Source of the DNA: Streptomyces pluripotens
Lineage (GTDB): Bacteria > Actinomycetota > Actinomycetes > Streptomycetales > Streptomycetaceae
Direction: 5' to 3'
DNA: 64,000 nt
Assembly: GCF_000802245.2 (NCBI RefSeq)
Contig: NZ_CP021080.1
Span: 1,860,001-1,924,000, forward strand
Positions 1 through 64,000 of the stretch are shown here, piece by piece. The notes beneath the pieces were generated by a model, which was not told where the DNA came from, searched no databases, and worked only from the letters and a program-made list of their open reading frames with translations. The translations under genes were made by a program, and so were the position numbers. The stretch's first letter is position 1; each line of letters starts with the position of its first letter.

Positions 1-1401
1 TCCGAGCTTCTCGACGACGCCGAGGGTGGCCTCGATCGAGCCGCCGGCCCTCTCGCGCAGCCCGGGCGGCAGCAGACCGAGTTTGCCCTCGATGCCGTTG
101 CGGTACGCGGTGGCGAGCACCGAGCCGAGGACGGCGATGCCGAAGGCGCCGCCGACCTGACGGAAGGTGTTGCTGAGCGCGGAGGCGGAGCCGGCCTTCT
201 CGCGCGGCAGCGCCTGCATGATGACGACCGAGGTCGGGGTCATGATGTGTGCCATGCCGGTGCCCATGAGGAAGAAGACGACCTCCAGTAGCCAGATCGG
301 CGTGTCGGCCTCGAAGGTGGCGAACGCGGCCAGCGTCGTCGCGACCAGCAGCAGGCCGGCGGTGGTGGTGGCCTTGTTCCCGAACCGCTCGACCAGCAGC
401 CGGGCGCGTGGCGCGAAGATCATCTGGGCGACGGCCAGCGGCAGCATCAGCAGGCCGGACTGCAGCGGCGTGTAACCGCGCACGCTCTGGGTGTAGAAGA
501 CTCCGAAGAACGTCACCCCCATCAGGGCGAAGAAGACCAGCGCTATGGCGCCCATCGCAGCCGAGAAGACCTTGTTCTTGAAGTAGGTGACGTCCAGCGA
601 CGGGTGGTCACTGCGCTTCTCGAAGACGACGAAGGCGACCAGGACGGCGAGACCGGCGACGATGGACGCCAGCACCTTCGCGTCCGTGAAGTCGGCCAGC
701 TCACCGCCCTTGATGATGCCGTAGACGAGCAGCACCAGGCCGACGACGGAGAGAACCACGCCGACGGGGTCCAGCCGGCCGGGACGTGGGTCGCGGGAGT
801 CGGGCACCAGCCAGAGCATGAGGACGAGCGCGATGATCACGATCGGCACGTTGACGAAGAAGACCGAGCCCCACCAGAAGTGGTCGAGGAGCGCACCGCC
901 GGTAATCGGGCCGATGGCGATGGCGAGGCCGACACCGCCGGCCCAGATACCGATGGCCTTGGGCTGTTCGTCGCGCTCGAAGACGTTCATCAGCACGGCG
1001 AGGGTGGCGGGCATCACGAAGGCCGCACCGAGGGCCATCAGGGCACGGAAGGCGATCAGCTGGCCCGGGGAACCCGACTCGGCGGCGAGCGCCGAGCCGA
1101 TGCCGAACACGGCGATGCCGCCGAGCAGGACCTTCTTGCGGCCCACGCGGTCGCCGACCAGGCCGGAGGTGAAGAGCAAACCGGCGAAGACGAGGGTGTA
1201 GGCGTTGATCGCCCACTCGATCTCGCTCTGGCTGGCGCCGAGGCCGGTCGGCGCCGGCGTGGCGATGGTCTTGATGGCAACGTTCAGGATCGAGTTGTCG
1301 AGCACCACGATGAGCAGGCTCAGCATCAGCACACCGAGGATTGCCCAGCGGCGCCGGTGCACCGCTTCCGGTATCCGGGGGGCAGGGACGGTACTTGTCA
1401 T
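1..1401 (-). CDS. DHA2-family MFS drug exporter, C-terminus cut by window edge
   Basis: Reading leftward from an ATG at 1401, the frame stays open to the window edge (467 codons) and encodes a very hydrophobic protein. Residues 34-42 read LDNSILNVA, like the conserved first-helix motif of the 14-helix EmrB/QacA exporters, and residues 83-90 read GDRVGRKK, the loop 2-3 motif A of MFS proteins. Further on, repeated Gly/Ala/Phe-rich membrane segments and an FFVNVPI-like motif follow, also typical of DHA2. It should export drugs or other toxic small molecules across the plasma membrane by proton antiport. A TetR-type inverted repeat lies just upstream, so repression by a TetR protein outside the window is likely. 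The divergent neighbour is panB. The substrate is unknown. Confidence 0.9.
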
Positions 1402-1421
1402 GCATCCGAGCCTAAGACCAT

Positions 1422-1448
1422 TTCAATACGGAACCGTCTCGTATCTGA
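1422..1448. promoter_or_regulatory. Inverted repeat, probable TetR-type operator
   Basis: The arms ATACG and CGTAT flank a 9-base core (1426-1444), and TTCA/TGAA extend the symmetry outward. The core GGAACCGTCT resembles the ACGGAACCGTnnCGT type of site bound by TetR-family repressors of MFS exporters. It lies 21 bases upstream of the exporter start codon. The regulator is not in the window. Confidence 0.45.
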
Positions 1449-1599
1449 ATTACTTTGCCGAGGCCTTACACAGCGGCCACAGAGGAACTGCCGGAGGGAT
1501 CACGGGGTCCCCCTGGCCCTGACTGGCACGAGGTGCCACCATGGAGACGATCCGGGGACGCCGTCAGGGTGCCTCGAGATGACTGAAGGAGCCGTTGCC

Positions 1600-2475
1600 A
1601 TGACGCAGCTTCCGGCTGCCCAGACTGTTCAGAACAGGCCTTCCGACGGCAGCAAGGCGCTGTACGGGGGGAAGAGCACCCGCCGCATCACCGTCCGCGA
1701 CATCGCCCTCGCCAAAGAGCGGGGCGAGAAGTGGCCCATGCTCACCGCCTACGACGCGATGACCGCGTCCGTCTTCGACGACGCCGGCATCCCGGTGATC
1801 CTCGTCGGCGACTCGGCGGGCAACTGCCACCTCGGGTACGAGTCGACCGTGCCCGTCACCCTCGACGAGATGACCATGCTGTCCGCCGCGGTCGTACGCG
1901 GCACGCAGCGCGCCCTGATCGTGGGCGACCTCCCCTTCGGCTCCTACCAGGAGGGCCCGGTGCAGGCACTGCGCTCGGCGAGCCGGCTGGTGAAGGAAGC
2001 CGGGGTCGGCGCGGTCAAGTTGGAAGGCGGTGAGCGTTCGCACGAGCAGATCCGGCTGCTGGTGGAGTCCGGCATCCCGGTGATGGCCCACATCGGCCTG
2101 ACCCCGCAGTCCGTCAACGCGATGGGCTACCGCGTGCAGGGGCGGGGCGAGGAGGCTGCGGCGCAGCTGCTGCGGGACGCGAAGGCCGTGCAGGACGCGG
2201 GTGCGTTCGCGGTCGTGCTGGAGCTGGTACCGGCGGAGCTGGCCGCCGAGGTGACGCGGGTGCTGCACATCCCGACCGTCGGTATCGGCGCCGGTCCGCA
2301 GACGGACGCCCAGGTGCTGGTGTGGACGGACATGCTGGGGCTGACGAGCGGGCGGGTGCCGAAGTTCGTCAAGAAGTACGCCGACCTGCGTGCGGTCATG
2401 GGCAACGCGGTGAAGGAGTTCGCGGAGGACGTCGTCGGCGGGAACTTCCCGCTGGAGGAGCACTCCGTCCACTGA
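1600..2475 (+). CDS. panB: 3-methyl-2-oxobutanoate hydroxymethyltransferase (PanB)
   Basis: This 291-residue protein catalyses the first committed step of pantothenate and CoA synthesis: transfer of a hydroxymethyl group from 5,10-methylene-THF to 2-oxoisovalerate, in the cytoplasm. The family blocks are all present: KWPMLTAYDA, the metal-binding VGDSAGN and VGDLPFGSY segments, KLEGG, VMAHIGLTPQS, and the C-terminal PTVGIGAG. The start at 1600 is chosen because GAAGGAG at 1585-1591 is well spaced and the product then begins MTQLPAAQT, as streptomycete PanB proteins do; an in-frame ATG at 1579 is possible. The frame stays open far upstream, but that part is a shadow of the MFS gene. A strong hairpin follows the stop codon. 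Confidence 0.96.
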   Translation: MTQLPAAQTVQNRPSDGSKALYGGKSTRRITVRDIALAKERGEKWPMLTAYDAMTASVFDDAGIPVILVGDSAGNCHLGYESTVPVTLDEMTMLSAAVVRGTQRALIVGDLPFGSYQEGPVQALRSASRLVKEAGVGAVKLEGGERSHEQIRLLVESGIPVMAHIGLTPQSVNAMGYRVQGRGEEAAAQLLRDAKAVQDAGAFAVVLELVPAELAAEVTRVLHIPTVGIGAGPQTDAQVLVWTDMLGLTSGRVPKFVKKYADLRAVMGNAVKEFAEDVVGGNFPLEEHSVH

Positions 2476-2494
2476 GCCACCCCGGAAACACCGT

Positions 2495-2532
2495 GGCAGC
2501 CCCGTCGATCTTCCCCCGTCGGCGGGGCTGCC
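2495..2532 (+). terminator. Hairpin terminator after panB
   Basis: GGCAGCCCCG at 2495-2504 pairs perfectly with CGGGGCTGCC at 2523-2532 around an 18-base loop. There is no U tract, which is common for streptomycete terminators. The rest of the 305-base gap to the ABC gene holds a C+T-rich tract (about 2531-2640) and the direct repeats listed separately; no gene is seen there. Confidence 0.6.
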
Positions 2533-2708
2533 CCTTTCCCCGACCTTCCCGGCCCCCCTTGGGCGGCTCTCCCCGACCTCCCCTGCCTCCCCCTGAGCTC
2601 TCCCCGGCCTTCCCGGGCTCTCCCCGACCTTTCCAGGCCGGCCACCCGCGGTCCGGTCAGCGGGCCCGCCAGTGCCCACCCGTGCGCAGCCGGCGCCTGC
2701 AGGTGCGC

Positions 2709-2759
2709 TGTCGGCGGCTACAGATGTGCTGTCGGTGACCTGTCGGTGGTTTGTCGGTG
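2709..2759 (+). promoter_or_regulatory. Direct octamer repeats, SARP-type activator site
   Basis: TGTCGGTG occurs at 2730, 2741 and 2752, with a near copy TGTCGGCG at 2709. The spacings are 11, 11 and 21 bases, so all copies face the same side of the helix. SARP-family activators are known to bind directly repeated heptamers at 11- or 22-base spacing just upstream of the -10 region. The last copy ends 21 bases before the ABC transporter ATG at 2781, which fits a leaderless or very short transcript. An AfsR/SARP-type gene is the convergent neighbour. Confidence 0.5.
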
Positions 2760-2780
2760 CGCTCTGACACCGTCGTTCCC

Positions 2781-3806
2781 ATGACGCGAATCGACGACAA
2801 CCCCTCCGGCGGGCGCCTCGCCGTGAAGGTACGGGGACTGGCCAAGCACTACGGCGAGACCAAGGCACTGGACGGTGTCGACCTGGATGTGCACGAGGGC
2901 ACCGTGATGGGTGTGCTCGGACCGAACGGCGCCGGGAAAACCACCCTCGTACGGATTCTGTCCACCCTGATCCCCCCGGACGCCGGACAGGCCACCGTGG
3001 CCGGGTACGACGTCGTGCGGCAGCCCCGGCAGTTGCGCCGGGTCATCGGGCTCACCGGCCAGTACGCCTCGGTGGACGAGAAGCTGCCGGGCTGGGAGAA
3101 CCTGTACCTGATCGGGCGGCTGCTGGACCTGTCCCGCAGGGACGCCCGGGCCCGCGCCGACGAACTGCTGGAACGGTTCTCGCTCACCGAGGCGGCCAGG
3201 CGCCCGGCGGGCACCTACTCCGGTGGAATGCGGCGGCGCCTCGACCTCGCCGCCTCGATGATCGGCCGGCCCACCGTGCTGTACCTGGACGAGCCGACGA
3301 CCGGCCTCGACCCCCGTACCCGCAACGAGGTGTGGGACGAGGTGAAGGCCATGGTCGGGGACGGGGTCACCGTGCTGCTCACCACCCAGTACATGGAGGA
3401 GGCCGAACAACTCGCCTCCGAGCTGACAGTGGTGGACCACGGCAAGGTCATCGCCACCGGCGAGACCGAGGACCTGAAGGCCCGCGTCGGTGGCCGCACC
3501 CTGCGGGTGCGACCGGTCGACCCGACGGAGCTGCGCCCACTCGCCGCACTGTTGGACGAGCTGGGCATCACCGGCCTGGCGAGCACGAGCGTGGACACCG
3601 AGACCGGCACCCTGCTGGTGCCCATCCTCAGCGACGAACAGCTGACCGCGGTGGTCGGCGCGGTCACCGCTCGCGGCATCACGCTCTCCTCCATCTCCAC
3701 CGAACTGCCCAGCCTGGACGAGGTGTTCCTCTCCCTCACCGGACACCGCGCCGGAGCCCCGCAGAACGCCACGTCCGCCCACCCGCGCGAGGAGGTCGCC
3801 GCATGA
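2781..3806 (+). CDS. ABC exporter ATP-binding protein (DrrA-like)
   Basis: A 341-residue ATPase with Walker A GPNGAGKT at 47-54, signature YSGGMRRRLDLA near 145 and Walker B VLYLDEPTTGLDP near 167. The C-terminal extension after the nucleotide-binding domain matches the daunorubicin-resistance DrrA group, which powers export of antibiotics or lipids. The ATG at 2781 lacks a clear ribosome-binding site; an in-frame TTG at 2751 is the upstream alternative, but it lies inside the repeat array, so a leaderless mRNA from 2781 is preferred. The stop overlaps the permease start (ATGA at 3803-3806), so the two are co-translated. The substrate cannot be read from the sequence. Confidence 0.93.
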   Translation: MTRIDDNPSGGRLAVKVRGLAKHYGETKALDGVDLDVHEGTVMGVLGPNGAGKTTLVRILSTLIPPDAGQATVAGYDVVRQPRQLRRVIGLTGQYASVDEKLPGWENLYLIGRLLDLSRRDARARADELLERFSLTEAARRPAGTYSGGMRRRLDLAASMIGRPTVLYLDEPTTGLDPRTRNEVWDEVKAMVGDGVTVLLTTQYMEEAEQLASELTVVDHGKVIATGETEDLKARVGGRTLRVRPVDPTELRPLAALLDELGITGLASTSVDTETGTLLVPILSDEQLTAVVGAVTARGITLSSISTELPSLDEVFLSLTGHRAGAPQNATSAHPREEVAA

Positions 3807-4639
3807 GCGCCACCACCGTCACCCCGCACACCGCAGTCCCCGGCGCGTCCTCGGCCGACGCGCGCATCCCCCTGCGTGGCCACCTGCGTCACACCGGGGC
3901 ACTCATCCGGCGCAACCTGCTCTGGATCCGCCAGGACCCGGAGTCGATGGCCGACGTGCTGCTGATGCCGATCGTGTTCACGCTCCTGTTCATCTTCGTC
4001 TTCGGCGGCTCGATCGGGCAGGCCCTGGGCGGCGGTCAGGAGCAGTACGTGCAGTACGTCATCCCGGGCATGCTGGCGATGATGAGCATGACCCTGTCCC
4101 AAGGCGTCGGCACCGGGTTCAGCCAGGATTTCAACAGCGGTGTGATGGACCGGTTCCGGTCGCTGCCGATCGGGCGCGGCTCGGTACTGTTCGCGAAGAT
4201 CGCGGTGGAGCTGGCGCGGATGCTCTTCGCGACGGTGGTGCTGATGGTCGTCGCCGTCCTGGTCGGCTTCCACATCTCCCACTGGGCCGGCCTGTTCGCG
4301 ACCGTGGGGCTGTCGGCGCTGTTCGCCTCCTCGGTCATGTGGGTGTTCCTCACCCTGGGCGTGACACTGAAGAACGCCCAGTCCGTGCAGGCGATGGGCT
4401 TCCTGGTGCTGTTCCCGCTGCAGTTCGGGTCCTCGATCTTCGCACCGCCCACGTCCATGCCGAGCTGGCTGCAGCGCTTCACCGACTACAACCCGCTGTC
4501 CACGCTCGCGGACGCGGCGCGCGGGATGATGCTCGGGGGCCCGGTCGCGCATCCGCTCTGGGTGACGCTGGCCTGGTCGGCGGGCATCACGGCGGTCATG
4601 GGGCCGGTCGCCATCCACAAGTTCCGGACCAAGAGCTGA
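3803..4639 (+). CDS. ABC-2 type exporter permease (DrrB-like)
   Basis: This 278-residue membrane protein has an N-terminal cytoplasmic stretch, then about six transmembrane segments. Motifs typical of ABC-2/DrrB permeases are visible: RQDPESMADVLLMPIVFTLLF, the MDRFRSLPI loop, and the Pro/Asn-rich TDYNPLSTLADAARG segment before the last helix. It forms the membrane channel for the ATPase encoded immediately upstream, with which it shares the overlapping ATGA. It converges on the AfsR-like regulator, with 30 bases between the two stop codons. Confidence 0.93.
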   Translation: MSATTVTPHTAVPGASSADARIPLRGHLRHTGALIRRNLLWIRQDPESMADVLLMPIVFTLLFIFVFGGSIGQALGGGQEQYVQYVIPGMLAMMSMTLSQGVGTGFSQDFNSGVMDRFRSLPIGRGSVLFAKIAVELARMLFATVVLMVVAVLVGFHISHWAGLFATVGLSALFASSVMWVFLTLGVTLKNAQSVQAMGFLVLFPLQFGSSIFAPPTSMPSWLQRFTDYNPLSTLADAARGMMLGGPVAHPLWVTLAWSAGITAVMGPVAIHKFRTKS

Positions 4640-4669
4640 CGATCACCGGCCGATCGACGCCGCCGCCGG

Positions 4670-7600
4670 TCAGACCAGGGCGACGGCCTCCGCGAGGGAG
4701 AGGCCGCCGCCCTCGGCGTACCCCACCTCGAACACCCGTCCGCCGAGGTGCTCGCGGATCCGGGCCTCGGCCATGGCGTGCATCCGGCGTTCCACGCCGG
4801 AGAGGACATGGCCGGGTGGCAGCAGGGCGTCGGCGGCGCCCAAGCAGCGCGCGGCGTCGGCGGCCCGGGCGCCTCCGTCGGCGCAGGCGAGGGCCATCGC
4901 AGCGGCGGTGAGGCAGATGGAGTGCAGGTGCGGGGCGACGCTCTGGGACAACGGTTCCACGGCCAGCCGCAACGCCCCGCGCGCTCGGGACTGCGCGTCT
5001 TCGAAGCGCCCGTCGAGGGCGTCCAGCCAGGTCTCCTGGCAGAGGAGCATGGAGTCGAAGACGACGAAGCGCGCAACCTTGGACTCCGTACGCATCAGCC
5101 GGAGTTGTTCGCGCGCCTCGCTGGTGCGCTCGGTCAGGCCGAGCCAGCAGGCGAGCAGGAGCCGGGCGGCGGGCATCGCCTCGTTGAGCGAGCCCTCCTG
5201 GCTCGCGATGACGTCCCGGAGTAGCCGCTCACCGCGCTCGGTGTCTCCCTCCTCCAGGAGGACGCCGCCGAGGCGGGCGGTGAGCACGGCCGTCTGGACA
5301 CGGGCCCCGAGGCGCCGGGCGTGGTCGATGGCGGCTTGGTAGTCGGCGGCTGCCGCGCCGTAGACGCCCTTGCGTTCCCGGGCCTCGCCGCGGGCGGACA
5401 GCGCCTCTGCGGTGCCCCAGCCGTCGCCCAGACGGCGGTAGATCTCCAGGGATTCGTCGGCGTCGCGAGTGGCGTCACCGGCCCAGGCGGCACGGTTGGC
5501 GAGGAGGTTGGCGCGCAGTTGCAGGGCGCCGGCCAGCTCCCACTCGAAGCCGGGGGTGTCCCGGCAGGTCCGCACGGTGGCATCGACGACGGTCCGCGTC
5601 CGGTCCGCTCCGTCGGTCAGCAACACGGCGAAGAACCACAGCAGGCCCGGAGTCCGGCAGGTCTGCGGCAGCCCGGGCCGGTACACCCGGGTGACGGCGC
5701 GCAGCCTGGCCTTCGCCGCGGGCGTCTGCCAGTTGTCCGGCTCGGCGTCCATACAGGCGAGACGGGCCAGATGGACACCGCGCCGGGCCTCGGCGAGAAC
5801 CTCGCCGGTGTACGGGGGCGCGGTGTCGGTGCAGCGCTGCCGTACCGGGCCAGCGGTGCGAACCGGTTCGGCGAACGGATCGGGGCCGAGCTCCACGACC
5901 TCCTGGCACCAGGTGCGGGTCTCGGCGCGCTGGTCGCGCATCTGCCAGAACCACAGCATGGACAGCACCAAGCACAGTGCTTCCTGTTCGTCGCGCAGGA
6001 CGACCGCGTACCGGAAGGCGGTGCGCAGGTTCTCGTACTCCCGCTGGAACCGGTCGATGGCGGTGAGCTGCTTCGGGCCGCGAAGCAACGGATCGGTGGT
6101 GCGGGCGAGTTCACGGTAGTACCCCAGGTGGGCGCGCTCGGCCCGGGTGCGGAGCCCGGTCTCGTCGAGCCGTTCGGCGGCGTACTCGCCGACGGTTTCC
6201 AGGAGCCGATAGCGCATCCCGCCCGCGGTCGAGGGGGCGGCCACCACCAGGGACTTGTCGATCAGTGAACCGAGCGCTTCCAGCGCGACCGGGCCGCACA
6301 CGGCCTCGGCGGCGGCCAGGTCGCAGCCTCCGGCGAAGACCGACAACTGGGCGAGGACGTCGCGTTCGTCCCCGTCCAGCAGGTCCCAGGACCAGTCCAC
6401 GACGGCCCTGAGGGTCTGCTGGCGGGGCAGCAGGGTGCGGTTGCCGGAGGAGAGCAGCCGGAAGCGGTCGTCCAGCCGGTCGGCGATCTGCCGAGGCGTG
6501 AGCATCCGCAGGCGGGCGGCGGCGAGTTCGATGGCGAGGGGCAGCCCGTCGAGTCGGCGGCAGATCTCTGCGCACGCCTCGGGATCGTCCTCGGCCCGGA
6601 ATCCGGGCCGGGCCGCCGCGCCCCGGTCGGCCAGCAGCCGCTGCGCGACCGGCTCGGGCAGCGGCTCCACCGGCCGCACCCGTTCCCCCGGCACACCGAG
6701 GGGTTCGCGGCTGGTGGCGAGGACGGTCAGTCCCGGGCAATGGGCCAACAGGTGCCCGGTGAGCCGGGCGGCAGCGCCGACGACGTGCTCGCAGTTGTCG
6801 AGGATGATCAGCATCCGGCGCAGGGCGCAGTGTTCCACGAGACGCTCAAGGGGGTCGCCGTGCCGGTCGGCGACCGCACGCATGCCCTCGACGCCGGCGC
6901 CGTGCAACACGGTCTCACGGGCACCGATGGCCGTGAGCACGGCTTGCGGCACGGCACCCGGGTCGTTCACCGGCGCCAGTTCGACGAACCACACCCCGTC
7001 CCGGACGGTGTGCCGCACCGCCTCGGCGGCCTCCTGTGACAGCCGGGTCTTCCCGGCGCCCCCGGGCCCGAGCAGGGTGACCAACCGGGCCCCCGCCAGA
7101 TCGGTACCGATGACCTTGATGTCGGTTTCCCGGCCGACGAAGGAGGTGAGCCGGGCCGGCAGATTGCCGGTCCGTGGCACGGGCTCCGTTCCTCCGGGCG
7201 CCGCACTGAGCAACTCGGCGTGCAGGTGTTGCAGTTCGGGTCCAGGATCGGAGCCGAGCCGGGCGGCGAGCAGTCGTCGTACGCCGTCGTAGGCGGCGAG
7301 CGCCTGGGCCGGGCGGCCCGCGTCGCGCAGGGCGCGCAGCCGCAGCACCTGGAGTGCCTCGTCCAACGGGTGGCTGTCGCACAGGGCGCTCAGCTCGGGC
7401 AGCGACCGCTCGGCCTGTCCGAGGGCGAGGGCTGCTGTGTGCCGGGCGCGCAGGGCGTCGAGGTGACGGGTCTCCCAGCGGGTTGCCTCCGCGGTGTGGC
7501 CGGGGAGGTCGGCGAGGGCGGGGCCGCGCCACAGGGCGAGGGCGTCGTCGAGGAGGGCGGCGGCCTTGGCCGGGTCACCGTCGGCGAGTGCGCGCAGGCC

Positions 7601-7927
7601 GTCGCCGGTCAGCCGGTCGAAGCGGGTGAGGTCGACGTCGTCGGGCGCGGCGGTGAGCCGATAACCGCCCCCGGTGGAGGCGACGGTGTCCGCGCCGAGG
7701 GTCCGCCGCAGCCGGCCGACGAGCGCTTGGAGCGCTCCGACGGCGTCGGCGGGCGGGTCGGCACCCCACACCTCGTCGATCAGTACGCCCACCGGCACGG
7801 TCCGGCCGGCACGGAGCGCGAGCACGCTCATCAGGGCACGCAGTCTCGCCCCGCCGACCGGGACGGCCGTGCCGTCGGGATGGATCGCCTCGGTGGTGCC
7901 GAGCAGCCGATAACGCACGGGGACCAT
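4670..7927 (-). CDS. AfsR/SARP-type regulator with BTAD, NB-ARC ATPase and TPR-like domains
   Basis: A 1085-residue regulator. Residues 1-95 form an OmpR/SARP winged helix (RLLGTTEAIHPDG, then GARLRALMSVLALRAG), and about 96-250 is the bacterial transcriptional activation domain. FVGRE leads into an NB-ARC/STAND ATPase with P-loop GPGGAGKT at about 287-294, MLIILDNCEHV as Walker B and a GLPLAIELAAARL segment. The C-terminal third is helical and TPR-like. This is the AfsR layout; such proteins activate secondary-metabolite or exporter genes in response to ATP binding and phosphorylation. The start at 7927 has CCGGAG five bases upstream. The direct repeats in front of the convergent ABC operon are a natural candidate target. 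Confidence 0.93.
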   Translation of the reverse strand: MVPVRYRLLGTTEAIHPDGTAVPVGGARLRALMSVLALRAGRTVPVGVLIDEVWGADPPADAVGALQALVGRLRRTLGADTVASTGGGYRLTAAPDDVDLTRFDRLTGDGLRALADGDPAKAAALLDDALALWRGPALADLPGHTAEATRWETRHLDALRARHTAALALGQAERSLPELSALCDSHPLDEALQVLRLRALRDAGRPAQALAAYDGVRRLLAARLGSDPGPELQHLHAELLSAAPGGTEPVPRTGNLPARLTSFVGRETDIKVIGTDLAGARLVTLLGPGGAGKTRLSQEAAEAVRHTVRDGVWFVELAPVNDPGAVPQAVLTAIGARETVLHGAGVEGMRAVADRHGDPLERLVEHCALRRMLIILDNCEHVVGAAARLTGHLLAHCPGLTVLATSREPLGVPGERVRPVEPLPEPVAQRLLADRGAAARPGFRAEDDPEACAEICRRLDGLPLAIELAAARLRMLTPRQIADRLDDRFRLLSSGNRTLLPRQQTLRAVVDWSWDLLDGDERDVLAQLSVFAGGCDLAAAEAVCGPVALEALGSLIDKSLVVAAPSTAGGMRYRLLETVGEYAAERLDETGLRTRAERAHLGYYRELARTTDPLLRGPKQLTAIDRFQREYENLRTAFRYAVVLRDEQEALCLVLSMLWFWQMRDQRAETRTWCQEVVELGPDPFAEPVRTAGPVRQRCTDTAPPYTGEVLAEARRGVHLARLACMDAEPDNWQTPAAKARLRAVTRVYRPGLPQTCRTPGLLWFFAVLLTDGADRTRTVVDATVRTCRDTPGFEWELAGALQLRANLLANRAAWAGDATRDADESLEIYRRLGDGWGTAEALSARGEARERKGVYGAAAADYQAAIDHARRLGARVQTAVLTARLGGVLLEEGDTERGERLLRDVIASQEGSLNEAMPAARLLLACWLGLTERTSEAREQLRLMRTESKVARFVVFDSMLLCQETWLDALDGRFEDAQSRARGALRLAVEPLSQSVAPHLHSICLTAAAMALACADGGARAADAARCLGAADALLPPGHVLSGVERRMHAMAEARIREHLGGRVFEVGYAEGGGLSLAEAVALV

Positions 7928-8172
7928 TGTCTCCGGGAGCGGTCGGGCTCCGCCTCCGGGTTTCAGGGAGCGCGTGAGCATCCCGGGCACCGGAGCGCTC
8001 CAAAGGCGGCTGAACCGGAAGGAACCGGTGCCGGCACCACGCCCGCCACCGGCACCGCGGGGCTACGTCGCCGGGAAACGGCTGGACGGGTCCCCGACCG
8101 CCTGCGATAGGTTCTCCTGGGACTGCCCTGTACGGTCTACCCCACATTCGAGTCCATGCAGGGAGCCCATCC

Positions 8173-8970
8173 ATGACCACAGCGACTACCCGCCACGGCG
8201 ATCGGCGTATCAGTCCGGTGTTCGTCGGGATCGCGGCCGTGGCGGCGGTGACCGGCTGGGGCACCTGGACCGGGTTCGCCGCGCAGCCGGGCATAGCGGT
8301 GTTCCTGTTCGTGACCGCCGCCTGGATCATCTCCCTCTGTCTGCACGAGTACGCGCACGCGCGCACCGCCCTGCACGGCGGGGACATCACGGTCGGCGCC
8401 AAGGGCTACCTCACGCTAAACCCGCTCAAGTACACCCACGCGGTGCTGAGCATCGTGCTCCCCGTGGTGTTCGTGATCATGGGCGGGATCGGACTGCCGG
8501 GTGGCGCGGTGTTCATCGAGCGGGACCGCATCCGGGGCCGCTGGCGGCACAGCCTGATCTCGGCGGCGGGCCCGCTGGCGAACGTGCTGTTCGCCGCCGT
8601 GTGCACCGCCCCTTTCTGGCTGCACGCGGTGGACGGTGTGCCCCTCGACTTCCGGTACGCGCTGGCGTTCCTGGCGCTGCTGCAGGTGACGGCGGCGATC
8701 CTGAACTTCCTGCCGGTGCCGGGCCTGGACGGTTACGGAGTCATCGAGCCGTGGCTGTCGTACAACGTCAAGCGGCAGGTGGAGCCGTTCGCGCCGTTCG
8801 GCCTGCTGTTCGTGTTCGCGCTGCTGTGGATGCCGTCGGTCAACGAGGTGTTCTTCCAGGCGATCCACTCGATCCTGAGCAGCCTGGGGATCGATGAGAG
8901 CCAGACGTACTGCGGCTACGACCTGTTCCGCTTCTGGCGGGAGAACGACCCCTACTGCCTCAGCCAGTGA
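8173..8970 (+). CDS. M50 (site-2 type) membrane metalloprotease
   Basis: The 265-residue protein has about five to six transmembrane segments. HEYAH at 58-62 is the HExxH zinc motif inside a helix, and FLPVPGLDGYG near 185 supplies the third ligand (LDG) of the M50 family. SAAGPLANVLFA between them is also diagnostic. Family members cleave membrane-bound substrates within the membrane; this one lacks PDZ and CBS domains, so it is the minimal type whose substrate is unknown. A GGGAG lies ahead of the ATG. Its last 11 bases overlap the end of a convergent small membrane gene. Confidence 0.85.
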   Translation: MTTATTRHGDRRISPVFVGIAAVAAVTGWGTWTGFAAQPGIAVFLFVTAAWIISLCLHEYAHARTALHGGDITVGAKGYLTLNPLKYTHAVLSIVLPVVFVIMGGIGLPGGAVFIERDRIRGRWRHSLISAAGPLANVLFAAVCTAPFWLHAVDGVPLDFRYALAFLALLQVTAAILNFLPVPGLDGYGVIEPWLSYNVKRQVEPFAPFGLLFVFALLWMPSVNEVFFQAIHSILSSLGIDESQTYCGYDLFRFWRENDPYCLSQ

Positions 8971-9148
8971 CCGAGTCGCGCCCGACGGCAGCCCGCGCGC
9001 GCTTCACGTAGTACCAGGTCATGTTGGACGACACCCCCGCCAGCAGCACCCAGACGATGCCCAGCCAACTGCCCTGGGCGAAGGAGACGACGGCCGCGGC
9101 CACGGCGAGCAGGCAGACGGCGAGGGTGTAGAGGGCGATACGGGGCAT
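8960..9148 (-). CDS. Small two-helix membrane protein
   Basis: A 62-residue product with two hydrophobic segments (about 5-22 and 28-43) and a basic C-terminal tail (KRARAAVGR), so probably an inner-membrane protein with the tail in the cytoplasm. AGGAG precedes the ATG at 9148. It overlaps the end of the M50 gene convergently by 11 bases. No family was recognised. An in-frame extension to 9199 has no ribosome-binding site and is not favoured. Confidence 0.7.
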   Translation of the reverse strand: MPRIALYTLAVCLLAVAAAVVSFAQGSWLGIVWVLLAGVSSNMTWYYVKRARAAVGRDSVTG

Positions 9149-9212
9149 GTCGGGTGGCTCCTGTCGGGGGACACTGCTTCGGCAACCAGTGTCCCCCATC
9201 GGCCCGGGCGGC

Positions 9213-9917
9213 TCACACGTCGGTGACGCGGAGCCCGGCGTGGGCCTTGTACCGGCGGTTGACGGAGATCAGGTTCGCGACGAGCGACTCGACCTGGTGG
9301 GCGTTGCGGAGTCGGCCCGCGAAAACGCCGCGCATACCGGGGATGCGCCCGGCCAGCGCCTGCACGATCTCCACGTCGGCGCGCTCCTCGCCCAGCACCA
9401 TCACATCGGTGTCGATCCGCTCGATCTCCGGGTCCTGGAGCAGCACGGCCGACAGGTGGTGGAAGGCGGCCGTGACCCGGGAGTCCGGCAGCAGGGCGGC
9501 GGCCTGCTCAGCGGCGCTGCCCTCCTCCGGCCGAAGCGCGTACGCGCCCTTCTTGTCGAAACCGAGCGGGTTGACGCAGTCCACGACGAGCTTGCCGGTC
9601 AGTTCCGCACGCAGGGACCTGAGCGTGTCGCCATGGCCGTCCCAGGGCACGGCGACGATCACGATGTCGCTGCGGCGTGCGGTCTCAGCGTTGTCGGCGC
9701 CCTCGACGCCGTTGCCCAGGTCCTCGGCGGCAGCCCGTGCACGTTCGGCGGCACGCGAGCCGATGATCACCTTCTGGCCGGCTTCGGCGAGCCGGAGAGC
9801 GAGTCCCTTGCCCTGCGGTCCGGTGCCGCCCAGTACGCCGATGACGTACCCGGAGACGTCGGGCAGGTCCCAGGGGTCCTTGGCGGGGGCCTTCTGTGCA
9901 CTGTCGCTAGAGGTCAT
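9213..9917 (-). CDS. npdG: F420:NADP(H) oxidoreductase (NpdG/Fno family)
   Basis: A 234-residue Rossmann enzyme that passes hydride between coenzyme F420 and NADP(H), supplying reduced F420 for F420-dependent reductases. VIGVLGGTGPQGKGLALRLAEAG at 25-47 is the dinucleotide fold; VIIGSR just after it is typical of NADP binding in this family. IVIVAVPWDGH, the VVDCVNPLGF block and AFHHLSA further support the call. The start at 9917 gives the usual N-terminus; an upstream in-frame codon at 9959 is less likely. The LLM-class oxidoreductase at 56.5 kb is a plausible user of its product. Confidence 0.92.
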   Translation of the reverse strand: MTSSDSAQKAPAKDPWDLPDVSGYVIGVLGGTGPQGKGLALRLAEAGQKVIIGSRAAERARAAAEDLGNGVEGADNAETARRSDIVIVAVPWDGHGDTLRSLRAELTGKLVVDCVNPLGFDKKGAYALRPEEGSAAEQAAALLPDSRVTAAFHHLSAVLLQDPEIERIDTDVMVLGEERADVEIVQALAGRIPGMRGVFAGRLRNAHQVESLVANLISVNRRYKAHAGLRVTDV

Positions 9918-10080
9918 GGGCCCGACTCTACGTCCGCCGTCCGGAGCACACCGGCCCACCCCACCGCGTGCCGGCGCCGGATGTCAGCACGGGACCGGCG
10001 ATGCGGTCGTTGTCCCCAGGTCGGGGGAATCGGCGCTGAACTCCGCTTCAGGCGCTTCGGGTTGCGGCAGGATGCGGCGC

Positions 10081-10683
10081 ATGGACGCCGTACGGGTCGC
10101 GCTGCTGCGCGAAGTGCTCGCCGGGACCGAGTGGCTGGGAGCCACCCGCAGATTCGCGGAGGTGCTCCGCGGGTCGGTGGTGGCGCACGGGGGCGGGTTG
10201 CTGCTGGTGGGCACGCCCGAGTACGAGCCCTGGCACCTGGCCGCGCACCTGGTGGACGAGGCGGCCTGGTCGGGCACACCCGAGCTGGCCCCGACCCTCG
10301 TGCGACATCACGTGCGTCCCTCCGATCCCGCGCACCTGGCCGTCGGGCCCGGACGGATCGAGGCGGCACGACGCGGTGAGACCCTGCTGGTCGTGGCCCC
10401 CGAGGAACCCGCGCCGCTGCTGGAGCGGGTGCACGGTGCCCGGCGGGCCGGGGTGACGGTGCTGGCGCTGGGCGCGGGCGGGGGCGAACTCGCCGCGATG
10501 GCGCACGACACACTGGCTGTGCCCCAGGGGGCGGAACTGGACCTGGACAGCGTGCAACACCTGGTCAGTGCGGCGGCGGGCGAGAACGGAGGCGGGGTCT
10601 CGCCGAGGGTGCGACGGGGTTTCCGGGATCGTCTGTCGAGACTGGCGGAGGTGCTGACGGCGCCGCCTCCCGCTCCCTGGTGA
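10081..10683 (+). CDS. Conserved hypothetical protein, possible SIS-like fold
   Basis: A 200-residue soluble protein beginning MDAVRVALLREVLAG. The middle part alternates short hydrophobic strands with helices (GGLLLVGT, ETLLVVAPEE, GVTVLALGAGGGELAAMAHDTLAVP); the last of these resembles the nucleotide-sugar loop of SIS-domain proteins, where a strand is followed by a Gly/Ser-rich turn. No catalytic motif was recognised, so a function is not assigned. The gene stands alone between the F420 oxidoreductase and an MFS gene. The frame is open upstream, but that part is antisense to npdG. Confidence 0.7.
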   Translation: MDAVRVALLREVLAGTEWLGATRRFAEVLRGSVVAHGGGLLLVGTPEYEPWHLAAHLVDEAAWSGTPELAPTLVRHHVRPSDPAHLAVGPGRIEAARRGETLLVVAPEEPAPLLERVHGARRAGVTVLALGAGGGELAAMAHDTLAVPQGAELDLDSVQHLVSAAAGENGGGVSPRVRRGFRDRLSRLAEVLTAPPPAPW

Positions 10684-10809
10684 CCCGTCCCCGTCTTCCC
10701 GGGCGGGTGCGGGACGAGGAGCGGGGGGACTGGGGACGGAGGTCCGGGACGGAGATCCAGGACGGGAAAAGCAGTTGCCTCACGGGCCCGGGCGGCCGAG
10801 CATCCTTCG

Positions 10810-12084
10810 GTGAGCCGAGCCCTCCTGCCCGATCTGGCCCCCTGGAAAGCCTCCCCGGACTTCCGCCGCCTCTGGAAGTCGGGGTTGATCAGCAACTTCG
10901 GCAGCTTCCTCACCTTCGTCGCACTGCCGGTCCAACTGAAGGAGCTGACGCGGTCCGCCGCGGCTGTCGGGGCGGTCGGTGCGGTGGAGTTGGTGCCGCT
11001 CATCGTGTGCGGACTCTACGGCGGCGCGCTCGCCGACACCCTCGACAAGCGGAAGCTCATCGTGTGGACGGAGGCCGGTCAGGGCCTGCTCAGCGCCGTC
11101 CTGCTGTTCAACACACTGCTTCCGCGCCCGCCGGTGTGGCCTCTGTACGCGGTCGCCGCACTGTCCTCCGCGCTGGTCTCCGTCCAGCGTCCGGCGCTCG
11201 ACTCGCTGTGGCCGCGGATCGTCGCGCACGACGACCTGCCGGCCGCGGCTTCGCTGAACTCGCTGCGCTGGACCGTCGGCGGGGTGGCCGGCCCGGCGGT
11301 CGCGGGCGTGGTCGTCGCCTACGCGGGCCTGGGCTGGGCGTACGCCGCCGATCTGCTGACCTTCGCCGTCTCACTGACGTACATTGTGCGGATCGCGTCC
11401 TCCCCCGCGTCCCACCAGGCCGGGAAGCCGTCGTTCCGGGCCATCGCGGAGGGCGCGCGGTACGCCTGGAGCCGCAAGGAACTTCTCGGCACCTACGCCG
11501 TCGACCTCGCGGCGATGTCCCTGGCCATGCCGCTCGCCGTACTGCCCTTCCTCGCCGACGAGTTGCACGCCGACTGGGCACTCGGCCTGATGTACGCCGC
11601 GCTGCCGGCCGGGGCCCTGCTGGTGAGTCTGACCAGCGGCTGGGCCTCGCGGATGCACCGGCACGGGCTGATGGTCGTGCTGTCGGCCGCCGGCTGGGGC
11701 ATGGCGGTCGCAGCGGCAGGAGTCTGCCGGAACGTGTGGCTCGTCTTGTTGTTCCTGGCCTTCGGCGGCGGCTTCGACATGGTCAGCGGGATCTTCCGGG
11801 CGGCCATGTGGAATCAGACGATCCCCGACGAGTTGCGCGGCCGGCTCGCCGGGATCGAGCTGCTGTCCTACTCGGTCGGCCCGCAGCTCGGCCAGGTACG
11901 GGCAGGCGGGTTCGCCGCCTGGGCCGGGGTCCGGGCCTCGGTCTGCTCCGGTGGGCTGGCCTGCGCGGGCGCGATGGGACTGCTCGCGCTCTGTCTGCCG
12001 GGACTCACGACGTACGACGCCCGGACCAATGAGCACGCGGTGCGCATGCGGGAGCAGCGGGCCGCCGCCCGGACCGCAAGCTGA
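10810..12084 (+). CDS. MFS transporter (EntS-like, 12 helices)
   Basis: A 424-residue membrane protein starting at a GTG. WKASPDFRRLWKSGLISNFGSFLT is the typical opening of the MFS_3/EntS group, and GALADTLDKRKLI is a variant of motif A. EntS relatives export siderophores or hydrophobic compounds, but the substrate cannot be deduced here. The product ends with a basic tail (RMREQRAAARTAS). It meets the next gene stop-to-stop with no gap (12084/12085). Confidence 0.88.
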   Translation: MSRALLPDLAPWKASPDFRRLWKSGLISNFGSFLTFVALPVQLKELTRSAAAVGAVGAVELVPLIVCGLYGGALADTLDKRKLIVWTEAGQGLLSAVLLFNTLLPRPPVWPLYAVAALSSALVSVQRPALDSLWPRIVAHDDLPAAASLNSLRWTVGGVAGPAVAGVVVAYAGLGWAYAADLLTFAVSLTYIVRIASSPASHQAGKPSFRAIAEGARYAWSRKELLGTYAVDLAAMSLAMPLAVLPFLADELHADWALGLMYAALPAGALLVSLTSGWASRMHRHGLMVVLSAAGWGMAVAAAGVCRNVWLVLLFLAFGGGFDMVSGIFRAAMWNQTIPDELRGRLAGIELLSYSVGPQLGQVRAGGFAAWAGVRASVCSGGLACAGAMGLLALCLPGLTTYDARTNEHAVRMREQRAAARTAS

Positions 12085-12318
12085 TCAGTCCTCGTCGGTC
12101 CCCCCGCCGGTCGGTGCGTCGTGCCAGCGCGGGTCGGTCTCCCACTCCAGGTTGCGCTCTCGGGCGGTGTCCATCGCGCGCTGCGCCTCCTCGCGGGAGG
12201 CGTACGGCCCGAAACGGTCCTTGCCCGGACAGTCGGGCCCCTCCTCGACCTTCTTGTGCTCCAGGCAGTAGAACCACTCGCCCGGCTTGCCCGCGGTGCG
12301 CTTCTTGAACAGGGCCAT
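12085..12318 (-). CDS. Conserved small actinobacterial protein
   Basis: A 77-residue soluble protein. [17 protein letters not shown] carries two Cys and one His that could bind a metal, and [21 protein letters not shown] looks like the SPOR-like strand-helix unit in which a residue follows GPY. GAGGAGC lies ahead of the ATG at 12318. It diverges from the methionine aminopeptidase gene with only 60 bases between the start codons. No function can be assigned. Confidence 0.75.
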
Positions 12319-12378
12319 GAACAGCTCCTCTCTCGCCACCGACATGTTCCCCCATGCGCGCTGGATAGACTCGCTGGC

Positions 12379-13236
12379 ATGTCTGGCCAGTCACTGCTCG
12401 TACCAGGGGAGCTGTCCCCCACCCGTTCGGTTCCCGGAAACATCCGCCGCCCCGAGTACGTCGGCAAGCCCGCGCCGGCGCCGTACACCGGGCCGGAGGT
12501 GCAAACCCCGGAGACCATCGAGGCCATGCGGATCGCCGGCCGGATCGCTGCGCAGGCGATGGAGGAGGCCGCACAGATCATCACCCCCGGGGTCACCACC
12601 GACCAGTTGGACAAGGTCGCCCACGAGTACATGTGTGACCACGGCGCCTACCCGTCCACACTCGGCTACCGCGGTTTCCCGAAGTCGCTGTGCACCTCGG
12701 TCAACGAGGTCATCTGCCACGGCATCCCCGACTCGACGGTGCTCCGGGACGGCGACATCGTCAACCTGGACGTGACGGCGTACATCGGCGGGGTGCACGG
12801 CGACAACAACGCCACCTACCTGGTCGGGGACGTGGACGAGGAGTCGAGGCTGTTGGTGGAGCGCACCCGGGAGTCGCTCAACCGGGCGATCAAGGCGGTG
12901 CGGCCCGGTCGGCAGATCAACGTCATCGGCCGGGTCATCGAGTCGTACGCCAAGCGTTTCGGCTACGGCGTCGTGCGCGACTTCACCGGCCACGGCATCA
13001 GCTCGTCCTTCCACTCCGGGCTGATCGTCCCGCACTACGACAGCCCGCACGCCACGACGATCATGCGGCCGGGCATGACCTTCACCATCGAACCGATGCT
13101 GACACTGGGGACCTACGAGTACGACATGTGGGACGACGGCTGGACGGTCGTGACGAAGGACCGCAAGCGGACCGCCCAGTTCGAGCACACCCTGGTGGTG
13201 ACGGACACCGGTGCGGAGATCCTGACCCTGCCGTGA
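12379..13236 (+). CDS. map: Type I methionine aminopeptidase
   Basis: The 285-residue enzyme removes initiator methionine from nascent proteins. All metal ligands are present: D131 and D142 ([13 protein letters not shown]), H205 (TGHGI), E238 (FTIEPML) and E269 (QFEHT); substrate-binding H114 is in VICHGIP. The first 40 residues form the N-terminal extension with a proline-rich linker seen in actinobacterial MetAP-1c proteins, which carries an SH3-binding-type motif. TAGACT at 12365-12370 is a good -10 element that would start the RNA at or next to the ATG at 12379, so a leaderless mRNA is likely. A canonical terminator follows. Confidence 0.96.
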
Positions 13237-13252
13237 CCCGGGACACCCAAAG

Positions 13253-13284
13253 AGCCCGCCCTGACGTACGGGGCGGGCTTTTTT
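13253..13284 (+). terminator. Intrinsic terminator after map
   Basis: AGCCCGCCC at 13253-13261 pairs with GGGCGGGCT at 13271-13279, followed by a run of T to 13284. This is the most canonical Rho-independent terminator in the window. Confidence 0.85.
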
Positions 13285-13309
13285 CTGTCCTCTTCCGGAC
13301 CCCTGATGC

Positions 13310-13355
13310 CTTTCCGACACTCTGTCGGTAAACTTGCCGACAGGGTGTCGGAAAG
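13310..13355 (+). promoter_or_regulatory. Two palindromic operators flanking the heme oxygenase -10
   Basis: Two 15-base sites, 13314-13328 and 13337-13351, both read CCGACA-NNN-TGTCGG and are each self-palindromic. With their CTTT/AAAG flanks they also form a 46-base inverted repeat with one mismatch in 19 paired positions. The 8-base spacer holds TAAACT, a good -10 hexamer at 13329-13334, so a protein bound to both sites would cover the core promoter. The centres are 23 bases apart. The heme oxygenase ATG follows at 13371. Confidence 0.7.
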
Positions 13356-13370
13356 CATCGAGGAGTGTTC

Positions 13371-14018
13371 ATGGAGTCGTTCTCGACCCAGATCCGCAGC
13401 GCGTCCCACGAGCAGCACGTGGAGGCGGAGACGTCGACATTCATGAGCGACCTGCTGGGCGGCCGGCTCGGCGTGGCCGCGTACGCGCGCTACACCGAGC
13501 AGCTGTGGTTCATCTACGAGGCACTGGAGAACACCGCCGGACGGCTCGCGGCGGACCCGGTGGCCGGCCCCTTCATCCGGCCGGAGCTGTTCCGGCTACC
13601 CGCGCTGGAGCGGGACCTGGCACATCTGCGCGGGCCCAAGTGGCGCGAAGGACTGAGCGCCCTGCCCGCCACCCGGGCGTATGCCGACCGGATCCGGGAG
13701 TGCGCCGAGCGCTGGCCCGGCGGTTACGTCGCCCACCACTACACCCGCTACCTCGGCGACCTCTCCGGTGGGCAGGTCATCCGTGATCGGGCGGAGCGGA
13801 CGTGGGGCTTCGCCAAGAAGGGCGACGGGGTCCGCTTCTACGTCTTCGAGGACGTCCCCAACCCGGCCGCGTTCAAGCGCGGTTACCGGGAACTGCTGGA
13901 CGGGATACGAGTGGACGACCTGGAGAAGCAGCGGATCACCGCAGAGTGCAAGCGCGCGTTCGTCCTGAACACCGCGGTCTTCCGGGCCCTGGGCGAGGAG
14001 TTCCGGCTGAGCGCCTGA
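13371..14018 (+). CDS. hmuO: Heme oxygenase (biliverdin-producing)
   Basis: A 215-residue cytoplasmic enzyme that opens heme to biliverdin, Fe2+ and CO, so recovering iron from heme. Aligning the TFMSDLLGGRLG block with HmuO places the proximal heme ligand at His16, and YLGDLSGGQ near 129-135 is the distal-helix glycine motif. The ATG at 13371 is preferred over GTG at 13365 because GAGGAG sits five bases before it. Transcription probably starts from the TAAACT between the two palindromes and is controlled there. It is followed convergently by a PhzF-like gene; the iron-uptake operon begins 1 kb further on. Confidence 0.93.
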   Translation: MESFSTQIRSASHEQHVEAETSTFMSDLLGGRLGVAAYARYTEQLWFIYEALENTAGRLAADPVAGPFIRPELFRLPALERDLAHLRGPKWREGLSALPATRAYADRIRECAERWPGGYVAHHYTRYLGDLSGGQVIRDRAERTWGFAKKGDGVRFYVFEDVPNPAAFKRGYRELLDGIRVDDLEKQRITAECKRAFVLNTAVFRALGEEFRLSA

Positions 14019-14141
14019 GCCGGTCGAGCGGAGTCGGCTGCGGCCCGACGGGACCCGAGGGGGAGCCAGACAGCGCACATGCGGCTGCGCCGGCGCCGCA
14101 CACCGCCGACGGCCGGCAGTGCGGCCCTTCCAGCGAAGTGC

Positions 14142-14786
14142 TCAGCGCTCCAGGAACACCCGCCCGCCGACCTCTACCCATCCGTGCGGTTGCGGCGCGG
14201 TCAGGATCTGCGAGCCCCTCCCCTGGATGATGTTGAGGGCGCGACCCAGCCGGTCGGTGAGGAGCAGGGCTGCCGCACCCGTCGCCTCGTCCTCCGCGAT
14301 GCCGTCGTCCCGGCCGGGGAAGGCACGGGCACGAATGCGGCCGGCCGCCTCGTCCTCCCAGGCCCAGGCGTAGATCCACTCCCCCGGCGGCGGAACCTCC
14401 AGGGCGTCGACCTCGGCCGCGCTCGCGTACTGGCGCAGGGTGCGCGGCGGGGCCCACTCCGCCCGGGCCTCGATCCAGCTGAACTCGCCGTCCAGGCGGG
14501 TGCCCACCAGCCCAGCCGGGGTGACCAGTTCGGGTACGTCGAGCAGCCACGCCGTGCCGACGCAAGGGTGACCAGCGAAGGGCAGCCGCAGAGTGGGGGT
14601 GTAGATGTCGATCGCGCCGCGCTCAGGGTCGTCCACGAACACGGTCTCGCTGAAGCCGAGCTTGCCCGCCAGCGCCTGCCGGTCACCCCGCTCAGGCAGG
14701 ACCGAGCCATCGCGGACGACGCCGAGTTCATTGCCGTAGCCGCCGTTCGGTCCGCAGAAGACGCGCAGTACGTCGTAGTCAGTCAC
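14142..14786 (-). CDS. PhzF-family protein, short form
   Basis: GTG start, 214 residues. PhzF landmarks are present: GNELGVV, the catalytic-Glu region GFSETVFV, LRLPFAGHPCVGTAW, and EDEATGAAA near the second half. PhzF proteins are epimerase/isomerase-fold enzymes; the named member isomerises dihydro-hydroxyanthranilate in phenazine synthesis, but most homologues act on unknown substrates. It is shorter than the usual 260-300 residues, mainly in the second repeat, and no phenazine genes are near, so phenazine synthesis is not implied. Confidence 0.8.
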   Translation of the reverse strand: MTDYDVLRVFCGPNGGYGNELGVVRDGSVLPERGDRQALAGKLGFSETVFVDDPERGAIDIYTPTLRLPFAGHPCVGTAWLLDVPELVTPAGLVGTRLDGEFSWIEARAEWAPPRTLRQYASAAEVDALEVPPPGEWIYAWAWEDEAAGRIRARAFPGRDDGIAEDEATGAAALLLTDRLGRALNIIQGRGSQILTAPQPHGWVEVGGRVFLER

Positions 14787-14981
14787 CGGGGAATTGAAAC
14801 ATCGTGGCCCCGGCGCACGCGTTCCAGGCGCGGTCGCCGCCAGGGAGGAGCCGGGACCGGGCGCGAGCCCCGCACCCCCACCCCGCCCCCTTCACCTCCC
14901 CTTGGTCATTCTTTTGAGCCGACGAGATCAAGCCACCTCCGTGACCTTTTCGTGAGAGGTGAATCACGACCCCGAGGGGTA

Positions 14982-15019
14982 GAGGTTAGGTAAACCTCAG
15001 GTAAGTTAGGGCAGCCTCA
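14982..15019 (+). promoter_or_regulatory. Iron box (DmdR/IdeR-type operator) of the efe operon
   Basis: Overlapping copies of the TTAGG / CCTNA half-sites lie here: TTAGGTAAACCT at 14986-14997 and GTTAGGGCAGCCTCAC at 15005-15020. The known DmdR/IdeR consensus is TTAGGTTAGGCTAACCTAA. The position directly upstream of efeO fits iron-dependent repression of the operon. It is an imperfect double site. Confidence 0.7.
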
Positions 15020-15045
15020 CCACACCAGATCCGCTTGGAGCCTGC

Positions 15046-16182
15046 ATGCGAGCCGTCCGACTGACCGTCACCGCCGCCGCGACCACGGCTGCCCTGACCG
15101 CCCTCTCGGCCTGCACCGCGAAGAGCGAAGCCAAGGACGGCGACACCATCCAGGTCACCGCGGCCGACACGACGTGCGAGACCTCCGCCACGTCCGTTCC
15201 GGCCGGTCACGTCACGCTGGCGATAGAGAACAAGGGGTCCAAGGCCACCGAGGTCGAGATCCTCTTCCCGGACGACCGGATCGTCTCCGAGAAGGAGAAC
15301 ATCGGCCCCGGCACCAAGTACACGCTGACCGCCGAAGTGAAGGCCGGCTCCTACGAGATCGCCTGCCGCCCCGGCATGAAGGGCCACGGCATCCGACAGA
15401 AGCTCACCGTTACCGGTTCCGGCACCCCCGCCAAGCGCGACCCCCGGCTGGACAAGGCGGTCGCCGAGTACCGCCAGTACGTCCAGGACCAGGCCGACGC
15501 GACGCTGCCGCTGGTCAAGACCTTCGTGAAGGCCGTCAAGGCCGGTGACGTCGACGCCGCCAAGAAGGCCTACGCGCCCTCCCGGCTCGGCTGGGAACGC
15601 ACCGAGCCGGTCGCCGAGTCCTTCGGTGACATCGACCCCGAGGTCGACATCCGCAAGCCCGACCTGGAGCCGGGCCAGAAGTGGACCGGCTGGCACCGGC
15701 TGGAACAGGCCCTGTGGGAGAAGAAGAAGATCGGAGCCGACGAGAAGGCCCTGGCCGGTCAACTGCTGACCGACCTCAAGGAGTGGCAGGAGCGGGTCGG
15801 CAAGGCGGAGATCACACCGACCTCCATGGCCAACGGCGCCAAGGAACTCCTGGACGAGGTCGCCACCGGCAAGGTCACCGGTGAGGAAGAGGCCTACTCG
15901 CACACCGACCTGGTCGACTTCAAGGGCAACGTCGAGGGCGCGCAGAAGGCCTACGAACTGCTCAAGCCGGTCGCCGCGAAGAACGACCCGGCGCTGGCCA
16001 AGGAGCTGGACAAGCAGTTCACGGCGCTGAACACGCTGCTCGACAAGTACCGCTCGGACAAGGACTCCTACGCGTTCGTCTCCTATGACAAGGTCACCGG
16101 AGCACAGCGCAAGGAGCTGTCGGACGCGGTGAACGCGCTCGCCGAACCGCTGTCCAGGCTTGCCGCCACGGTCGCGAAGTAA
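15046..16182 (+). CDS. efeO: Iron-uptake lipoprotein EfeO
   Basis: A 378-residue extracytoplasmic lipoprotein. The signal peptide ends in the lipobox LSAC with Cys23. Residues about 35-125 form the cupredoxin-like domain and about 140 onward the M75 peptidase-like helical domain with the HxxE iron motif in GWHRLEQALWE (His near 217). EfeO is thought to bind iron outside the membrane and pass it to EfeB/EfeU. TTGGAG precedes the ATG. First gene of efeO-efeB-efeU, placed under an iron box. Gene order O-B-U is the usual actinobacterial one. Confidence 0.95.
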   Translation: MRAVRLTVTAAATTAALTALSACTAKSEAKDGDTIQVTAADTTCETSATSVPAGHVTLAIENKGSKATEVEILFPDDRIVSEKENIGPGTKYTLTAEVKAGSYEIACRPGMKGHGIRQKLTVTGSGTPAKRDPRLDKAVAEYRQYVQDQADATLPLVKTFVKAVKAGDVDAAKKAYAPSRLGWERTEPVAESFGDIDPEVDIRKPDLEPGQKWTGWHRLEQALWEKKKIGADEKALAGQLLTDLKEWQERVGKAEITPTSMANGAKELLDEVATGKVTGEEEAYSHTDLVDFKGNVEGAQKAYELLKPVAAKNDPALAKELDKQFTALNTLLDKYRSDKDSYAFVSYDKVTGAQRKELSDAVNALAEPLSRLAATVAK

Positions 16183-16201
16183 CCAGGACGGGGACGAAGC
16201 G

Positions 16202-17470
16202 ATGACACAGGCGCAGCAGACGCAACAGATCCGGGGCGGCGCCCCGTCGCGCCGGGCGCTGCTCGGCTGGGGCGGTGCCGGGCTCGCGCTCGGAGCCGCA
16301 GCGGCCGGTGGTGCGGTGGCGGTGGCCAGAACCGGCGACGACACGACCCCGGCCGCCGCCGGGACAGGCAGTGCCGTGGAATTCCACGGCACCCACCAGG
16401 CCGGCATCGCCACCCCGGTGCAGGACCGGCTGCACTTCGCGGCGTTCGACGTAAAGACCGACGACCGTGCCGAGTTCGTGCAGCTACTCAAGGACTGGAC
16501 GGAGGCGGCCCGGCGGATGACCGCGGGCAAGCCGGTCGGCGAGGGCGCCTACGGCGGGCTCCCCGAGGCCCCGCCGGACGACACCGGTGAGGCACTGGGG
16601 CTGAAGCCGTCCCGGCTGACGCTGACGATCGGCTTCGGGCCGTCCCTGTTCGACAGGTTCGGGCTGCAGGACAAGCGGCCCGAGGCACTGGCCGAGCTGC
16701 CCGCTTTCCCCGGGGACAACCTTCACAAGGCCCGCTCCGGCGGAGACCTGTGCATCCAGGCCTGCGCGGACGACCCTCAGGTCGCCGTGCACGCCATCAG
16801 GAACCTGGCGCGCATCGGTTTCGGCAAGGTCGCCGTGCGCTGGTCCCAGCTCGGCTTCGGCAAGACCTCCTCGACCACCCCGGACGCGCAGACGCCGCGC
16901 AACCTGTTCGGCTTCAAGGACGGCACCCGCAACATCGCGGGCACCGAGGCCGACCGGCTGAAGGAGCACGTCTGGGTCGGTGACGGGGACGGGCCCGACT
17001 GGATGTCCGCAGGGTCGTACCTGGTCGCCCGGCGCATCCGCATGAACATCGAGACCTGGGACCGGACCTCGCTGCAGGAGCAGGAGGACGTGTTCGGCCG
17101 GGACAAACGCGAAGGCGCGCCGGTCGGCAAGGCCGGCGAGCACGATGCGCCGTTCCTGAAGGCGATGAAGCCCACCGCACACGTGCGGCTGGCGCACCCC
17201 GACGCCAACGACGGGATCACCATCCTGCGCCGGGGCTATTCCTTCACGGACGGCACCGACGGCCTGGGCCGGCTGGACGCCGGCCTGTTCTTCCTGGCCT
17301 ACCAGCGGGACGTGCGCAAGGGGTTCATCCCGCTGCAGCGCAAGCTGGCCGCGCACGACGCGCTCAACGAGTACATCCAGCACGTGGGTTCGGCGGTCTT
17401 CGCGGTTCCCCCCGGCGTCCGGGACTCCGGCGACTGGTGGGGCCGGACGCTGTTCTCGAAGGAGGCGTAG
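16202..17470 (+). CDS. efeB: Tat-exported DyP-type heme peroxidase EfeB
   Basis: A 422-residue dye-decolorising peroxidase of the EfeB class. The N-terminus has a Tat signal, SRRALLGW with Arg17-Arg18, followed by a hydrophobic Ala/Gly stretch. FGFKDGTRN near 236 is the DyP GxxDG motif with the distal Asp, and RLAHPDAND near 330 holds the probable proximal His. It acts outside the membrane, oxidising Fe2+ or processing heme for uptake through EfeU. It begins 19 bases after efeO and ends 3 bases before efeU. Confidence 0.95.
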   Translation: MTQAQQTQQIRGGAPSRRALLGWGGAGLALGAAAAGGAVAVARTGDDTTPAAAGTGSAVEFHGTHQAGIATPVQDRLHFAAFDVKTDDRAEFVQLLKDWTEAARRMTAGKPVGEGAYGGLPEAPPDDTGEALGLKPSRLTLTIGFGPSLFDRFGLQDKRPEALAELPAFPGDNLHKARSGGDLCIQACADDPQVAVHAIRNLARIGFGKVAVRWSQLGFGKTSSTTPDAQTPRNLFGFKDGTRNIAGTEADRLKEHVWVGDGDGPDWMSAGSYLVARRIRMNIETWDRTSLQEQEDVFGRDKREGAPVGKAGEHDAPFLKAMKPTAHVRLAHPDANDGITILRRGYSFTDGTDGLGRLDAGLFFLAYQRDVRKGFIPLQRKLAAHDALNEYIQHVGSAVFAVPPGVRDSGDWWGRTLFSKEA

Positions 17471-17473
17471 CCC

Positions 17474-18346
17474 GTGTTCTCCAACTACCTGATCGGCCTG
17501 CGCGAAGGTCTTGAGGCATCACTCGTCGTCTGCATCTTGATCGCCTACCTGGTCAAGACCGGCCGCAGGGACGCCCTGAAGCCGATCTGGATCGGCATCG
17601 GCATCGCGGTCGCCCTCGCCATGGGCTTCGGATGCGCCCTCGAATTCGGCTCGCAGGAGCTGACGTTCCAGGCGCAGGAGGGGCTCGGCGGTTCCTTGTC
17701 CATCGTCGCCGTCGGCCTGGTGACCTGGATGGTGTTCTGGATGCGGCGCACTGCCCGGTTCCTGAAGTCGGAACTGCACGGCAAACTGGACGCTGCGCTT
17801 GCCATGGGTACGGGGGCGCTGGTCGCCACGGCGTTCCTCGCCGTCGGCCGGGAGGGCCTGGAGACCGCACTGTTCGTGTGGGCGTCCGTGCACGCGGCGA
17901 GTGACGGCACCCCCCGCCCGCTGGTCGGCGTCGTCCTGGGCTTGGCCACCGCGGTCCTCCTCGGCTGGCTGTTCTACCGCGGCGCCCTGCGGATCAACCT
18001 GGCCAAGTTCTTCACCTGGACCGGCGGCATGCTGGTCGTGGTCGCCGCGGGCGTGCTGGCGTACGGCTTCCACGACCTGCAGGAGGCCAACCTGATCCCG
18101 GGCATCAACCACCTGGCCTTCGACATCAGCGGCGCCATCCCGCCGGACAGCTGGTACGGCACCCTGCTCAAGGGCGTCCTCAACTTCCAGCCGGATCCGA
18201 CGGTCGTGCAGATCACGGTGTGGGCGCTGTATGTGGTCCCGGTACTCGCGCTGTTCCTCGCCCCGGTAGGGTTCGCCTCCGGAAAGGGGAACGTGAAGGA
18301 GCCCGATGCCCAGGGAACGCAGCCGTCAACAGCTTCGCAGGCGTGA
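17474..18346 (+). CDS. efeU: FTR1-family iron permease EfeU
   Basis: GTG start, 290 residues, about seven transmembrane segments. The two REGLE iron-binding motifs of the oxidase-dependent Fe transporter family are intact, at residues 10-14 (LREGLEASLV) and about 126-130 (GREGLETALF). It moves iron across the plasma membrane after handling by EfeO and EfeB. The end overlaps the next gene by 41 bases, so all four genes form one operon. Confidence 0.95.
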   Translation: MFSNYLIGLREGLEASLVVCILIAYLVKTGRRDALKPIWIGIGIAVALAMGFGCALEFGSQELTFQAQEGLGGSLSIVAVGLVTWMVFWMRRTARFLKSELHGKLDAALAMGTGALVATAFLAVGREGLETALFVWASVHAASDGTPRPLVGVVLGLATAVLLGWLFYRGALRINLAKFFTWTGGMLVVVAAGVLAYGFHDLQEANLIPGINHLAFDISGAIPPDSWYGTLLKGVLNFQPDPTVVQITVWALYVVPVLALFLAPVGFASGKGNVKEPDAQGTQPSTASQA

Positions 18347-19298
18347 CCGGAACGCACTCATAGCGGCCTCGCTGACCACTTTGTCGCTGACGGCCAGTGG
18401 TTGCGTGGTGGTGCACGGGGAGCGCGTGGTGCTCCCCTCCGCAACGCGTGCCGGGGCCGCCAAGGCGCTCACCGCGTTCACGAACGCCTACAACAAGGCC
18501 GACAAGGCCTACGACAGCTCACTGGACGCCCCTTACGTCACCGGTGCCCTCGCCGACATCGACGCAGCCCGGTTGAAGGCGGGGCACGTCAACAGCCCTT
18601 CCGGGAACGCGAACCACACCCCGCTGAAGCTGACGGACGCGAAGTTCACGATCCCCGAGAAGGCCGGCTGGCCCCGCTGGTTCGTCGTCGACGCCAAGGG
18701 CAACAAGGGCGGCGACTTCCGCTGGCTGCTGGTGTTCACGCGCAGCGGCCTCGGCGAGCGCTGGCGGGCGGCGTACCTGACGATCGTTTCGCCCGGTGCC
18801 GTACCGGAGTTCACGACGGACAAGGAGGGCTGGGCCGAAGCCGTGCCGGCCGGATCTGCTCAACTGGCCGTCCGGCCGGACAAGCTGAGCCGGCGGTACA
18901 CGGACTACCTGAAGAACGGTGGAACGGCCTTCGCGTCCGGCCGGAACACCAGCGGGCTGCGTGCGGACCGCAAGAAGGCGGCCAAGAAGCCCGGTCTGGT
19001 CCGGCAGTTCATCGACGAACCGCTCGTTCACGGCGACTACGCGCCGCTGGCGCTGCGCACGGCGGACGGCGGGGCGCTGGTGTTCTTCGCCACACACCAC
19101 TACGAGAAGCAGACCGCCGCCGCGGGAGCCTCCGTACCGGTCCAGAACACGGACGTGCAGGCCCTGACCAAGGGCGAGGTCAAGCAGTCACTGACCCTGG
19201 AGTCCACTGCCAACGAGGTCGTCCTGGATCCGGCCGGCAACGGTCCGGTGCGGATGCTGGGGCGGGTGCAGGGGCTGACGTCCGCGCAGGGTGGATGA
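18306..19298 (+). CDS. Putative lipoprotein, fourth gene of the efe operon
   Basis: A 330-residue protein with a basic N-terminus and a hydrophobic stretch ending LTASGC, a lipobox with Cys33. The mature part is soluble and Lys-rich, with alternating strands. It overlaps efeU by 41 bases in another frame, so translation is probably coupled. No domain was recognised. Its place at the end of an iron operon suggests a role at the outer face of the membrane in iron handling, but this is inference from position only. It converges on the Prim-Pol gene across a 34-base gap with three 10-base CGCTGNTCNC repeats. Confidence 0.8.
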   Translation: MPRERSRQQLRRRDRNALIAASLTTLSLTASGCVVVHGERVVLPSATRAGAAKALTAFTNAYNKADKAYDSSLDAPYVTGALADIDAARLKAGHVNSPSGNANHTPLKLTDAKFTIPEKAGWPRWFVVDAKGNKGGDFRWLLVFTRSGLGERWRAAYLTIVSPGAVPEFTTDKEGWAEAVPAGSAQLAVRPDKLSRRYTDYLKNGGTAFASGRNTSGLRADRKKAAKKPGLVRQFIDEPLVHGDYAPLALRTADGGALVFFATHHYEKQTAAAGASVPVQNTDVQALTKGEVKQSLTLESTANEVVLDPAGNGPVRMLGRVQGLTSAQGG

Positions 19299-19332
19299 GC
19301 CGCTGGTCGCCGCTGGTCGCCGCTGCTCCCGC

Positions 19333-20067
19333 TCAGTGCCGCAGGGGCCAAGTCGCGCTTGTGGTGTCGGCCGCTGGGTCGGCGTGCCGGGCGCAGGCGT
19401 CGGTGAGCGCCTCCAGCAGGGTCAGCGGGTCGGGTAGTGGGTGTTCGGGGCCGCGTGCCCAGTGCACCCGCCGCCCGTCGTCGCCCGGCAGCCGGGCGGG
19501 CGGTACGAGAACGTAGGAGCCCCGGCAGTGCCAGCGCAGGCCGGGGTGCTCGTCCATGGTCTCGGGGTGGCAGTCCAGTTCGCAGGGCCACCACTCGTCC
19601 TCGTCCTCGGGGGTGCCGCGGGTGAGGGTGAAGAACAGCATGCGACCGTCGTCGCTCTCGGCCACCGGCCCGACCTCGACGCCGGCGCCGAGCAGCCGGT
19701 CGAGTGCCTCCCGCCCGGCCTCCAGCGGCACGTCGAGGACGTCATGCACCATTCCGGTAGCCGTGACGAAGTTGGCCTGCGGCTGGTGCCGTGCCCAGCG
19801 CTCGATCTGGGCACGGTCGGTGGTGGACTGCGTCTGCCAGGCGAAGGACACCGGATGCCGGGCCGGTGTGGGACAGCCGACGCGGTCGCACGAGCAGCGG
19901 TAGCCGGGAGCGGGGTACGCCGCGGGGGCGAGCGGCAGGCCCGCGCCGGCGGCGGCGAGCAGCAGGGCCTCACGACCGTCGTCGGCAGCCTCCTTGGGAC
20001 GGCGTCCAAGCCGCCACCGGGAGAGTCTGACCTGGCGGCCGGTCCGGCCGCCGAACGTCCCGCTCAT
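19333..20067 (-). CDS. Prim-Pol (bifunctional DNA primase/polymerase N-terminal) domain protein
   Basis: A 244-residue protein resembling the Prim-Pol domain found in archaeo-eukaryotic-type primases of plasmids and actinobacterial chromosomes. Visible landmarks are YRCSCDRVGCPTPARHPV, WARHQPQANFVTATG, VLDVPLEAGREALDRLL (the VLDVP strand normally carrying acidic metal ligands) and the C-terminal WHCRGSYVLVPPARL. It lacks a helicase module. GAGGGGATAG precedes the ATG. Stand-alone chromosomal copies are common in Streptomyces and their role is not established. Confidence 0.75.
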   Translation of the reverse strand: MSGTFGGRTGRQVRLSRWRLGRRPKEAADDGREALLLAAAGAGLPLAPAAYPAPGYRCSCDRVGCPTPARHPVSFAWQTQSTTDRAQIERWARHQPQANFVTATGMVHDVLDVPLEAGREALDRLLGAGVEVGPVAESDDGRMLFFTLTRGTPEDEDEWWPCELDCHPETMDEHPGLRWHCRGSYVLVPPARLPGDDGRRVHWARGPEHPLPDPLTLLEALTDACARHADPAADTTSATWPLRH

Positions 20068-20300
20068 CTATCCCCTCGCCTCGCTGGTGTGCGGACAGCA
20101 TGCCTCATGGTCCCACCTTTGCGTGCTTCGGGGGGCCGATGAGCGAATGAGGGGGGTGCGGGCGAGACGTGCCTCACACGCCGGCGGGTTCTGGTTCCGC
20201 ATCTGCTGGGGGCTCGTCCCGTATCAGCCGGCGGAGTGCGGTTCCGCACGGCGCGGAGATCGGCCCGGCCCGGGGTGCGATGCCTCCTCCAGCAGCGGTC

Positions 20301-21293
20301 CTACGGCATGCGGTCCCGCGGCGGCCAGGCGTCGCCCCAGTCGGTGTCCCGGGCCGCCTTGTACAGATCGCCGTGGCGTTTGGTGACCGTCGTACGGTGC
20401 AGCCGCTCGTCGACTTCGCACAGGTCGAGGAGCACCTGGCCCTTGCGGATCTGCGGACGGCGGATGACCCGGGCCGCGGCCGGCTCGGCGGGCAGTCGAG
20501 TCGCGGCGACGTAGGCGAACTTCTCGTCCTCGTAGGCCAGCGAGCCGCCCTTGACCTGACGGTGCAGCGAGGAACGGCCGACCCGTGCGGAGAAGTGGCA
20601 CCAGTCCGTGCCGGGCTGGATGGGGCAGGCGGTGCTGTGCGGGCAGGGCGCCGCGACCCGGAAGCCGGCCCGGATCAGCCGGTCGCGCGCCTCGATGACA
20701 CGGGCGTAGCCGGCTGGGGTGCCGGCCTCCACGATCACGACGGTCTGGGCGGCGGTGGCGGCGTCGACGAGTGCGGCGCGGTCGGCCTCGGAGAGTTCGT
20801 TGAGGACGTAGGAGACCGTGACGAGGTCGGTGTGGTCCACGGTGAGGCCCGAACCGATCCGGGCGCGCTGCCAGCGGGCGTCGGCGAGGGCCGGGTTGGC
20901 GGCGGCGATCTCCCGACCGAGGGCGAGCGCGGGCTCGGCCCAGTCCAGCACGGTCACCGGACGCGTCCCTTCCCAAGTGGCGGTCACCGCCCAGGTCGCG
21001 GCGCCGGTGCCGCCGCCGAGGTCCACGTGGCTGCCGGGTGCCCAGCCCGGGACGGCGTCCGCGAACGCCGCCAGCGCCGAGCGCACCGCCTCGAAGGTGG
21101 CCGGCATCCGGTAGGCGGCGTACGCGGCCACGTCGGCGCGGTCGCGCAGGATCGGCACATCGGTCGGAGTGGCTCCCCGGTAGGCGGCGATCAGCCGGTC
21201 GACGGCTCCTGCCGCCTGGGTGGGCGGCAGGCCGGCCAGGACATCGGCGAGGGTGGTGCGCAGGGTGTCGGCTGGAGAGGCAGGGGCGTTCAC
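20301..21293 (-). CDS. Rsm22-like SAM-dependent rRNA methyltransferase with a Cys cluster
   Basis: GTG start, 330 residues. HVDLGGGTGAATWAV is the SAM-binding motif I and VSYVLNELSE a motif-IV-like segment. CPHSTACPIQPGTDWCHF near 214-231 is the conserved Cys cluster of the Rsm22/METTL17 family, which in mitochondrial members binds an Fe4S4 cluster. The family acts on the small ribosomal subunit. The 233 bases upstream of the neighbouring Prim-Pol start carry no other gene. The bacterial role is inferred from the family. Confidence 0.85.
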   Translation of the reverse strand: MNAPASPADTLRTTLADVLAGLPPTQAAGAVDRLIAAYRGATPTDVPILRDRADVAAYAAYRMPATFEAVRSALAAFADAVPGWAPGSHVDLGGGTGAATWAVTATWEGTRPVTVLDWAEPALALGREIAAANPALADARWQRARIGSGLTVDHTDLVTVSYVLNELSEADRAALVDAATAAQTVVIVEAGTPAGYARVIEARDRLIRAGFRVAAPCPHSTACPIQPGTDWCHFSARVGRSSLHRQVKGGSLAYEDEKFAYVAATRLPAEPAAARVIRRPQIRKGQVLLDLCEVDERLHRTTVTKRHGDLYKAARDTDWGDAWPPRDRMP

Positions 21294-21380
21294 CGTGTGA
21301 TTGTCTCAGGCGCCGGACGGGTCCCGATCGCCTCGGGCACCGGAGGGCTCCCGGCCGCCTACGCACCGGGCGGTCCGGGG

Positions 21381-22508
21381 TCAGACGCCCTGCACGGCTC
21401 TCGCCAGTCGGGTCGCCAGCGCCGCCCGCGGCCCGCTGTCCGGTGGCCGGCGTCTTGGGTGGACGGTGTTGGCGAGCAGGATGAGGAAGGTGTCCGTCGC
21501 CCGGTCCACCACCAGCGAGGTGCCGGTGAAGCCGGTGTGGCCCGCCGCGCCCCGACCCGCCAGTTCCCCCATGAACCACCGCTGGTCCACGGCGAAGCCC
21601 AGCCCCGGCGGGGTGAGCATCGGTTCCACGAAGTCAGGGCCGAGGATGCGCGCGGGACCGTAGGAGCCGCCCGCGAGCAGGGTCCGGCAGAACACCGCCA
21701 GGTCGCGCGCGGTGGAGAACAGGCCCGCGTGCCCGGCGACCCCGCCGAGCGCCCACGCGTTCTCGTCGTGGACCACTCCCCGCAGCATGCCGCGGTCCGC
21801 CTTGGCCCACGGCCGGCGCTGGTCCTCGGTGGCCGCCGCGCCGGGGCAGGGCCCGAAGGTGGTGGTGGTCATGCCGAGCGGCCGGGTGATGCCGTCCTGG
21901 ACGAGGACGTCGAGGGTGCGGCGGGTGATGCGCTCCAGCACGAACTGGAGCAGGAGCATGTTCAGATCCGAGTACCGGTAGGTGCCCGGCTCCCCCGTCG
22001 GTGCCTCGGCACGCAGCATGTCCAGCCGTGCCGCGTCGTCCGGGCAGTCGTACAGGGGGAGTTCGGGGCGCAGTCCCGAGGTGTGGGTGAGCAGCTGCCG
22101 TACGGTGACGTCGTGGGCGGCGATGTGGAAGTCCGGCAGGTGACTCCCGATCCGGGTGTCCATGCTGAGGGTGCCGCGCTCGACCTGCTGCATGGCGACG
22201 ACGGTCGTGAACAGTTTGGTGAGTGAGGCCAGGTCGAAGGGGGTGTCGAGGGTGGCCGGAATCCGATCGGCCGGCGGCAGTTCGACGCCGGTGCCGGTCT
22301 TCGGGTCGTAGGCGGCGTAGCGGACCGCCCAGCCCGCGGCCTCGGCCACGGCGATCACGGGGCCGCGGCCGGCCAGGAGGACGGCGCCGGGCGCCCAGGG
22401 GCGTGCTCCGGCGGTGAGAGCGTGCACTTCGCCGGCCAGGTGGCCGAGTTCCACCGGGTCGAGCCCGGCCTGTTCCGGAGTGCCGACGCGCAGTCTCGGT
22501 GCGCTCAG
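21381..22508 (-). CDS. Serine beta-lactamase-family hydrolase, probable CTG start
   Basis: About 375 residues with class C beta-lactamase/penicillin-binding fold motifs: FDLASLTKLFT (SxxK nucleophile and base), YRYSDLNMLLL (YxN-type triad) and GHTGFTG near the C-terminus (the HxG equivalent of KTG). It lacks a signal peptide, so it is probably a cytoplasmic esterase or peptidase. The start is uncertain. A CTG at 22508 overlaps the upstream gene's stop as CTGA and has GGAGGGAG at good distance; the only usual start upstream is GTG at 22565, without a ribosome-binding site and deep in the MFS gene. It is co-transcribed with the exporter upstream. Confidence 0.82.
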   Translation of the reverse strand: MSAPRLRVGTPEQAGLDPVELGHLAGEVHALTAGARPWAPGAVLLAGRGPVIAVAEAAGWAVRYAAYDPKTGTGVELPPADRIPATLDTPFDLASLTKLFTTVVAMQQVERGTLSMDTRIGSHLPDFHIAAHDVTVRQLLTHTSGLRPELPLYDCPDDAARLDMLRAEAPTGEPGTYRYSDLNMLLLQFVLERITRRTLDVLVQDGITRPLGMTTTTFGPCPGAAATEDQRRPWAKADRGMLRGVVHDENAWALGGVAGHAGLFSTARDLAVFCRTLLAGGSYGPARILGPDFVEPMLTPPGLGFAVDQRWFMGELAGRGAAGHTGFTGTSLVVDRATDTFLILLANTVHPRRRPPDSGPRAALATRLARAVQGV

Positions 22509-23851
22509 TTCTCGTCTCCCTCCGACCTCGTGCGAGCGTCGTCGTGCGTGGTCCAGGGGCGGCACATGCCCACGAAGCAGGTCACCGCGACCAGTGCGCC
22601 GGAGAGCTGGACCACGGCCATGGGCACGGCGGTGTGCTCACCGGCGATGCCGACGAGCGGGGAGGCGACCGCGCCGATGAGGAAGGACGAGGAGCCGAGC
22701 AGCGCGGAGGCGGAGCCGGCGGCGTGCCGGGTGCGCAGCAGGGCGAGGGACTGGGCGTTGGGCAGGGTGATGCCCATTGCGGACATGAGGACGAAGAGCG
22801 CAGTGGCGACGGGGGCGAGTCCGACCTCGCCGAAGGCACCGGCGGAGATCAGCAGCAGAGCGCCGGCCGCGAGCACGATCGCTGCCAGGCCGGTGGCGAG
22901 CACCTTGTCCAGGCTGACCCGGCCGACCAGTACCTTGCCGTTGATCTGCCCGGCGGCCACCAGGCCGACCGAGTTGAGGCCGAACAGCAGGCTGAAGGTC
23001 TGCGGCGAGGCGCCGTAGATCTCCTGGATGACGAACGGTGAGGCGGATATGTAGGCGAACAGTGCGGCGAAGGCGAAGCCGCCGGCCAGCATGTAGCCGG
23101 TGAAGGGGAGGTCGGCGAGCAGGCCGCGCATGGCACGCAGGGCCTGCCCGACTCCGCTGCCGTGGCTTCGCCGAGCGCTCGGCCCCGCTGCGGGGGCGAT
23201 TGCCGGAGTGAGCGGCAGGGTCTCCGGCAGCCGTACCCAGGTCAGAGCGGCGAGCGCGGCACCGACCACGGTGAGGACCAGGAACACGCCCCGCCAGTCC
23301 GTCACCCGCAGGATCTGCCCGCCGATCAGTGGCGCCACGATCGGTGCGGCCCCGGAGATCAGCATCAGGGTGGAGAAGAAGCGTGCCATGGCCACTCCGT
23401 CGTACAGGTCGCGTACGACGGCCCGTGCGATGACGATCCCGGCCGCGCCCGCGAGGCCCTGAGCCAGGCGGAAGGCCACCAGGGTCTCGACGTTCGGGGC
23501 GAACGCACACAGCGCGGTCGCCAGGACGTAGACGACGAGTCCGGTCAGCAGGGGCCGGCGGCGGCCCCAGCGGTCGCTCAACGGGCCCACCACCAGTTGT
23601 CCGAGCGCCATGCCGGCCAGGCACGCGGTGAGGGTGAGCTGAACCGTGGCAGCGGGTGCGTGCAGGGCCCTGGTGACCTCCGGCAGAGCCGGCAGGTACA
23701 TGTCCATCGCGAGTGGGGGTGTCGCGGTGAGGCCGCCGAGGACGAGGGTGACGAGCAAGCTGGTGCGACGCGTGGCGGTCGGCGGAGGTGCCGCTGCGGG
23801 GGTGCCGGCGTGTCCCGTTTCCGGTGTGGATGCCGCCGCGTGGTCGGGCAT
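22505..23851 (-). CDS. Bcr/CflA-family MFS multidrug exporter
   Basis: A 448-residue 12-helix transporter. LAMDMYLPALPEV at the first helix is the Bcr/CflA hallmark, GPLSDRWGRRRPLL is motif A, and RALQG-like RLAQGLAGAAGIVIARAVVRD is the motif C region. The N-terminal 25 residues are a polar Ala/Pro-rich tail. GAGGAAG precedes the ATG. The family exports bicyclomycin, chloramphenicol and related drugs; the actual substrate is unknown. It is the first gene of a two-gene operon with the serine hydrolase. Confidence 0.9.
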   Translation of the reverse strand: MPDHAAASTPETGHAGTPAAAPPPTATRRTSLLVTLVLGGLTATPPLAMDMYLPALPEVTRALHAPAATVQLTLTACLAGMALGQLVVGPLSDRWGRRRPLLTGLVVYVLATALCAFAPNVETLVAFRLAQGLAGAAGIVIARAVVRDLYDGVAMARFFSTLMLISGAAPIVAPLIGGQILRVTDWRGVFLVLTVVGAALAALTWVRLPETLPLTPAIAPAAGPSARRSHGSGVGQALRAMRGLLADLPFTGYMLAGGFAFAALFAYISASPFVIQEIYGASPQTFSLLFGLNSVGLVAAGQINGKVLVGRVSLDKVLATGLAAIVLAAGALLLISAGAFGEVGLAPVATALFVLMSAMGITLPNAQSLALLRTRHAAGSASALLGSSSFLIGAVASPLVGIAGEHTAVPMAVVQLSGALVAVTCFVGMCRPWTTHDDARTRSEGDEN

Positions 23852-24024
23852 GTGTCACTTCCTCTCCGCCTCTGGGAACCGAACCGGCACTCATGGTCTC
23901 AGCTCGTACACACCGCCGGGGCACGCATGAGCGAGAGGGACTGCCGAACCTGGACGGTACCCGGTGCCGTGCGCACGGCACTGACCGGCAACCGCCACAC
24001 GGAAACCGTATGGCGGACACCTGA

Positions 24025-24053
24025 TTCCGCATGACGGACTTTCGGCCTACGCT
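24025..24053 (+). promoter_or_regulatory. Promoter of the SDR gene, leaderless
   Basis: TTCCGC at 24025-24030 and TACGCT at 24048-24053 are 17 bases apart. The start site would fall on or next to the ATG at 24061, giving a leaderless message, which fits the lack of a Shine-Dalgarno sequence. Confidence 0.5.
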
Positions 24054-24060
24054 GCGGGCC

Positions 24061-24819
24061 ATGACTGACAGGCAATCGAAGATCGCGGTGGTGACCGGCG
24101 CCGGTTCCGGCATCGGGCGGGCCGTCGCGGTGGAACTGTTGCACACCGGCTGGTCGGTGGCACTGGCGGGCCGGCACACCGGGACGCTGGAGGCGACGGC
24201 GGCGCTGGCGCCGGAGGGCCCCGCACTCGCCGTGCGCACCGACGTGACCCGGCCGCAGGACGTGGAGGGGCTGTTCGCGGCGACCGTGCACCGGTTCGGC
24301 CGAGTGGACCTGCTGTTCAACAACGCGGGCACCTTCGGACCCGGTGGAGTCCCGGTCGAGGAACTACCCTACGACGCCTGGCGGCACGTAGTGGACACGA
24401 ACCTCAACGGGGCGTTCCTGTGCGCGCAGGCGGCGTACCGGCGGATGAAGGAGCAGGACCCGCGGGGCGGCCGGATCATCAACAACGGCTCCCTCTCGGC
24501 CCACACACCCCGCCCGCACTCGGTCGCCTACACCGCCACCAAGCACGCACTGACCGGACTGACCAAATCACTGTCCCTGGACGGGCGAACGCACGGCATC
24601 GCGGTGGGCCAGATCGACATCGGCAACGCGACCACGGACATGACGGCCCGTATGCAGACCGGCACGCTCCAGGCGAACGGGGAAGTAGCCCCGGAACCGG
24701 TGATGGACGTGGCCGATGTGGCGCGCACCGTACGACACATGGCAGAGCTGCCACTGGAGGCGAACGTGCAGTTCGCAACGGTACTGGCGACGGGGATGCC
24801 GTACATCGGGCGCGGCTGA
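24061..24819 (+). CDS. Short-chain dehydrogenase/reductase
   Basis: A 252-residue classical [15 protein letters not shown] holds the TGxxxGxG NAD(P) motif, NNAGTF the NNAG structural motif, and the catalytic residues are Ser in NNGSLSAHT and YTATK (YxxxK). It would oxidise or reduce an alcohol/ketone pair, substrate unknown. The start at 24061 is chosen because the probable promoter ends just before it; an in-frame ATG at 24031 lies inside the promoter. Transcribed alone, it converges on the carboxypeptidase gene. Confidence 0.9.
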
Positions 24820-24980
24820 ACCCGCCCAGGCAAACGGAATTTGAACATCCGCGGTATTGCGACCGATCGAGAGCATATGCTCGACTTTCCCCCACGAGAG
24901 TTTCACGGAGCTCCACGAAGCTCCACAGAGCTTCACAAGTGGAGCAGGTGATTCCCTGTAGCCGCACCGAGGGGGGAAGC

Positions 24981-25059
24981 GGCGGCCGTTCCGCCGGGCC
25001 GGAGTGGGGGTGGACCTCGCGAGACCGCGAGGTACGCACCGGCCGGCGGAACGACCGCC
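24981..25059. terminator. Large inverted repeat between convergent genes
   Basis: A 17-base arm at 24981-24997 pairs with 25043-25059 with a single mismatch, and an inner hairpin (ACCTCGCG / CGCGAGGT, 25014-25033) lies between them. It sits just past the stop of the leftward carboxypeptidase gene and probably ends transcription from both sides. The remaining gap (24820-24980) holds only short CTCCAC-type direct repeats at about 24910-24945 and no gene. Confidence 0.55.
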
Positions 25060-25066
25060 ACACCAC

Positions 25067-26317
25067 TCAGCGACGGTGCCGACCGCCGTACTCCGTGGTC
25101 TCCGCGTCCCCGTCGGCCGCCGAAGCGGGTGCCGTTGCGGCCCGGCGACGCCGGAGCACCCAGGCCCCGGCCCCGAGCACCACCACCGCACCCGCAGCAC
25201 CCTCCAACAGCCCCACGGCGGAGTGGCCGCCTGAGGCCGAACCGGCGGCGCCGGACGCCGGCGGGGCCGCCTTCCGCGCGGGAGCCGGACTCGCGCTCGC
25301 GCCGCCTTCGCTGAGAGGGGCGACGAGCATGCCCACGGCCTGCGCCGAACCACCGCGACCGAAGCCCCAGTCGAACAGCGCAGCGGTCTGCTCGTAGACG
25401 GCGTTGCTGCCCGCCGCCGGGTGCATCACAGTGACCAGCAGGGTGCGCCCGCCGCGGGTGGCGACGCCGGTGAAGGTGTTGCCCGCGTGGCTGGTGTAGC
25501 CGTTCTTGACGCCGAAGAGCCCGTCGTACGTCTTCAGGCCCCACGCCCCGGTCAGCAGGCGGTCGGTGTTCTGGATCTGGAAGGTCTTCTTGCCACCCGC
25601 CGGAAAATCGGCGGTCCTCGTACCGCAGTAACCGCGGAAGTCCGGGTCCTTCAGACCATGGCGGGCGAACAGCGTGAGGTCGTACGCCGAAGAGAGCTGC
25701 CCCTTGTGGTCGAAGCCGTCGGGGCTGACCACGTGGGTGTCCAGGGCCTGCAGGTCCTCCGCCTTGGCCTGCATCTCGGCGACCGTCCTGGCGATCCCGC
25801 CGTTCATGTGCGCGAGCACGTGTACGGCGTCGTTGCCGGAGCGCAGGAACACTCCCTGCCACAGCTGCTCGACGGTGTAGGTGATGCCGGGCTTGATGCC
25901 GACGAGGCTGGACCCGGCCGGGACATCGTCGACATCGGCGTCCTTGACGGTGTACCGCATGGTGCGGTCGAACTTCTTCAGCACGGTGTCCGCGAACAGC
26001 ATCTTCAGCGTGGACGCGGGGGCGAGGCGCCGATGCGCGTTGAACGAGGCGAGCACCTCCCCGCTCTCGCAGTCGGCGACGAGCCACGCGCGGGCGGTGA
26101 GCTTCTTCGGCAGGCCGGAGGCACCACGCACCTGGACACCGCTGCGGGCCAGGCGCTCACCGCCGATGACGGTGGCGGCTGCGGCCGGAGTGGCCACGGA
26201 CAGGGGAAGGGCGGCGGCCGTCAGCCCGAGGGCGGCACGCCGGCTGAGCCGGGAACATTCACGCACCCGGGGACCGTACACCGCGTCGAGCAGGGGATTC
26301 CGCACCGGACGCCGCAC
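25067..26317 (-). CDS. D-alanyl-D-alanine carboxypeptidase (PBP5/DacF-like), membrane-anchored
   Basis: A 416-residue exported S11 peptidase that trims the terminal D-Ala from peptidoglycan stem peptides. The three active-site motifs are present: S102-T-L-K105, S160-G-N and K271-N-G. A signal peptide with a twin-Arg-like SRRAALGL occupies about 24-48. The catalytic domain is followed by a Pro/Ala/Ser-rich linker, a transmembrane helix near 365-385 and an RRRR stop-transfer, so the enzyme is tethered at the outer face. The GTG at 26317 has only a short leader behind a TAAGGT -10; a GTG at 26266 is an alternative start. Confidence 0.93.
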   Translation of the reverse strand: MRRPVRNPLLDAVYGPRVRECSRLSRRAALGLTAAALPLSVATPAAAATVIGGERLARSGVQVRGASGLPKKLTARAWLVADCESGEVLASFNAHRRLAPASTLKMLFADTVLKKFDRTMRYTVKDADVDDVPAGSSLVGIKPGITYTVEQLWQGVFLRSGNDAVHVLAHMNGGIARTVAEMQAKAEDLQALDTHVVSPDGFDHKGQLSSAYDLTLFARHGLKDPDFRGYCGTRTADFPAGGKKTFQIQNTDRLLTGAWGLKTYDGLFGVKNGYTSHAGNTFTGVATRGGRTLLVTVMHPAAGSNAVYEQTAALFDWGFGRGGSAQAVGMLVAPLSEGGASASPAPARKAAPPASGAAGSASGGHSAVGLLEGAAGAVVVLGAGAWVLRRRRAATAPASAADGDAETTEYGGRHRR

Positions 26318-26599
26318 GACGCTCGGAAATTTGCCACCTTATGAAAATCCGATGAGTTGCCTGGCTTTCCCACTCCTTACGCATCTCTCACCCAGAGCCG
26401 CACGAAGGCTCCTCCGTAGTCCTTGCGACTGCAGCCGCGGTCGCCGGGCAGGTAGGCAGGCAGGCAAAGACGCCACACACCTCCTGGAGCGCAGGCAAGA
26501 CCAGGACGAGAGTCCCGGCACAGCGCGATGAAACGGGAACCCTACGAAAGGGGCAGCCGACCCCGGCCGGACTCCCCGGCCCTCAGGCCGGGGAGCACA
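26318..26599. other. Intergenic region without a recognisable gene
   Basis: The left part holds the carboxypeptidase promoter (TAAGGT near 26335 on the minus strand). The rest contains short AGGC/GGCA runs near 26450 but no open frame with streptomycete codon bias and no clear RNA structure. Confidence 0.5.
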
Positions 26600-26926
26600 T
26601 CAACCCTGCCCGGTCTCGAATCGCGAGATCCGCCCGTCGCCCTCGACGGTGAAGGACCACTTGGTGCGCATCTCACCCCAGGTGTCGTTACGGTAGCGGG
26701 CGAGCAGCGTCTGACCTCCGTCGGACTCGTTGTCGACCTCCATATGGCCGTGGGACGAAAAGATCTCGCGGTCGATCCAGTCCGCGAGGTCGCGGTCAGA
26801 ACCGTCGTCGGACATGGTCGCACCGGGTGCGAGGAGGGCCATGAAGCCTTCGCGGTCATGTGAGTTGACGGCGTTGACGAAGGCCCGGACCGCCGGATCG
26901 CTGAGTTTGGCTGGCTGAATCGTCAT
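26600..26926 (-). CDS. SnoaL-like / NTF2-fold protein
   Basis: A 108-residue protein starting MTIQPAKLSDPAVRAFVNAVNSHD. The N-terminal helix pattern with AFVNAVNSHDREGFMALLAPGATMSDDG is typical of SnoaL-like NTF2-fold proteins, in which the cone-shaped pocket holds a small hydrophobic ligand. No catalytic residues can be named. The frame stays open upstream, but that part is antisense to the DoxX and MazG-like genes. It diverges from the DoxX gene. Confidence 0.85.
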   Translation of the reverse strand: MTIQPAKLSDPAVRAFVNAVNSHDREGFMALLAPGATMSDDGSDRDLADWIDREIFSSHGHMEVDNESDGGQTLLARYRNDTWGEMRTKWSFTVEGDGRISRFETGQG

Positions 26927-27115
26927 GGCGTCAGGCTCACACCGCTCCCCCGGGTCCGCCACCCGAACGCCCTCCTGAACGGGCCCACCGGAGGAGCGGC
27001 TGGGACGGTGGAAGCACGGGGAGGCGTGTCCGCCCGCCCCTCTGTCCGCCCGCCCACGTGTCCGCCCGCCCGTCCGTGCCTGAATGTCCCGGCATCTGTC
27101 CGCATGGGAGTCACC

Positions 27116-27661
27116 GTGACCTGTTACGACCGACGTGATCTGGGTCTGCTGCTGCTCCGGTGGGGAACCGGCGGGGTGTTGGCCGCGCATGGTGCCCAGA
27201 AGCTGCTCGGCTGGTTCGGCGGGCACGGCCTGGACGACACCGGCCGGTTCATGGAATCCATCGGCTATGCGCCCGGCAGAGTGAGCGCGACGGCGGCCGG
27301 CCTCGGGGAGGCGGGCGGCGGCGCGCTCCTCGCCCTGGGCCTGGCGACCCCGGCGGCGGGCGCGGCGGCGGCCGGTGCGATGGCGGGGGCCGCGGCGGTG
27401 CACACGCCCAACGGATTCTTCGCCCAGAACGGTGGCTTCGAGTACGCGGCAAGTCTCGGTCTGGCCGCGGCCGGGCTCGCCGTCACCGGCCCCGGCCGCC
27501 TCTCCCTGGACCACGCGCTCGGTCATGTCCTCAACCGGGGCTGGATGGTCCCGCTGGCTCTGGGGGTCGCGGCGGCGGTCACCACGGCGGTGGTGGGCGC
27601 GCGGAACCAGCGGGTACGGGCGACTGCGGAGGGGAAGCAAGAGGTGCTGTTCGAGGAGTAG
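27116..27661 (+). CDS. DoxX-family membrane protein
   Basis: About 181 residues with four hydrophobic segments. RRDLGLLLLRWGTGGVLAAHGAQKLLGWFGGHG is the diagnostic DoxX N-terminal motif, and the Ala/Gly-rich middle helices and NGFFAQNGGFEY segment also match. DoxX proteins are linked to respiratory or thiol redox complexes, but their activity is poorly defined. The GTG at 27116 has GGGAG upstream; an in-frame ATG at 27104 lacks a ribosome-binding site. Confidence 0.85.
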   Translation: MTCYDRRDLGLLLLRWGTGGVLAAHGAQKLLGWFGGHGLDDTGRFMESIGYAPGRVSATAAGLGEAGGGALLALGLATPAAGAAAAGAMAGAAAVHTPNGFFAQNGGFEYAASLGLAAAGLAVTGPGRLSLDHALGHVLNRGWMVPLALGVAAAVTTAVVGARNQRVRATAEGKQEVLFEE

Positions 27662-27733
27662 CCGAACAGCGGAACGATGGCGGGGAGGCAGAGGGTGTTG
27701 TCCGAGGGATGGGCGACGGGGCAGGCTGCAGCC

Positions 27734-28123
27734 ATGACCCATCCCGGCACCAGCCCCGACACGGACACCGGCAACGGCACCGCCACCACCAGTACCACCG
27801 GAACCGCCCTCTGGCAGACCGTCGACGAACTCTGGTCCCGCCTGGAGGCGAGCCGCCCCCACACGGGCACGGAGGGCGTACTGCTGCGCGTACTCAAACT
27901 GTCGGAGGAGGTCGGCGAGGTGGCCGAGGCGATCATCGGCACCACGGGCCAGAACCCCCGCAAGGGCATCACCCACACGTGGGAGGACGTACAGGCGGAA
28001 CTGTGCGACGTGGCCATCACCGCACTGGTGGCGCTGCGCACGCTGACACCGGAGGCACGCGAGGTGTTCGTACGACACCTGGGCCGGGTTGCCTCCCGAC
28101 CCCACACGCCCGCGCAGGGATGA
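27734..28123 (+). CDS. MazG-like nucleotide pyrophosphohydrolase
   Basis: A 129-residue all-alpha NTP-PPase. KLSEEVGEVAEAIIG and ELCDVAITALVAL give the ExxE and ExxD metal motifs of the MazG/HisE superfamily. The N-terminal 20 residues are a low-complexity Thr/Gly stretch. Such enzymes hydrolyse nucleoside triphosphates to monophosphates, often to clean the pool of non-canonical nucleotides; the substrate here is unknown. It is 72 bases downstream of the DoxX gene. Confidence 0.82.
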   Translation: MTHPGTSPDTDTGNGTATTSTTGTALWQTVDELWSRLEASRPHTGTEGVLLRVLKLSEEVGEVAEAIIGTTGQNPRKGITHTWEDVQAELCDVAITALVALRTLTPEAREVFVRHLGRVASRPHTPAQG

Positions 28124-28266
28124 CCGAGCACAGCCATGACGCACGCCAAGCCTGGACATCAAGCAAGTTGCCCGGGCACAGCCGCCCTCTTGCCCGAGGC
28201 CGTGGAGTCATGGGCTGATCATCGGCGTCTGCCCCGGCCCAGCCGGCATGGCCACGTGCGCCTTGG

Positions 28267-29496
28267 CTACGCCGCTGCACGTCGGCGCCTGCGCACCGCC
28301 CCAGCGGTCAGAACCCCACCGGCAACCACGACAACTCCCGCACCCCCGAGAATCCATGGCAGCGCAGAGCCGCCGCCCGTAGGTGCGGATGCTGCCGGCG
28401 ACGGGCTGCCGTCCTCCTTCGCGGAGGCCGTGGCCGACCCGTTGGGTACCTTGGACGCCGCTTGCTTGAAGTCGGGCAACGGGTACACGTCGGCCGGGCC
28501 GGGGTCGCCGGGGTCGGTCAGCGCGATGCGGGGGCGGACGGCGCCGTAACCGAGGTAGTCAGTGCGCTCCTTGCCGCTCGTCGGCTTACTCGCGGTGTTG
28601 AGCATGACCCGCAGGACCTGGTTGTTGGTCCAGCTCGGGTGCTTGGACCAGATCAGGGCGGCGGAGGCGGAGGCGATGGCAGTGGCGTCGCTGGTGCCGT
28701 GCGAACTGCACAGTTGTGTGCCGCGGAGGCAGGCGGAGATGATGTCCTCGCCGGGCGCGACCAGATCGACCTGGGGGCCGCGCTCGGACTCCTGCGTCGC
28801 CTTGACGCTCTTGTCGATCGCTCCGACGCCCACTACGCCGGGAGTGGCGCCCGGATAATTGACTTCGTTGAGGGCATCGCCATCATTGCCCACAGCTGCG
28901 AAGATCAACTTGTCCTTGGACAGCGCGTAGGCGACAGCATCCGTCAGCTCCCGAGAGTTCGCGGCACTGCCTCCCGAAATGCTGATGATCTGGGCGCGGG
29001 AATCGGCCGCGAACCGGATCGCCTTCGCCGTAGCAGTGGGAAAGTCGTCCTGGTTGCCGTCGGTGCGATTGCGTTCAATGAAGCCCGGAGTGCGGATCGG
29101 CATGATCTTTGTCCCGGGGGCCAGGCCGTACGTACCCGTGGTGGCACCCTTGGCACCTGTGCCGGCGATGAGGACGGCCATGGTGGTGCCGTGACCGTCG
29201 TAGTCCGTACGTTCGTCACCAGCGCGCTTGGAGAAGTCCTTGCCGGCCACGATCTGGCCACGCAGGTCCGGAATGTCGGCCTGGACACCGGTGTCGATCA
29301 CCGCGACTGTGATGCCCTTGCCCGTATTGGTCTTCCACATCTCATCGGCGTGCATGGCATCGAGGTACCACTGCCGCTCGCGGACGGTGTCAGCGTGCGC
29401 GGGAGTGACGGCAAGGCTCGCCAGCAAGGCTCCCGCGGCTGCGGACACGGCTCGGCTGCGCCATCCGGCCCGCTCGCTGCGGCTGCGCATGGTCAT
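28267..29496 (-). CDS. Type VII secretion-associated serine protease (mycosin)
   Basis: A 409-residue exported subtilisin. A signal peptide (about 1-35) is followed by the S8 domain with Asp68 (VIDTG), His102 (GHGT) and the Ser of HGTSDATA near 268. A Pro/Ser/Ala-rich linker, one transmembrane helix and RRRRR at the C-terminus anchor it in the membrane with the protease outside, as in MycP proteins of ESX systems. The ATG overlaps the stop of the upstream WXG gene (ATGA at 29493-29496). No EccB/EccC/EccD gene is in the window, so it may serve a system elsewhere. Confidence 0.92.
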   Translation of the reverse strand: MTMRSRSERAGWRSRAVSAAAGALLASLAVTPAHADTVRERQWYLDAMHADEMWKTNTGKGITVAVIDTGVQADIPDLRGQIVAGKDFSKRAGDERTDYDGHGTTMAVLIAGTGAKGATTGTYGLAPGTKIMPIRTPGFIERNRTDGNQDDFPTATAKAIRFAADSRAQIISISGGSAANSRELTDAVAYALSKDKLIFAAVGNDGDALNEVNYPGATPGVVGVGAIDKSVKATQESERGPQVDLVAPGEDIISACLRGTQLCSSHGTSDATAIASASAALIWSKHPSWTNNQVLRVMLNTASKPTSGKERTDYLGYGAVRPRIALTDPGDPGPADVYPLPDFKQAASKVPNGSATASAKEDGSPSPAASAPTGGGSALPWILGGAGVVVVAGGVLTAGAVRRRRRAAA

Positions 29497-31196
29497 CCTT
29501 CTCGTCCTAGGTCTCCATCGGGCCCTTTGGGCAGAGGCGGCGGGAGCGGTCGGTTCTTCTTCTCCTCTGCGCGGCGCTCCCTGTCCTCCGCCTGGTCGGT
29601 CTCGCGGCTGCGAGCGCGCCTGTCGCGGGCGGAGCGGTCGTCACGCTTCGCGGCGGAGGCGGAGACACCACGGGATGGTCCACCTCGCTGCTGCGGAGGC
29701 TCGTTTGCGCTCTCTACGCTTGCAGGTCGGACACCTCTCGAGGTGAAACCTGCCCGCTTGCGGTCTCGGGAAGGTCTGGGCTGCCCTCCGACAATCCCGT
29801 TGGATGAGGCAGGCGTTCGCCCTCGCGCCACGCCCTCCGGGTTCGCTGTGCGGTCGTCGTCGCGGGCTGGTATGGCCCCTGCAGCACGGCTTCTCAGCCC
29901 GGCGCCACGGCCGCTGGAAACTTGCTGCTCGTTAGGAGCGCCGCCGATGACGTTGCCGCGTGGAATCGCACCGGCAGGCAGTTTGGTGGGTGGCGAAGGA
30001 CGACCGCCCGTGATGCCATTGGCGCTCCTGGCCGAGAGGGAGCCAGTCGGTCCGGGCTCGGCCCCGGACCGACCGCCGATCGCACCGAGGCCGTAGGGGC
30101 CGGAGAATCCGCGTCCTGGGATACCCGGGCCCGCGGCCGTACCCGGTCCGGATGGCGTGGCCAGAGGGCCCCGGCGGCCGTACTCGGGACGTTCACCGCC
30201 TCCTCGGACACCGGGAGGCACGGGCGCTCCGGTCCCGAACGCAGGCGGCGGTAGTGGCCCGGTCACCAACGGTGTCCGACCGTCCGGGCTGCCCCCTGGT
30301 CCGGCAGGCCGCGCTGACGGGGAGGCAGGAATCACTGGAGTAGGCGGTTGGGTGCCTGCGCTGTCGATCAGCGTGTTCGCGGCATCTACATGATGTCGCG
30401 GCAGCGGCGCATCTGACACTCTGGTTACGTCCGTTGGATGGTGCGGCAGGGACGCCCTCGGTACAGGACTTGTCCGGTTCACGCTGGAGTCGACGGTTGT
30501 CTGCCGTGTTGGAAACTCCGTTCGCACGGGCGGCCCGGGGTAAGTCCCCTTCCCCTCGTCGGTAGGAGCGGAAACGTGGGTTTCGCTGCCAAACCGATCC
30601 GGCACGAATCGCTGAGGCAACTCCGGGAACTTCGGTGCCTCCAGCGCGTTGATCTGCTCCGTGGAAGCTGTGTACGACTGGGCGAGCTTCATCATCAGCC
30701 CACCGGCTTCGGCACGGGTGTTGGCGTACTGGGTCTTGGCCTTCGTCACCGCGGAGTCCGACGGACCGCCATCATGGCTACCGACATCCGTCGCCTTCGC
30801 CGCATGCGCGTCAAGTACCGAACGCGCGCTGGCACTCTGCTTCTTCAGCATCTCCAGCTGCGGTTTGACCTCGTGCAGCGTGTCCGCCGCATGCCCCAGC
30901 CACTCGCCCGCGCTCTCGCTGTAATCGCCCAGGCTCACTGTGGCCAGCGCTGCTTGGTAGCACCAGGTCCGGAACGCCGCTCCGCCCTCGCCCTCCCACT
31001 CGACCGCCATGCTGTGGGTCCGCAGATCGCCGCCGATCTCCTTGATCGTCTTGGCGGCCTCCGTCAGAAGCCCACCGAGAGCGCTGGCCGTCGGCCCGTC
31101 GGCAGACTCGACCATGGCCCACAGCTGTTCGGGATCCTGAACCAGGAACCGCTCCTGCCTGACCGTCTCCCACATGCGGCTGACAAAGTCAGACAT
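29493..31196 (-). CDS. WXG100-superfamily protein with long Pro/Gly-rich C-terminus
   Basis: A 567-residue protein. The first 180 residues are helical and carry W67-E-G69 in VEWEGEGGAAF, the turn motif of WXG100/PPE-like type VII substrates. From about 190 to the end it is low-complexity, rich in Pro, Gly, Arg and Ser (for example GPGTAAGPGIPGRG), and very basic at the C-terminus. Proteins with this layout are usual partners of mycosins in Streptomyces. It is translationally coupled to the mycosin gene and probably secreted or surface-associated. No enzymatic domain is visible. Confidence 0.8.
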   Translation of the reverse strand: MSDFVSRMWETVRQERFLVQDPEQLWAMVESADGPTASALGGLLTEAAKTIKEIGGDLRTHSMAVEWEGEGGAAFRTWCYQAALATVSLGDYSESAGEWLGHAADTLHEVKPQLEMLKKQSASARSVLDAHAAKATDVGSHDGGPSDSAVTKAKTQYANTRAEAGGLMMKLAQSYTASTEQINALEAPKFPELPQRFVPDRFGSETHVSAPTDEGKGTYPGPPVRTEFPTRQTTVDSSVNRTSPVPRASLPHHPTDVTRVSDAPLPRHHVDAANTLIDSAGTQPPTPVIPASPSARPAGPGGSPDGRTPLVTGPLPPPAFGTGAPVPPGVRGGGERPEYGRRGPLATPSGPGTAAGPGIPGRGFSGPYGLGAIGGRSGAEPGPTGSLSARSANGITGGRPSPPTKLPAGAIPRGNVIGGAPNEQQVSSGRGAGLRSRAAGAIPARDDDRTANPEGVARGRTPASSNGIVGGQPRPSRDRKRAGFTSRGVRPASVESANEPPQQRGGPSRGVSASAAKRDDRSARDRRARSRETDQAEDRERRAEEKKNRPLPPPLPKGPDGDLGREG

Positions 31197-31256
31197 GGAC
31201 CCCCACCATCCCTCCCATCGAGACCAAGCCGTCGCGCTGTCTCACCACCACGGACA

Positions 31257-31808
31257 TCACAGGCCACCTGCCTGCGAGTCCGACGTGGAACCGTGTCCGC
31301 CACGACCGGACTCATCGGCCCCGCCGCCGTGTCCCCTTGCTCCCGGCCCGGCCTCATCGACAGCCAGCTTGTCGGCCTCGACACGGATGCGGTGCAGGCG
31401 ATCACGAACGTCGGCGTCGAGATGGTGATAGTTACTCCTCGACGCGTCGACTGTGACCATCAGCCCCTCGATCTGCAGCGCCAATACCTTGGAAAGGCGC
31501 TCCAATTGGGAATGCACCTGGGTGTAGGCACCGTGGAGCACATCGGCCTCGTCGAAGTTGCCCAACCGTCCCGTCGGCAAGGTGCCGTCCGCGATCCTGT
31601 GCGGGGCGGCCTTCGACTTCTCCAGCCGAGTCAGAAGGTCGTTCACCCGGTTCTTGAAGGCAGTCAGAGTCTCAGCCTCGACCTGTAACTCCCGGGCCAT
31701 CACGGCACCGGCACCTGCGATCGGGCCCGTGCCGGACACAGCCAGCGCGCCGGCAGCCGATGCCAGCACAGCAGCAGTTACCCGCGGATCCCCCGTGTTG
31801 TCGGCCAT
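31257..31808 (-). CDS. Helical T7SS-associated protein
   Basis: A 183-residue protein. After an Ala/Gly-rich hydrophobic N-terminus (about 10-37) come long amphipathic helices (LQVEAETLTAFKNRVNDLLTRLEKS and LERLSKVLALQIEGLMVTVDASRSNYHHLDADVRDRL). The C-terminus is Gly/His-rich. The helical-hairpin character and the position 60 bases upstream of the WXG protein suggest it is the small partner of that protein, as in ESX pairs. A WXG motif is not present, so this is inference. Confidence 0.7.
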   Translation of the reverse strand: MADNTGDPRVTAAVLASAAGALAVSGTGPIAGAGAVMARELQVEAETLTAFKNRVNDLLTRLEKSKAAPHRIADGTLPTGRLGNFDEADVLHGAYTQVHSQLERLSKVLALQIEGLMVTVDASRSNYHHLDADVRDRLHRIRVEADKLAVDEAGPGARGHGGGADESGRGGHGSTSDSQAGGL

Positions 31809-32061
31809 CGCGTCCTCCCCCGTGCGGTCAGCCCCTCAGCAGCACCTTAGCCACTCGCTTGTGCCACCCCTGCCATCCCCATCTGTGACACAAGCAACCC
31901 AGGCACGCTAGTCGTGGCCTTGCCTGGTCACCGAGTCTTGACACCATCCCGGAGCAGTACTGTCCGGAATGCGACCATGCCCTGCGTCGCCGCTAGCCGC
32001 TGCCGCCACGCATGTCCTTGACACACCCAGAAAATGAACCGCCCCGGGTTCGGTAGAGATC

Positions 32062-32157
32062 TCAGATTGTGGTGATGACCTGGGGTTTCTTGAGTTCGGT
32101 GTAGTAGTTGGCTTCGTATTCGACGGGCGGGATGTGCCCTATCTCACCGTGGAGTCG
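32062..32157 (-). CDS. IS3 transposase OrfB, 3' exon behind the intron
   Basis: The 31 codons read RLHGEIGHIPPVEYEANYY... and end at TGA, which is the C-terminus of IS3-type integrases (usually DWYNxxRLH...G.xPPxEYE). It follows directly on the intron 3' end. Joined to the 5' exon it gives ...IDWYNHR-RLHGEIG in frame. The IS terminal repeat begins 27 bases beyond the stop. Confidence 0.88.
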   Translation of the reverse strand, partial: RLHGEIGHIPPVEYEANYYTELKKPQVITTI

Positions 32158-34334
32158 GTAAGGTCGGCCCGGGGCGCGGTACTGGCCTTTCGACCAGCCC
32201 GTTTCCCCGGACCGCCTTCCGAACCCGCCGTGCGCCTCGTCAACGCAACGGGCTCTCCACAAGCCCCAGTTCGGGCCCGCGTCCGGTCCTCATGCTATCG
32301 CCAGCGGCCAGGGGGACGGAATTCGTGATCCTCGGTAGCGGTAACGCGTAGTGCGCACCTTTGCCGGGTCAAATAGATCCCGTTCCTGCCCTCTGGGCCA
32401 CCATTCGCCACCGCAGTAACGGCGACGCAGTTCCTTCCAGTTCATTCGGCGGTGCTTGCTACGAATCCATTTGATGACCCGACGCCATGCGTAGGCGCTC
32501 AGGTATTGGAAGGTAGCGCTAGACACCCCCGGCCGGAAGAACATGGTCCAACCTCGCAACACCGAGTTGAGTCGGCGTAGGAGTTCGTCCAATGGTTGGT
32601 TTGTGTTGACCTGTCGGCAGATCGTCTTGACCTTGGCCATGACGGCGTGAAGTGCCTTCTTGGCTGGGTAGGTGTAGACGTACCATCGGTCCGTGCCCTT
32701 CTTGCGATGGCGTTGGATGCGCCACCCCAGGAAGTCCACGCCCTCATTGATGTGGGTGATTAGGGTCTTCTCCTCTGACAGGTGCAGCCCCATTCTGCTG
32801 AGCACCTGTGCTGCCTCTTCCTTGAGGGTGTAGGCGTCTTCCTTCGTGCCAGTAACCGCAATCACCCAGTCGTCCGCGTACCGGCAGAGCCGGTAATTAG
32901 GCAGACCGCGGCGACGGCGCTTCGCTCGCTCGTTAGGTGTAGACGCTGGCCCTCCTGGCGCCTGGGCGAAGTGCTCGTCCAGGACGGCGAGGGCGACGTT
33001 GCTGAGCAACGGCGACAGGATCGAACCTTGCGGAGTACCGGATCTACTCTCCTTCAACGAGCCGTGTTCCGTGAGGATGCCCGCTTTCAGAAAGGCTTTC
33101 ACCAGCACCAGGACGCGTCTGTCCCCGATCCGAAGGCGCACCCGGTCCATAAGGGCCGGATGGGCAATCTCGTCGAAGCAGGCCCGGATGTCACCCTCAA
33201 CCACCCATTCGTAAGAGTGGGAAGTCAAGTGTCTTACCTCGGACACCGCGTCGTGGACCCGATAGTTGGGGCGGAATCCGTACGAGCACGGAAGAAAATC
33301 TGCCTCAAAGATTGGTTCCATCACCAGCTTCAGGGATGCTTGCACCACCCGATCGCGGATCGTACTGATTCCCAGGCGTCGACGCTTTGTCGACCCCGGT
33401 TTCGGAATCAGTCGCTCCCGTGCCGGAAGCGGCAGGAAACTGCGATCCTTCAGAGAGGAACGCAGCGCGCCGAGAAAACCCTCGACGCCCTGCTGCAGCG
33501 AAATGGACGCAGCCGTACGGCCGTCCACCCCAGCGGTTTTGGCTCCCCTGTTACTCCGAACCCGGTCCCATGCGACAAGCAAGAACGCGGGGTCGGTCAC
33601 GAGGTTGTACAGGTCGTCAAACCGCCGATGAGGATCATCTACGGCCCAACGGTGCAGCTTGGTCTGGATCTCCAGTACCCGGCGCTCGGCCTTCATCAAG
33701 GCCCACTCCAGTTCGTCGGTATTCACCAACGCCCTCCCGGCATTCCAGTTCCCTCCCTGCTGACTTGCTGGCCCCCTTCGCCGTGTACGCGCCTTTCGCG
33801 CGCTCGGACTACTACGGGGCCTCCGCCCCACTCCACGGCCAACAGCCGACAACGGGCCTGCCCATCACCGCACCGGATGTCCGGCGAGAGGGCGACCGGG
33901 AGTGGTTCCCACGTTCACTAGGAGTCGTTCGGCCAGGTCGGCGTCCAGCTCTATCCCGGCAGCATCGCCACGCCTACACCGCAGGTATTCAGCGTGGCCT
34001 CTGAGCCGTTTCACCGCGGGCGGCTTCAGAGTCGGCCCATCTCCTTGGAGGACGGGTCGCGTACTGCAACCCCGGCCCATATCCGCCAGGTTGGAGCCGG
34101 GAGGTACTGTTACGGGACTTCGGACGCTGATTCACTTTCGTTACGCCTTCTGGCCTTGCTAGCCGGACCCGAGCCGTCTGGCAGTGCCGACTCGTCCCGA
34201 CGTTGTCGAGGCTGCTTCCCGCCCTCCTCAGCGTTCCCTGAGTTGGACTGCCTCCAGCTTCAACCGGGCCTCTACGGCGGTCCGGCGGTGGGGATTCGCA
34301 CCCGCACACGATCTCCTAGCGCCTCGTGGCGCAC
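32158..34334 (-). ncRNA. Group II intron (ribozyme) inside the IS3 transposase gene
   Basis: The intron begins GTGCGCC at 34334 (the GUGYG consensus) and ends ...CCTTAC at 32158. Near the 3' end, a hairpin of about 35 bases at 32221-32255 (GAGCCCGTTGCG...CGCACGGCGGGTTC) matches domain V, with the AGC triad and the two-base bulge. Domain VI follows with a CTGGTC-GAAA-GGCCAG stem. Removing exactly these 2177 bases restores a continuous transposase frame. Domain IV carries the reverse transcriptase gene. The class was not determined. Confidence 0.9.
32290..33726 (-). CDS. ltrA: Group II intron reverse transcriptase/maturase
   Basis: A 478-residue intron-encoded protein. RT blocks are complete: GVDGRTAASI, RLIPKPGSTKRRRLGIS, GFRPNYRVHDAV, GDIRACFDEI, SGTPQGSILSPLLSNV near 229-244 and the catalytic YADD at 283-286. 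The C-terminal LRGWTMFFRPG...YLSAYAWRRVIKWIRSKH region is the maturase domain X. No HNH endonuclease motif follows, so it probably depends on nicked or single-stranded target DNA. The GTG at 33726 has GGGAGG six bases upstream; the frame runs open to 33852, but without a better site. Its stop lies just before domain V. Confidence 0.93.
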   Translation of the reverse strand: MNTDELEWALMKAERRVLEIQTKLHRWAVDDPHRRFDDLYNLVTDPAFLLVAWDRVRSNRGAKTAGVDGRTAASISLQQGVEGFLGALRSSLKDRSFLPLPARERLIPKPGSTKRRRLGISTIRDRVVQASLKLVMEPIFEADFLPCSYGFRPNYRVHDAVSEVRHLTSHSYEWVVEGDIRACFDEIAHPALMDRVRLRIGDRRVLVLVKAFLKAGILTEHGSLKESRSGTPQGSILSPLLSNVALAVLDEHFAQAPGGPASTPNERAKRRRRGLPNYRLCRYADDWVIAVTGTKEDAYTLKEEAAQVLSRMGLHLSEEKTLITHINEGVDFLGWRIQRHRKKGTDRWYVYTYPAKKALHAVMAKVKTICRQVNTNQPLDELLRRLNSVLRGWTMFFRPGVSSATFQYLSAYAWRRVIKWIRSKHRRMNWKELRRRYCGGEWWPRGQERDLFDPAKVRTTRYRYRGSRIPSPWPLAIA

Positions 34335-35168
34335 GCGGTGGTTGTACCAGTCGATCCACTCGGCGGTGGCCAGCTCGACCTGGGAGAGCGTCTTCCAGGG
34401 TCGCTGGGGTTTGATCAGCTCGGTTTTGTACAGGCCGATCGTGGACTCCATCAGGGCGTTGTCGTACGCGTCACCGACGGATCCGATGCTCGCCGCGATG
34501 CCGGCGGCGTCCAGGTGCTCGGCGAGGCGGAAGCTCGTGTACTGCGACCCGGCGTCCGAATGGTGTACCAACTCGCCTGGCTGTATGGGGTGTTGGTCCC
34601 GGTCGCGCTGCCAGATCGCCATCTCCAGGGCGTCCAGCACGAACACCGTCTCCTTCACCGTGGCGGCCGACCAGCCCACGATCCGGCGCGAGAAGGTGTC
34701 CACGACGAACGCGACATAGACGACGCCGGCGAAGGTCTTCACGTGCGTGAAGTCGGCTACCCAGCAGCGGTTCGGGGCGCCGGCGACGAACTCGCGGTCG
34801 ACAAGGTCGGGGGCCCGCTCGGCCTGCCCGCCGGGGATCGTGGTGATGACGCGTTTGCCGCGCACCGCGCCCTGGATGCCGAGCTCGCGCATCAGGCGCT
34901 CGACGGTGCAGCGGGCCACCGCATGCCCCTGCCGGTTCAGCTCGCGCCAGATCTTCCTCGCTCCGTAGACACGGTAGTTGGACGTGTAGACCTCGTGGAT
35001 CCTCTCCTTGAGCTCCTCGTCACGCACGGAACGGGCAGAGGGGGTTTCGAGGCGTTTCTTATGGGCGTAGTACGTGGAAGGGGCGATCTGGCAGTCGTGT
35101 GCGGTGAGCGTTCTGCAGATCGGCTCGACCCCGCCGAAGCGGTCCCGGTGCTCGTCGATGAACGCTAC
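34335..35168 (-). CDS. IS3 transposase OrfB, 5' exon
   Basis: Reads VAFIDEHRDRFGGVEPICRTL... then an integrase core with the DDE residues visible in CWVADFTHVKT (D), HHSDAGSQYTS (D) and ALMESTIGLYKTEL (E). The exon stops at IDWYNHR at 34335. Read through without splicing, it would end 21 codons later (VRHEALGD...). The frame is -1 relative to orfA and continues into it, so a full-length OrfAB is expected by programmed frameshifting. The slippery sequence was not identified with certainty. Confidence 0.88.
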
Positions 35169-35491
35169 GAGCGCGTGTGTGGCCGGTCGAGCTCGGCCGC
35201 GAAGAAACTCGCCGCGGCCTTCAGGATCTCGTTCGCCCGCTTCAGCTCGGCGTTCTCCTTCTTCAACGCCTTGAGCTGGGCGGATTCCTCCGTCGTCGTC
35301 CCTGGACGCTGCCCCGCGTCGATCTCGTACTGCTTCACCCAGTTCCGCAGCGTCTCGCGGGAACCGATGTCGAGCTTGTCCGCCACCGCTTGCAGGGCGG
35401 CCGTCTCGTTCGGGTAGTCGTCGCGCACTTCGGCAACCATGCGCACCGCGCGACGGCGCAGCTCAAGCGGGTAACGGGAGGGTCGTGCCAT
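35165..35491 (-). CDS. IS3 OrfA (DNA-binding transposase subunit)
   Basis: A 108-residue protein with the IS3/IS911 OrfA layout: a helix-turn-helix (RYPLELRRRAVRMVAEVRD ... DIGSRETLRNWVKQYEID) followed by a leucine-zipper helix (QLKALKKENAELKRANEILKAAASFF). AAAGGA precedes the ATG. It overlaps the orfB frame at its 3' end. It binds the terminal repeats and multimerises. Confidence 0.92.
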   Translation of the reverse strand: MARPSRYPLELRRRAVRMVAEVRDDYPNETAALQAVADKLDIGSRETLRNWVKQYEIDAGQRPGTTTEESAQLKALKKENAELKRANEILKAAASFFAAELDRPHTRS

Positions 35492-35541
35492 GACTCAATC
35501 CTTTCACGGAATCGAGTCTCTACCTGACACGGGGCGGTTCA

Positions 35542-36299
35542 AAACGAGGCAGCAGTGCTGTCCGCTATCGGACACGGAAACGTGTCGCGAACGGCTGGCA
35601 CGGAACAGCGCCAGCCTCGGCGCCAGGAGGAACTCCACCGCCCCGATGTGCAGGAAATCCGGCCAGCGAATCACAGCCGTATGGTGCCGACACGGCTTCC
35701 CGCGGTCTACCGCCCACAATCCCGACCAGCACGGCTGAAACGGCGGGGATCAACGACACCGCGACCGTCGCTCTCGTGGCCACGATGCAACGACATCACG
35801 TCCCGTCTCACGGGGGTGGTCGCAGAACTGCCTACTGAGGCCGATGGAACGGTGATCTGTTCCCTGGTCACAGGCGTCCACCTCGCCTACGCGCCAGGAA
35901 CGTCTCAGGACTTCCAGCCCTGCCCGAGGAACTTCCGAGGGACTTTCCGCCGCCTCACGCGGCAAGCCTCCGAAAGATCGGAAAGGGCCTCCAACGCAGG
36001 TCAGCAATCCAGCGCACCTTCGGTGCGCGCCGGGGGCGTGGTAAATGCCGTGGCGCGCGCCGGGGGTGCTTCTGTCTGCCCTGACGTGGACTGATGGGGT
36101 ACGGGACGCTGAGCTGGTTCGTTCCGGCCGAAACCGAAGCCTCTGTGATGCAGGTGAGCTCGCAGGTCAGCATGGTGCTGGGGACCGCCCACGGGAACCG
36201 TGGAGTGTTGCTGCGAAGCACGTGCGTCAGGATTCCTGATCCGCCCTGGTCCTCCCGGAACGACGCACCCGGCTGTCCGGCGAGGGAGGGAGCAAGGCC
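35542..36299. other. Accessory DNA without a recognisable gene, IS110 left flank
   Basis: No frame in these 758 bases has convincing codon bias or a known protein motif. A near-repeat of GCGCGCCGGGGG occurs at about 36024 and 36054. The part from about 36090 to 36299 lies directly upstream of an IS110-type transposase start; in this family the noncoding left end carries the bridge RNA, so remnants of it could be here. The region looks like the scar of earlier insertions. Confidence 0.45.
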
Positions 36300-36632
36300 G
36301 TGGATGTGCTGCACGAACGCTGCGCCGGCCTCGACATCAGCAAGAAGGACGCCAAGGCGTGTGTCCGCACCCCGAGTACCAAGCGGCGGGGATCCTTCAC
36401 GACCCAGACCACGACATGGGGGTCGACGACGAATGCGGTCCTGGCCCTGCGGGATCACCTGCTTGCCGCGCGGGTGACGCTGGTGGTCATCGAGGCGACC
36501 TCGGACTACTGGAAGCCCTTCTACTACCTGCTGGCCGAGGACTTGAACGTGATCCTGGTCAACGCGCGGCAGGTCAAGAACCTCCCCGGCCGCAAGACGG
36601 ACGTCTCGGACGCGGCCTGGCTGGCCCAGCTA
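36300..36632 (+). pseudogene. IS110-family transposase, N-terminal fragment
   Basis: Residues 1-111 are a clean IS110 RuvC-like domain: GLDISKKD (first Asp), VVIEATSDYW (Glu), and RKTDVSDAAWLAQL (last two Asp), the full DEDD set. After AWLAQL the homology stops abruptly and the frame runs antisense into rnpB. The C-terminal transposase domain with its catalytic Ser is absent, so the gene cannot be active by itself. Confidence 0.85.
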
Positions 36633-36644
36633 AGCTGCAGGCAG

Positions 36645-37064
36645 CGGCAGACGAGTCGGGCTGTACGCCGGGTTCTGTTCCCCGGGGTCCTCGCGGGCCT
36701 CGGGGCGACGGCCATCCATCTAGGACCGGCGTTGCCACCGGTCTCGTGCGGTCTACCCGCGGACTCGGGCGGGCAGCCCTCGAACGTCCGCGCAGGAGCC
36801 CCCGAGAAGGGGTCTCCCTCTTGACCTTGCTCCGGGTGGGGTTTACCTAGCTGCCCAGGTCACCCTGGGCACTGGTGGTCTCTTACACCACCGTTTCACC
36901 CTTACCGAGGACCGAGATCCCCGGCGGTCTGCTTTCTGTGGCACTGTCCCGCGGGTCACCCCGGGTGGCCGTTAGCCACCACCCTGCCCTGTGGAGCCCG
37001 GACGTTCCTCGGGAAGGCCCCCTGAGGGGACTCCACGCGGCCGTCCGCCCGGCTCGTCTGCCGT
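36645..37064 (-). ncRNA. rnpB: RNase P RNA, bacterial type A
   Basis: On the minus strand the P1 arms CGGCAGACGAGCCGGGC (from 37064) and GCCCGACTCGTCTGCCG (to 36645) pair with a single G-U. Between them are the conserved blocks GAGGAACGTCCGGGCTCCAC, GGTAAGGGTGAAACGG, GGTAAACCCCACCCGGAGCA and ACAGAACCCGGCGTACAG. The 420-base size fits streptomycetes. This is the catalytic RNA that matures tRNA 5' ends. TATCAT at 37073-37078 (read on the minus strand) is a -10 element starting the RNA at about 37066. The 3' side meets an IS110 fragment after 12 bases. Confidence 0.96.
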
Positions 37065-37651
37065 GCGCACCATGATACCGGCCGTGTGCGGCCTCCCGGA
37101 CCGACGCACGACGGGCACGGTGCCCACCGGAACGGACCGGAACGACGGCGGGGGCAGGGGCCGCGAGGACGCGGAGATCAGGCCGGTCCGACCAGTGCCG
37201 CGCCGTCGCGGCCACGCCCCGGCCAGGGCCCTCGATCCGCCGCCGGACGCCCTCGCGACCCCGATCCGGACGGCCGGCCCCGGCCGCGGGGCGAGCCGCG
37301 CCGACGAAGAGGCCGGCGGCCGGCCGGTGCGAGCGAGGAACAGGACCTCCTCGCGAGGGAGGGAGTGGAAGACCGCCATCGCCCGGGCCCCCGCCGCGCG
37401 GCCACCACCTGCACCACCAACCTGGCCGCACGGATCTCCGGCGTACGACGCCATCACGACCTTCCCCGTAGCCACCCACTGACCGGCGCGAGCGCGCCCG
37501 ACCCGGAGCTCTCCGACGGCACCCGGCTCGGTGCCCCGCTTGCCCACGGTCGCCAGGGACCGCGAACTCCTCTCCTTGCAGGGCGACTTCACGCGCCCTG
37601 GCCGAAGCGGTGCACCGCGTGCCGGATATCCTGGGATGACGGGGAGGACAC
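37065..37651. other. Intergenic region: rnpB promoter, no convincing gene
   Basis: The left end holds the rnpB promoter. The rest, 587 bases in all, is Arg/Pro/Gly-coding in every frame, as GC-rich noncoding DNA is, with no frame showing a known motif or a ribosome-binding site. The last bases carry GGGGAGGACAC for the gene at 37652. Confidence 0.5.
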
Positions 37652-38236
37652 ATGCGGACCTTGAAGGTGCTCAGGACGCTGAAGCGACTGGCGCAGCACG
37701 AGATGCGGGTGTACGTGAGCCTGGCGCTGTGGCTGGTCCGGCGCCCTCAAGGGGTCAGCGGCGGGAGGGCGTTCGGGTACACGCGCGGGCAGGGCGCGAC
37801 GACGGTGGGGCTGGTCTTCGTCTGGGTGGTCGAGGCGGTCGGTGTGGCCGTGATGCTGCGTGACTGGCCCACCGCGCACGAGGTCACGCTGGTGCTGGAC
37901 GTGTACACCGTGCTGCTGGTCGTCGGTCTACAGGCCGCGTGTACGGTCCGCCCGCACGTCCTGACCCCGCAGGTGTTGCGGGTGCGGTACGGGGTCCACG
38001 TGGACCTGCGCATCCCGCTGTCCTCCATCGCGTCCGTGCGCCGCGAGACACGGACCACGCACGAACCGGCCGAGGACGCTCTGGACCTGGCCGTCGGTTC
38101 CCAGACGTCCATCACACTCGAACTCGCCGAACCCGTCACCCACACGACGTTTCTCGGCCGTCCGCGGGACGTGCGCGTGGTGCGGCTGCACGCCGACGAC
38201 CCCGGCCTCCTCGTGCAGGCCCTCACTCGACCCTGA
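37652..38236 (+). CDS. Membrane protein with a PH-like C-terminal domain
   Basis: A 194-residue protein. Two transmembrane helices (about 52-68 and 80-96) are followed by a soluble strand-rich part, LTPQVLRVRYGVHVDLRIPLSSIASVRRE...ALDLAVGSQTSITLELAEPV, which resembles bacterial PH-like domains attached to two-helix anchors. GGGGAGG precedes the ATG. Function unknown. Its last 14 bases overlap the convergent RNB gene. Confidence 0.78.
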   Translation: MRTLKVLRTLKRLAQHEMRVYVSLALWLVRRPQGVSGGRAFGYTRGQGATTVGLVFVWVVEAVGVAVMLRDWPTAHEVTLVLDVYTVLLVVGLQAACTVRPHVLTPQVLRVRYGVHVDLRIPLSSIASVRRETRTTHEPAEDALDLAVGSQTSITLELAEPVTHTTFLGRPRDVRVVRLHADDPGLLVQALTRP

Positions 38237-39725
38237 ACAGCACCTTCGCCGTTCCCGGGTCGGCCCGGACGAGCCGTACGCGCAGGCGTTCGCCGAGTGG
38301 CAGCCGCTCGCCCTCGACGCGGCCGGCGACCGCAGGGGATTCCAGCTGCACGGTCCCCACGGTCGGCTGGTGTTCGTCGGCGTCCACGACACAGCCCTCG
38401 AAGACGTCCCCCACCCGGTCCTTGAGCAGGGCCGCCGCCACGAGGTCCGCGCACTCCCGGTCGACCGCGCCCGCGCGCCGGGAGCCCTCGGCCAGCTGGC
38501 GGGGCAGCGCGTCGAGGGCGGCGAGCACCCAGCCGGGCACGGGCCGGCCGGCGACGGCGGCGAGGCAGATCTCGGAGGCGTAGCGGTCCGCGAGACGGCT
38601 CAGGGGCGCGGTGCAGTGGGCATACGGGGCGGCGACGGCGGCGTGCGTGGTGATCGCGGGCGGTACCCCGTCGCGGAATGGGGTGGAGCGGGCTGCGCGC
38701 AGGAGGGTCGTGCATTCCTGCAGGAATGCCGCGTGTCGCGGATCGTGCGGGTCGAGGCCGCGGATCAGGGCCGCATACGACACGTGGTGCGGCCAGTCGA
38801 TGTGCAGGGCGGTCGCGGTGCGGCGCAACCGGGCGACCGCGCCGCCGGGGGCGGCCGGGAGGGTGCGCAGGATGCCGGTGCCGTGGTCGAGCATCAGGCT
38901 GGCGGCGGCCATACCGGTGAGCAGGGAGAGCTGGGCGTCCCAGCTGTCGGCGGGAAGCGGGGCGTGGTAGCTCGGCTCGTAGGTGTCGGTGCCCTTCCCG
39001 CCCGCGGGGTTCTCGTTGATCTCCAACTCGGGCACGTTGAGGGAGACGCCGCCGCGCTCTGCCTCCAGTCGCTGCAACGCCTCACCGATCTCCTTGAGCA
39101 GGGCGACGGGGCCCTCCGCCGTCCCGGCGTCGATCTCCTTCTGCACGTTCGCGCAGTCGAGCCCGGCACGGCTGCGGACCAGGGCGCGGCGCACGTCGAC
39201 GGCGACGGTCCGGCCCGACGCGTCGAGGTCGATCGTCCACAGCACGGCTGGCCGGGTCCGGTCCGGCAGGAGGCACGCGGCGCCCTGGCTGAGGACGGCG
39301 GGGTGGAGTGGGACCTCCTGGTCCGGGAAGCGCAGCGTGTTCACCCGCCGGTGTGTCTCGGCGTCCAGCGGTCCACCGGGTGCGACGAAGGCGGCGATGT
39401 CGGCAACGGCGCACCTCACCCGGTAACCGGTGCTGCGTCGGGACAGATGGGTCGCCCGACCGGGCCCGGTGGAGACCATGGGCGGTCGCGCGGCGGATCG
39501 CCGTACGGATGGCGGTGGCCGGTGGGCGGGAGGGTCCAGGGTGAAGAAGGGGATGTCCGTGGCGTCGTACGACCCGGTGGTCGGGGCTTTTGCCGCACGC
39601 TCGGCCTCTTCCTGGGCCTTTGGCGGGAAGCCCGCGGGGATGCCCAGTTCGGTGCGCAGCGCGGAGAGCGCGGCCCGGAGGGGGGACCCGGGCGCGCCGG
39701 TCACGTGGATCTTGCGACGGGGCAT
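38223..39725 (-). CDS. RNase II/R-family (RNB) protein with altered active-site segment
   Basis: A 500-residue protein. YRVRCAVADIAAFVAPGGPLDAETHRR, LHPAVLSQGAACLLPDRTRPA and the C-terminal YAHCTAPLSRLADRYASEI match the RNB exoribonuclease domain. The family's metal site is normally in a segment like DATDIPFFTLDPP-S-DLDQAMHL; here it reads DATDIPFFTLDPP, then about 15 extra Pro/Arg residues, then STGPGRATHL, so the usual Asp residues are replaced by Gly. N-terminal cold-shock domains are also missing. It is either inactive as a nuclease or uses other residues. Confidence 0.85.
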   Translation of the reverse strand: MPRRKIHVTGAPGSPLRAALSALRTELGIPAGFPPKAQEEAERAAKAPTTGSYDATDIPFFTLDPPAHRPPPSVRRSAARPPMVSTGPGRATHLSRRSTGYRVRCAVADIAAFVAPGGPLDAETHRRVNTLRFPDQEVPLHPAVLSQGAACLLPDRTRPAVLWTIDLDASGRTVAVDVRRALVRSRAGLDCANVQKEIDAGTAEGPVALLKEIGEALQRLEAERGGVSLNVPELEINENPAGGKGTDTYEPSYHAPLPADSWDAQLSLLTGMAAASLMLDHGTGILRTLPAAPGGAVARLRRTATALHIDWPHHVSYAALIRGLDPHDPRHAAFLQECTTLLRAARSTPFRDGVPPAITTHAAVAAPYAHCTAPLSRLADRYASEICLAAVAGRPVPGWVLAALDALPRQLAEGSRRAGAVDRECADLVAAALLKDRVGDVFEGCVVDADEHQPTVGTVQLESPAVAGRVEGERLPLGERLRVRLVRADPGTAKVLFRVE

Positions 39726-39799
39726 ACAGCGAGCGTAGGACGGGACCGGGTGGGCGGCACGCCGTACGCTGTCGCGGAGGTCTATGTGAGGAGTACGTG

Positions 39800-40582
39800 T
39801 TGCTGGTCCTGCTGCCGCCCTCGGAAGGCAAGGCGAACCCGGACGAGGGCGCCCCGCTGAAGCCCGGTTCGCTGTCCCTGCCGGGGCTGACCGGCGCGCG
39901 GGAGGCGGTGCTCACCGAGTTGGTCGAGCTGTGCGCGGGCGACCAGGAGAAGGCCCGCGAGGTGCTCGGGCTGAGCGAGGGGCTGCGCGGTGAGGTCGCG
40001 AAGAACGCCGGGCTGCCGACGGCCGGAACCCGTCCCGCTGGGGAGATCTACACCGGTGTTCTGTACGACGCCCTCGGCCTGGCCACGCTGGACGCGGCGG
40101 CCCGGCGGCGCGCGGAGGACGCGTTGCTGGTGTTCTCGGGGCTGTGGGGGGCGGTGCGGGTGTCGGACCGGATTCCGTCCTACCGCTGCTCGATGGGCGT
40201 GAAACTGCCGGGGATCGGTGCGCTGGCCGCGCACTGGCGGGCGCCGATGGCCGAGGTGCTGCCCGAGGTGGCCGGGGAGGGCCTGGTGCTGGATCTGCGC
40301 TCCTCGGCGTACGCGGCGGCCTGGCGGCCCAGGGGCGAGGTCGCGGGGCGGACGGCGACCGTGCGGGTGCTGCACGCTCCGACCCGGAAGGTCGTGAGCC
40401 ACTTCAACAAGGCGACCAAGGGACGGATGGTACGGAGCCTGCTGACGGCCGGAGCGGTGCCGGCCGACCCCGCCGAGCTGGTGGAGGTGCTGCGGGAGCT
40501 GGGCTACGCCGTGGAAGCGGAGGCGCCGGGGAAGGCCGGCCGAGCGTGGTCGCTGGATGTGCTGGTGGAGGAGGTCCACTGA
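39800..40582 (+). CDS. yaaA: Peroxide stress protein YaaA (UPF0246)
   Basis: A 260-residue protein beginning LVLLPPSEGKAN, the YaaA hallmark, with FSGLWGAVRVSDRIPSYRCSMG and the C-terminal RKVVSHFNKATKGRMVRSLL that binds DNA or iron in studied members. YaaA lowers free iron and protects DNA under peroxide stress. A TTG at 39800 is chosen because it lies six bases after GAGGAG and aligns with the family's usual MLVLLPP start; a GTG at 39797 is next to it. It diverges from the RNB gene and is followed by KDPG aldolase. Confidence 0.9.
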   Translation: MLVLLPPSEGKANPDEGAPLKPGSLSLPGLTGAREAVLTELVELCAGDQEKAREVLGLSEGLRGEVAKNAGLPTAGTRPAGEIYTGVLYDALGLATLDAAARRRAEDALLVFSGLWGAVRVSDRIPSYRCSMGVKLPGIGALAAHWRAPMAEVLPEVAGEGLVLDLRSSAYAAAWRPRGEVAGRTATVRVLHAPTRKVVSHFNKATKGRMVRSLLTAGAVPADPAELVEVLRELGYAVEAEAPGKAGRAWSLDVLVEEVH

Positions 40583-40596
40583 TCCCCTACCCACCC

Positions 40597-40636
40597 TTGG
40601 CATTGCGTTGCAGTATGCGCAACGCGCGTTGTGCGT
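40597..40636 (+). promoter_or_regulatory. Overlapping palindromes upstream of KDPG aldolase
   Basis: TTGGCA at 40597 could be a -35 element. GTTGC at 40607-40611 and GCAAC at 40619-40623 are inverted around 7 bases, and CAACGCGCGTTG at 40620-40631 is a perfect palindrome sharing the GCAAC. GTTGC/GCAAC half-sites of this sort are used by IclR-family regulators, which often control sugar-acid enzymes. The regulator is not in the window. Confidence 0.4.
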
Positions 40637-40663
40637 GCTGTGAGCACTGGGCACGATGAGGGC

Positions 40664-41329
40664 ATGACACCCGCATCGCCACCCTCCTCCCCGGCTGCCT
40701 CCGTGCTGGATCTCGCGCCCGTCCTGCCCGTGGTGGTCGTGTCCGACGCCGCCGACGCCGTACCACTGGCGCGGGCTCTGGTGGCGGGCGGGCTCCCCGC
40801 GATCGAGGTGACGCTGCGGACCCCAGCGGCGCTGCGGGCGATCCGGGCGATCGCCCGCGAGGTGCCGCGGGCGGTGGTCGGGGCCGGCACGGTGATCACG
40901 CCCGAGCAGGTGGGTGCGTGCGCGGCGGCAGGTGCACGGTTCCTGGTGAGCCCGGGGTGGACCCGATCGCTGCTGGAGGCGATGCGCGGCGTCGGACTGC
41001 CGTTCCTGCCCGGGGTGTCGACCGCCTCGGAGGTCGTCGCGCTGCTGGAACGCGGGGTGCGGGAGATGAAGTTCTTCCCGGCGCAGGCAGCGGGCGGTAC
41101 CGGCTACCTGAGGTCCCTGGCCGGCCCACTGCCACAGGCCCGCTTCTGCCCGACCGGCGGGATCGGGCCGACGACCGCACCGGAGTACCTTTCCCTGCCC
41201 AATGTCGGTTGTGTGGGCGGTAGCTGGATGGTTCCCGCGGACGCCGTGACCGCCGGGGACTGGACCCGGATCGAGCAGCTGGCGCGGGCCGCAGCCGGGC
41301 TCAGGGACGCAGGTGGGACGTGTCGTTGA
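40664..41329 (+). CDS. eda: 2-keto-3-deoxy-6-phosphogluconate (KDPG) aldolase family
   Basis: A 221-residue class I aldolase. PAIEVTLRTPAALRAI contains the Glu/Thr/Arg block, VVGAGTVITPEQV follows, and KFFPAQAAGG carries the Schiff-base Lys in the family's MKFFPAE-like motif; PTGGI is the phosphate site. It cleaves KDPG or a related 2-keto-3-deoxy acid phosphate to pyruvate and an aldehyde. No dehydratase is next to it, so it may serve sugar-acid breakdown encoded elsewhere. The ATG at 40664 follows GATGAGGG. Its last 29 bases overlap the convergent RNase H gene. Confidence 0.9.
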   Translation: MTPASPPSSPAASVLDLAPVLPVVVVSDAADAVPLARALVAGGLPAIEVTLRTPAALRAIRAIAREVPRAVVGAGTVITPEQVGACAAAGARFLVSPGWTRSLLEAMRGVGLPFLPGVSTASEVVALLERGVREMKFFPAQAAGGTGYLRSLAGPLPQARFCPTGGIGPTTAPEYLSLPNVGCVGGSWMVPADAVTAGDWTRIEQLARAAAGLRDAGGTCR

Positions 41330-42704
41330 ACAGCCGTACGCTCGCGTTGCCGTCCGCGTAGTACGCCACCGCCGACAGGGAGGCCGCCGACAGCTCCATG
41401 CGGAACAGTGACCTCGGCGGGGCACCGAGCGCGAAGCGGACGAAGGTCTTGATCGGGGTGACGTGCGTGACCAGCAGAACCGTGCGGCCCTTGTGGGCCG
41501 CGACCAGCTTGTCGCGGGTCGCCGCGATGCGGGCGGCGGTCTCGGCGAAGCTCTCACCGCCGCCGGTGGGGTGCGCCTCCGGGTCGGCGAGCCAGGCGTT
41601 CAGGTCCTCCGGGTGGCGCTCGCGGACCTCGCCGAAGGTCAGTCCTTCCCAGGCACCGAAGTCCGTCTCGCGCAGGCCTTCTTCGATCGCCACGTCCAGG
41701 CCGAGTCGGGCGGCGACGATGGCCGCGGTCTCCCGGGTGCGGGTGAGGGGCGAGGCGACGACGGCCTGGATGGTCCCGCGTCGTGCCAGCGCCGCTGCGG
41801 CGTGGTGGGCCTGTTCGCGACCGGCGTCGGAGAGGGAGGGGTCGGTGCCGCCGCTTCCGGAGAAGCGCTTCTGCGGGGTGAGGGGGGTTTCGCCGTGGCG
41901 GAGGAGGACGAAGGTGGCGGGTGTGCCGAGGTCAGGTGCGGCACTCCAGCCGGGAGTGGAGGGCGCCCGACCAGCCGCCGTGCGAGCGGCCCGACGCCCG
42001 GTGGAACGGTCGGCCCGGGCCGCTGCCGCACGCCCCTCCCCGACCTCGGCCTCCTCCGCCGCACGCGCCCTCTGGGCCTCGGCCTCCTCCTCGGCCGCAC
42101 GCACCGCCTCGGCTTCGACATCGTCCTCGGCCGGAGCCGCCAGTGGCTTCGCGGCACCGGCACCCCGCCCCTGGGCCAGAGCCGCCCGTGCCTTCGCAGC
42201 CCCGGCCGCCGCGTCCCCGGATGGGCCTGGGGACTGCGGTATGGCGGGAGGGGTGTCGAGGGCAGCCCGGGACAGCGACGGCGACCACTGCTCGCCCTTC
42301 GCGCCCGCGTCCATCGCTTCGTTGGCCAGGCGATCGGCGTGCTTGTTGCGGTCGCGCGGGATCCACTCGTAGGTGACCCGGTCCGGCGGGAAGACAGCCC
42401 TGGACTGGGCCGCGAGCGGCTTCAGGTCGGGGTGTTTGATCTTCCAGCGGCCCGACATCTGCTCGACGACGAGCTTGGAGTCCATCCGGACGTGGACCGT
42501 CGCGGTGGCGTCGAGGGCGTGCGCGGCGCGCAGGCCCGCGAGGAGCCCGCGGTACTCGGCGACGTTGTTGGTGACGATGCCGAGGTACTCGGCCGCTTCC
42601 GCCAGGGTCTCCCCCGTGGCCGCGTCGCTCACCACGGCCCCGTAGCCCGCGGGCCCCGGGTTGCCCCGCGACCCGCCGTCGGCCTCGACGATGAACTCCC
42701 GCAC
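41301..42704 (-). CDS. Bifunctional RNase H / histidine phosphatase (CobC-like)
   Basis: GTG start, 467 residues. The N-terminal RNase H domain has D9, E50, D75 and D124 (EADGGSRGNPG, NNVAEYRG, RMDSKLVVEQM, NKHADRLANEA). A long Ala/Glu-rich linker (about 135-255) follows. The C-terminal domain has LLRHGET near 267, ETDFGAWEGL and VTHVTPIK, the phosphoglycerate mutase-like phosphatase set. The same fusion is known in mycobacteria, where it degrades RNA-DNA hybrids and acts as an acid or alpha-ribazole phosphatase. Third gene of the NIF3 operon. Confidence 0.93.
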   Translation of the reverse strand: MREFIVEADGGSRGNPGPAGYGAVVSDAATGETLAEAAEYLGIVTNNVAEYRGLLAGLRAAHALDATATVHVRMDSKLVVEQMSGRWKIKHPDLKPLAAQSRAVFPPDRVTYEWIPRDRNKHADRLANEAMDAGAKGEQWSPSLSRAALDTPPAIPQSPGPSGDAAAGAAKARAALAQGRGAGAAKPLAAPAEDDVEAEAVRAAEEEAEAQRARAAEEAEVGEGRAAAARADRSTGRRAARTAAGRAPSTPGWSAAPDLGTPATFVLLRHGETPLTPQKRFSGSGGTDPSLSDAGREQAHHAAAALARRGTIQAVVASPLTRTRETAAIVAARLGLDVAIEEGLRETDFGAWEGLTFGEVRERHPEDLNAWLADPEAHPTGGGESFAETAARIAATRDKLVAAHKGRTVLLVTHVTPIKTFVRFALGAPPRSLFRMELSAASLSAVAYYADGNASVRLFNDTSHLRP

Positions 42705-42718
42705 CCGTGAAGCCCCTT

Positions 42719-42766
42719 GTCCTCTGATGTCCTCTACAGATGTCCTCTACAGACGTCCTCTACAGA
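42719..42766 (-). repeat. Tandem 13-base repeats carrying Shine-Dalgarno-like cores
   Basis: Read on the minus strand, CTGTAGAGGACGT / CTGTAGAGGACAT / CTGTAGAGGACAT follow one another, plus a shortened CAGAGGACAA copy. The first copy contains the TAG stop of the zinc-ribbon gene. Each copy carries AGAGGA, a ribosome-binding-like core. The array ends 15 bases before the GTG of the RNase H gene. Confidence 0.8.
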
Positions 42767-43503
42767 CCCGACTCTGCGGTGCGCACCAGGATGCGGCGGC
42801 AGTTCTCGCAGCGCACCACCGTGTCCGGAGCCGCCGCGCGGATCTCGTTCAACTCGGTGATGGCCAGCTCCTGGCGGCAGCCCTGGCAAGTGCGGGCGTA
42901 CAGCTTGGCCGCGCCGATCCCGCCCTGCTGCTCACGCAGCTTCTCGTACAGCTTCAGCAGGTCGGCGGGGACCGAACCCGCGACGACCTCGCGCTCCTTG
43001 GTGACCGAGGCGGCCTCACCGTCGATCTCCTCGAACGCGGCGTCCCGCCGGCCGGTCGCGTCGTCGATCTTCGCCTGGACGGACGCGACCCGCCCGGTCA
43101 GCTCGTCCACCCGCTCCTGCGCGGCCTCACGGCGCTCCATGACCTCCAGGACCACGTCCTCCAGATCGCCCTGCCGCTTGGCGAGCGACGCGATCTCGTG
43201 CTGGAGGTTGGACAGGTCCTTGGGCGAGGTGACGGCGCCGGAGTCCAGGCGCTGCTGATCGCGGACGGCACGCTGGCGCACCTGGTCCACGTCCTGCTCG
43301 GCCTTGGTCTGCTCGCGGGCGCAGTCGCTCTCCTCGGTCTGCGCGGCTACGAGCAGGTCGCGCAGTTGCGTGAGGTCCTTGGTCAGCGACTCGATCTCGG
43401 CGTGCTCGGGCAGGGACCTCCGCTTGTGCGCGAGCTGCTGCAGGCGGACGTCGAGGGCCTGGACGTCAAGGAGACGGATCTGGTCGGCGGGCGCGGCGTT
43501 CAG
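42760..43503 (-). CDS. C4-type zinc-ribbon coiled-coil protein, CTG start
   Basis: A 247-residue protein of the family found beside NIF3 genes. Long coiled coils occupy about 15-185, then CQGCRQEL and CENCRRI form the C4 zinc ribbon at the C-terminus. The N-terminus NAAPADQIRLLDVQALDVRLQQLAHKR is conserved in this family, yet no ATG, GTG or TTG is in frame between the upstream stop and a GTG 71 codons in. CTG at 43503 has GGGAG seven bases upstream and restores the full N-terminus. The cellular role is unknown; a nucleic-acid-related role is often supposed. Confidence 0.9.
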   Translation of the reverse strand: MNAAPADQIRLLDVQALDVRLQQLAHKRRSLPEHAEIESLTKDLTQLRDLLVAAQTEESDCAREQTKAEQDVDQVRQRAVRDQQRLDSGAVTSPKDLSNLQHEIASLAKRQGDLEDVVLEVMERREAAQERVDELTGRVASVQAKIDDATGRRDAAFEEIDGEAASVTKEREVVAGSVPADLLKLYEKLREQQGGIGAAKLYARTCQGCRQELAITELNEIRAAAPDTVVRCENCRRILVRTAESGL

Positions 43504-43520
43504 TTGGGGGCTCCCAGTAA

Positions 43521-44357
43521 CTAGAGGTGGCGGGTGGACGCCGCGTGGGCGGTCCAGGGGTCGGTGACCGTCTTGGAGACGTGGACCCTGAGGTCCCAGT
43601 CATGACGGTCGGAGATCTCTTCGAGCTGACTCGCGGCCAACTCGCACCAGGGCCATTCGGTGGCCCAGTGCGCCGCGTCGAGCAGCGCGAGAGGGCTCTG
43701 CGCCACCGCCTCGGAGGCAGGGTGGTGGCGCAGATCGGCGGTCAGGAAGGCGTCGACACCGGCCGCGCGGACCTGGTCGAAGAGGCTGTCGCCGGAACCG
43801 CCGCTGACGGCGACCGTGCGGACTGCGGCCTCGGGGTCGCCGGCCACCCGGATGCCCTGCGCGGTGGCAGGCAGCCGCTCGGCGGCTCGGGCAGCCAGCT
43901 CACGCACGGTGACGGGGTGGTCCAGCTCGCACACGCGGCCGAGGCCCCGGCGGCCCGCCGGGTCGGTGAGGTCCGGCACGAGCGGACGCACGACACGCAG
44001 GTCGAGCGCACTGGCCAGGGCATCGCTCACACCCGGATCCGCCGTGTCAGCGTTGGTGTGGGCGACGTGCAAGGCGATGTCGTTCTTGATGAGGGTGTGC
44101 ACGACGCGGCCCTTGAAGTGCGTCGCCGCGACCGTGGTCGTCCCGCGCAGGTAGAGCGGGTGATGGGTGACCAGCAGATCGGCGCCGAGCTCCACCGCCT
44201 CCTCGACGATGTCCTGCACGGGGTCGACGGCGAACAGAACCCGGGTGACCTCCTGGCCCGGGTCGCCCGCGACCGTGCCGACCGCGTCCCAGGACTCGGC
44301 CCGCTCGGCGGGCCACAGGTTCTCCAGCGCGGCGATGACTTCAGACAGACGGGGCAC
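43521..44357 (-). CDS. NIF3/YqfO-family dinuclear metal protein
   Basis: A 278-residue NIF3-like protein. MPRLSEVIAALENLWP is the usual start. LLVTHHPLYLRG gives metal ligands His65 and His66, VAHTNADTADPGVSDAL a further ligand set, and the second half has FLTADLRHHPASEA. NIF3 proteins bind two metal ions and are suspected hydrolases or GTP cyclohydrolase-like enzymes, with no settled substrate. First gene of a three-gene leftward operon; 17 bases separate it from the zinc-ribbon CTG. Confidence 0.92.
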   Translation of the reverse strand: MPRLSEVIAALENLWPAERAESWDAVGTVAGDPGQEVTRVLFAVDPVQDIVEEAVELGADLLVTHHPLYLRGTTTVAATHFKGRVVHTLIKNDIALHVAHTNADTADPGVSDALASALDLRVVRPLVPDLTDPAGRRGLGRVCELDHPVTVRELAARAAERLPATAQGIRVAGDPEAAVRTVAVSGGSGDSLFDQVRAAGVDAFLTADLRHHPASEAVAQSPLALLDAAHWATEWPWCELAASQLEEISDRHDWDLRVHVSKTVTDPWTAHAASTRHL

Positions 44358-44542
44358 GGGAAAAGGCTACCTGGCCGTTCGACGGGACCGTACCGCGCGC
44401 CCGCTCTGGCTCCGGTCAGCACACGTGTCCCGTTTTCCTCAGGTGAATCGCTTCTGCACCACCCGTATGTGTGAAGCAGGGCTCGGCCCGTCCCACGCCC
44501 GCACGTGCGAAAACTAGCTTCGTCGCTGGAGGTGACCGAACC

Positions 44543-45931
44543 ATGACGGCCTGTGCGATCGAACCCCCTTCCGCCGGGTCCTCCGGTGCGGACGACGTCG
44601 TTCCGGCAGCGGGGTGCGTCCTCACTACGGACGGTGCCTATGCCGCCCGGCTCGCGCTGGACGGTGACTCCTGGTTCCCGGAGCGCTGGACACTCGACGG
44701 CCCCGAGCCCTACGCGGTACCGCTGCCGGGCAACCAACCGGAGGAGCCCGGTACCGAGGTGCAGCCCCTGGGGGACGGCAGAGTGCTGATCCACCGGCTG
44801 GTGGAGCGGCGGCACGCCTTCGCGCTGCTGTACCCGACCGGCCCCGGCACCGGTGAGCTGCCACTGGGCGCGGTGGAGTGCCCCGAGCCCGGCACCCGGC
44901 TCACCCTGCTGCCGCCCGCGCCGGGAGGCGCTCAGGCATACGCCCTCGCCGTCGGGCCGCGCTCCAGTGCGGTGTGGCTGGTGGCGGGCGGAGCCTTCGG
45001 GCCGGAACGGCTCGCCGAGGTGCCGGGGCGCTGCTCGGGCGGGATCTGGCTGGACGGCACCGGACGGATACTGGCGCTCGACCGGGAGCTGGGCGGGCGC
45101 ACCAAGACGGTCGTGGTGGACTTGGAGCGCGGCGAGATCTCCCCCTTGTTGCAGATCTCGGAGCGCAGCGACGACCGGCTGCTGCTCGCCGACGCCGACA
45201 GCGGACTGCTGCTCATCGCCTCCGACGCGCCGTCACCTGGGGAGGAACGATTGGGCTGGGGGGTGCTCGGCAGCACGCTGCCGGTGCGTTTCCCGGAGTG
45301 CCTGCGGGTGCCGGACTGCAGGGTGGTCCCGTTCGCGGTCCAGCCGGGACAGGTGTTGATGCCGGAGAACTGCGCGGTGGCGTTGCGGATCGACGGGGCG
45401 TTCGGCACCTGGGTGGGCACCTGGCGGCCGGTCGAGCGGCAGGTCACGCATCTCCCGGCGCCCGGGGGATGGCTGACGGGGTCCGGGTTGTGGACGCGGG
45501 ACGGGGTGCTGCGTCTCCCGTACGCCACGCAGGAGACTCCCTGCGGTGTGGCGGAGTTGACGGCACCCAGAGGGGAGACGGGGAGTCCGGAAGCGACGGG
45601 AGGCACGGCGGGTACGTCGCCTTCGGGCGGTACGAGGGACACTTCGGTCGCAGGGACCACGGGGACCGCAGAGGCCACGGGGACCACAGGGTTCACCAGG
45701 GCCGCGGAAACCAGGCGGGTAGCGGGAGTCACGGGAAACCCGGTCGGCGCGACGTGGGGGAGTCCGGGGGACAACGGCCTGGAGGGTCCGGTACGGGACG
45801 GCACGGCCACCGGGGCGCCCGGGGTGTCCGGGGTGTCCCGGGCCGCGGCGGAACCGGTCCCTCCGATGCCTGTGGTGACCCGTCCGGTGCCGCTGCAACA
45901 GGCGCCCCTGAGCCGTCTTGTAACGAAGTAG
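44543..45931 (+). CDS. Hypothetical beta-rich protein with Thr/Gly-rich C-terminus
   Basis: A 462-residue cytoplasmic protein without signal or transmembrane segments. Residues 1-340 contain many short strands with repeated VWLVAGG-, GRILALDRELGG- and RLLLADADSGLLLIAS-type units, as in beta-propellers. From about 350 to 440 it is low-complexity (TGTAEATGTTGF and similar), encoded by near-repeats of GGNACNNCG type. GCTGGAGGT precedes the ATG. No family was recognised; it appears to be a streptomycete protein of unknown role. Confidence 0.75.
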   Translation: MTACAIEPPSAGSSGADDVVPAAGCVLTTDGAYAARLALDGDSWFPERWTLDGPEPYAVPLPGNQPEEPGTEVQPLGDGRVLIHRLVERRHAFALLYPTGPGTGELPLGAVECPEPGTRLTLLPPAPGGAQAYALAVGPRSSAVWLVAGGAFGPERLAEVPGRCSGGIWLDGTGRILALDRELGGRTKTVVVDLERGEISPLLQISERSDDRLLLADADSGLLLIASDAPSPGEERLGWGVLGSTLPVRFPECLRVPDCRVVPFAVQPGQVLMPENCAVALRIDGAFGTWVGTWRPVERQVTHLPAPGGWLTGSGLWTRDGVLRLPYATQETPCGVAELTAPRGETGSPEATGGTAGTSPSGGTRDTSVAGTTGTAEATGTTGFTRAAETRRVAGVTGNPVGATWGSPGDNGLEGPVRDGTATGAPGVSGVSRAAAEPVPPMPVVTRPVPLQQAPLSRLVTK

Positions 45932-46027
45932 TGCCAGTTGGCGTGTGCGCCTGGATTCAGCCCGTGGTATGCCGGTTAAACTCACCCGGCTGTACGAAAG
46001 ATCATGTTGACGGGGTGAATACGTCCG

Positions 46028-46186
46028 ATGAGCGACACCAGCACGACGGAGCAGCTGTCTGCCGACTCTTACGAGATCGCCGGCCACGGTCGGCACCGCG
46101 GCCCGGTCGCGGCTCAGGAGAGCGAGATGGCTCCGCACGGCCGGCACCGCAAGCCGGTCGAGGAGACGGCCGAGGCAGCTGCCTGA
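46028..46186 (+). CDS. Small protein with duplicated HGRHR motif
   Basis: A 52-residue product: after MSDTSTTEQLSADSYEIA come two similar units, GHGRHRGPV and PHGRHRKPV, separated by an acidic linker (AAQESEMA), and the tail is EETAEAAA. The ATG at 46028 has GGGGTG ten bases upstream, and TTAAACT at about 45975 is a possible -10. A perfect 19-base-pair terminator follows 8 bases after the stop, which marks it as an independently transcribed gene. Function unknown; a metal- or nucleic-acid-binding role for the His/Arg units, or a precursor peptide, are only possibilities. Confidence 0.72.
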   Translation: MSDTSTTEQLSADSYEIAGHGRHRGPVAAQESEMAPHGRHRKPVEETAEAAA

Positions 46187-46194
46187 CGGTCGGA

Positions 46195-46236
46195 CAGGAG
46201 GGGGCTTTCCGCCGTACGGCGGAAAGCCCCCTCCTG
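46195..46236. terminator. Perfect long hairpin, bidirectional terminator
   Basis: CAGGAGGGGGCTTTCCGCC (46195-46213) pairs perfectly with 46218-46236 around GTAC. It lies between the small HGRHR gene and the convergent SDR gene and can end transcription from both. Confidence 0.85.
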
Positions 46237-46263
46237 CTGTCTCCCCTTGCGGGCCCTCCGGCG

Positions 46264-47202
46264 TCACCCCCGCTTGAGACCCAGCACCTCCGCCGCGGCG
46301 AAGGTCTCCGCAGTCGACCGGTCCGCGTAGTGCGGGGTGAGCAGGGCGTCGAGTTCATCGTAGGTGAACGTCTCCTGCTTGCTGTCGAACTTCGCCCCCA
46401 CCCGGGGCCGTTCGACGACGGCGACCATTCCGCCGTGGACCACCAGCAGTTGGCCGTTGACCCGGGCGGCGGCCGGGGAGGCCAGATAGCCGACGAGCGG
46501 AGCAACATGTTCCGGAGCGAGCGGGTCCAGCCCCTCATCCGGTGTGCGCAGAGCCGCGAAGACGTCTTCGGTCATCCGGGTCCGGGCCCGCGGGCAGATG
46601 GCGTTGGCCGTGACGCCGTACTTGGCGAGGGCAAGCGCGGTGGACGTGGTCAGGCCGACGATTCCACCCTTCGCCGCGGCGTAGTTGGGCTGGCCGGCGG
46701 AACCGGCGAGAAACGCCTCGGAGGACGTGTTCACGATCCGCCCGTACACCGCTTCCCCGACCGCCTTGGACCGATCCCGCCAGTGTGCGGCGGCGAATCG
46801 GGTGGTGTTGAAGTGTCCCTTGAGGTGGACGCGGATCACTGAGTCCCACTCGTCCTCAGTCATCGAGAAGACCATGCGGTCGCGCAGGATGCCGGCGTTG
46901 TTGACGAGGACGTCCAGCCGGTCGAACTCCTCGATCGCCAGCTGGATCAGAGCGCGCGCCTGCTGGAAGTCGGCGACGTCCCCGGTGTGCGCGACGGCCC
47001 GGCCCCCTTGCTCGCGGATCTCGGCGGCGACCCGCTCGGCGGGGTCCGCCGACGCCTCACCGGTGCCGTCGCGGCCGGGCTGTCCGTAGTCGTTGACGAC
47101 GACGGCCGCTCCGAGCCGGGCGAGTTCCAGGGCCTCGGCCCGGCCGAGCCCTCGGCCGGCGCCGGTGACGATGGCGGAAAGCCCCTCAAGTGGCAGTGAC
47201 AT
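46264..47202 (-). CDS. SDR, (3R)-hydroxyacyl-CoA dehydrogenase type (MFE-2-like)
   Basis: A 312-residue SDR. TGAGRGLG at 13-20 binds NAD(P), NNAG is present, and the catalytic residues are in VNTSSEAF and YAAAK. VVVNDYGQPGRDGTG after strand 2 and the C-terminal KQETFTYDELDALL extension are typical of the peroxisomal MFE-2 dehydrogenase group. With the hydratase-2 protein encoded upstream it would make up the two activities of MFE-2 in fatty or sterol side-chain beta-oxidation. Third gene of an operon headed by a KstR-type box. Confidence 0.88.
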   Translation of the reverse strand: MSLPLEGLSAIVTGAGRGLGRAEALELARLGAAVVVNDYGQPGRDGTGEASADPAERVAAEIREQGGRAVAHTGDVADFQQARALIQLAIEEFDRLDVLVNNAGILRDRMVFSMTEDEWDSVIRVHLKGHFNTTRFAAAHWRDRSKAVGEAVYGRIVNTSSEAFLAGSAGQPNYAAAKGGIVGLTTSTALALAKYGVTANAICPRARTRMTEDVFAALRTPDEGLDPLAPEHVAPLVGYLASPAAARVNGQLLVVHGGMVAVVERPRVGAKFDSKQETFTYDELDALLTPHYADRSTAETFAAAEVLGLKRG

Positions 47203-47213
47203 ACGCTGCGTCC

Positions 47214-48290
47214 TCAGATCTCGATGCACGTACGCAGGGCGGTCCCGGTACGCATCTGGTCCAGTGCCTCGTTGATCTCCGCCAGTCGCACCCGATGCGT
47301 GATCAGACCGGCCAGGTCGACGCGGCCCGCCCGCCACAGGGCAATGGTGCGCCCGTAGGAGCGCACCACGTCCCCACCGCCGTACAAGGACGGCAGGATG
47401 CGCTTCTCGTCGAAGAACAGCTCGAACATGTTGAGCTGCAGGAAGTCGTCCATGGCTCCGGCACCAACCACGACGAGGGTGCCGCCACGCCGGGTGTTCT
47501 CGTAGGCGGTGCGGGCGGTCTCGGACCTGCCGACGACCTCGAAGACGTAGTCGAAGCCCTCACCGCCCGTGACCTGCTGACGGACGTCGGCCAGCCCTTC
47601 CGGCGAAACTGCCTTCGTGGCACCGAACCTGAGGGCCGACTCACGCCGGGAGGCAACCGGGTCGACGGCGACGATCTCGGCCGCGCCCTTCAACCGCGCC
47701 CCCTGTACGGCTGCGATGCCGACGCCTCCGCACCCGATGACGGCGACCGACGAACCGGCCACCACATCGGCGGTGTTGAGGGCGGCGCCGAGGCCGGTCG
47801 TGACCCCGCAGCCGATCAGCGCGGCGATGTCGAAGGGCACGTCGTCGGGTATGGGGACAGCACAGCCGGCGTCGACCACGGCTTCTTCGGCGAAGGTTCC
47901 GGTTCCGGCGAAGCCGAAGACGTCACCACCCGAGCGCTTGAAGTTGGGGGTGCCCGCGTTCGCGAACCCGGCCAGGCACAGCTCGGTCTGCCCCCGCTTG
48001 CAGGCCGGACAGGCACCGCAGGCGGGCAGCCAGCAGACGACGACCCGGTCGCCGGCGTGCAGGTTCCGCACGCCCTCCCCGACTTCGAGGATCTCGCCCG
48101 CGCCCTCGTGGCCGGGCACGAAGGGGGCCGGCTGGGGCAGCACCCCGTTCATCGCGGACAGGTCCGAGTGGCACAGCCCGGTGGCGCGGAGCCTCACCCG
48201 GACCTTTCCCGGGCCGAAGCCCGCCGCCTCGACGTCGTCGAGGACCTCCAGCTTTTCCTGGCCGATCTCGTGCAGTACGGCTGCGCGCAT
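47214..48290 (-). CDS. Zinc-dependent alcohol dehydrogenase (class III-like)
   Basis: A 358-residue MDR enzyme. Catalytic zinc ligands Cys40 (GLCHSDL) and His61-Glu62 (PGHEGAGE) are present; structural zinc Cys residues are in CWLPACGACPACKRGQTELC. VIGCGGVGIAAVQGA is the NAD-binding motif. It would oxidise an alcohol, possibly one arising from lipid or sterol breakdown given the operon. It ends 11 bases before the SDR start. Confidence 0.9.
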   Translation of the reverse strand: MRAAVLHEIGQEKLEVLDDVEAAGFGPGKVRVRLRATGLCHSDLSAMNGVLPQPAPFVPGHEGAGEILEVGEGVRNLHAGDRVVVCWLPACGACPACKRGQTELCLAGFANAGTPNFKRSGGDVFGFAGTGTFAEEAVVDAGCAVPIPDDVPFDIAALIGCGVTTGLGAALNTADVVAGSSVAVIGCGGVGIAAVQGARLKGAAEIVAVDPVASRRESALRFGATKAVSPEGLADVRQQVTGGEGFDYVFEVVGRSETARTAYENTRRGGTLVVVGAGAMDDFLQLNMFELFFDEKRILPSLYGGGDVVRSYGRTIALWRAGRVDLAGLITHRVRLAEINEALDQMRTGTALRTCIEI

Positions 48291-48328
48291 GGGTGCGGCT
48301 CCCCTCGAATGCTGGGTCGGGCGTGCTG

Positions 48329-49198
48329 TCAGGAGTGCTGGACGACGGTGTCGGCGAGAACCGGCGCACCGCCCCGCTCGACGGCACCCACCTCGACCCG
48401 CACCACCGGGCCCTCCGCGCCCTCCCCGCACCACATGCGGATGCGCAGGGTCTCGCCGGGGTAGACCACCCCGGCGAACCGGGTGCGGTAGGCGCGGACT
48501 CGGGTCACATCGCCGCCGAGCAGCGTGTCCACGACCGCCTTGAGCGTCATGCCGTAGGTGCACAGCCCGTGCAGGATCGGCTTGTCGAAGCCGGCCAGCT
48601 TGGCGAACTCGGGGTCGGCGTGCAGCGGGTTGTAGTCACCGGAGAGGCGGTAGAGGAGGGCCTGGTCCTCCCGGACGTGCCGCTCGACGGTCCGGTCGGG
48701 CTCCCCCGTCGGCGGGTCCAGGCGGGTCGAGGGGCCACGGTCACCGCCCCAGCCGCCCTCACCGCGGACGAAGATCTGGGCGTCGTTGGTCCACAGCGGG
48801 CCGTCGGCGTCGGTGACCTCCGTGCGCATGACGAGGATGGCGGCTGTGCCCTTGTCGTACACGCCGGCGACCCGGCCGCTGGCGGTGGCGGTACCGGCGA
48901 CGGGGATCGGACGGTGGATCGTCAGGCTCTGGCCGCCGTGCAGGACCTTGGCCAGGTCGACGTCGACGCCCGGCATGGACAATCCACTGATCACCCCGGG
49001 CGAGCCGGCGCCCGCGACGGTGGCGAAGCTCGGCAGGACGTGCAGCCGGGACTCCAGGGTGTAGCGCAATTCGTCCGGATCGGTGGCGGGAACACCGGCG
49101 CCGATGCCGAGGTGGTAGAGCTGGACGTCCTTCGCGGTCCAGGTGATCTCGCCGGACCGGGGCTCGGCGGAGAGGGCCAAGGCTGCGTCGATGGGCAT
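48329..49198 (-). CDS. MaoC/hydratase-2 family enoyl-CoA hydratase
   Basis: A 289-residue double hot-dog protein. The N-terminal half has YHLGIGAG and LPSFATV, and the C-terminal half carries the hydratase-2 motif, YRLSGDYNPLHADPEFAKLAGF with PILHGLCTYG, near 183-215. It adds water to trans-2-enoyl-CoA to give (3R)-hydroxyacyl-CoA, the substrate of the SDR in the same operon. First gene of the operon; the KstR-type box lies about 100 bases upstream. Confidence 0.92.
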   Translation of the reverse strand: MPIDAALALSAEPRSGEITWTAKDVQLYHLGIGAGVPATDPDELRYTLESRLHVLPSFATVAGAGSPGVISGLSMPGVDVDLAKVLHGGQSLTIHRPIPVAGTATASGRVAGVYDKGTAAILVMRTEVTDADGPLWTNDAQIFVRGEGGWGGDRGPSTRLDPPTGEPDRTVERHVREDQALLYRLSGDYNPLHADPEFAKLAGFDKPILHGLCTYGMTLKAVVDTLLGGDVTRVRAYRTRFAGVVYPGETLRIRMWCGEGAEGPVVRVEVGAVERGGAPVLADTVVQHS

Positions 49199-49295
49199 GA
49201 GGCTCCTGACATGGCGACGGGCGGACGTGGCGGCGCGAAGACCCCGGCACGGCCGTCCGCACCGTCGGCCGCACCGAGGTCGCTACGGGCCGATC

Positions 49296-49309
49296 TAGAA
49301 CGCGTTCCA
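49296..49309. promoter_or_regulatory. KstR-type operator upstream of the hydratase operon
   Basis: TAGAACGCGTTCCA matches the mycobacterial KstR consensus TNNAACNNGTTNNA at every fixed position and extends to CTAGAACGCGTTCCAG. It lies in the 309-base gap between the leftward hydratase operon and the rightward kinase gene; nothing else is recognised in that gap. Confidence 0.7.
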
Positions 49310-49507
49310 GTCCGGCGCCCCTTGTATAGCCCAGCGCTGCGCAGTTGTGAAGGCTCCTGACGCCGTGTCAGTTCACTGGGCGGGAGTGTGACTTTTGTAC
49401 CGCCCGGGTGCGTACATGGGCACCTGCCGGAGCGCAGTACCCGTTCCGTACGCTGTGCCCTCCAGCCGCCGTGGCGCGGAAACTGGCTGACCGGGGGAAA
49501 CAGAGAC

Positions 49508-50776
49508 ATGACAGGATGGCGGAGAGTGCGGCGCCAGGCTCGGGCCTGGCAGGTGGCAAGGACGCGGTGGAAGGCCGACCGCGACCACCTCAAGGACGCG
49601 CGCGCGAGGAACGGAACAGCCGTCGACGATCGCCTGGGCCCGCCCCCCAGCGGCTTCACCCTGCTCCCCTGGCTGCTCATGGGGATGGGTTCTTTCACCG
49701 GCCTACTCCAGGGCAGGACGCCGCACCCGTGGCTCGGGGGGCTTGGCCTGCTGGCCTTCGGCTCCCTCTACATCTACGTCACCTTCCGCTCCTTTGACCG
49801 CGAGCGGCGCAACGCCGCCTCCACCCGGGTGGCACTCGGACTGATGGGCCTGCTGACCACGGCTCTGGCCCTCGGTTACGGCGGCAACTGGTTGGCGTTC
49901 TTCCCGCTGGTGGGGCTGGCCGCGGGCGCCATGTTGCGGGGCCCGCGGTTGGGTCGCACCGGGCTGCTACTCGCGGTGTACGCCGGTGGCATCGCCGGCC
50001 TCCGCGGCGGCTGGGGAGACGCGATGACCATCGGCTACTCCACCTTCATCTCCGGCATGGTGACCGCCGCGGTCCTCAGCCTGTCCGAGGCCGTACAGGA
50101 ACTGCGCGCAGCCCGTGAGGAGCTGGCCCGGCGTGCGGTCGAGAAGGAACGGCTGCGCTTCTCCCGAGATCTGCACGACCTGCTCGGCCACACCTTGTCG
50201 GTGATCGTGGTGAAGTCGGAGGCGGCGCGGAGGTTGGCCCGACGGGACATGAGTTCGGCGCTGGAACAGGTCGAGGACATCGAATCGGTGGGCCGGCAGG
50301 CGCTCACCGAGATCCGCGAGGCGGTCACCGGCTATCGCGAGGGCAGCCTGGCCACCGAACTGACCCGGGCCCGCTCGGCGCTGTCCGCGGCGAGCGTGGA
50401 GCCGGTGGTCCGCCAGTCCGGCACACCACTCGCGCCACAGACCGAGGCACTGCTCGGCTGGGTGGTTCGCGAGGCGGTCACCAACATCGTCCGGCACAGC
50501 GATGCGAGCCGCTGCGAGATCGTGATCGAGGGTGCTCCCGAACGGGTCCGGCTCACCGTCACCGACAACGGCACCAGCACCAGCAAGGCCGTCGACCGGA
50601 CCGTGGGAAGCGTGGGCGGGACGGGGCTGAAGGGACTGACGGAGCGTCTCGCGGCGGCGGGCGGCTCCCTCACGGCCCGCCCGTCGCCGCGCGGCGGCTT
50701 CGGGGTGACCGCCGAGCTTCCGGTGGATTCCGAGGAGCTGACCGGGGTGGGGGCGATGGCACCCAGGACGGGCTGA
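49508..50776 (+). CDS. Sensor histidine kinase (HisKA_3, NarL-type partner)
   Basis: A 422-residue membrane kinase. About six hydrophobic segments (55-175) form the sensor part, then RFSRDLHDLLGHTLSVIVV holds the phospho-acceptor His223. ATPase boxes are VVREAVTNIVRHSDA (N), VTDNG (G1) and GGTGLKGLTERLAAAGG (G2). The layout resembles DesK/LiaS-type sensors of membrane state or cell-envelope stress. Its likely partner is the NarL-type regulator that begins 336 bases downstream, with an octamer repeat between them. The ATG at 49508 has only GGGGGA ten bases upstream. Confidence 0.92.
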   Translation: MTGWRRVRRQARAWQVARTRWKADRDHLKDARARNGTAVDDRLGPPPSGFTLLPWLLMGMGSFTGLLQGRTPHPWLGGLGLLAFGSLYIYVTFRSFDRERRNAASTRVALGLMGLLTTALALGYGGNWLAFFPLVGLAAGAMLRGPRLGRTGLLLAVYAGGIAGLRGGWGDAMTIGYSTFISGMVTAAVLSLSEAVQELRAAREELARRAVEKERLRFSRDLHDLLGHTLSVIVVKSEAARRLARRDMSSALEQVEDIESVGRQALTEIREAVTGYREGSLATELTRARSALSAASVEPVVRQSGTPLAPQTEALLGWVVREAVTNIVRHSDASRCEIVIEGAPERVRLTVTDNGTSTSKAVDRTVGSVGGTGLKGLTERLAAAGGSLTARPSPRGGFGVTAELPVDSEELTGVGAMAPRTG

Positions 50777-51040
50777 CCGCCCAGCCCGCACCCCCGGCCC
50801 GATGGGTGCCGCTGTCCCAGTCGTCCGAGCCGCCAACAGGTACCGCTCCCGCCGCACTCGATCATCTCTCGGGTGCCACGGCTCTCGCCGCAGTCGCCGG
50901 TCTCGCTCATGCCGCCCGTCGGCGCGGTCCGGGAGCCGACGGCAGGCGCGGCGCTTGGCTCCATCCGAAGCATGCACGCTCGCACCGGCGTGCCGGCCCC
51001 CCGCCGCTCCTCCCCGTACGCCCGTACGCCCGTGTGCCCG

Positions 51041-51080
51041 TCTGGCCGTCTGGCCGTCTGGCCGTCTGGCCGTCTGGCCG
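51041..51080. repeat. Five tandem copies of TCTGGCCG
   Basis: Five exact 8-base units in a row, 51041-51080, preceded by CGTACGCC and CGTGTGCC variants of the same pattern. The array ends 20 bases before a TAGCCT -10-like element for the response regulator, so unit number would change promoter spacing. The rest of the 336-base gap (50777-51112) shows no gene. Confidence 0.85.
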
Positions 51081-51112
51081 CTGGAGCTGCGTGATGGCCG
51101 TAGCCTGTGCCC

Positions 51113-51757
51113 ATGGCCGAAGCTACGCCCGCAGAGCACCGACCGGTCCCCCGTGTGAGAGTCCTCCTCGCCGAGGACCAGGGCATGATGCGGAGCGCAC
51201 TCGCCCTGCTGCTCGGCATGGAGGCGGACTTGGAGGTCGTGGCCCAACTGGCCACGGGAGACGCCATCGTGGACGCCGTGCTCTGCCATCGACCGGATGT
51301 GGCCCTGCTGGACATCGAGCTGCCGGGCACCAGTGGACTGGACGCGGCGGCCGAGCTGCGACGGCAGGCTCCCGATTGCCGGGTACTGATCCTCACCACG
51401 TTCGGCCGGCCCGGCTATCTGCGCCGGGCCCTGGAGGCCGGGGCGGCCGGGTTCCTGGTCAAGGACGGACCGGTGGAGGAGTTGGCCGCGGCGATCCGGC
51501 GTGTACTCGCCGGCGAGACGGTGGTCGATCCGGCGCTGGCCGCCGCCGCGCTCAGTGCCGGGCCGAATCCGCTGACGGCTCGTGAGTGCGAGGTGCTGAA
51601 GGCGTCGGTGGACGGCGCGACGGTGGCCGACGTCGCGGGTCGGCTCCATCTGTCCGAGTCCACCGTCCGCAACTACCTGTCCTCGGCGATCGGCAAGACC
51701 AGCACCCGGAACCGGACGGAGGCGGTGCGGGAGGCCCGGCAACAGGGCTGGCTGTGA
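51113..51757 (+). CDS. NarL/FixJ-family response regulator
   Basis: A 214-residue regulator. The receiver has the acidic pair in LLAEDQG, phospho-acceptor Asp67 in LLDIELPG, Thr in LILTTF and Lys in FLVKDG. The C-terminal LuxR-type helix-turn-helix starts at NPLTARECEVLK and contains VADVAGRLHLSESTVRNYLSSAIGK. It closely follows the DesR-like layout. TAGCCT at 51101-51106 would start a leaderless RNA at the ATG 51113; a GTG at 51107 is the alternative. The cognate kinase is encoded just upstream. Confidence 0.92.
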   Translation: MAEATPAEHRPVPRVRVLLAEDQGMMRSALALLLGMEADLEVVAQLATGDAIVDAVLCHRPDVALLDIELPGTSGLDAAAELRRQAPDCRVLILTTFGRPGYLRRALEAGAAGFLVKDGPVEELAAAIRRVLAGETVVDPALAAAALSAGPNPLTARECEVLKASVDGATVADVAGRLHLSESTVRNYLSSAIGKTSTRNRTEAVREARQQGWL

Positions 51758-51968
51758 GCCGCTGATCCGTCGCCCCGGCCGCCTGACGGTCGCCCCGGCA
51801 CGGTGCGACCAGGCAACGGCCGCGGGTTCCCGGGGCTCGGGTCCAGCGGGCCGGCTCGGGGCCGAGCAGCCCCGTGCGGCCGTGTCACCGCCCCGTCCAC
51901 CGTCCGTGTCGTCGCACTCCGCCGACCCGGTTGCGGAATGGAGGGCTCGCCCCCGTGCCGGGACGCGT

Positions 51969-53165
51969 TCATCCGCTCTGGACCGACCGGAGCAGCGTCA
52001 CGACGGCCGCCCCGCCCAGCCCGATGTTGTGCGCGAGTCCCACCCGCGCGCCGGGGACCTGCCGTTCCCCCGCATCGCCGCGCAACTGCCACACCAGCTC
52101 CGCGATCTGCGCGAGGCCGGTCGCGCCCAGCGGGTGTCCCTTGGAGATCAGCCCGCCGGATGGGTTCACCACCCACCGGCCGCCATACGTCGTCGCACCC
52201 GACTCGGCCAGTTTCCCCGACTCCTCCGGCGCGCACATGCCGAGCGCCTCGTACGTCAGCAGTTCATTGACGGAGAAGCAGTCGTGCAGCTCGATCACGT
52301 CCACATCCTCGATGCCGAACCCGGCCCGCTCGTACGCCTGCCGTGCCGCCTCCCGGGACATGGGCCTGCCCACGGCGTCGATGCACGAGCCGGACGAGAA
52401 CGATTCCTCGGTGTCCGTGGTCATGGCCTGACCAGCCAGCTCGACCAGGCCGGTCAGGGCGCGCGCCTCGGCGAAGCGCTCCGACACCACCACGGCCGCC
52501 GCCGCACCGTCCGAGGTCGGCGAGCACTGCAGCCTGGTGAGCGGCCGGTGCACCATGGGTGCGGCGAGGACGCCGGCCACGTCGTACACGTCCCGGAACT
52601 GAGCGTACGGGTTGTGCGCGGAGTGCCGGTGGTTCTTGGCTGCGACCGCGGCGAGCTGTGCCTCGGTGGTGCCGTAGCGCTCGATGTGCTCGCGGGCTGC
52701 GGCGGCGAAGATCTGCGCGGTCGGCGGGGTGTTCCCGAAACCGTGCCGGGCGGCCATGACGCCGTAGTGCCGGGCCACCGGCGACGTCGAGAAGTCCCCG
52801 CCACCGGCTCCCCCGCCCAGCGCGCCCCGCTTCATCTTCTCGAAGCCGAGCGCCAGCACGCAGTCGCAGACTCCGCCCGCGACGAGTTGCCCGGCGAGCA
52901 TGAGGGCGGTCGCACCGGTGGCGCAGTTGTTGTTGACGTTGTAGACGGGGATGCCGGTCAGACCGAGTTCGTAGACGGCGCGCTGACCGGCTGTCGAGGG
53001 CTGGAAGCAGTAGCCGACAGGAACCTGTTCCACATCGGTGTAGGTGATCCCGGCGTCCGTCAGCGCCGCGCCACCGGCTTCCCGAACCATGTCCCAATAC
53101 TGCCATTCACGGGTTTCGGGCTTCTCGAACCTGGTCATCCCGACCCCGGCGACATAGGCCTTCAT
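51969..53165 (-). CDS. SCP-x-type thiolase / lipid-transfer protein
   Basis: A 398-residue thiolase-fold enzyme. VYNVNNNCATGATAL holds the nucleophile Cys81, and NPSGGLISKGHPLGATGLAQ near 335-355 the second catalytic His block; HDCFSVNELL is also typical. This SCP-x/Ltp group cleaves branched or sterol side-chain 3-ketoacyl-CoA, fitting the hydratase and SDR encoded nearby. The ATG at 53165 is preceded by TATTCT and by a KstR-type box ending 13 bases upstream, so repression at the core promoter is likely. The gap 51758-51968 holds no gene. Confidence 0.92.
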   Translation of the reverse strand: MKAYVAGVGMTRFEKPETREWQYWDMVREAGGAALTDAGITYTDVEQVPVGYCFQPSTAGQRAVYELGLTGIPVYNVNNNCATGATALMLAGQLVAGGVCDCVLALGFEKMKRGALGGGAGGGDFSTSPVARHYGVMAARHGFGNTPPTAQIFAAAAREHIERYGTTEAQLAAVAAKNHRHSAHNPYAQFRDVYDVAGVLAAPMVHRPLTRLQCSPTSDGAAAAVVVSERFAEARALTGLVELAGQAMTTDTEESFSSGSCIDAVGRPMSREAARQAYERAGFGIEDVDVIELHDCFSVNELLTYEALGMCAPEESGKLAESGATTYGGRWVVNPSGGLISKGHPLGATGLAQIAELVWQLRGDAGERQVPGARVGLAHNIGLGGAAVVTLLRSVQSG

Positions 53166-53177
53166 GGCGCGCCAGAA

Positions 53178-53191
53178 TAGAACGTGTTTCA
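53178..53191. promoter_or_regulatory. KstR-type operator at the thiolase promoter
   Basis: TAGAACGTGTTTCA fits TNNAACNNGTTNNA at every fixed position. Read on the minus strand it overlaps the TATTCT -10-like element 5' of the thiolase ATG. Confidence 0.7.
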
Positions 53192-53310
53192 CCAAGTCGC
53201 CATCCCCTGACAGAGGATCAGAGTCCCATGAAGCGGTCAAGAACTCATGAGGACCCCGACGTCATGGAGTAGTTGCTTGCGCATTCGGGGTTGACCTGCG
53301 GGGATAACCC

Positions 53311-53588
53311 GACCAGGTCCTGGACTCCGACGGCACCGCGGTCGCCCGGGCCACGGTCACGCTGATCGACCGCCGGGGCCGCCGGGCCGGCGCCGCCGTC
53401 TCCCCGGAGGGCGCCCCCCACGTCCTCGCCGTCCCCGCCCGGGGCACGTACGTCGTGGCCGCGAAGACCACCGGGCACGGCCCGCTCGCCCCGTCGGCGC
53501 CCCATTCCGGCGAGGGCCGGACGGTCGCCCTGGACCTCTGCCTGCCGGACGAGACGGTTGCCTGCCGGACGAGACGGTCGGCGTCTGA
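53311..53588 (+). pseudogene. Remnant of a carboxypeptidase-regulatory-like domain protein
   Basis: In the frame starting GAC at 53311 the sequence reads DQVLDSDGTAVARATVTLIDRRGRR...GTYVVAAKTTGHGP, the beta-sandwich repeat seen at the C-terminus of some streptomycete exporters. There is no start codon or upstream part. A perfect 20-base tandem duplication (53539-53558 and 53559-53578) shifts the frame just before the end: with one copy removed it would close as LPDETVGV and stop at TGA 53586. Both defects mark it as a gene fragment. Confidence 0.7.
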
Positions 53589-54383
<795 letters not shown>

Positions 54384-54423
54384 GCCCCTGCACCCCGGGG
54401 CCGTGGGCCCGTAAGGTGGCAGC

Positions 54424-55461
54424 GTGTCCTACACAGGCCCGGACTTCGATCCCCCGCAGCGTCCCCCGAGTTCTCGGCTTCGCTCGAACAAGGGGTACCC
54501 CCGTCGCCCCCGGCGCGGCCCGCTGACCGTAGCACTGGCCGCGCTGGTACCAGGTGCGCTGCTCGGCTGGGTGGTGTACGAGGCGGTGGGCGATGGAGGT
54601 TCGGGCGGCTCGGGCCGTACCGCCTCCCCGGCCTCTCCCGCCTCCGCCTCGGCCTCGGCCTCACGCACGGCGGCGGCTCCGTCCTCCCCGTTGGCTCCGT
54701 CGGCCCCGTCGCCCCGGCCCACCTCACCCGGTGACGGGGGCAAGCGGCGGACCACGCCGCCGACTGCGGGCACCGGCTCCGGCCCTCTCCGGGGCAAGGT
54801 CGTCGTCATCGACCCCGGCCACAACCCGGGCAACTTCCACCACACGGCCGAGATCAACCGCAAGGTGAACATCGGGACGAACTGGAAGGAGTGCGACACC
54901 ACCGGGACGTCCACCAACGGCGGTTACACAGAGGCCCGTTTCACCCTCGACGTGGCACACCGGCTGCGCACACTGCTGGAAGAGCAGGGGGCCACCGTGA
55001 AGTTCACCCACGACGGGAACAGCCCGGCCTGGGGTCCGTGCGTGGACGAACGCGCCCGGATCGGCGACGACGCACACGCCGACGCCGCCGTCTCCATCCA
55101 CGCCGACGGTTCGGTGGAGGGCAACCGCGGCTTCCACGTCATCCTTCCGGGAGCGGTGCACTCCGGCGCCGCGGACACCCGCCCGATCGTCGATCCCTCC
55201 CGTGACCTCGGCGCGCGCATCGCGGGGAACTTCCTGCGCGACACCGGCGAGCCACCGTCCAACTACCTCGGCAAAGGTACCGGTCTCGTCACGCGTACGG
55301 ACCTGGGTGGTCTCAATCTGTCAACGGTCCCCAAAGTGTTCATCGAGTGCGGCAACATGCGCGATAGCAAGGACGCGACATTGCTCACCAGCGGCGCCTG
55401 GCGGCAGAAGGCGGCGCAGGGGATCGCCGACGGAATCGTGGGTTTCCTGCGCGCGTCGTGA
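54424..55461 (+). CDS. N-acetylmuramoyl-L-alanine amidase (Amidase_3), membrane-anchored
   Basis: GTG start, 345 residues. An N-terminal basic tail and one transmembrane helix (about 36-54) precede a Ser/Ala/Pro-rich linker. The amidase domain starts at VVVIDPGHNPGN; zinc ligands are that His, Glu in YTEARFTLDVA and His in VSIHADGS, with the catalytic Glu in VFIECGNMRD. It cuts between MurNAc and the peptide stem, outside the membrane, in cell-wall turnover or hyphal division. Confidence 0.93.
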   Translation: MSYTGPDFDPPQRPPSSRLRSNKGYPRRPRRGPLTVALAALVPGALLGWVVYEAVGDGGSGGSGRTASPASPASASASASRTAAAPSSPLAPSAPSPRPTSPGDGGKRRTTPPTAGTGSGPLRGKVVVIDPGHNPGNFHHTAEINRKVNIGTNWKECDTTGTSTNGGYTEARFTLDVAHRLRTLLEEQGATVKFTHDGNSPAWGPCVDERARIGDDAHADAAVSIHADGSVEGNRGFHVILPGAVHSGAADTRPIVDPSRDLGARIAGNFLRDTGEPPSNYLGKGTGLVTRTDLGGLNLSTVPKVFIECGNMRDSKDATLLTSGAWRQKAAQGIADGIVGFLRAS

Positions 55462-55542
55462 CCGGCGCACGGAACCGACCGGACATCCGGTTCTGGTGAA
55501 CGATAGTGTCTACCGACTAAGACGACCTACAAAGGACCTGAA

Positions 55543-56364
55543 GTGAATATCCGCTCCCTCACTAGAGGCGACGGCGTGGTGATCGGAGCAGCGGTGGTGC
55601 TGTTCATCGCGTCATTCCTCGACTTTTACAGCTTCTCCGGCTACAACAGCACCTTCAGCCGGAACGCGTGGGACAACCTGGGGACGGGCCTGGGTACCTA
55701 CATGGGCGCGGTGATCGGAGCCGTTCTCATCGTCGTCAACCGCTGTCTGCCGCAGCCGCGCAAGGTGGCCGGGCTCGACCTCGGCGCGGTCGGCACCGCG
55801 TTCACCGTCCTGGCGGCCTGGACGCTGCTGTGGACCCTGCTCGACCTGAACGGCGTGGACGCCGGCGCCGGCCTCGTCCTCGGCTTCATCGCAGCCCTCG
55901 TCCTCGCCGCCGCCGCCGTCGCCACTCCCCTGGTCCCGGCCCTCCAAGCCGCGCTGCTCTCGGCCCCCAAGCCGGCCGTTGCGCACCCCTACGGCGCCCA
56001 GCCGCCCGGTGGTTACGGCTACCCGGGTGCCCAGCCGCAGCAGCCGTACGGCGCCCAGCCGCAGCCGGGTCAGCCCCTTGGGCAGCAACCGGCTCCCCAG
56101 GGCCCTGCGGCAGCGCAGGGTGTCACCCCCGCCCACGGCGCTCCGGCCCCGCAGCCGGCCGCCGCGGAATTCTCGCCCTTCTGGTTCGCCGTGCCGGTGG
56201 CCCGTCCGTTGTTCCCAGAGGACGGTTCGGCGACCCCGATTGCCGAACTGGCACCGGGCACCTGGTACCTGGCCGTCGAGCAGCGCGGCACCGCGCTGCT
56301 CGCACAGACCCAGGACGGGCGCCGGGGCGTGCTCCAGGACACCTCCGGCATCCAGCGCGGCTGA
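55543..56364 (+). CDS. Four-helix membrane protein with Pro/Gln-rich linker
   Basis: GTG start, 273 residues. Four hydrophobic segments lie in 1-140, resembling the DUF5336-type proteins of actinobacteria. Residues 150-210 are a Pro/Gln/Gly-rich linker with repeats such as YGAQP and QPQPG. A small C-terminal domain (FWFAVPVARPLFPEDG...WYLAVEQRGTALLAQTQDGRRGVLQD) follows and could be an extracytoplasmic or SH3-like module. AAAGGA precedes the start. Function unknown. Confidence 0.82.
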   Translation: MNIRSLTRGDGVVIGAAVVLFIASFLDFYSFSGYNSTFSRNAWDNLGTGLGTYMGAVIGAVLIVVNRCLPQPRKVAGLDLGAVGTAFTVLAAWTLLWTLLDLNGVDAGAGLVLGFIAALVLAAAAVATPLVPALQAALLSAPKPAVAHPYGAQPPGGYGYPGAQPQQPYGAQPQPGQPLGQQPAPQGPAAAQGVTPAHGAPAPQPAAAEFSPFWFAVPVARPLFPEDGSATPIAELAPGTWYLAVEQRGTALLAQTQDGRRGVLQDTSGIQRG

Positions 56365-56386
56365 GCCCGGCGCACCGCCGCTTTCC

Positions 56387-56414
56387 GGCCCCCCGCCCTT
56401 CCGGGCGGGGGGCC
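56387..56414 (+). terminator. GC-rich hairpin terminator
   Basis: GGCCCCCCGCCC (56387-56398) pairs perfectly with GGGCGGGGGGCC (56403-56414) around TTCC. It lies between the membrane protein gene and the LLM oxidoreductase gene. Confidence 0.75.
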
Positions 56415-56470
56415 GCTGTCGTACAGTCGCCTCCCGTCAGCGAACTGACGTACTGTCAGGAGGCTCCGGC

Positions 56471-57481
56471 ATGCGACTTGGTCTGGCACTCGGGTACTGG
56501 GGGCGCGGTCCGGACCCCGGTCATGTGCCGCTCGCCAGGGAGGCGGAACGGCTCGGGTACCACTCGGTGTGGACGGCGGAGTCCTGGGGCTCGGACGCCT
56601 TCACTCCGCTGACCTGGATAGCCGCACAGACGTCAAGGATCAGGCTGGGTACGGCCGTCGCCCAGATGGCCGCCCGCTCACCGGCCGCCACCGCGATGCA
56701 CGCGCTCACCCTGGACCACCTGTCCGGCGGACGGGTGCTGCTCGGGCTCGGCCTTTCCGGGCCACAGGTGGTCGAGGGCTGGTACGGCCGCCCGTTCCCG
56801 AAGTCACCGCTGACCGCGACGCGGGAGTACGTGGACGTCGTACGACAGGTGCTGCGCAGACAGGCGCCGGTGGAAGTGGACGGCCGCTTCCACCCCCTTC
56901 CCTACCGGGGGCCGGACGGCACCGGTCTCGGCAGGCCACTCAAACCGATTACCCACCCCCTCCGCCCCGGTCTGCCCGTGCTGCTCGGCGCCGAAGGGCC
57001 GCGGAACGTGGCGCAGACGGCCCGGATCGCCGACGGCTGGCTGCCGCTCTACTGGGCACCGAGCCGGCCCGAGGCATACGGGGAGGTGGTTCGGAAACTG
57101 CCCGAAGGGTTCCTGGTGGCCCCCATGGCCCGGGTCAAGGTGTGCGACGACGTCACCGAGGGCTTGCTGCCGGTGAAGGCCATGTTGGGCTTCTACATCG
57201 GCGGGATGGGGCACGCTGCCCACAACTTCCACGCCGACCTGATGGCCCGCATGGGGTACGAGGAGGAGGCTCGGCGGATCCAAGAGCTGTTCCTGGCGGG
57301 GCGGCGGGCGGAGGCCGTACTGGCTGTCCCGGACGCCTTCGCGGATGAGATCTCGCTGGTCGGACCGCGCGAACGGATCGCCGAGCGGCTGGAGTTGTGG
57401 CGGGCGGGCCCAGTGACGGACCTGCTGGCCCTGGCACCGGACCCGCACAGCCTCAGGGTACTGGCGGAGTTGAACTCCTGA
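56471..57481 (+). CDS. LLM-class F420-dependent oxidoreductase
   Basis: A 336-residue TIM-barrel flavin/F420 enzyme. MRLGLALGYWGRGP, REAERLGYHSVWTAESWGSDAFTPLTWIAAQTSRIRLG and VAQMAARSPAATAMHALTLDHLSGGRVLLGLG are diagnostic of the luciferase-like monooxygenase family, and the AESWGSDAF spacing matches F420-dependent members. A late block, ADGWLPLYW, also fits. The substrate is unknown. AGGAGGC precedes the ATG. Reduced F420 could come from the oxidoreductase at 9.2 kb. Confidence 0.92.
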   Translation: MRLGLALGYWGRGPDPGHVPLAREAERLGYHSVWTAESWGSDAFTPLTWIAAQTSRIRLGTAVAQMAARSPAATAMHALTLDHLSGGRVLLGLGLSGPQVVEGWYGRPFPKSPLTATREYVDVVRQVLRRQAPVEVDGRFHPLPYRGPDGTGLGRPLKPITHPLRPGLPVLLGAEGPRNVAQTARIADGWLPLYWAPSRPEAYGEVVRKLPEGFLVAPMARVKVCDDVTEGLLPVKAMLGFYIGGMGHAAHNFHADLMARMGYEEEARRIQELFLAGRRAEAVLAVPDAFADEISLVGPRERIAERLELWRAGPVTDLLALAPDPHSLRVLAELNS

Positions 57482-57550
57482 GCTCGGGAGAACGGGGAGG
57501 CGGAGGACGGTTGTTCCGTTCCCTGATCGCGGCGGGGTCGAGCGTCCCGG

Positions 57551-58621
57551 TCAACGGCAGCAGTCGGGATCCAGACCGGACGGCAGGCGTTCGCCGCCGA
57601 AGACGGCGCACGTGGCGTCGTGGCCGCCCAGGGCCGCGACCGCCAGCAGTAGGGAGCCCGCCGTCCAGGCGGTCAGTTCCCGGGGCCAGATCGCGTCGTC
57701 CTCGAAGACGTAACCCGTCCAGTACAGACCGCTGTGCGGATCGCGCAGGTGCTGGATGGACTGCAGGATCTCCAACGCACGATCGGACTCGCCCACCGCC
57801 CAAAGGGCCAGGGCGAGTTCACTGGATTCGCCGCCGGTCACCCACGGGTTGGGGGCCACGCAGCGCACGCCGAAGCCGGGGACGACGAAACGGCTCCAGT
57901 CGGCCTCGATGCGGGCCTTGGCCTCCGTCCCGGTGAGCGCGCCGCCGAGGACCGGGTAGTACCAGTCCATCGAGTAGCGACCCTTGTCGAGGAAGCGTTC
58001 CGGATGGCGGCGGATCGCGTGGCGCAGTGCCCCCGCGGCCAACTCCCAGTCCGGCTGGGGCTCCTCCCGCTGCTCGGCGATGGCCAGCGCGCAGCGCAGT
58101 GCGTGGTGGATGGAGGAGCTGCCGGTGAGCAGGGCGTCGGTCGAGGGCGTGCCGTCGTCCGCGCGGCGCCAGCCGATCTGCCCGCCGGGCTGCTGCAGCC
58201 GCAACACCCACTCGACGGCCCCGTAGACGCACGGCCACATGCGGTCCAGGAACGTGTCGTCACCGGTGGCGAGGTAGTGGTGCCAGACGCCTACGGCTAT
58301 GTAGGCGACGAAGTTGGACTCGCGGGCCCGGTCGGTGACGTCGTCGTGGGCACCGTCGGCGTAGGCCGCGTACCAGGAGCCGTCCGCGTTCTGGTGCCGG
58401 GCGAGCCAGGCGTACGCCCGCCCGGCGGCCTCGTGTTCACCGGCCGCGTCCAGCGCCATGGCCGCCTCGGTGTGGTCCCAGGGGTCGAGGTGGTGACCAC
58501 GGAACCAGGGGATCGCGCCGTCCTCCCGCTGCACGGCGAGGATGCCGCGAACGGTCGCGGCAGCCTGCTCGGAGGTGAGGACCCCGGGTAGGACCAGGTG
58601 TTCCGTCCGGGGGGTGGTCAC
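57551..58621 (-). CDS. Alpha/alpha-toroid protein (prenyltransferase/cyclase-like repeat)
   Basis: GTG start, 356 residues. Repeated helical hairpins with Trp/Gly-rich turns are visible: ILAVQREDGAIPWF, YAWLARHQNADGSWYAAY, VLRLQQPGGQIGW, and LGGALTG. QxxDGSW-type units are characteristic of squalene-cyclase/prenyltransferase toroids and of related glycan-processing (alpha/alpha)6 barrels. The DxDD cyclase motif is not seen. The GTG overlaps the methyltransferase stop (GTGA, 58618-58621). Last gene of the glycosyltransferase operon, so a role in building or trimming a glycolipid is plausible but unproven. Confidence 0.82.
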   Translation of the reverse strand: MTTPRTEHLVLPGVLTSEQAAATVRGILAVQREDGAIPWFRGHHLDPWDHTEAAMALDAAGEHEAAGRAYAWLARHQNADGSWYAAYADGAHDDVTDRARESNFVAYIAVGVWHHYLATGDDTFLDRMWPCVYGAVEWVLRLQQPGGQIGWRRADDGTPSTDALLTGSSSIHHALRCALAIAEQREEPQPDWELAAGALRHAIRRHPERFLDKGRYSMDWYYPVLGGALTGTEAKARIEADWSRFVVPGFGVRCVAPNPWVTGGESSELALALWAVGESDRALEILQSIQHLRDPHSGLYWTGYVFEDDAIWPRELTAWTAGSLLLAVAALGGHDATCAVFGGERLPSGLDPDCCR

Positions 58622-59385
58622 TTGGCGGCCGCCTCGGGGGTCTCGGAGGCGGCGCCACCGGAGACCGGAGGAAGATGCGGCTTTGTCGCGTACACCACGA
58701 AGCTCTTGCCGATCAGCGGGTTCAGCGCCTGTTCGGCGACGCGCGTGGCGAGCGGCTTCTTCATGATGTCCCAGACCAGCAGCTTGTGGTACGCCCGCAC
58801 CGGCAGCGCCCTGTCGTTGTCCACGCCGAAGGCGCACTTCAGCCACCAGTACGGCGAGTGCAGGGCATGGGCGTGGTGGCTGCCGTACGGCCTCAGCCCC
58901 GCCTCGCGGACCCTGTTGACCAGTTCGTCGGCCTTGTAGATGCGGATGTGGCCGCCCTCGACCTCGTGGTAGGCGTCGGACAGCGTCCAGCAGACCTTCT
59001 CGGGCCCGTAACGCGGCACGGTGATCGCGATGCGCCCACCGGGCCTGAGTACCCGGACCATCTCGGCCAGGACACCCTTGTCGTCGGGAATGTGCTCCAT
59101 CACCTCGGAGATGATGACGACGTCGAACGACTCGTCCGGGAACGGCAGTGCGAGGGCATCGCCCTCCATGGCGGTGGCGGTGGCCCCGGCGGGTGCCTCC
59201 CCGGCCTCTTTCATCGCCGCGAACCACTTGGCGACCTCGCGGATCTCCTCGCCGTTCTGGTCGAGGGCCACCACCTGTGCGCCGCGCCGGTAGCACTCGA
59301 AGGCGTGCCGTCCGGCACCGCAGCCGAGGTCCAGGACACGATCGCCGGGGGCGAGCGGGAACCGGGAGAAGTCGACGGTCAGCAC
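58618..59385 (-). CDS. Class I SAM-dependent methyltransferase
   Basis: A 255-residue enzyme. RVLDLGCGAGRHAFECYRRG is motif I, VVALDQNGEEI motif II, and FDVVIISEVMEHIPDDKGVLAEMVRVLRPGGRIAITVP covers motifs III and IV of the Methyltransf_11 group. It probably methylates the product of the glycosyltransferase, whose gene it overlaps by 7 bases. The middle gene of three. Confidence 0.92.
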   Translation of the reverse strand: MLTVDFSRFPLAPGDRVLDLGCGAGRHAFECYRRGAQVVALDQNGEEIREVAKWFAAMKEAGEAPAGATATAMEGDALALPFPDESFDVVIISEVMEHIPDDKGVLAEMVRVLRPGGRIAITVPRYGPEKVCWTLSDAYHEVEGGHIRIYKADELVNRVREAGLRPYGSHHAHALHSPYWWLKCAFGVDNDRALPVRAYHKLLVWDIMKKPLATRVAEQALNPLIGKSFVVYATKPHLPPVSGGAASETPEAAAK

Positions 59386-60761
59386 GTGGCCCTGCTTTCG
59401 GTGTAGACGCCTGTTGCGGCCGCGGCGCGGCCCGGGTTCTGCGGCCTGGGGCGCAGGCCGCCGGAGCGGGCGATGGCCTCGCGGTAGCGGGCCACGGTGC
59501 CCTCGGCGGCCCGCGCCCAGGTGAAGCGGTCGAGTACCCGCTCCCGGCCCGCCGCGCCCAGTCGGGCCCGCAACGCACGGTCGCCGAGCAGCCGACCGAG
59601 CCCGGTGGCCAAGGCGCCCGCGTCCCCGGGCGGCACGGCCAGGCAGGTCTCGCCGTCGCGGCCCGCGACCTCGGGGATCGCACCGCCGGTGGTGGCGAGC
59701 AGCGGGGTACCGGTGGCCATGGCCTCGGCAGCGGGCAGCGAGAAGCCCTCGTACAGGGAGGGCACGCAGGCGATTTCAGCCGAGCGGATGAGGTCGACTA
59801 GTTCGGCGTCGGAGATGCCCTTGACGAACTCGACGGAGCCTTCGAGGCCATAACGCTCGATCGCCTGGGCGACCGGACCCTCCTGCGGGCGTTTGCCGAC
59901 CACGACGAGGTGTGCGGCCGGATGTTCCGTGCGCACCTTGGCGAGCGCCTCCACCAGGAACACCAGGCCCTTGAGGGGCACATCGGCGCTGGAGGTGGTG
60001 ACGATCCGGCCGGGAACCTCGGGGACCGCCGGATTCGGCGCGAACAGATCGGTGTCGGCACCGATGTGGACGACCCCGATCCGGTCGCCGCGGACGCCGA
60101 GGTGGTCCACGATCTCCTGCCGGGAGGTGCCGGAGACGGTGAGCACCGAGGGCAGACGGCGGGCGACGCGCTTCTGCATCCGGGTGAAGGCGTACCAACG
60201 GCGCACCGAGTAGCGGCGCTGCCAGCCCTCTGCCGCGTCCAGCTCCAACTGCCGGTCGACGGTGATGGGGTGGTGGATGGTGGTGACCAGGGGGGCGCCG
60301 ATGTCGCCCAACAGCCCGTACCCGAGGGTCTGGTTGTCGTGTACGACGTCGAACTCGCCGCGGCGGGCGCGCAGGAGGCGGCGGGCCCGCAGCGAGAAGG
60401 TCAGCGGCTCGGGGAAGCCGCCGGTCCACATCGTCGCCACTTCCAAGCCGTCGATCCAGTCCCGGTACTCGTGCCGCCCCGGGGTGCGGAAGGGGTCGGG
60501 CTGGCGGTAGAGGTCGAGGCTGGAGAGCTCGGTGAGGGTGAGTCCGGGGCACCCCTCGTCGAGCACGGGGTACGGCTGGGAGCCGATGACCTCCACCCGG
60601 TGCCCGAGGCGGGCCAGCTCGCGGGAGAGGTGCCGTACGTAGACACCCTGCCCACCGCAGAACGGGTTCCCCTTATAGGTGAGGAGCGCGATGTCGAGCG
60701 GTCGCTCGCCGTCGGAAGCGGAGTCCTCCCGGGCACCCGCTTCCCGGGCCTCAGCGGTCAC
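59379..60761 (-). CDS. GT4-family glycosyltransferase
   Basis: GTG start, 460 residues. IALLTYKGNPFCGGQGVYVRHLSRELARLGHRVEVIG is the acceptor-side N-terminal motif of GT-B enzymes, and SEIACVPSLYEGFSLPAAEAMATGTPLLATTGGAIPEV is the nucleotide-sugar-binding E-x7-E region of GT4. It transfers a sugar from a nucleotide donor to an unknown acceptor, at or near the membrane. AAGGGGG precedes the GTG. It diverges from kstR, and a KstR-type box lies 55 bases upstream of it, so the operon may belong to the KstR regulon. Confidence 0.9.
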   Translation of the reverse strand: MTAEAREAGAREDSASDGERPLDIALLTYKGNPFCGGQGVYVRHLSRELARLGHRVEVIGSQPYPVLDEGCPGLTLTELSSLDLYRQPDPFRTPGRHEYRDWIDGLEVATMWTGGFPEPLTFSLRARRLLRARRGEFDVVHDNQTLGYGLLGDIGAPLVTTIHHPITVDRQLELDAAEGWQRRYSVRRWYAFTRMQKRVARRLPSVLTVSGTSRQEIVDHLGVRGDRIGVVHIGADTDLFAPNPAVPEVPGRIVTTSSADVPLKGLVFLVEALAKVRTEHPAAHLVVVGKRPQEGPVAQAIERYGLEGSVEFVKGISDAELVDLIRSAEIACVPSLYEGFSLPAAEAMATGTPLLATTGGAIPEVAGRDGETCLAVPPGDAGALATGLGRLLGDRALRARLGAAGRERVLDRFTWARAAEGTVARYREAIARSGGLRPRPQNPGRAAAATGVYTESRATC

Positions 60762-60815
60762 TCTGTGCCCCCTTCTGCCTGCTCTGTCCCGCGAGACTAC
60801 GACGGGACGGTAATC

Positions 60816-60829
60816 TAGAACAAGTTTCA
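60816..60829. promoter_or_regulatory. KstR-type operator between the glycosyltransferase operon and kstR
   Basis: TAGAACAAGTTTCA fits TNNAACNNGTTNNA at every fixed position. It lies 55 bases before the glycosyltransferase GTG and about 150 bases before the kstR ATG, so it could control either or both promoters. No other signal was recognised in the 219-base gap. Confidence 0.7.
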
Positions 60830-60980
60830 GACTTGATCGTTCAGGAGGCTCTGAATCTACCGGCAGGTAGGGGCGCTGTGAGCAGTGGATCAGGTGATTC
60901 ACGCCACGACACGCACCCCTGCTGCGCCACTTGATCACGTGTCCTACAGACACCCTCACCGATCGTCACGGACGGGACCC

Positions 60981-61634
60981 ATGCCTGCGGAATCCAAGAC
61001 GGAAGCCACGACGGCCCGGCCGCCCTCGTCACCGCTCACCGAGCGGCAGGAGGCCCGCCGCCGCAGGATCCTGCACGCGAGCGCCCAGCTGGCCAGCCGG
61101 GGCGGTTTCGACGCCGTGCAGATGCGCGAGGTCGCCGAGTCCTCTCAGGTGGCGCTCGGCACCCTGTATCGCTACTTCCCCTCCAAGGTGCACCTGCTGG
61201 TCGCCACCATGCAGGACCAGTTGGAGCAGATGCACGGCACGCTGCGCAAGAAACCTCCGGCGGGTGACACGGCCGCCGAGCGGGTCGCCGAGACCCTGAT
61301 GCGAGCCTTCCGGGCACTGCAGCGCGAGCCGCACCTGGCCGACGCGATGGTCCGCGCCCTGACCTTCGCCGACCGCAGCGTGAGTCCGGAGGTGGACCAG
61401 GTCTCACGCCAGACGACGGCCATCATCCTGGATGCGATGGGCCTGGACGCCTCGGGCCCGCAGCGCCCGACCCCCGAGCAACTCTCTGCGGTACGGGTGA
61501 TCGAGCACACCTGGCATTCGGCGCTCATCACCTGGCTCTCGGGACGCGCCTCGATCGCCCAGGTGAAGATAGACATCGAGACGGTGTGCCGGCTGATCGA
61601 CCTGACGGAGACGGAGGCGGGTGCGCCCGAGTGA
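60981..61634 (+). CDS. kstR: TetR-family repressor, KstR-like
   Basis: A 217-residue TetR protein. The helix-turn-helix domain reads ARRRRILHASAQLASRGGFDAVQMREVAESSQVALGTLYRYFPSKVHLLVATM (residues 25-77), where RGGFDAVQMREVAE and ALGTLYRYFPSKVHLL are very close to mycobacterial KstR, the sterol-catabolism repressor. The C-terminal ligand domain ends KIDIETVCRLIDL, also KstR-like. Known KstR is released by 3-oxo-cholestenoyl-CoA-type ligands. Three matching operators occur in the window, including one upstream of this gene, which suggests autoregulation. Confidence 0.88.
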   Translation: MPAESKTEATTARPPSSPLTERQEARRRRILHASAQLASRGGFDAVQMREVAESSQVALGTLYRYFPSKVHLLVATMQDQLEQMHGTLRKKPPAGDTAAERVAETLMRAFRALQREPHLADAMVRALTFADRSVSPEVDQVSRQTTAIILDAMGLDASGPQRPTPEQLSAVRVIEHTWHSALITWLSGRASIAQVKIDIETVCRLIDLTETEAGAPE

Positions 61635-61660
61635 CCACCGCCGGCGCACGAAGAGACCTA

Positions 61661-61783
61661 CGAGACGGGTTCCCTGCGCCGGCATGATCCGGATCAGGTA
61701 TTGGGGGTCGCCGTCTGGCCTGCGCCTTCCGGCCTCTCAGCCCTACCGTCGCTGTCGGCCCGGGCGGATGCTTGCGCGTCTCG
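61661..61783 (-). ncRNA. TPP riboswitch (THI element) without a downstream gene
   Basis: Read on the minus strand, GGGCTGAGAGG at about 61743-61733 is followed by ACCTGATCCGGATCATGCC and GGCGCAGGGA, the two conserved halves of the TPP aptamer. CGAGACG at 61783 and CGTCTCG at 61661 close it as a 7-base-pair P1. A further helix in the middle (GGCCG...) fits P3. Downstream on the same strand there is no thiamine gene; transcription would run antisense into the end of kstR. Confidence 0.85.
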
Positions 61784-62060
61784 CCTGAGTCGGCTACTCC
61801 GGTCGAACTCCCTCACTCGCCTCGTAGGCTGTTTTCAGGATAAGACATACAGCCACGACAGAACCCACCATTTCAGACCATTTACCAACTTTCATGGTAT
61901 TGACGGGAAGACTTCTGGCTTCGGTGGGTCCAGCGCCATGAGGAGAGGAGTCCGCCCGGTCCGGGACCGGCAGGCGCGACGACCCGGTGGCCCCCCAGCC
62001 CGCCGCCGGTGGACGGGGCACGATCGCCGCCGTCGTGGACGGACGCGGTCGCCGCCGGGC
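61784..62060. other. Gene-free stretch with an AT-richer core
   Basis: Between the riboswitch and the ABC ATPase stop. About 61825-61915 is clearly less GC-rich than the rest of the window. A 33-codon minus-strand frame there (MKVGKWSEMVGSVVAVCLIL...) uses many A/T third bases, unlike real genes here, so it is not called. TATCCT at about 61840 on the minus strand could be the -10 of the riboswitch promoter. Confidence 0.4.
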
Positions 62061-63251
62061 TCACGCCGCGTCGTTCCCGTGGCGGGTGAGGTTGGTGCCG
62101 CTCCCCGGATCGAAGACGTGCAGGGTGGAGATGTCGACGTAGAGCTCCGCCCGCCTGCCCTCGCGGACGCGGGTCGCAGTACTCAGACGGGTGACGATCT
62201 GATGGCCGTCGCCGCCCGCCTCGGTGACACCGGAGTCCGCGGCCAGCTCCGTCAGTTCCTTCGAAACCGCCGGTTCCCAGCCTTCCTCGGTGAAGTGCGC
62301 GTAGACATCCGACCCCAGCGACTCGACCACGTCCACGATGGCCGTGAAGCGGACGCCCTCCCGGTGGGGGTCCACCAGAGAGGCGTCCTCGAACGCCTCG
62401 GGACGCAGGCCCACGATGAGGTCGCGGGGTGCCTTCTGCTCCTGGAGGCGTCGGATCACCTCCGCCGTCAGCGGCACTTCACCGAGGGCCGTGCGCAGCA
62501 CATTCTCCTCCAGCGTGGCGTGCAGGAAGTTCATGGCGGGCGAGCCGATGAAGCCCGCGACGAAGAGGTTGCGCGGCTCGTCGTACAGGTGCTGCGGTGT
62601 GCCCACCTGCTGGACGACACCGCCGCGCATGACGACCACGCGGTCGCCGAGCGTCATGGCCTCCGTCTGGTCGTGGGTCACGTACACGGTGGTGGTGCCC
62701 AGCCGCTGCTGGAGGCGCGAGATCTGGGTACGCATCTGCACCCGCAGCTTGGCGTCGAGGTTGGACAACGGCTCGTCCATCAAGAACGCCTTGGGACTGC
62801 GGACGATCGCGCGCCCCATGGCCACGCGCTGGCGCTGCCCGCCGGACAGGTTGGCCGGCCTGCGGTCGAGGTGCTCGGTCAGGTCGAGGATGCGCGCGGC
62901 CTCCTCGACCTTCCGGGCGATGGTCGCCTTGTCCACCTTGGCCAAGCGCAGGGCGAAGCCCATGTTCTCGCGCACGCTCATGTGCGGGTACAAGGCGTAG
63001 CTCTGGAAGACCATCGCGATGTCCCGGTCCTTGGGTGCCTTGTCGTTGACGACCTCGCCGCCGATGCGGAGGGTGCCGTCGGTGATGTCCTCCAGGCCCG
63101 CGATCATGTTGAGGGTGGTGGACTTCCCACACCCGGAGGGGCCCACCAAGATGACGAACTCGCCGTCCGCCACGGTCAGGTTGACGTTCTGTACGGCCAG
63201 GGCGCCGTCGGGGTACCGCTTCGTGACGCCCTCAAGAACGATCTCGGCCAC
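62061..63251 (-). CDS. Sugar ABC transporter ATP-binding protein (UgpC/MalK/MsiK type)
   Basis: A 396-residue ATPase. Walker A GPSGCGKS at 37-44, the Q-loop in VFQSYALYPHMSV, signature LSGGQ at 135-139, Walker B AFLMDEPLSNLDAKLR and the C-terminal regulatory OB-fold domain typical of MalK/UgpC (GLRPEAFEDASLV...). It drives uptake of a sugar or sugar-phosphate through the permeases encoded upstream. Its stop is at 62061; the permease stop lies 49 bases before its ATG. Unlike the multitask MsiK, it is linked to its own permease genes. Confidence 0.93.
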   Translation of the reverse strand: MAEIVLEGVTKRYPDGALAVQNVNLTVADGEFVILVGPSGCGKSTTLNMIAGLEDITDGTLRIGGEVVNDKAPKDRDIAMVFQSYALYPHMSVRENMGFALRLAKVDKATIARKVEEAARILDLTEHLDRRPANLSGGQRQRVAMGRAIVRSPKAFLMDEPLSNLDAKLRVQMRTQISRLQQRLGTTTVYVTHDQTEAMTLGDRVVVMRGGVVQQVGTPQHLYDEPRNLFVAGFIGSPAMNFLHATLEENVLRTALGEVPLTAEVIRRLQEQKAPRDLIVGLRPEAFEDASLVDPHREGVRFTAIVDVVESLGSDVYAHFTEEGWEPAVSKELTELAADSGVTEAGGDGHQIVTRLSTATRVREGRRAELYVDISTLHVFDPGSGTNLTRHGNDAA

Positions 63252-63300
63252 AGTGGGTGCTCCTTGGAACGGGGTGCCGGAGGCGGTGGTGAGTCGCCGG

Positions 63301-64000
63301 TCAGCCCTTGACGGCTCCGGAGGTCAGTCCGGCGACGATGCGGCGCTGGAACAGCAGGACGAAGACGATGATCGGCACGGTGATCACCACCGCGGCCGCA
63401 GCGATCGACCCGGTCGGCTGCTGGAACTGGCTGCTGCCGGTGAAGAACGCGATCGCCGCCGGCACCGTGCGCGCCGCCTCGGTCGACGTCAGGGAGATGG
63501 CGAAGAGGAAGTCGTTCCAGCAGAAGATGAAGACCAGGATCGCGGTGGTGAACACGCCGGGTGCCGCCAACGGCGCGATCACCAGCCGGAACGCCTGCGC
63601 GGGCGTCGCCCCGTCCACCTTGGCGGCCTTCTCCAGGTCCCAGGGGATCTCCCGGAAGAACGCCGACAGCGTGTAGATCGCGAGCGGTAGGGAGAACGTC
63701 ATGTACGGCAGGATCAGACCGGGCCAGGTGTCGAAGAGGCCGAGCGCCCGCTCGATGTCGAACAGCGGCGAGACCAGTGAGATCGGCGGGAACATCGCGA
63801 TGAGCAGTGACACCCCGATCAGCAGCCGCTTGCCGGGGAAACGCAGCCGGGCCACGGCGTAGGCGGCCATCGTGCCGAGGACGACCGCGATCAGCGTCGC
63901 GATCAGCGCGATGCCGATCGAGTTGACCAGTGCCCGGGTGAACTCGGAGGTCTGGAAGATGCCCCGGTAGTTCTCCCAGGTCCACTTGGTCGGGATGAAG
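63301..64000 (-). CDS. Sugar ABC transporter permease (MalG-like), cut by window edge
   Basis: The frame runs in from the right edge and ends at 63301, so the N-terminus is missing (233 codons visible). It has five hydrophobic segments and the EAA loop [26 protein letters not shown], which contacts the ATPase. The order permease then ATPase, with the binding protein and second permease expected beyond the edge, is the usual one for carbohydrate importers. Confidence 0.93.

Follow-up and report, generated by a model that had tools for sequence, protein, structure and literature searches.

Introduction

Group II introns nested in transposases of IS3-like elements have been described before. E.c.I4 occurs in IS629, IS911, ISEc16 and ISEc31 of E. 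coli, with under 1% divergence within a strain and an occupancy of up to 100%, as in E24377A, which holds seven copies and no free sites (PMC3522654). RmInt1, which resides in ISRm2011-2 of Sinorhizobium meliloti, is described as splicing poorly and so holding its host IS in check (PMC4238363), and its reported contacts are G-16, T-15 and G+4 (PMC8914252). Given these two precedents, nesting of this sort is not new in kind. Streptomyces pluripotens is named among the genomes mapped in PMC8919778. A search of titles and abstract openings (subscription papers lying mostly outside it) found no description of a Streptomyces intron in IS3.

Here we analyze a 64,000-nucleotide stretch of the S. pluripotens chromosome (hereafter the window) that is a clear new example of this nesting and extends it to Streptomyces. 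We consider it very probable that the locus is explained by the recent amplification of a group II intron that has IIB-type recognition and homes into DNA encoding the WYNHR/RLH motif of IS3 transposases. By comparing sequences we establish the anatomy of the element, the covariation of its exon-intron pairing, the full occupancy of its target and the spread of the intron after IS dispersal in most copies.

The window intron resembles E.c.I4 in being nested in IS3-like transposases with saturation (PMC3522654). With RmInt1 it shares a transposase host, an endonuclease-less maturase and EBS3-IBS3 pairing (PMC8914252, PMC4238363); RmInt1 is a class D intron and differs in occupying another IS. 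A plasmid copy (L170), whose maturase is 36.6% identical to that of the window, is E.c.I4-like only by its location in an IS3-type transposase, and it interrupts that transposase near a VADFT motif, whereas the window intron sits at WYNHR/RLH. Two actinobacterial relatives are an intron of Streptomyces dysideae (L030), with a maturase 76% identical to the window's and similar intron ends, and the intron of Rhodococcus jostii pRHL2 (L204), which we take to be Rh.js.I1, with 53.5% maturase identity and a similar form of domain V. Both use EBS sequences and insertion sites other than those of the window intron. Rh.js.I1 has been assigned to variety g1 (PMC3552965).

Results

A group II intron splits an IS3 transposase

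The transposase of an IS3-family element on the minus strand of the window is split after ...IDWYNHR by a group II intron (Table 1). The element has the TG..CA inverted ends, 3-bp target duplication, two overlapping frames and DDE transposase of its family. The first-pass annotation had proposed IS3 ends flanked by AAA, a 2177-base intron running from GTGCG to TTAC, a domain V within it and an exact in-frame junction, and each of these was borne out. The IS ends are TGAACCGCCCCG at 35541 and an inverted copy of it at 32035, AAA adjoins each of them on the plus strand, the intron and the domain V hairpin are where they had been placed, and joining the exons leaves an open frame, ...EWIDWYNHR-RLHGEIGHIPPVEYEANYYTELKKPQVITTI, that passes from IDWYNHR to RLH.

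Table 1. Features of the nested element in window coordinates
Feature	Position	Strand	Details
IS3-family insertion sequence with nested intron	32035..35541	-	1330 bp without the intron
Target duplication of the IS3			3 bp on both flanks; AAA on the plus strand, TTT on the minus strand
orfA, HTH_Tnp_1	35165..35491	-	108 aa
ALIL-type frameshift pseudoknot match, orfA/orfB overlap	35079..35213	-	45.1 bits, below the Rfam cut-off of 50
orfB, 5' exon part, DDE integrase core	34335..35213	-	ends ...IDWYNHR; start coordinate uncertain because a frameshift is presumed
orfB, 3' exon part	32062..32157	-	RLHGEIGHIPPVEYEANYYTELKKPQVITTI; stop 32064-32062
Group II intron	32158..34334	-	2177 nt; 5' GTGCGCCACG, 3' CCGACCTTAC
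Domain V	32221..32255	-	35 nt, GACGA loop; fold as expected, z -3.2
Domain VI and 3' end	32158..32216	-	predicted branch-point A at 32164
Intron-encoded RT/maturase, RVT_1 and GIIM	32290..33759	-	start codon uncertain
IBS1, CACCGC	34335..34340	-	exon -6 to -1
IBS2, GGTAC	34344..34348	-	exon -14 to -10
IBS3, C	32157..32157	-	exon +1
EBS1, GCGGUG	34012..34017	-	intron 318-323; covariation
EBS2, GUACC	34103..34107	-	intron 228-232; covariation
EBS3, G	33951..33951	-	intron 384; covariation
T at -15	34349..34349	-	in 17 of 22 family insertion-site clusters

The GTGCG and TTAC ends of the intron fit the GUGYG/AY rule, and relatives have similar ends. Domain V folds into a hairpin with a 2-nt bulge that is preserved by the variants found among related introns, and the fold of domain VI (z -5.1) leaves an A bulged and unpaired, 7 nt before the intron's 3' end. 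The full-length RT/maturase scored 342.6 bits against TIGR04416 (cut-off 300), and a domain search of the intron ORF found no endonuclease domain. Folding against group II models, as the annotation had suggested, gave a divided outcome: domains V and VI agreed, but the only group II match among the Rfam models was RF02003 at 14.2 bits, below its cut-off of 49. We judge this miss to be a limit of the models, because the ends, domains V and VI, the maturase and EBS covariation are all in place.

The intron occupies every exact target in the genome

The genome is a single contig of 7.35 Mb, from which intron copies were collected by DNA search and from fetched stretches. We observed ten near-identical copies on the chromosome: eight full-length within an IS, one full-length elsewhere and one split by an insertion (L020). 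In nine of the ten the insertion point is one and the same codon junction of an IS3 copy, and the tenth is ectopic, in flanks that are not those of the window's IS3. Six of the nine host elements belong to one lineage (99-100% identical to the window IS), two to a second (92%) and one to a third (85%; L026, which is missing its left end). Both IS ends are present in eight copies; 3-bp duplications flank five of these (TTT, CAG, CTT, GAC and GTT) and are absent from three.

A search with the IS body, in which 40 of 215 first-look candidates were scored, found no empty IS in this genome; every copy of the IS that we found has been invaded by the intron. The exact 13-base IBS2-IBS1 stretch, GGTACAACCACCG, occurs nine times in 7.35 Mb and carries the intron at 9/9 occurrences, as against 0/17 sites with one mismatch, six of which are identical repeats one EBS2 pair off target. 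The nine filled sites, spread over three IS lineages, amount to a natural experiment. Ten near-identical copies, nine of them at one junction, together with 25 of 29 related loci elsewhere that are uninterrupted, put the observation beyond chance.

With dnaA at 3.53 Mb, seven of the ten intron copies (ectopic included) are oriented with the fork; as all exact sites are filled, no firm conclusion on a lagging-strand bias follows.

Splicing would restore the transposase message

The intact catalytic RNA parts and the exact in-frame junction suggest that splicing restores the transposase message, and it is plausible that the IS can move only if the intron splices. Alternatively, splicing might be of little or no use to the transposon, the nested elements being dead transposons filled by a retroelement. 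RmInt1 is reported to ligate under 1% of its exons in vivo (PMC4238363). The related intron L047 lies antisense to an IS4/5-type transposase, so its splicing cannot help that gene; in L020 one extra base at the 3' junction puts the exons out of frame when joined, and the left IS end of L026 is missing. However, mobility requires excised intron RNA, and the near identity of the ten copies shows that the intron moved recently. In 7/8 copies with both IS ends, orfB also has an intact frame once joined. We regard the dead-transposon reading as possible but doubtful.

We also considered what an unspliced message would encode. The D, D and E region is retained in unspliced orfB, which ends in WYNHR-VRHEALGDRVRVRIPTAGPP; its read-through tail, VRHEALGD..., has the same H-x-x-L-G spacing as the C-terminus that is lost. 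The joined product, with the intron removed, scored 270.1 bits against NCBIfam transpos_IS3 (unspliced 257.3, truncated 248.8), 58.2 bits against rve_3 (unspliced 54.4, truncated 43.7) and 41.3 bits against rve_2 (unspliced 25.8, truncated 23.9). As a control for tail mimicry, five of eight shuffled tails and two other frames were scored in a shortened transposase. Pfam rve_3 gave 45.8 bits for the truncated form, 56.2 with the intron-coded tail and 59.8 for the spliced form; the seven control tails reached 45.3-48.4 bits, with no gain comparable to that of the intron-coded tail. However, rve_2 speaks against mimicry: the truncated and spliced forms scored 25.4 and 42.7 bits, and the 27.2 bits reached with the tail were exceeded by three of the five shuffles, at 29.4-30.5. 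Nor would any mimicry have evolved at the WYNHR junction, because the 5' end of the intron is alike at unrelated sites. It is quite improbable that the unspliced message yields a partly working transposase, with the intron tuning the IS and splicing choosing between two C-termini.

The intron spread mostly into IS copies already in place

Divergence of intron against exon can tell retrohoming from hitch-hiking. In the five unbroken copies of lineage one (the split copy L020 was excluded), we counted segregating sites at 16/1330 exon positions vs 1/2177 intron positions (Fisher p 1.9e-6); for seven copies, once the two of lineage two were included, the counts were 122/1330 vs 1/2177. Between IS copies, introns are at most 1 base apart and exons 2 to 119 of 1330 apart, which argues that the intron arrived in most copies after the IS had dispersed. 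Exon differences between lineages directly adjoin the intron (C, G or A at -1; C or A at +1), so no co-conversion of flanking exon took place there. This lack of exchange of flanking exon sequence among copies is as expected for reverse splicing. The comparison points to spread mostly by retrohoming into already dispersed IS copies.

The intron had at first been thought to be carried by the IS, and in its own genome this was mostly contradicted by the same figures; what survives of the idea is one pair, L025 and L027, the only one compatible with joint transposition. Their exons are identical (0/1330), their flanks differ and both bear the intron, and the 3-bp duplications in 5/8 copies indicate that the IS has moved. 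Even so, it is improbable that the main route of spread was transposition of intron-bearing IS3 elements whose transposase had been supplied by splicing, since exons of the remaining copies diverge and their introns do not, and the tenth copy sits in flanks other than the window's IS3. The sole intron variant (position 1077) also speaks against it: L027 shares its allele with L024, of a different IS lineage, and not with its sister L025, thin evidence from a single site. Exchange among IS copies by homologous recombination or gene conversion, for which the sequences flanking the intron are in principle similar enough, is an extremely improbable source of the spread, as it would be expected to drag along the flanking exon differences that persist at -1 and +1 and leaves the ectopic copy unexplained.

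In the retrohoming account that we prefer, the intron RNA and its endonuclease-less maturase would home as an RNA-protein particle to DNA encoding the WYNHR/RLH motif of related IS3 transposases. EBS1 would pair with exon -6 to -1, EBS2 with -14 to -10 and EBS3 with +1, T-15 being read additionally, and reverse splicing and reverse transcription would install the intron in IS copies already in place until every exact target copy in the genome was filled. Splicing would then give back the transposase message.

Target recognition by EBS pairing and T-15

EBS elements were located by a search for covarying exon-intron pairs over related introns. Pattern matching was applied to 64 (L030-L093) of 80 related loci and placed both ends of the intron in 30 of them; L035, whose ends were set by hand, and four sites of the own genome brought the set to 35 introns at 30 distinct sites. 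Mean pairing with the own exon over these 30 sites was 3.8/6 for EBS1, 4.0/5 for EBS2 and 0.93/1 for EBS3, and 0/2000 exon permutations reached the mean for any of the three. The window intron pairs at 6/6, 5/5 and 1/1 positions, respectively. Exon position +1 finds its pairing partner at intron position 384 in 93% of the 30 sites, vs 44-46% expected, as for a IIB-type EBS3.

Ten further loci were added (19 of the 29 tried were without clear ends) and two with short flanks dropped, giving 43 sites in 22 clusters. Among 45 positions inspected, T at -15 was found in 17/22 clusters (p 1.3e-10) and A at -8 in 13/22 (p 1e-5). In the own genome, T-15 is present at 10/10 occupied sites vs 1/17 unoccupied one-mismatch sites. 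T-15 was noticed post hoc, and both tests include copies of the own genome, nine of them with a single ancestral site in common. The lone unoccupied site with T-15 (L185) has mismatches at positions -1 and +1. At another unoccupied site (L194), pairing to the three EBS is complete, but position -15 is a G. Occupancy is not predicted by pairing alone, because L026 is occupied despite mismatches at both -1 and +1, and EBS1 pairing of the ectopic copy is poor. T-15 appears to be read in addition to EBS pairing, and we infer a protein contact at -15. T-15 is likewise among the bases contacted by RmInt1 according to PMC8914252, whereas the family of the window intron shows no enrichment of the other two bases that RmInt1 uses, G-16 and G+4. 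The mapped EBS set and the candidate T-15 rule apply to a large actinobacterial intron family and could serve intron retargeting in Streptomyces.

Empty elements and related introns in the genus

The joined 1330-bp IS has matches in 317/392 genomes of the genus (E up to 1e-3), though many of these are weak. Empty IS copies, which the first-pass annotation had proposed to look for, do exist in other genus genomes: 25 of 29 related IS loci outside the own genome align across the junction without interruption, L155 with a one-base gap nearby and L143 in a second aligned piece, and 19 of the 25 keep GGTACNNNCACCG. The other four (L150, L157, L158 and L167) did not align across the junction. L157 (G079), where the IS match breaks off close to the junction, was rejected as a second intron there, the start of the sequence being unlike that of the intron; by eye, it seems to encode a recombinase. 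In a tblastn search of the transposase on L030-L139, the sole locus broken at the codon junction was L110, which belongs to the own genome.

Group II introns had been called uncommon in Streptomyces, a view that did not hold: 43/199 sampled genomes of the genus encode a group II RT above the TIGR04416 cut-off, so these introns are not rare there. DNA matches to the intron itself, many of them partial, occur in 137/392 sampled genomes. Of 8000 candidates scored in a protein search with the maturase, 7658 had E up to 1e-100, and the nearest one other than its own is 82% identical among the 120 database proteins listed.

Related introns often reside in other mobile genes. Nine joined ORFs hand-picked from 41 loci, and hence not a random sample, were compared with Pfam: six of the introns fall in DDE or Mutator transposases (one of the six antisense), and the other three in an ORF that looks, by its HTH, like an IS30-type transposase, in a group II RT and in a PCMT-like methyltransferase.

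Nested insertions in the intron and its IS3 host

The own-genome copy L020 (7311980-7321524), one of ten, contained three nested levels, with an element of ~1.34 kb lying within the intron and the intron lying within the IS3. The innermost element encodes a DDE_Tnp_1 transposase, is accompanied by an 11-base duplication, and is presumably ISAs1-like. This intron copy also has one additional base at its 3′ junction.

Relatives of the window IS3 in other genomes were interrupted as well. The relative in locus L143 (genome G289) is broken at the DAYDN catalytic motif (~2581) by an inserted element whose protein, by eye, looks IS110-like; in several other genomes, IS3 matches end at this break point or a few bases from it. 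Another relative, in locus L157 (genome G079), is broken near 2712, no more than a few bases from where the intron inserts; judged by eye, the intervening element seems to encode a tyrosine recombinase.

Intron insertion sites and domain V loops

We observed that the introns of L170, an E. coli plasmid locus, and L087 each split an IS3-type transposase close to the first catalytic aspartate motif (VADFT and VSDL, respectively). Separate introns therefore seem to target identical conserved transposase codons. In L039, L043, and L079, relatives of the window intron sit immediately 3′ of the YADDF catalytic codons of other group II-type RTs, an identity checked with Pfam for L043 only; the arrangement is twintron-like.

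Domain V ends in a GNRA tetraloop in many members of the window intron's family. The window intron itself (32221-32255) has the pentaloop GACGA, and further relatives have GCCAA or GCTAA, all three being GNRA plus one additional pyrimidine; some loops in the family match neither form.

RNase P RNA in the window

The 3′ end of a bacterial RNase P RNA is overlapped by an ORF.

The RNase P RNA and the ORF (window positions)
Feature	Position	Strand	Assignment
Bacterial RNase P RNA	36648-37056	minus	RF00010, 284 bits
ORF	36300-36824		looks like a truncated IS110-type transposase, by eye
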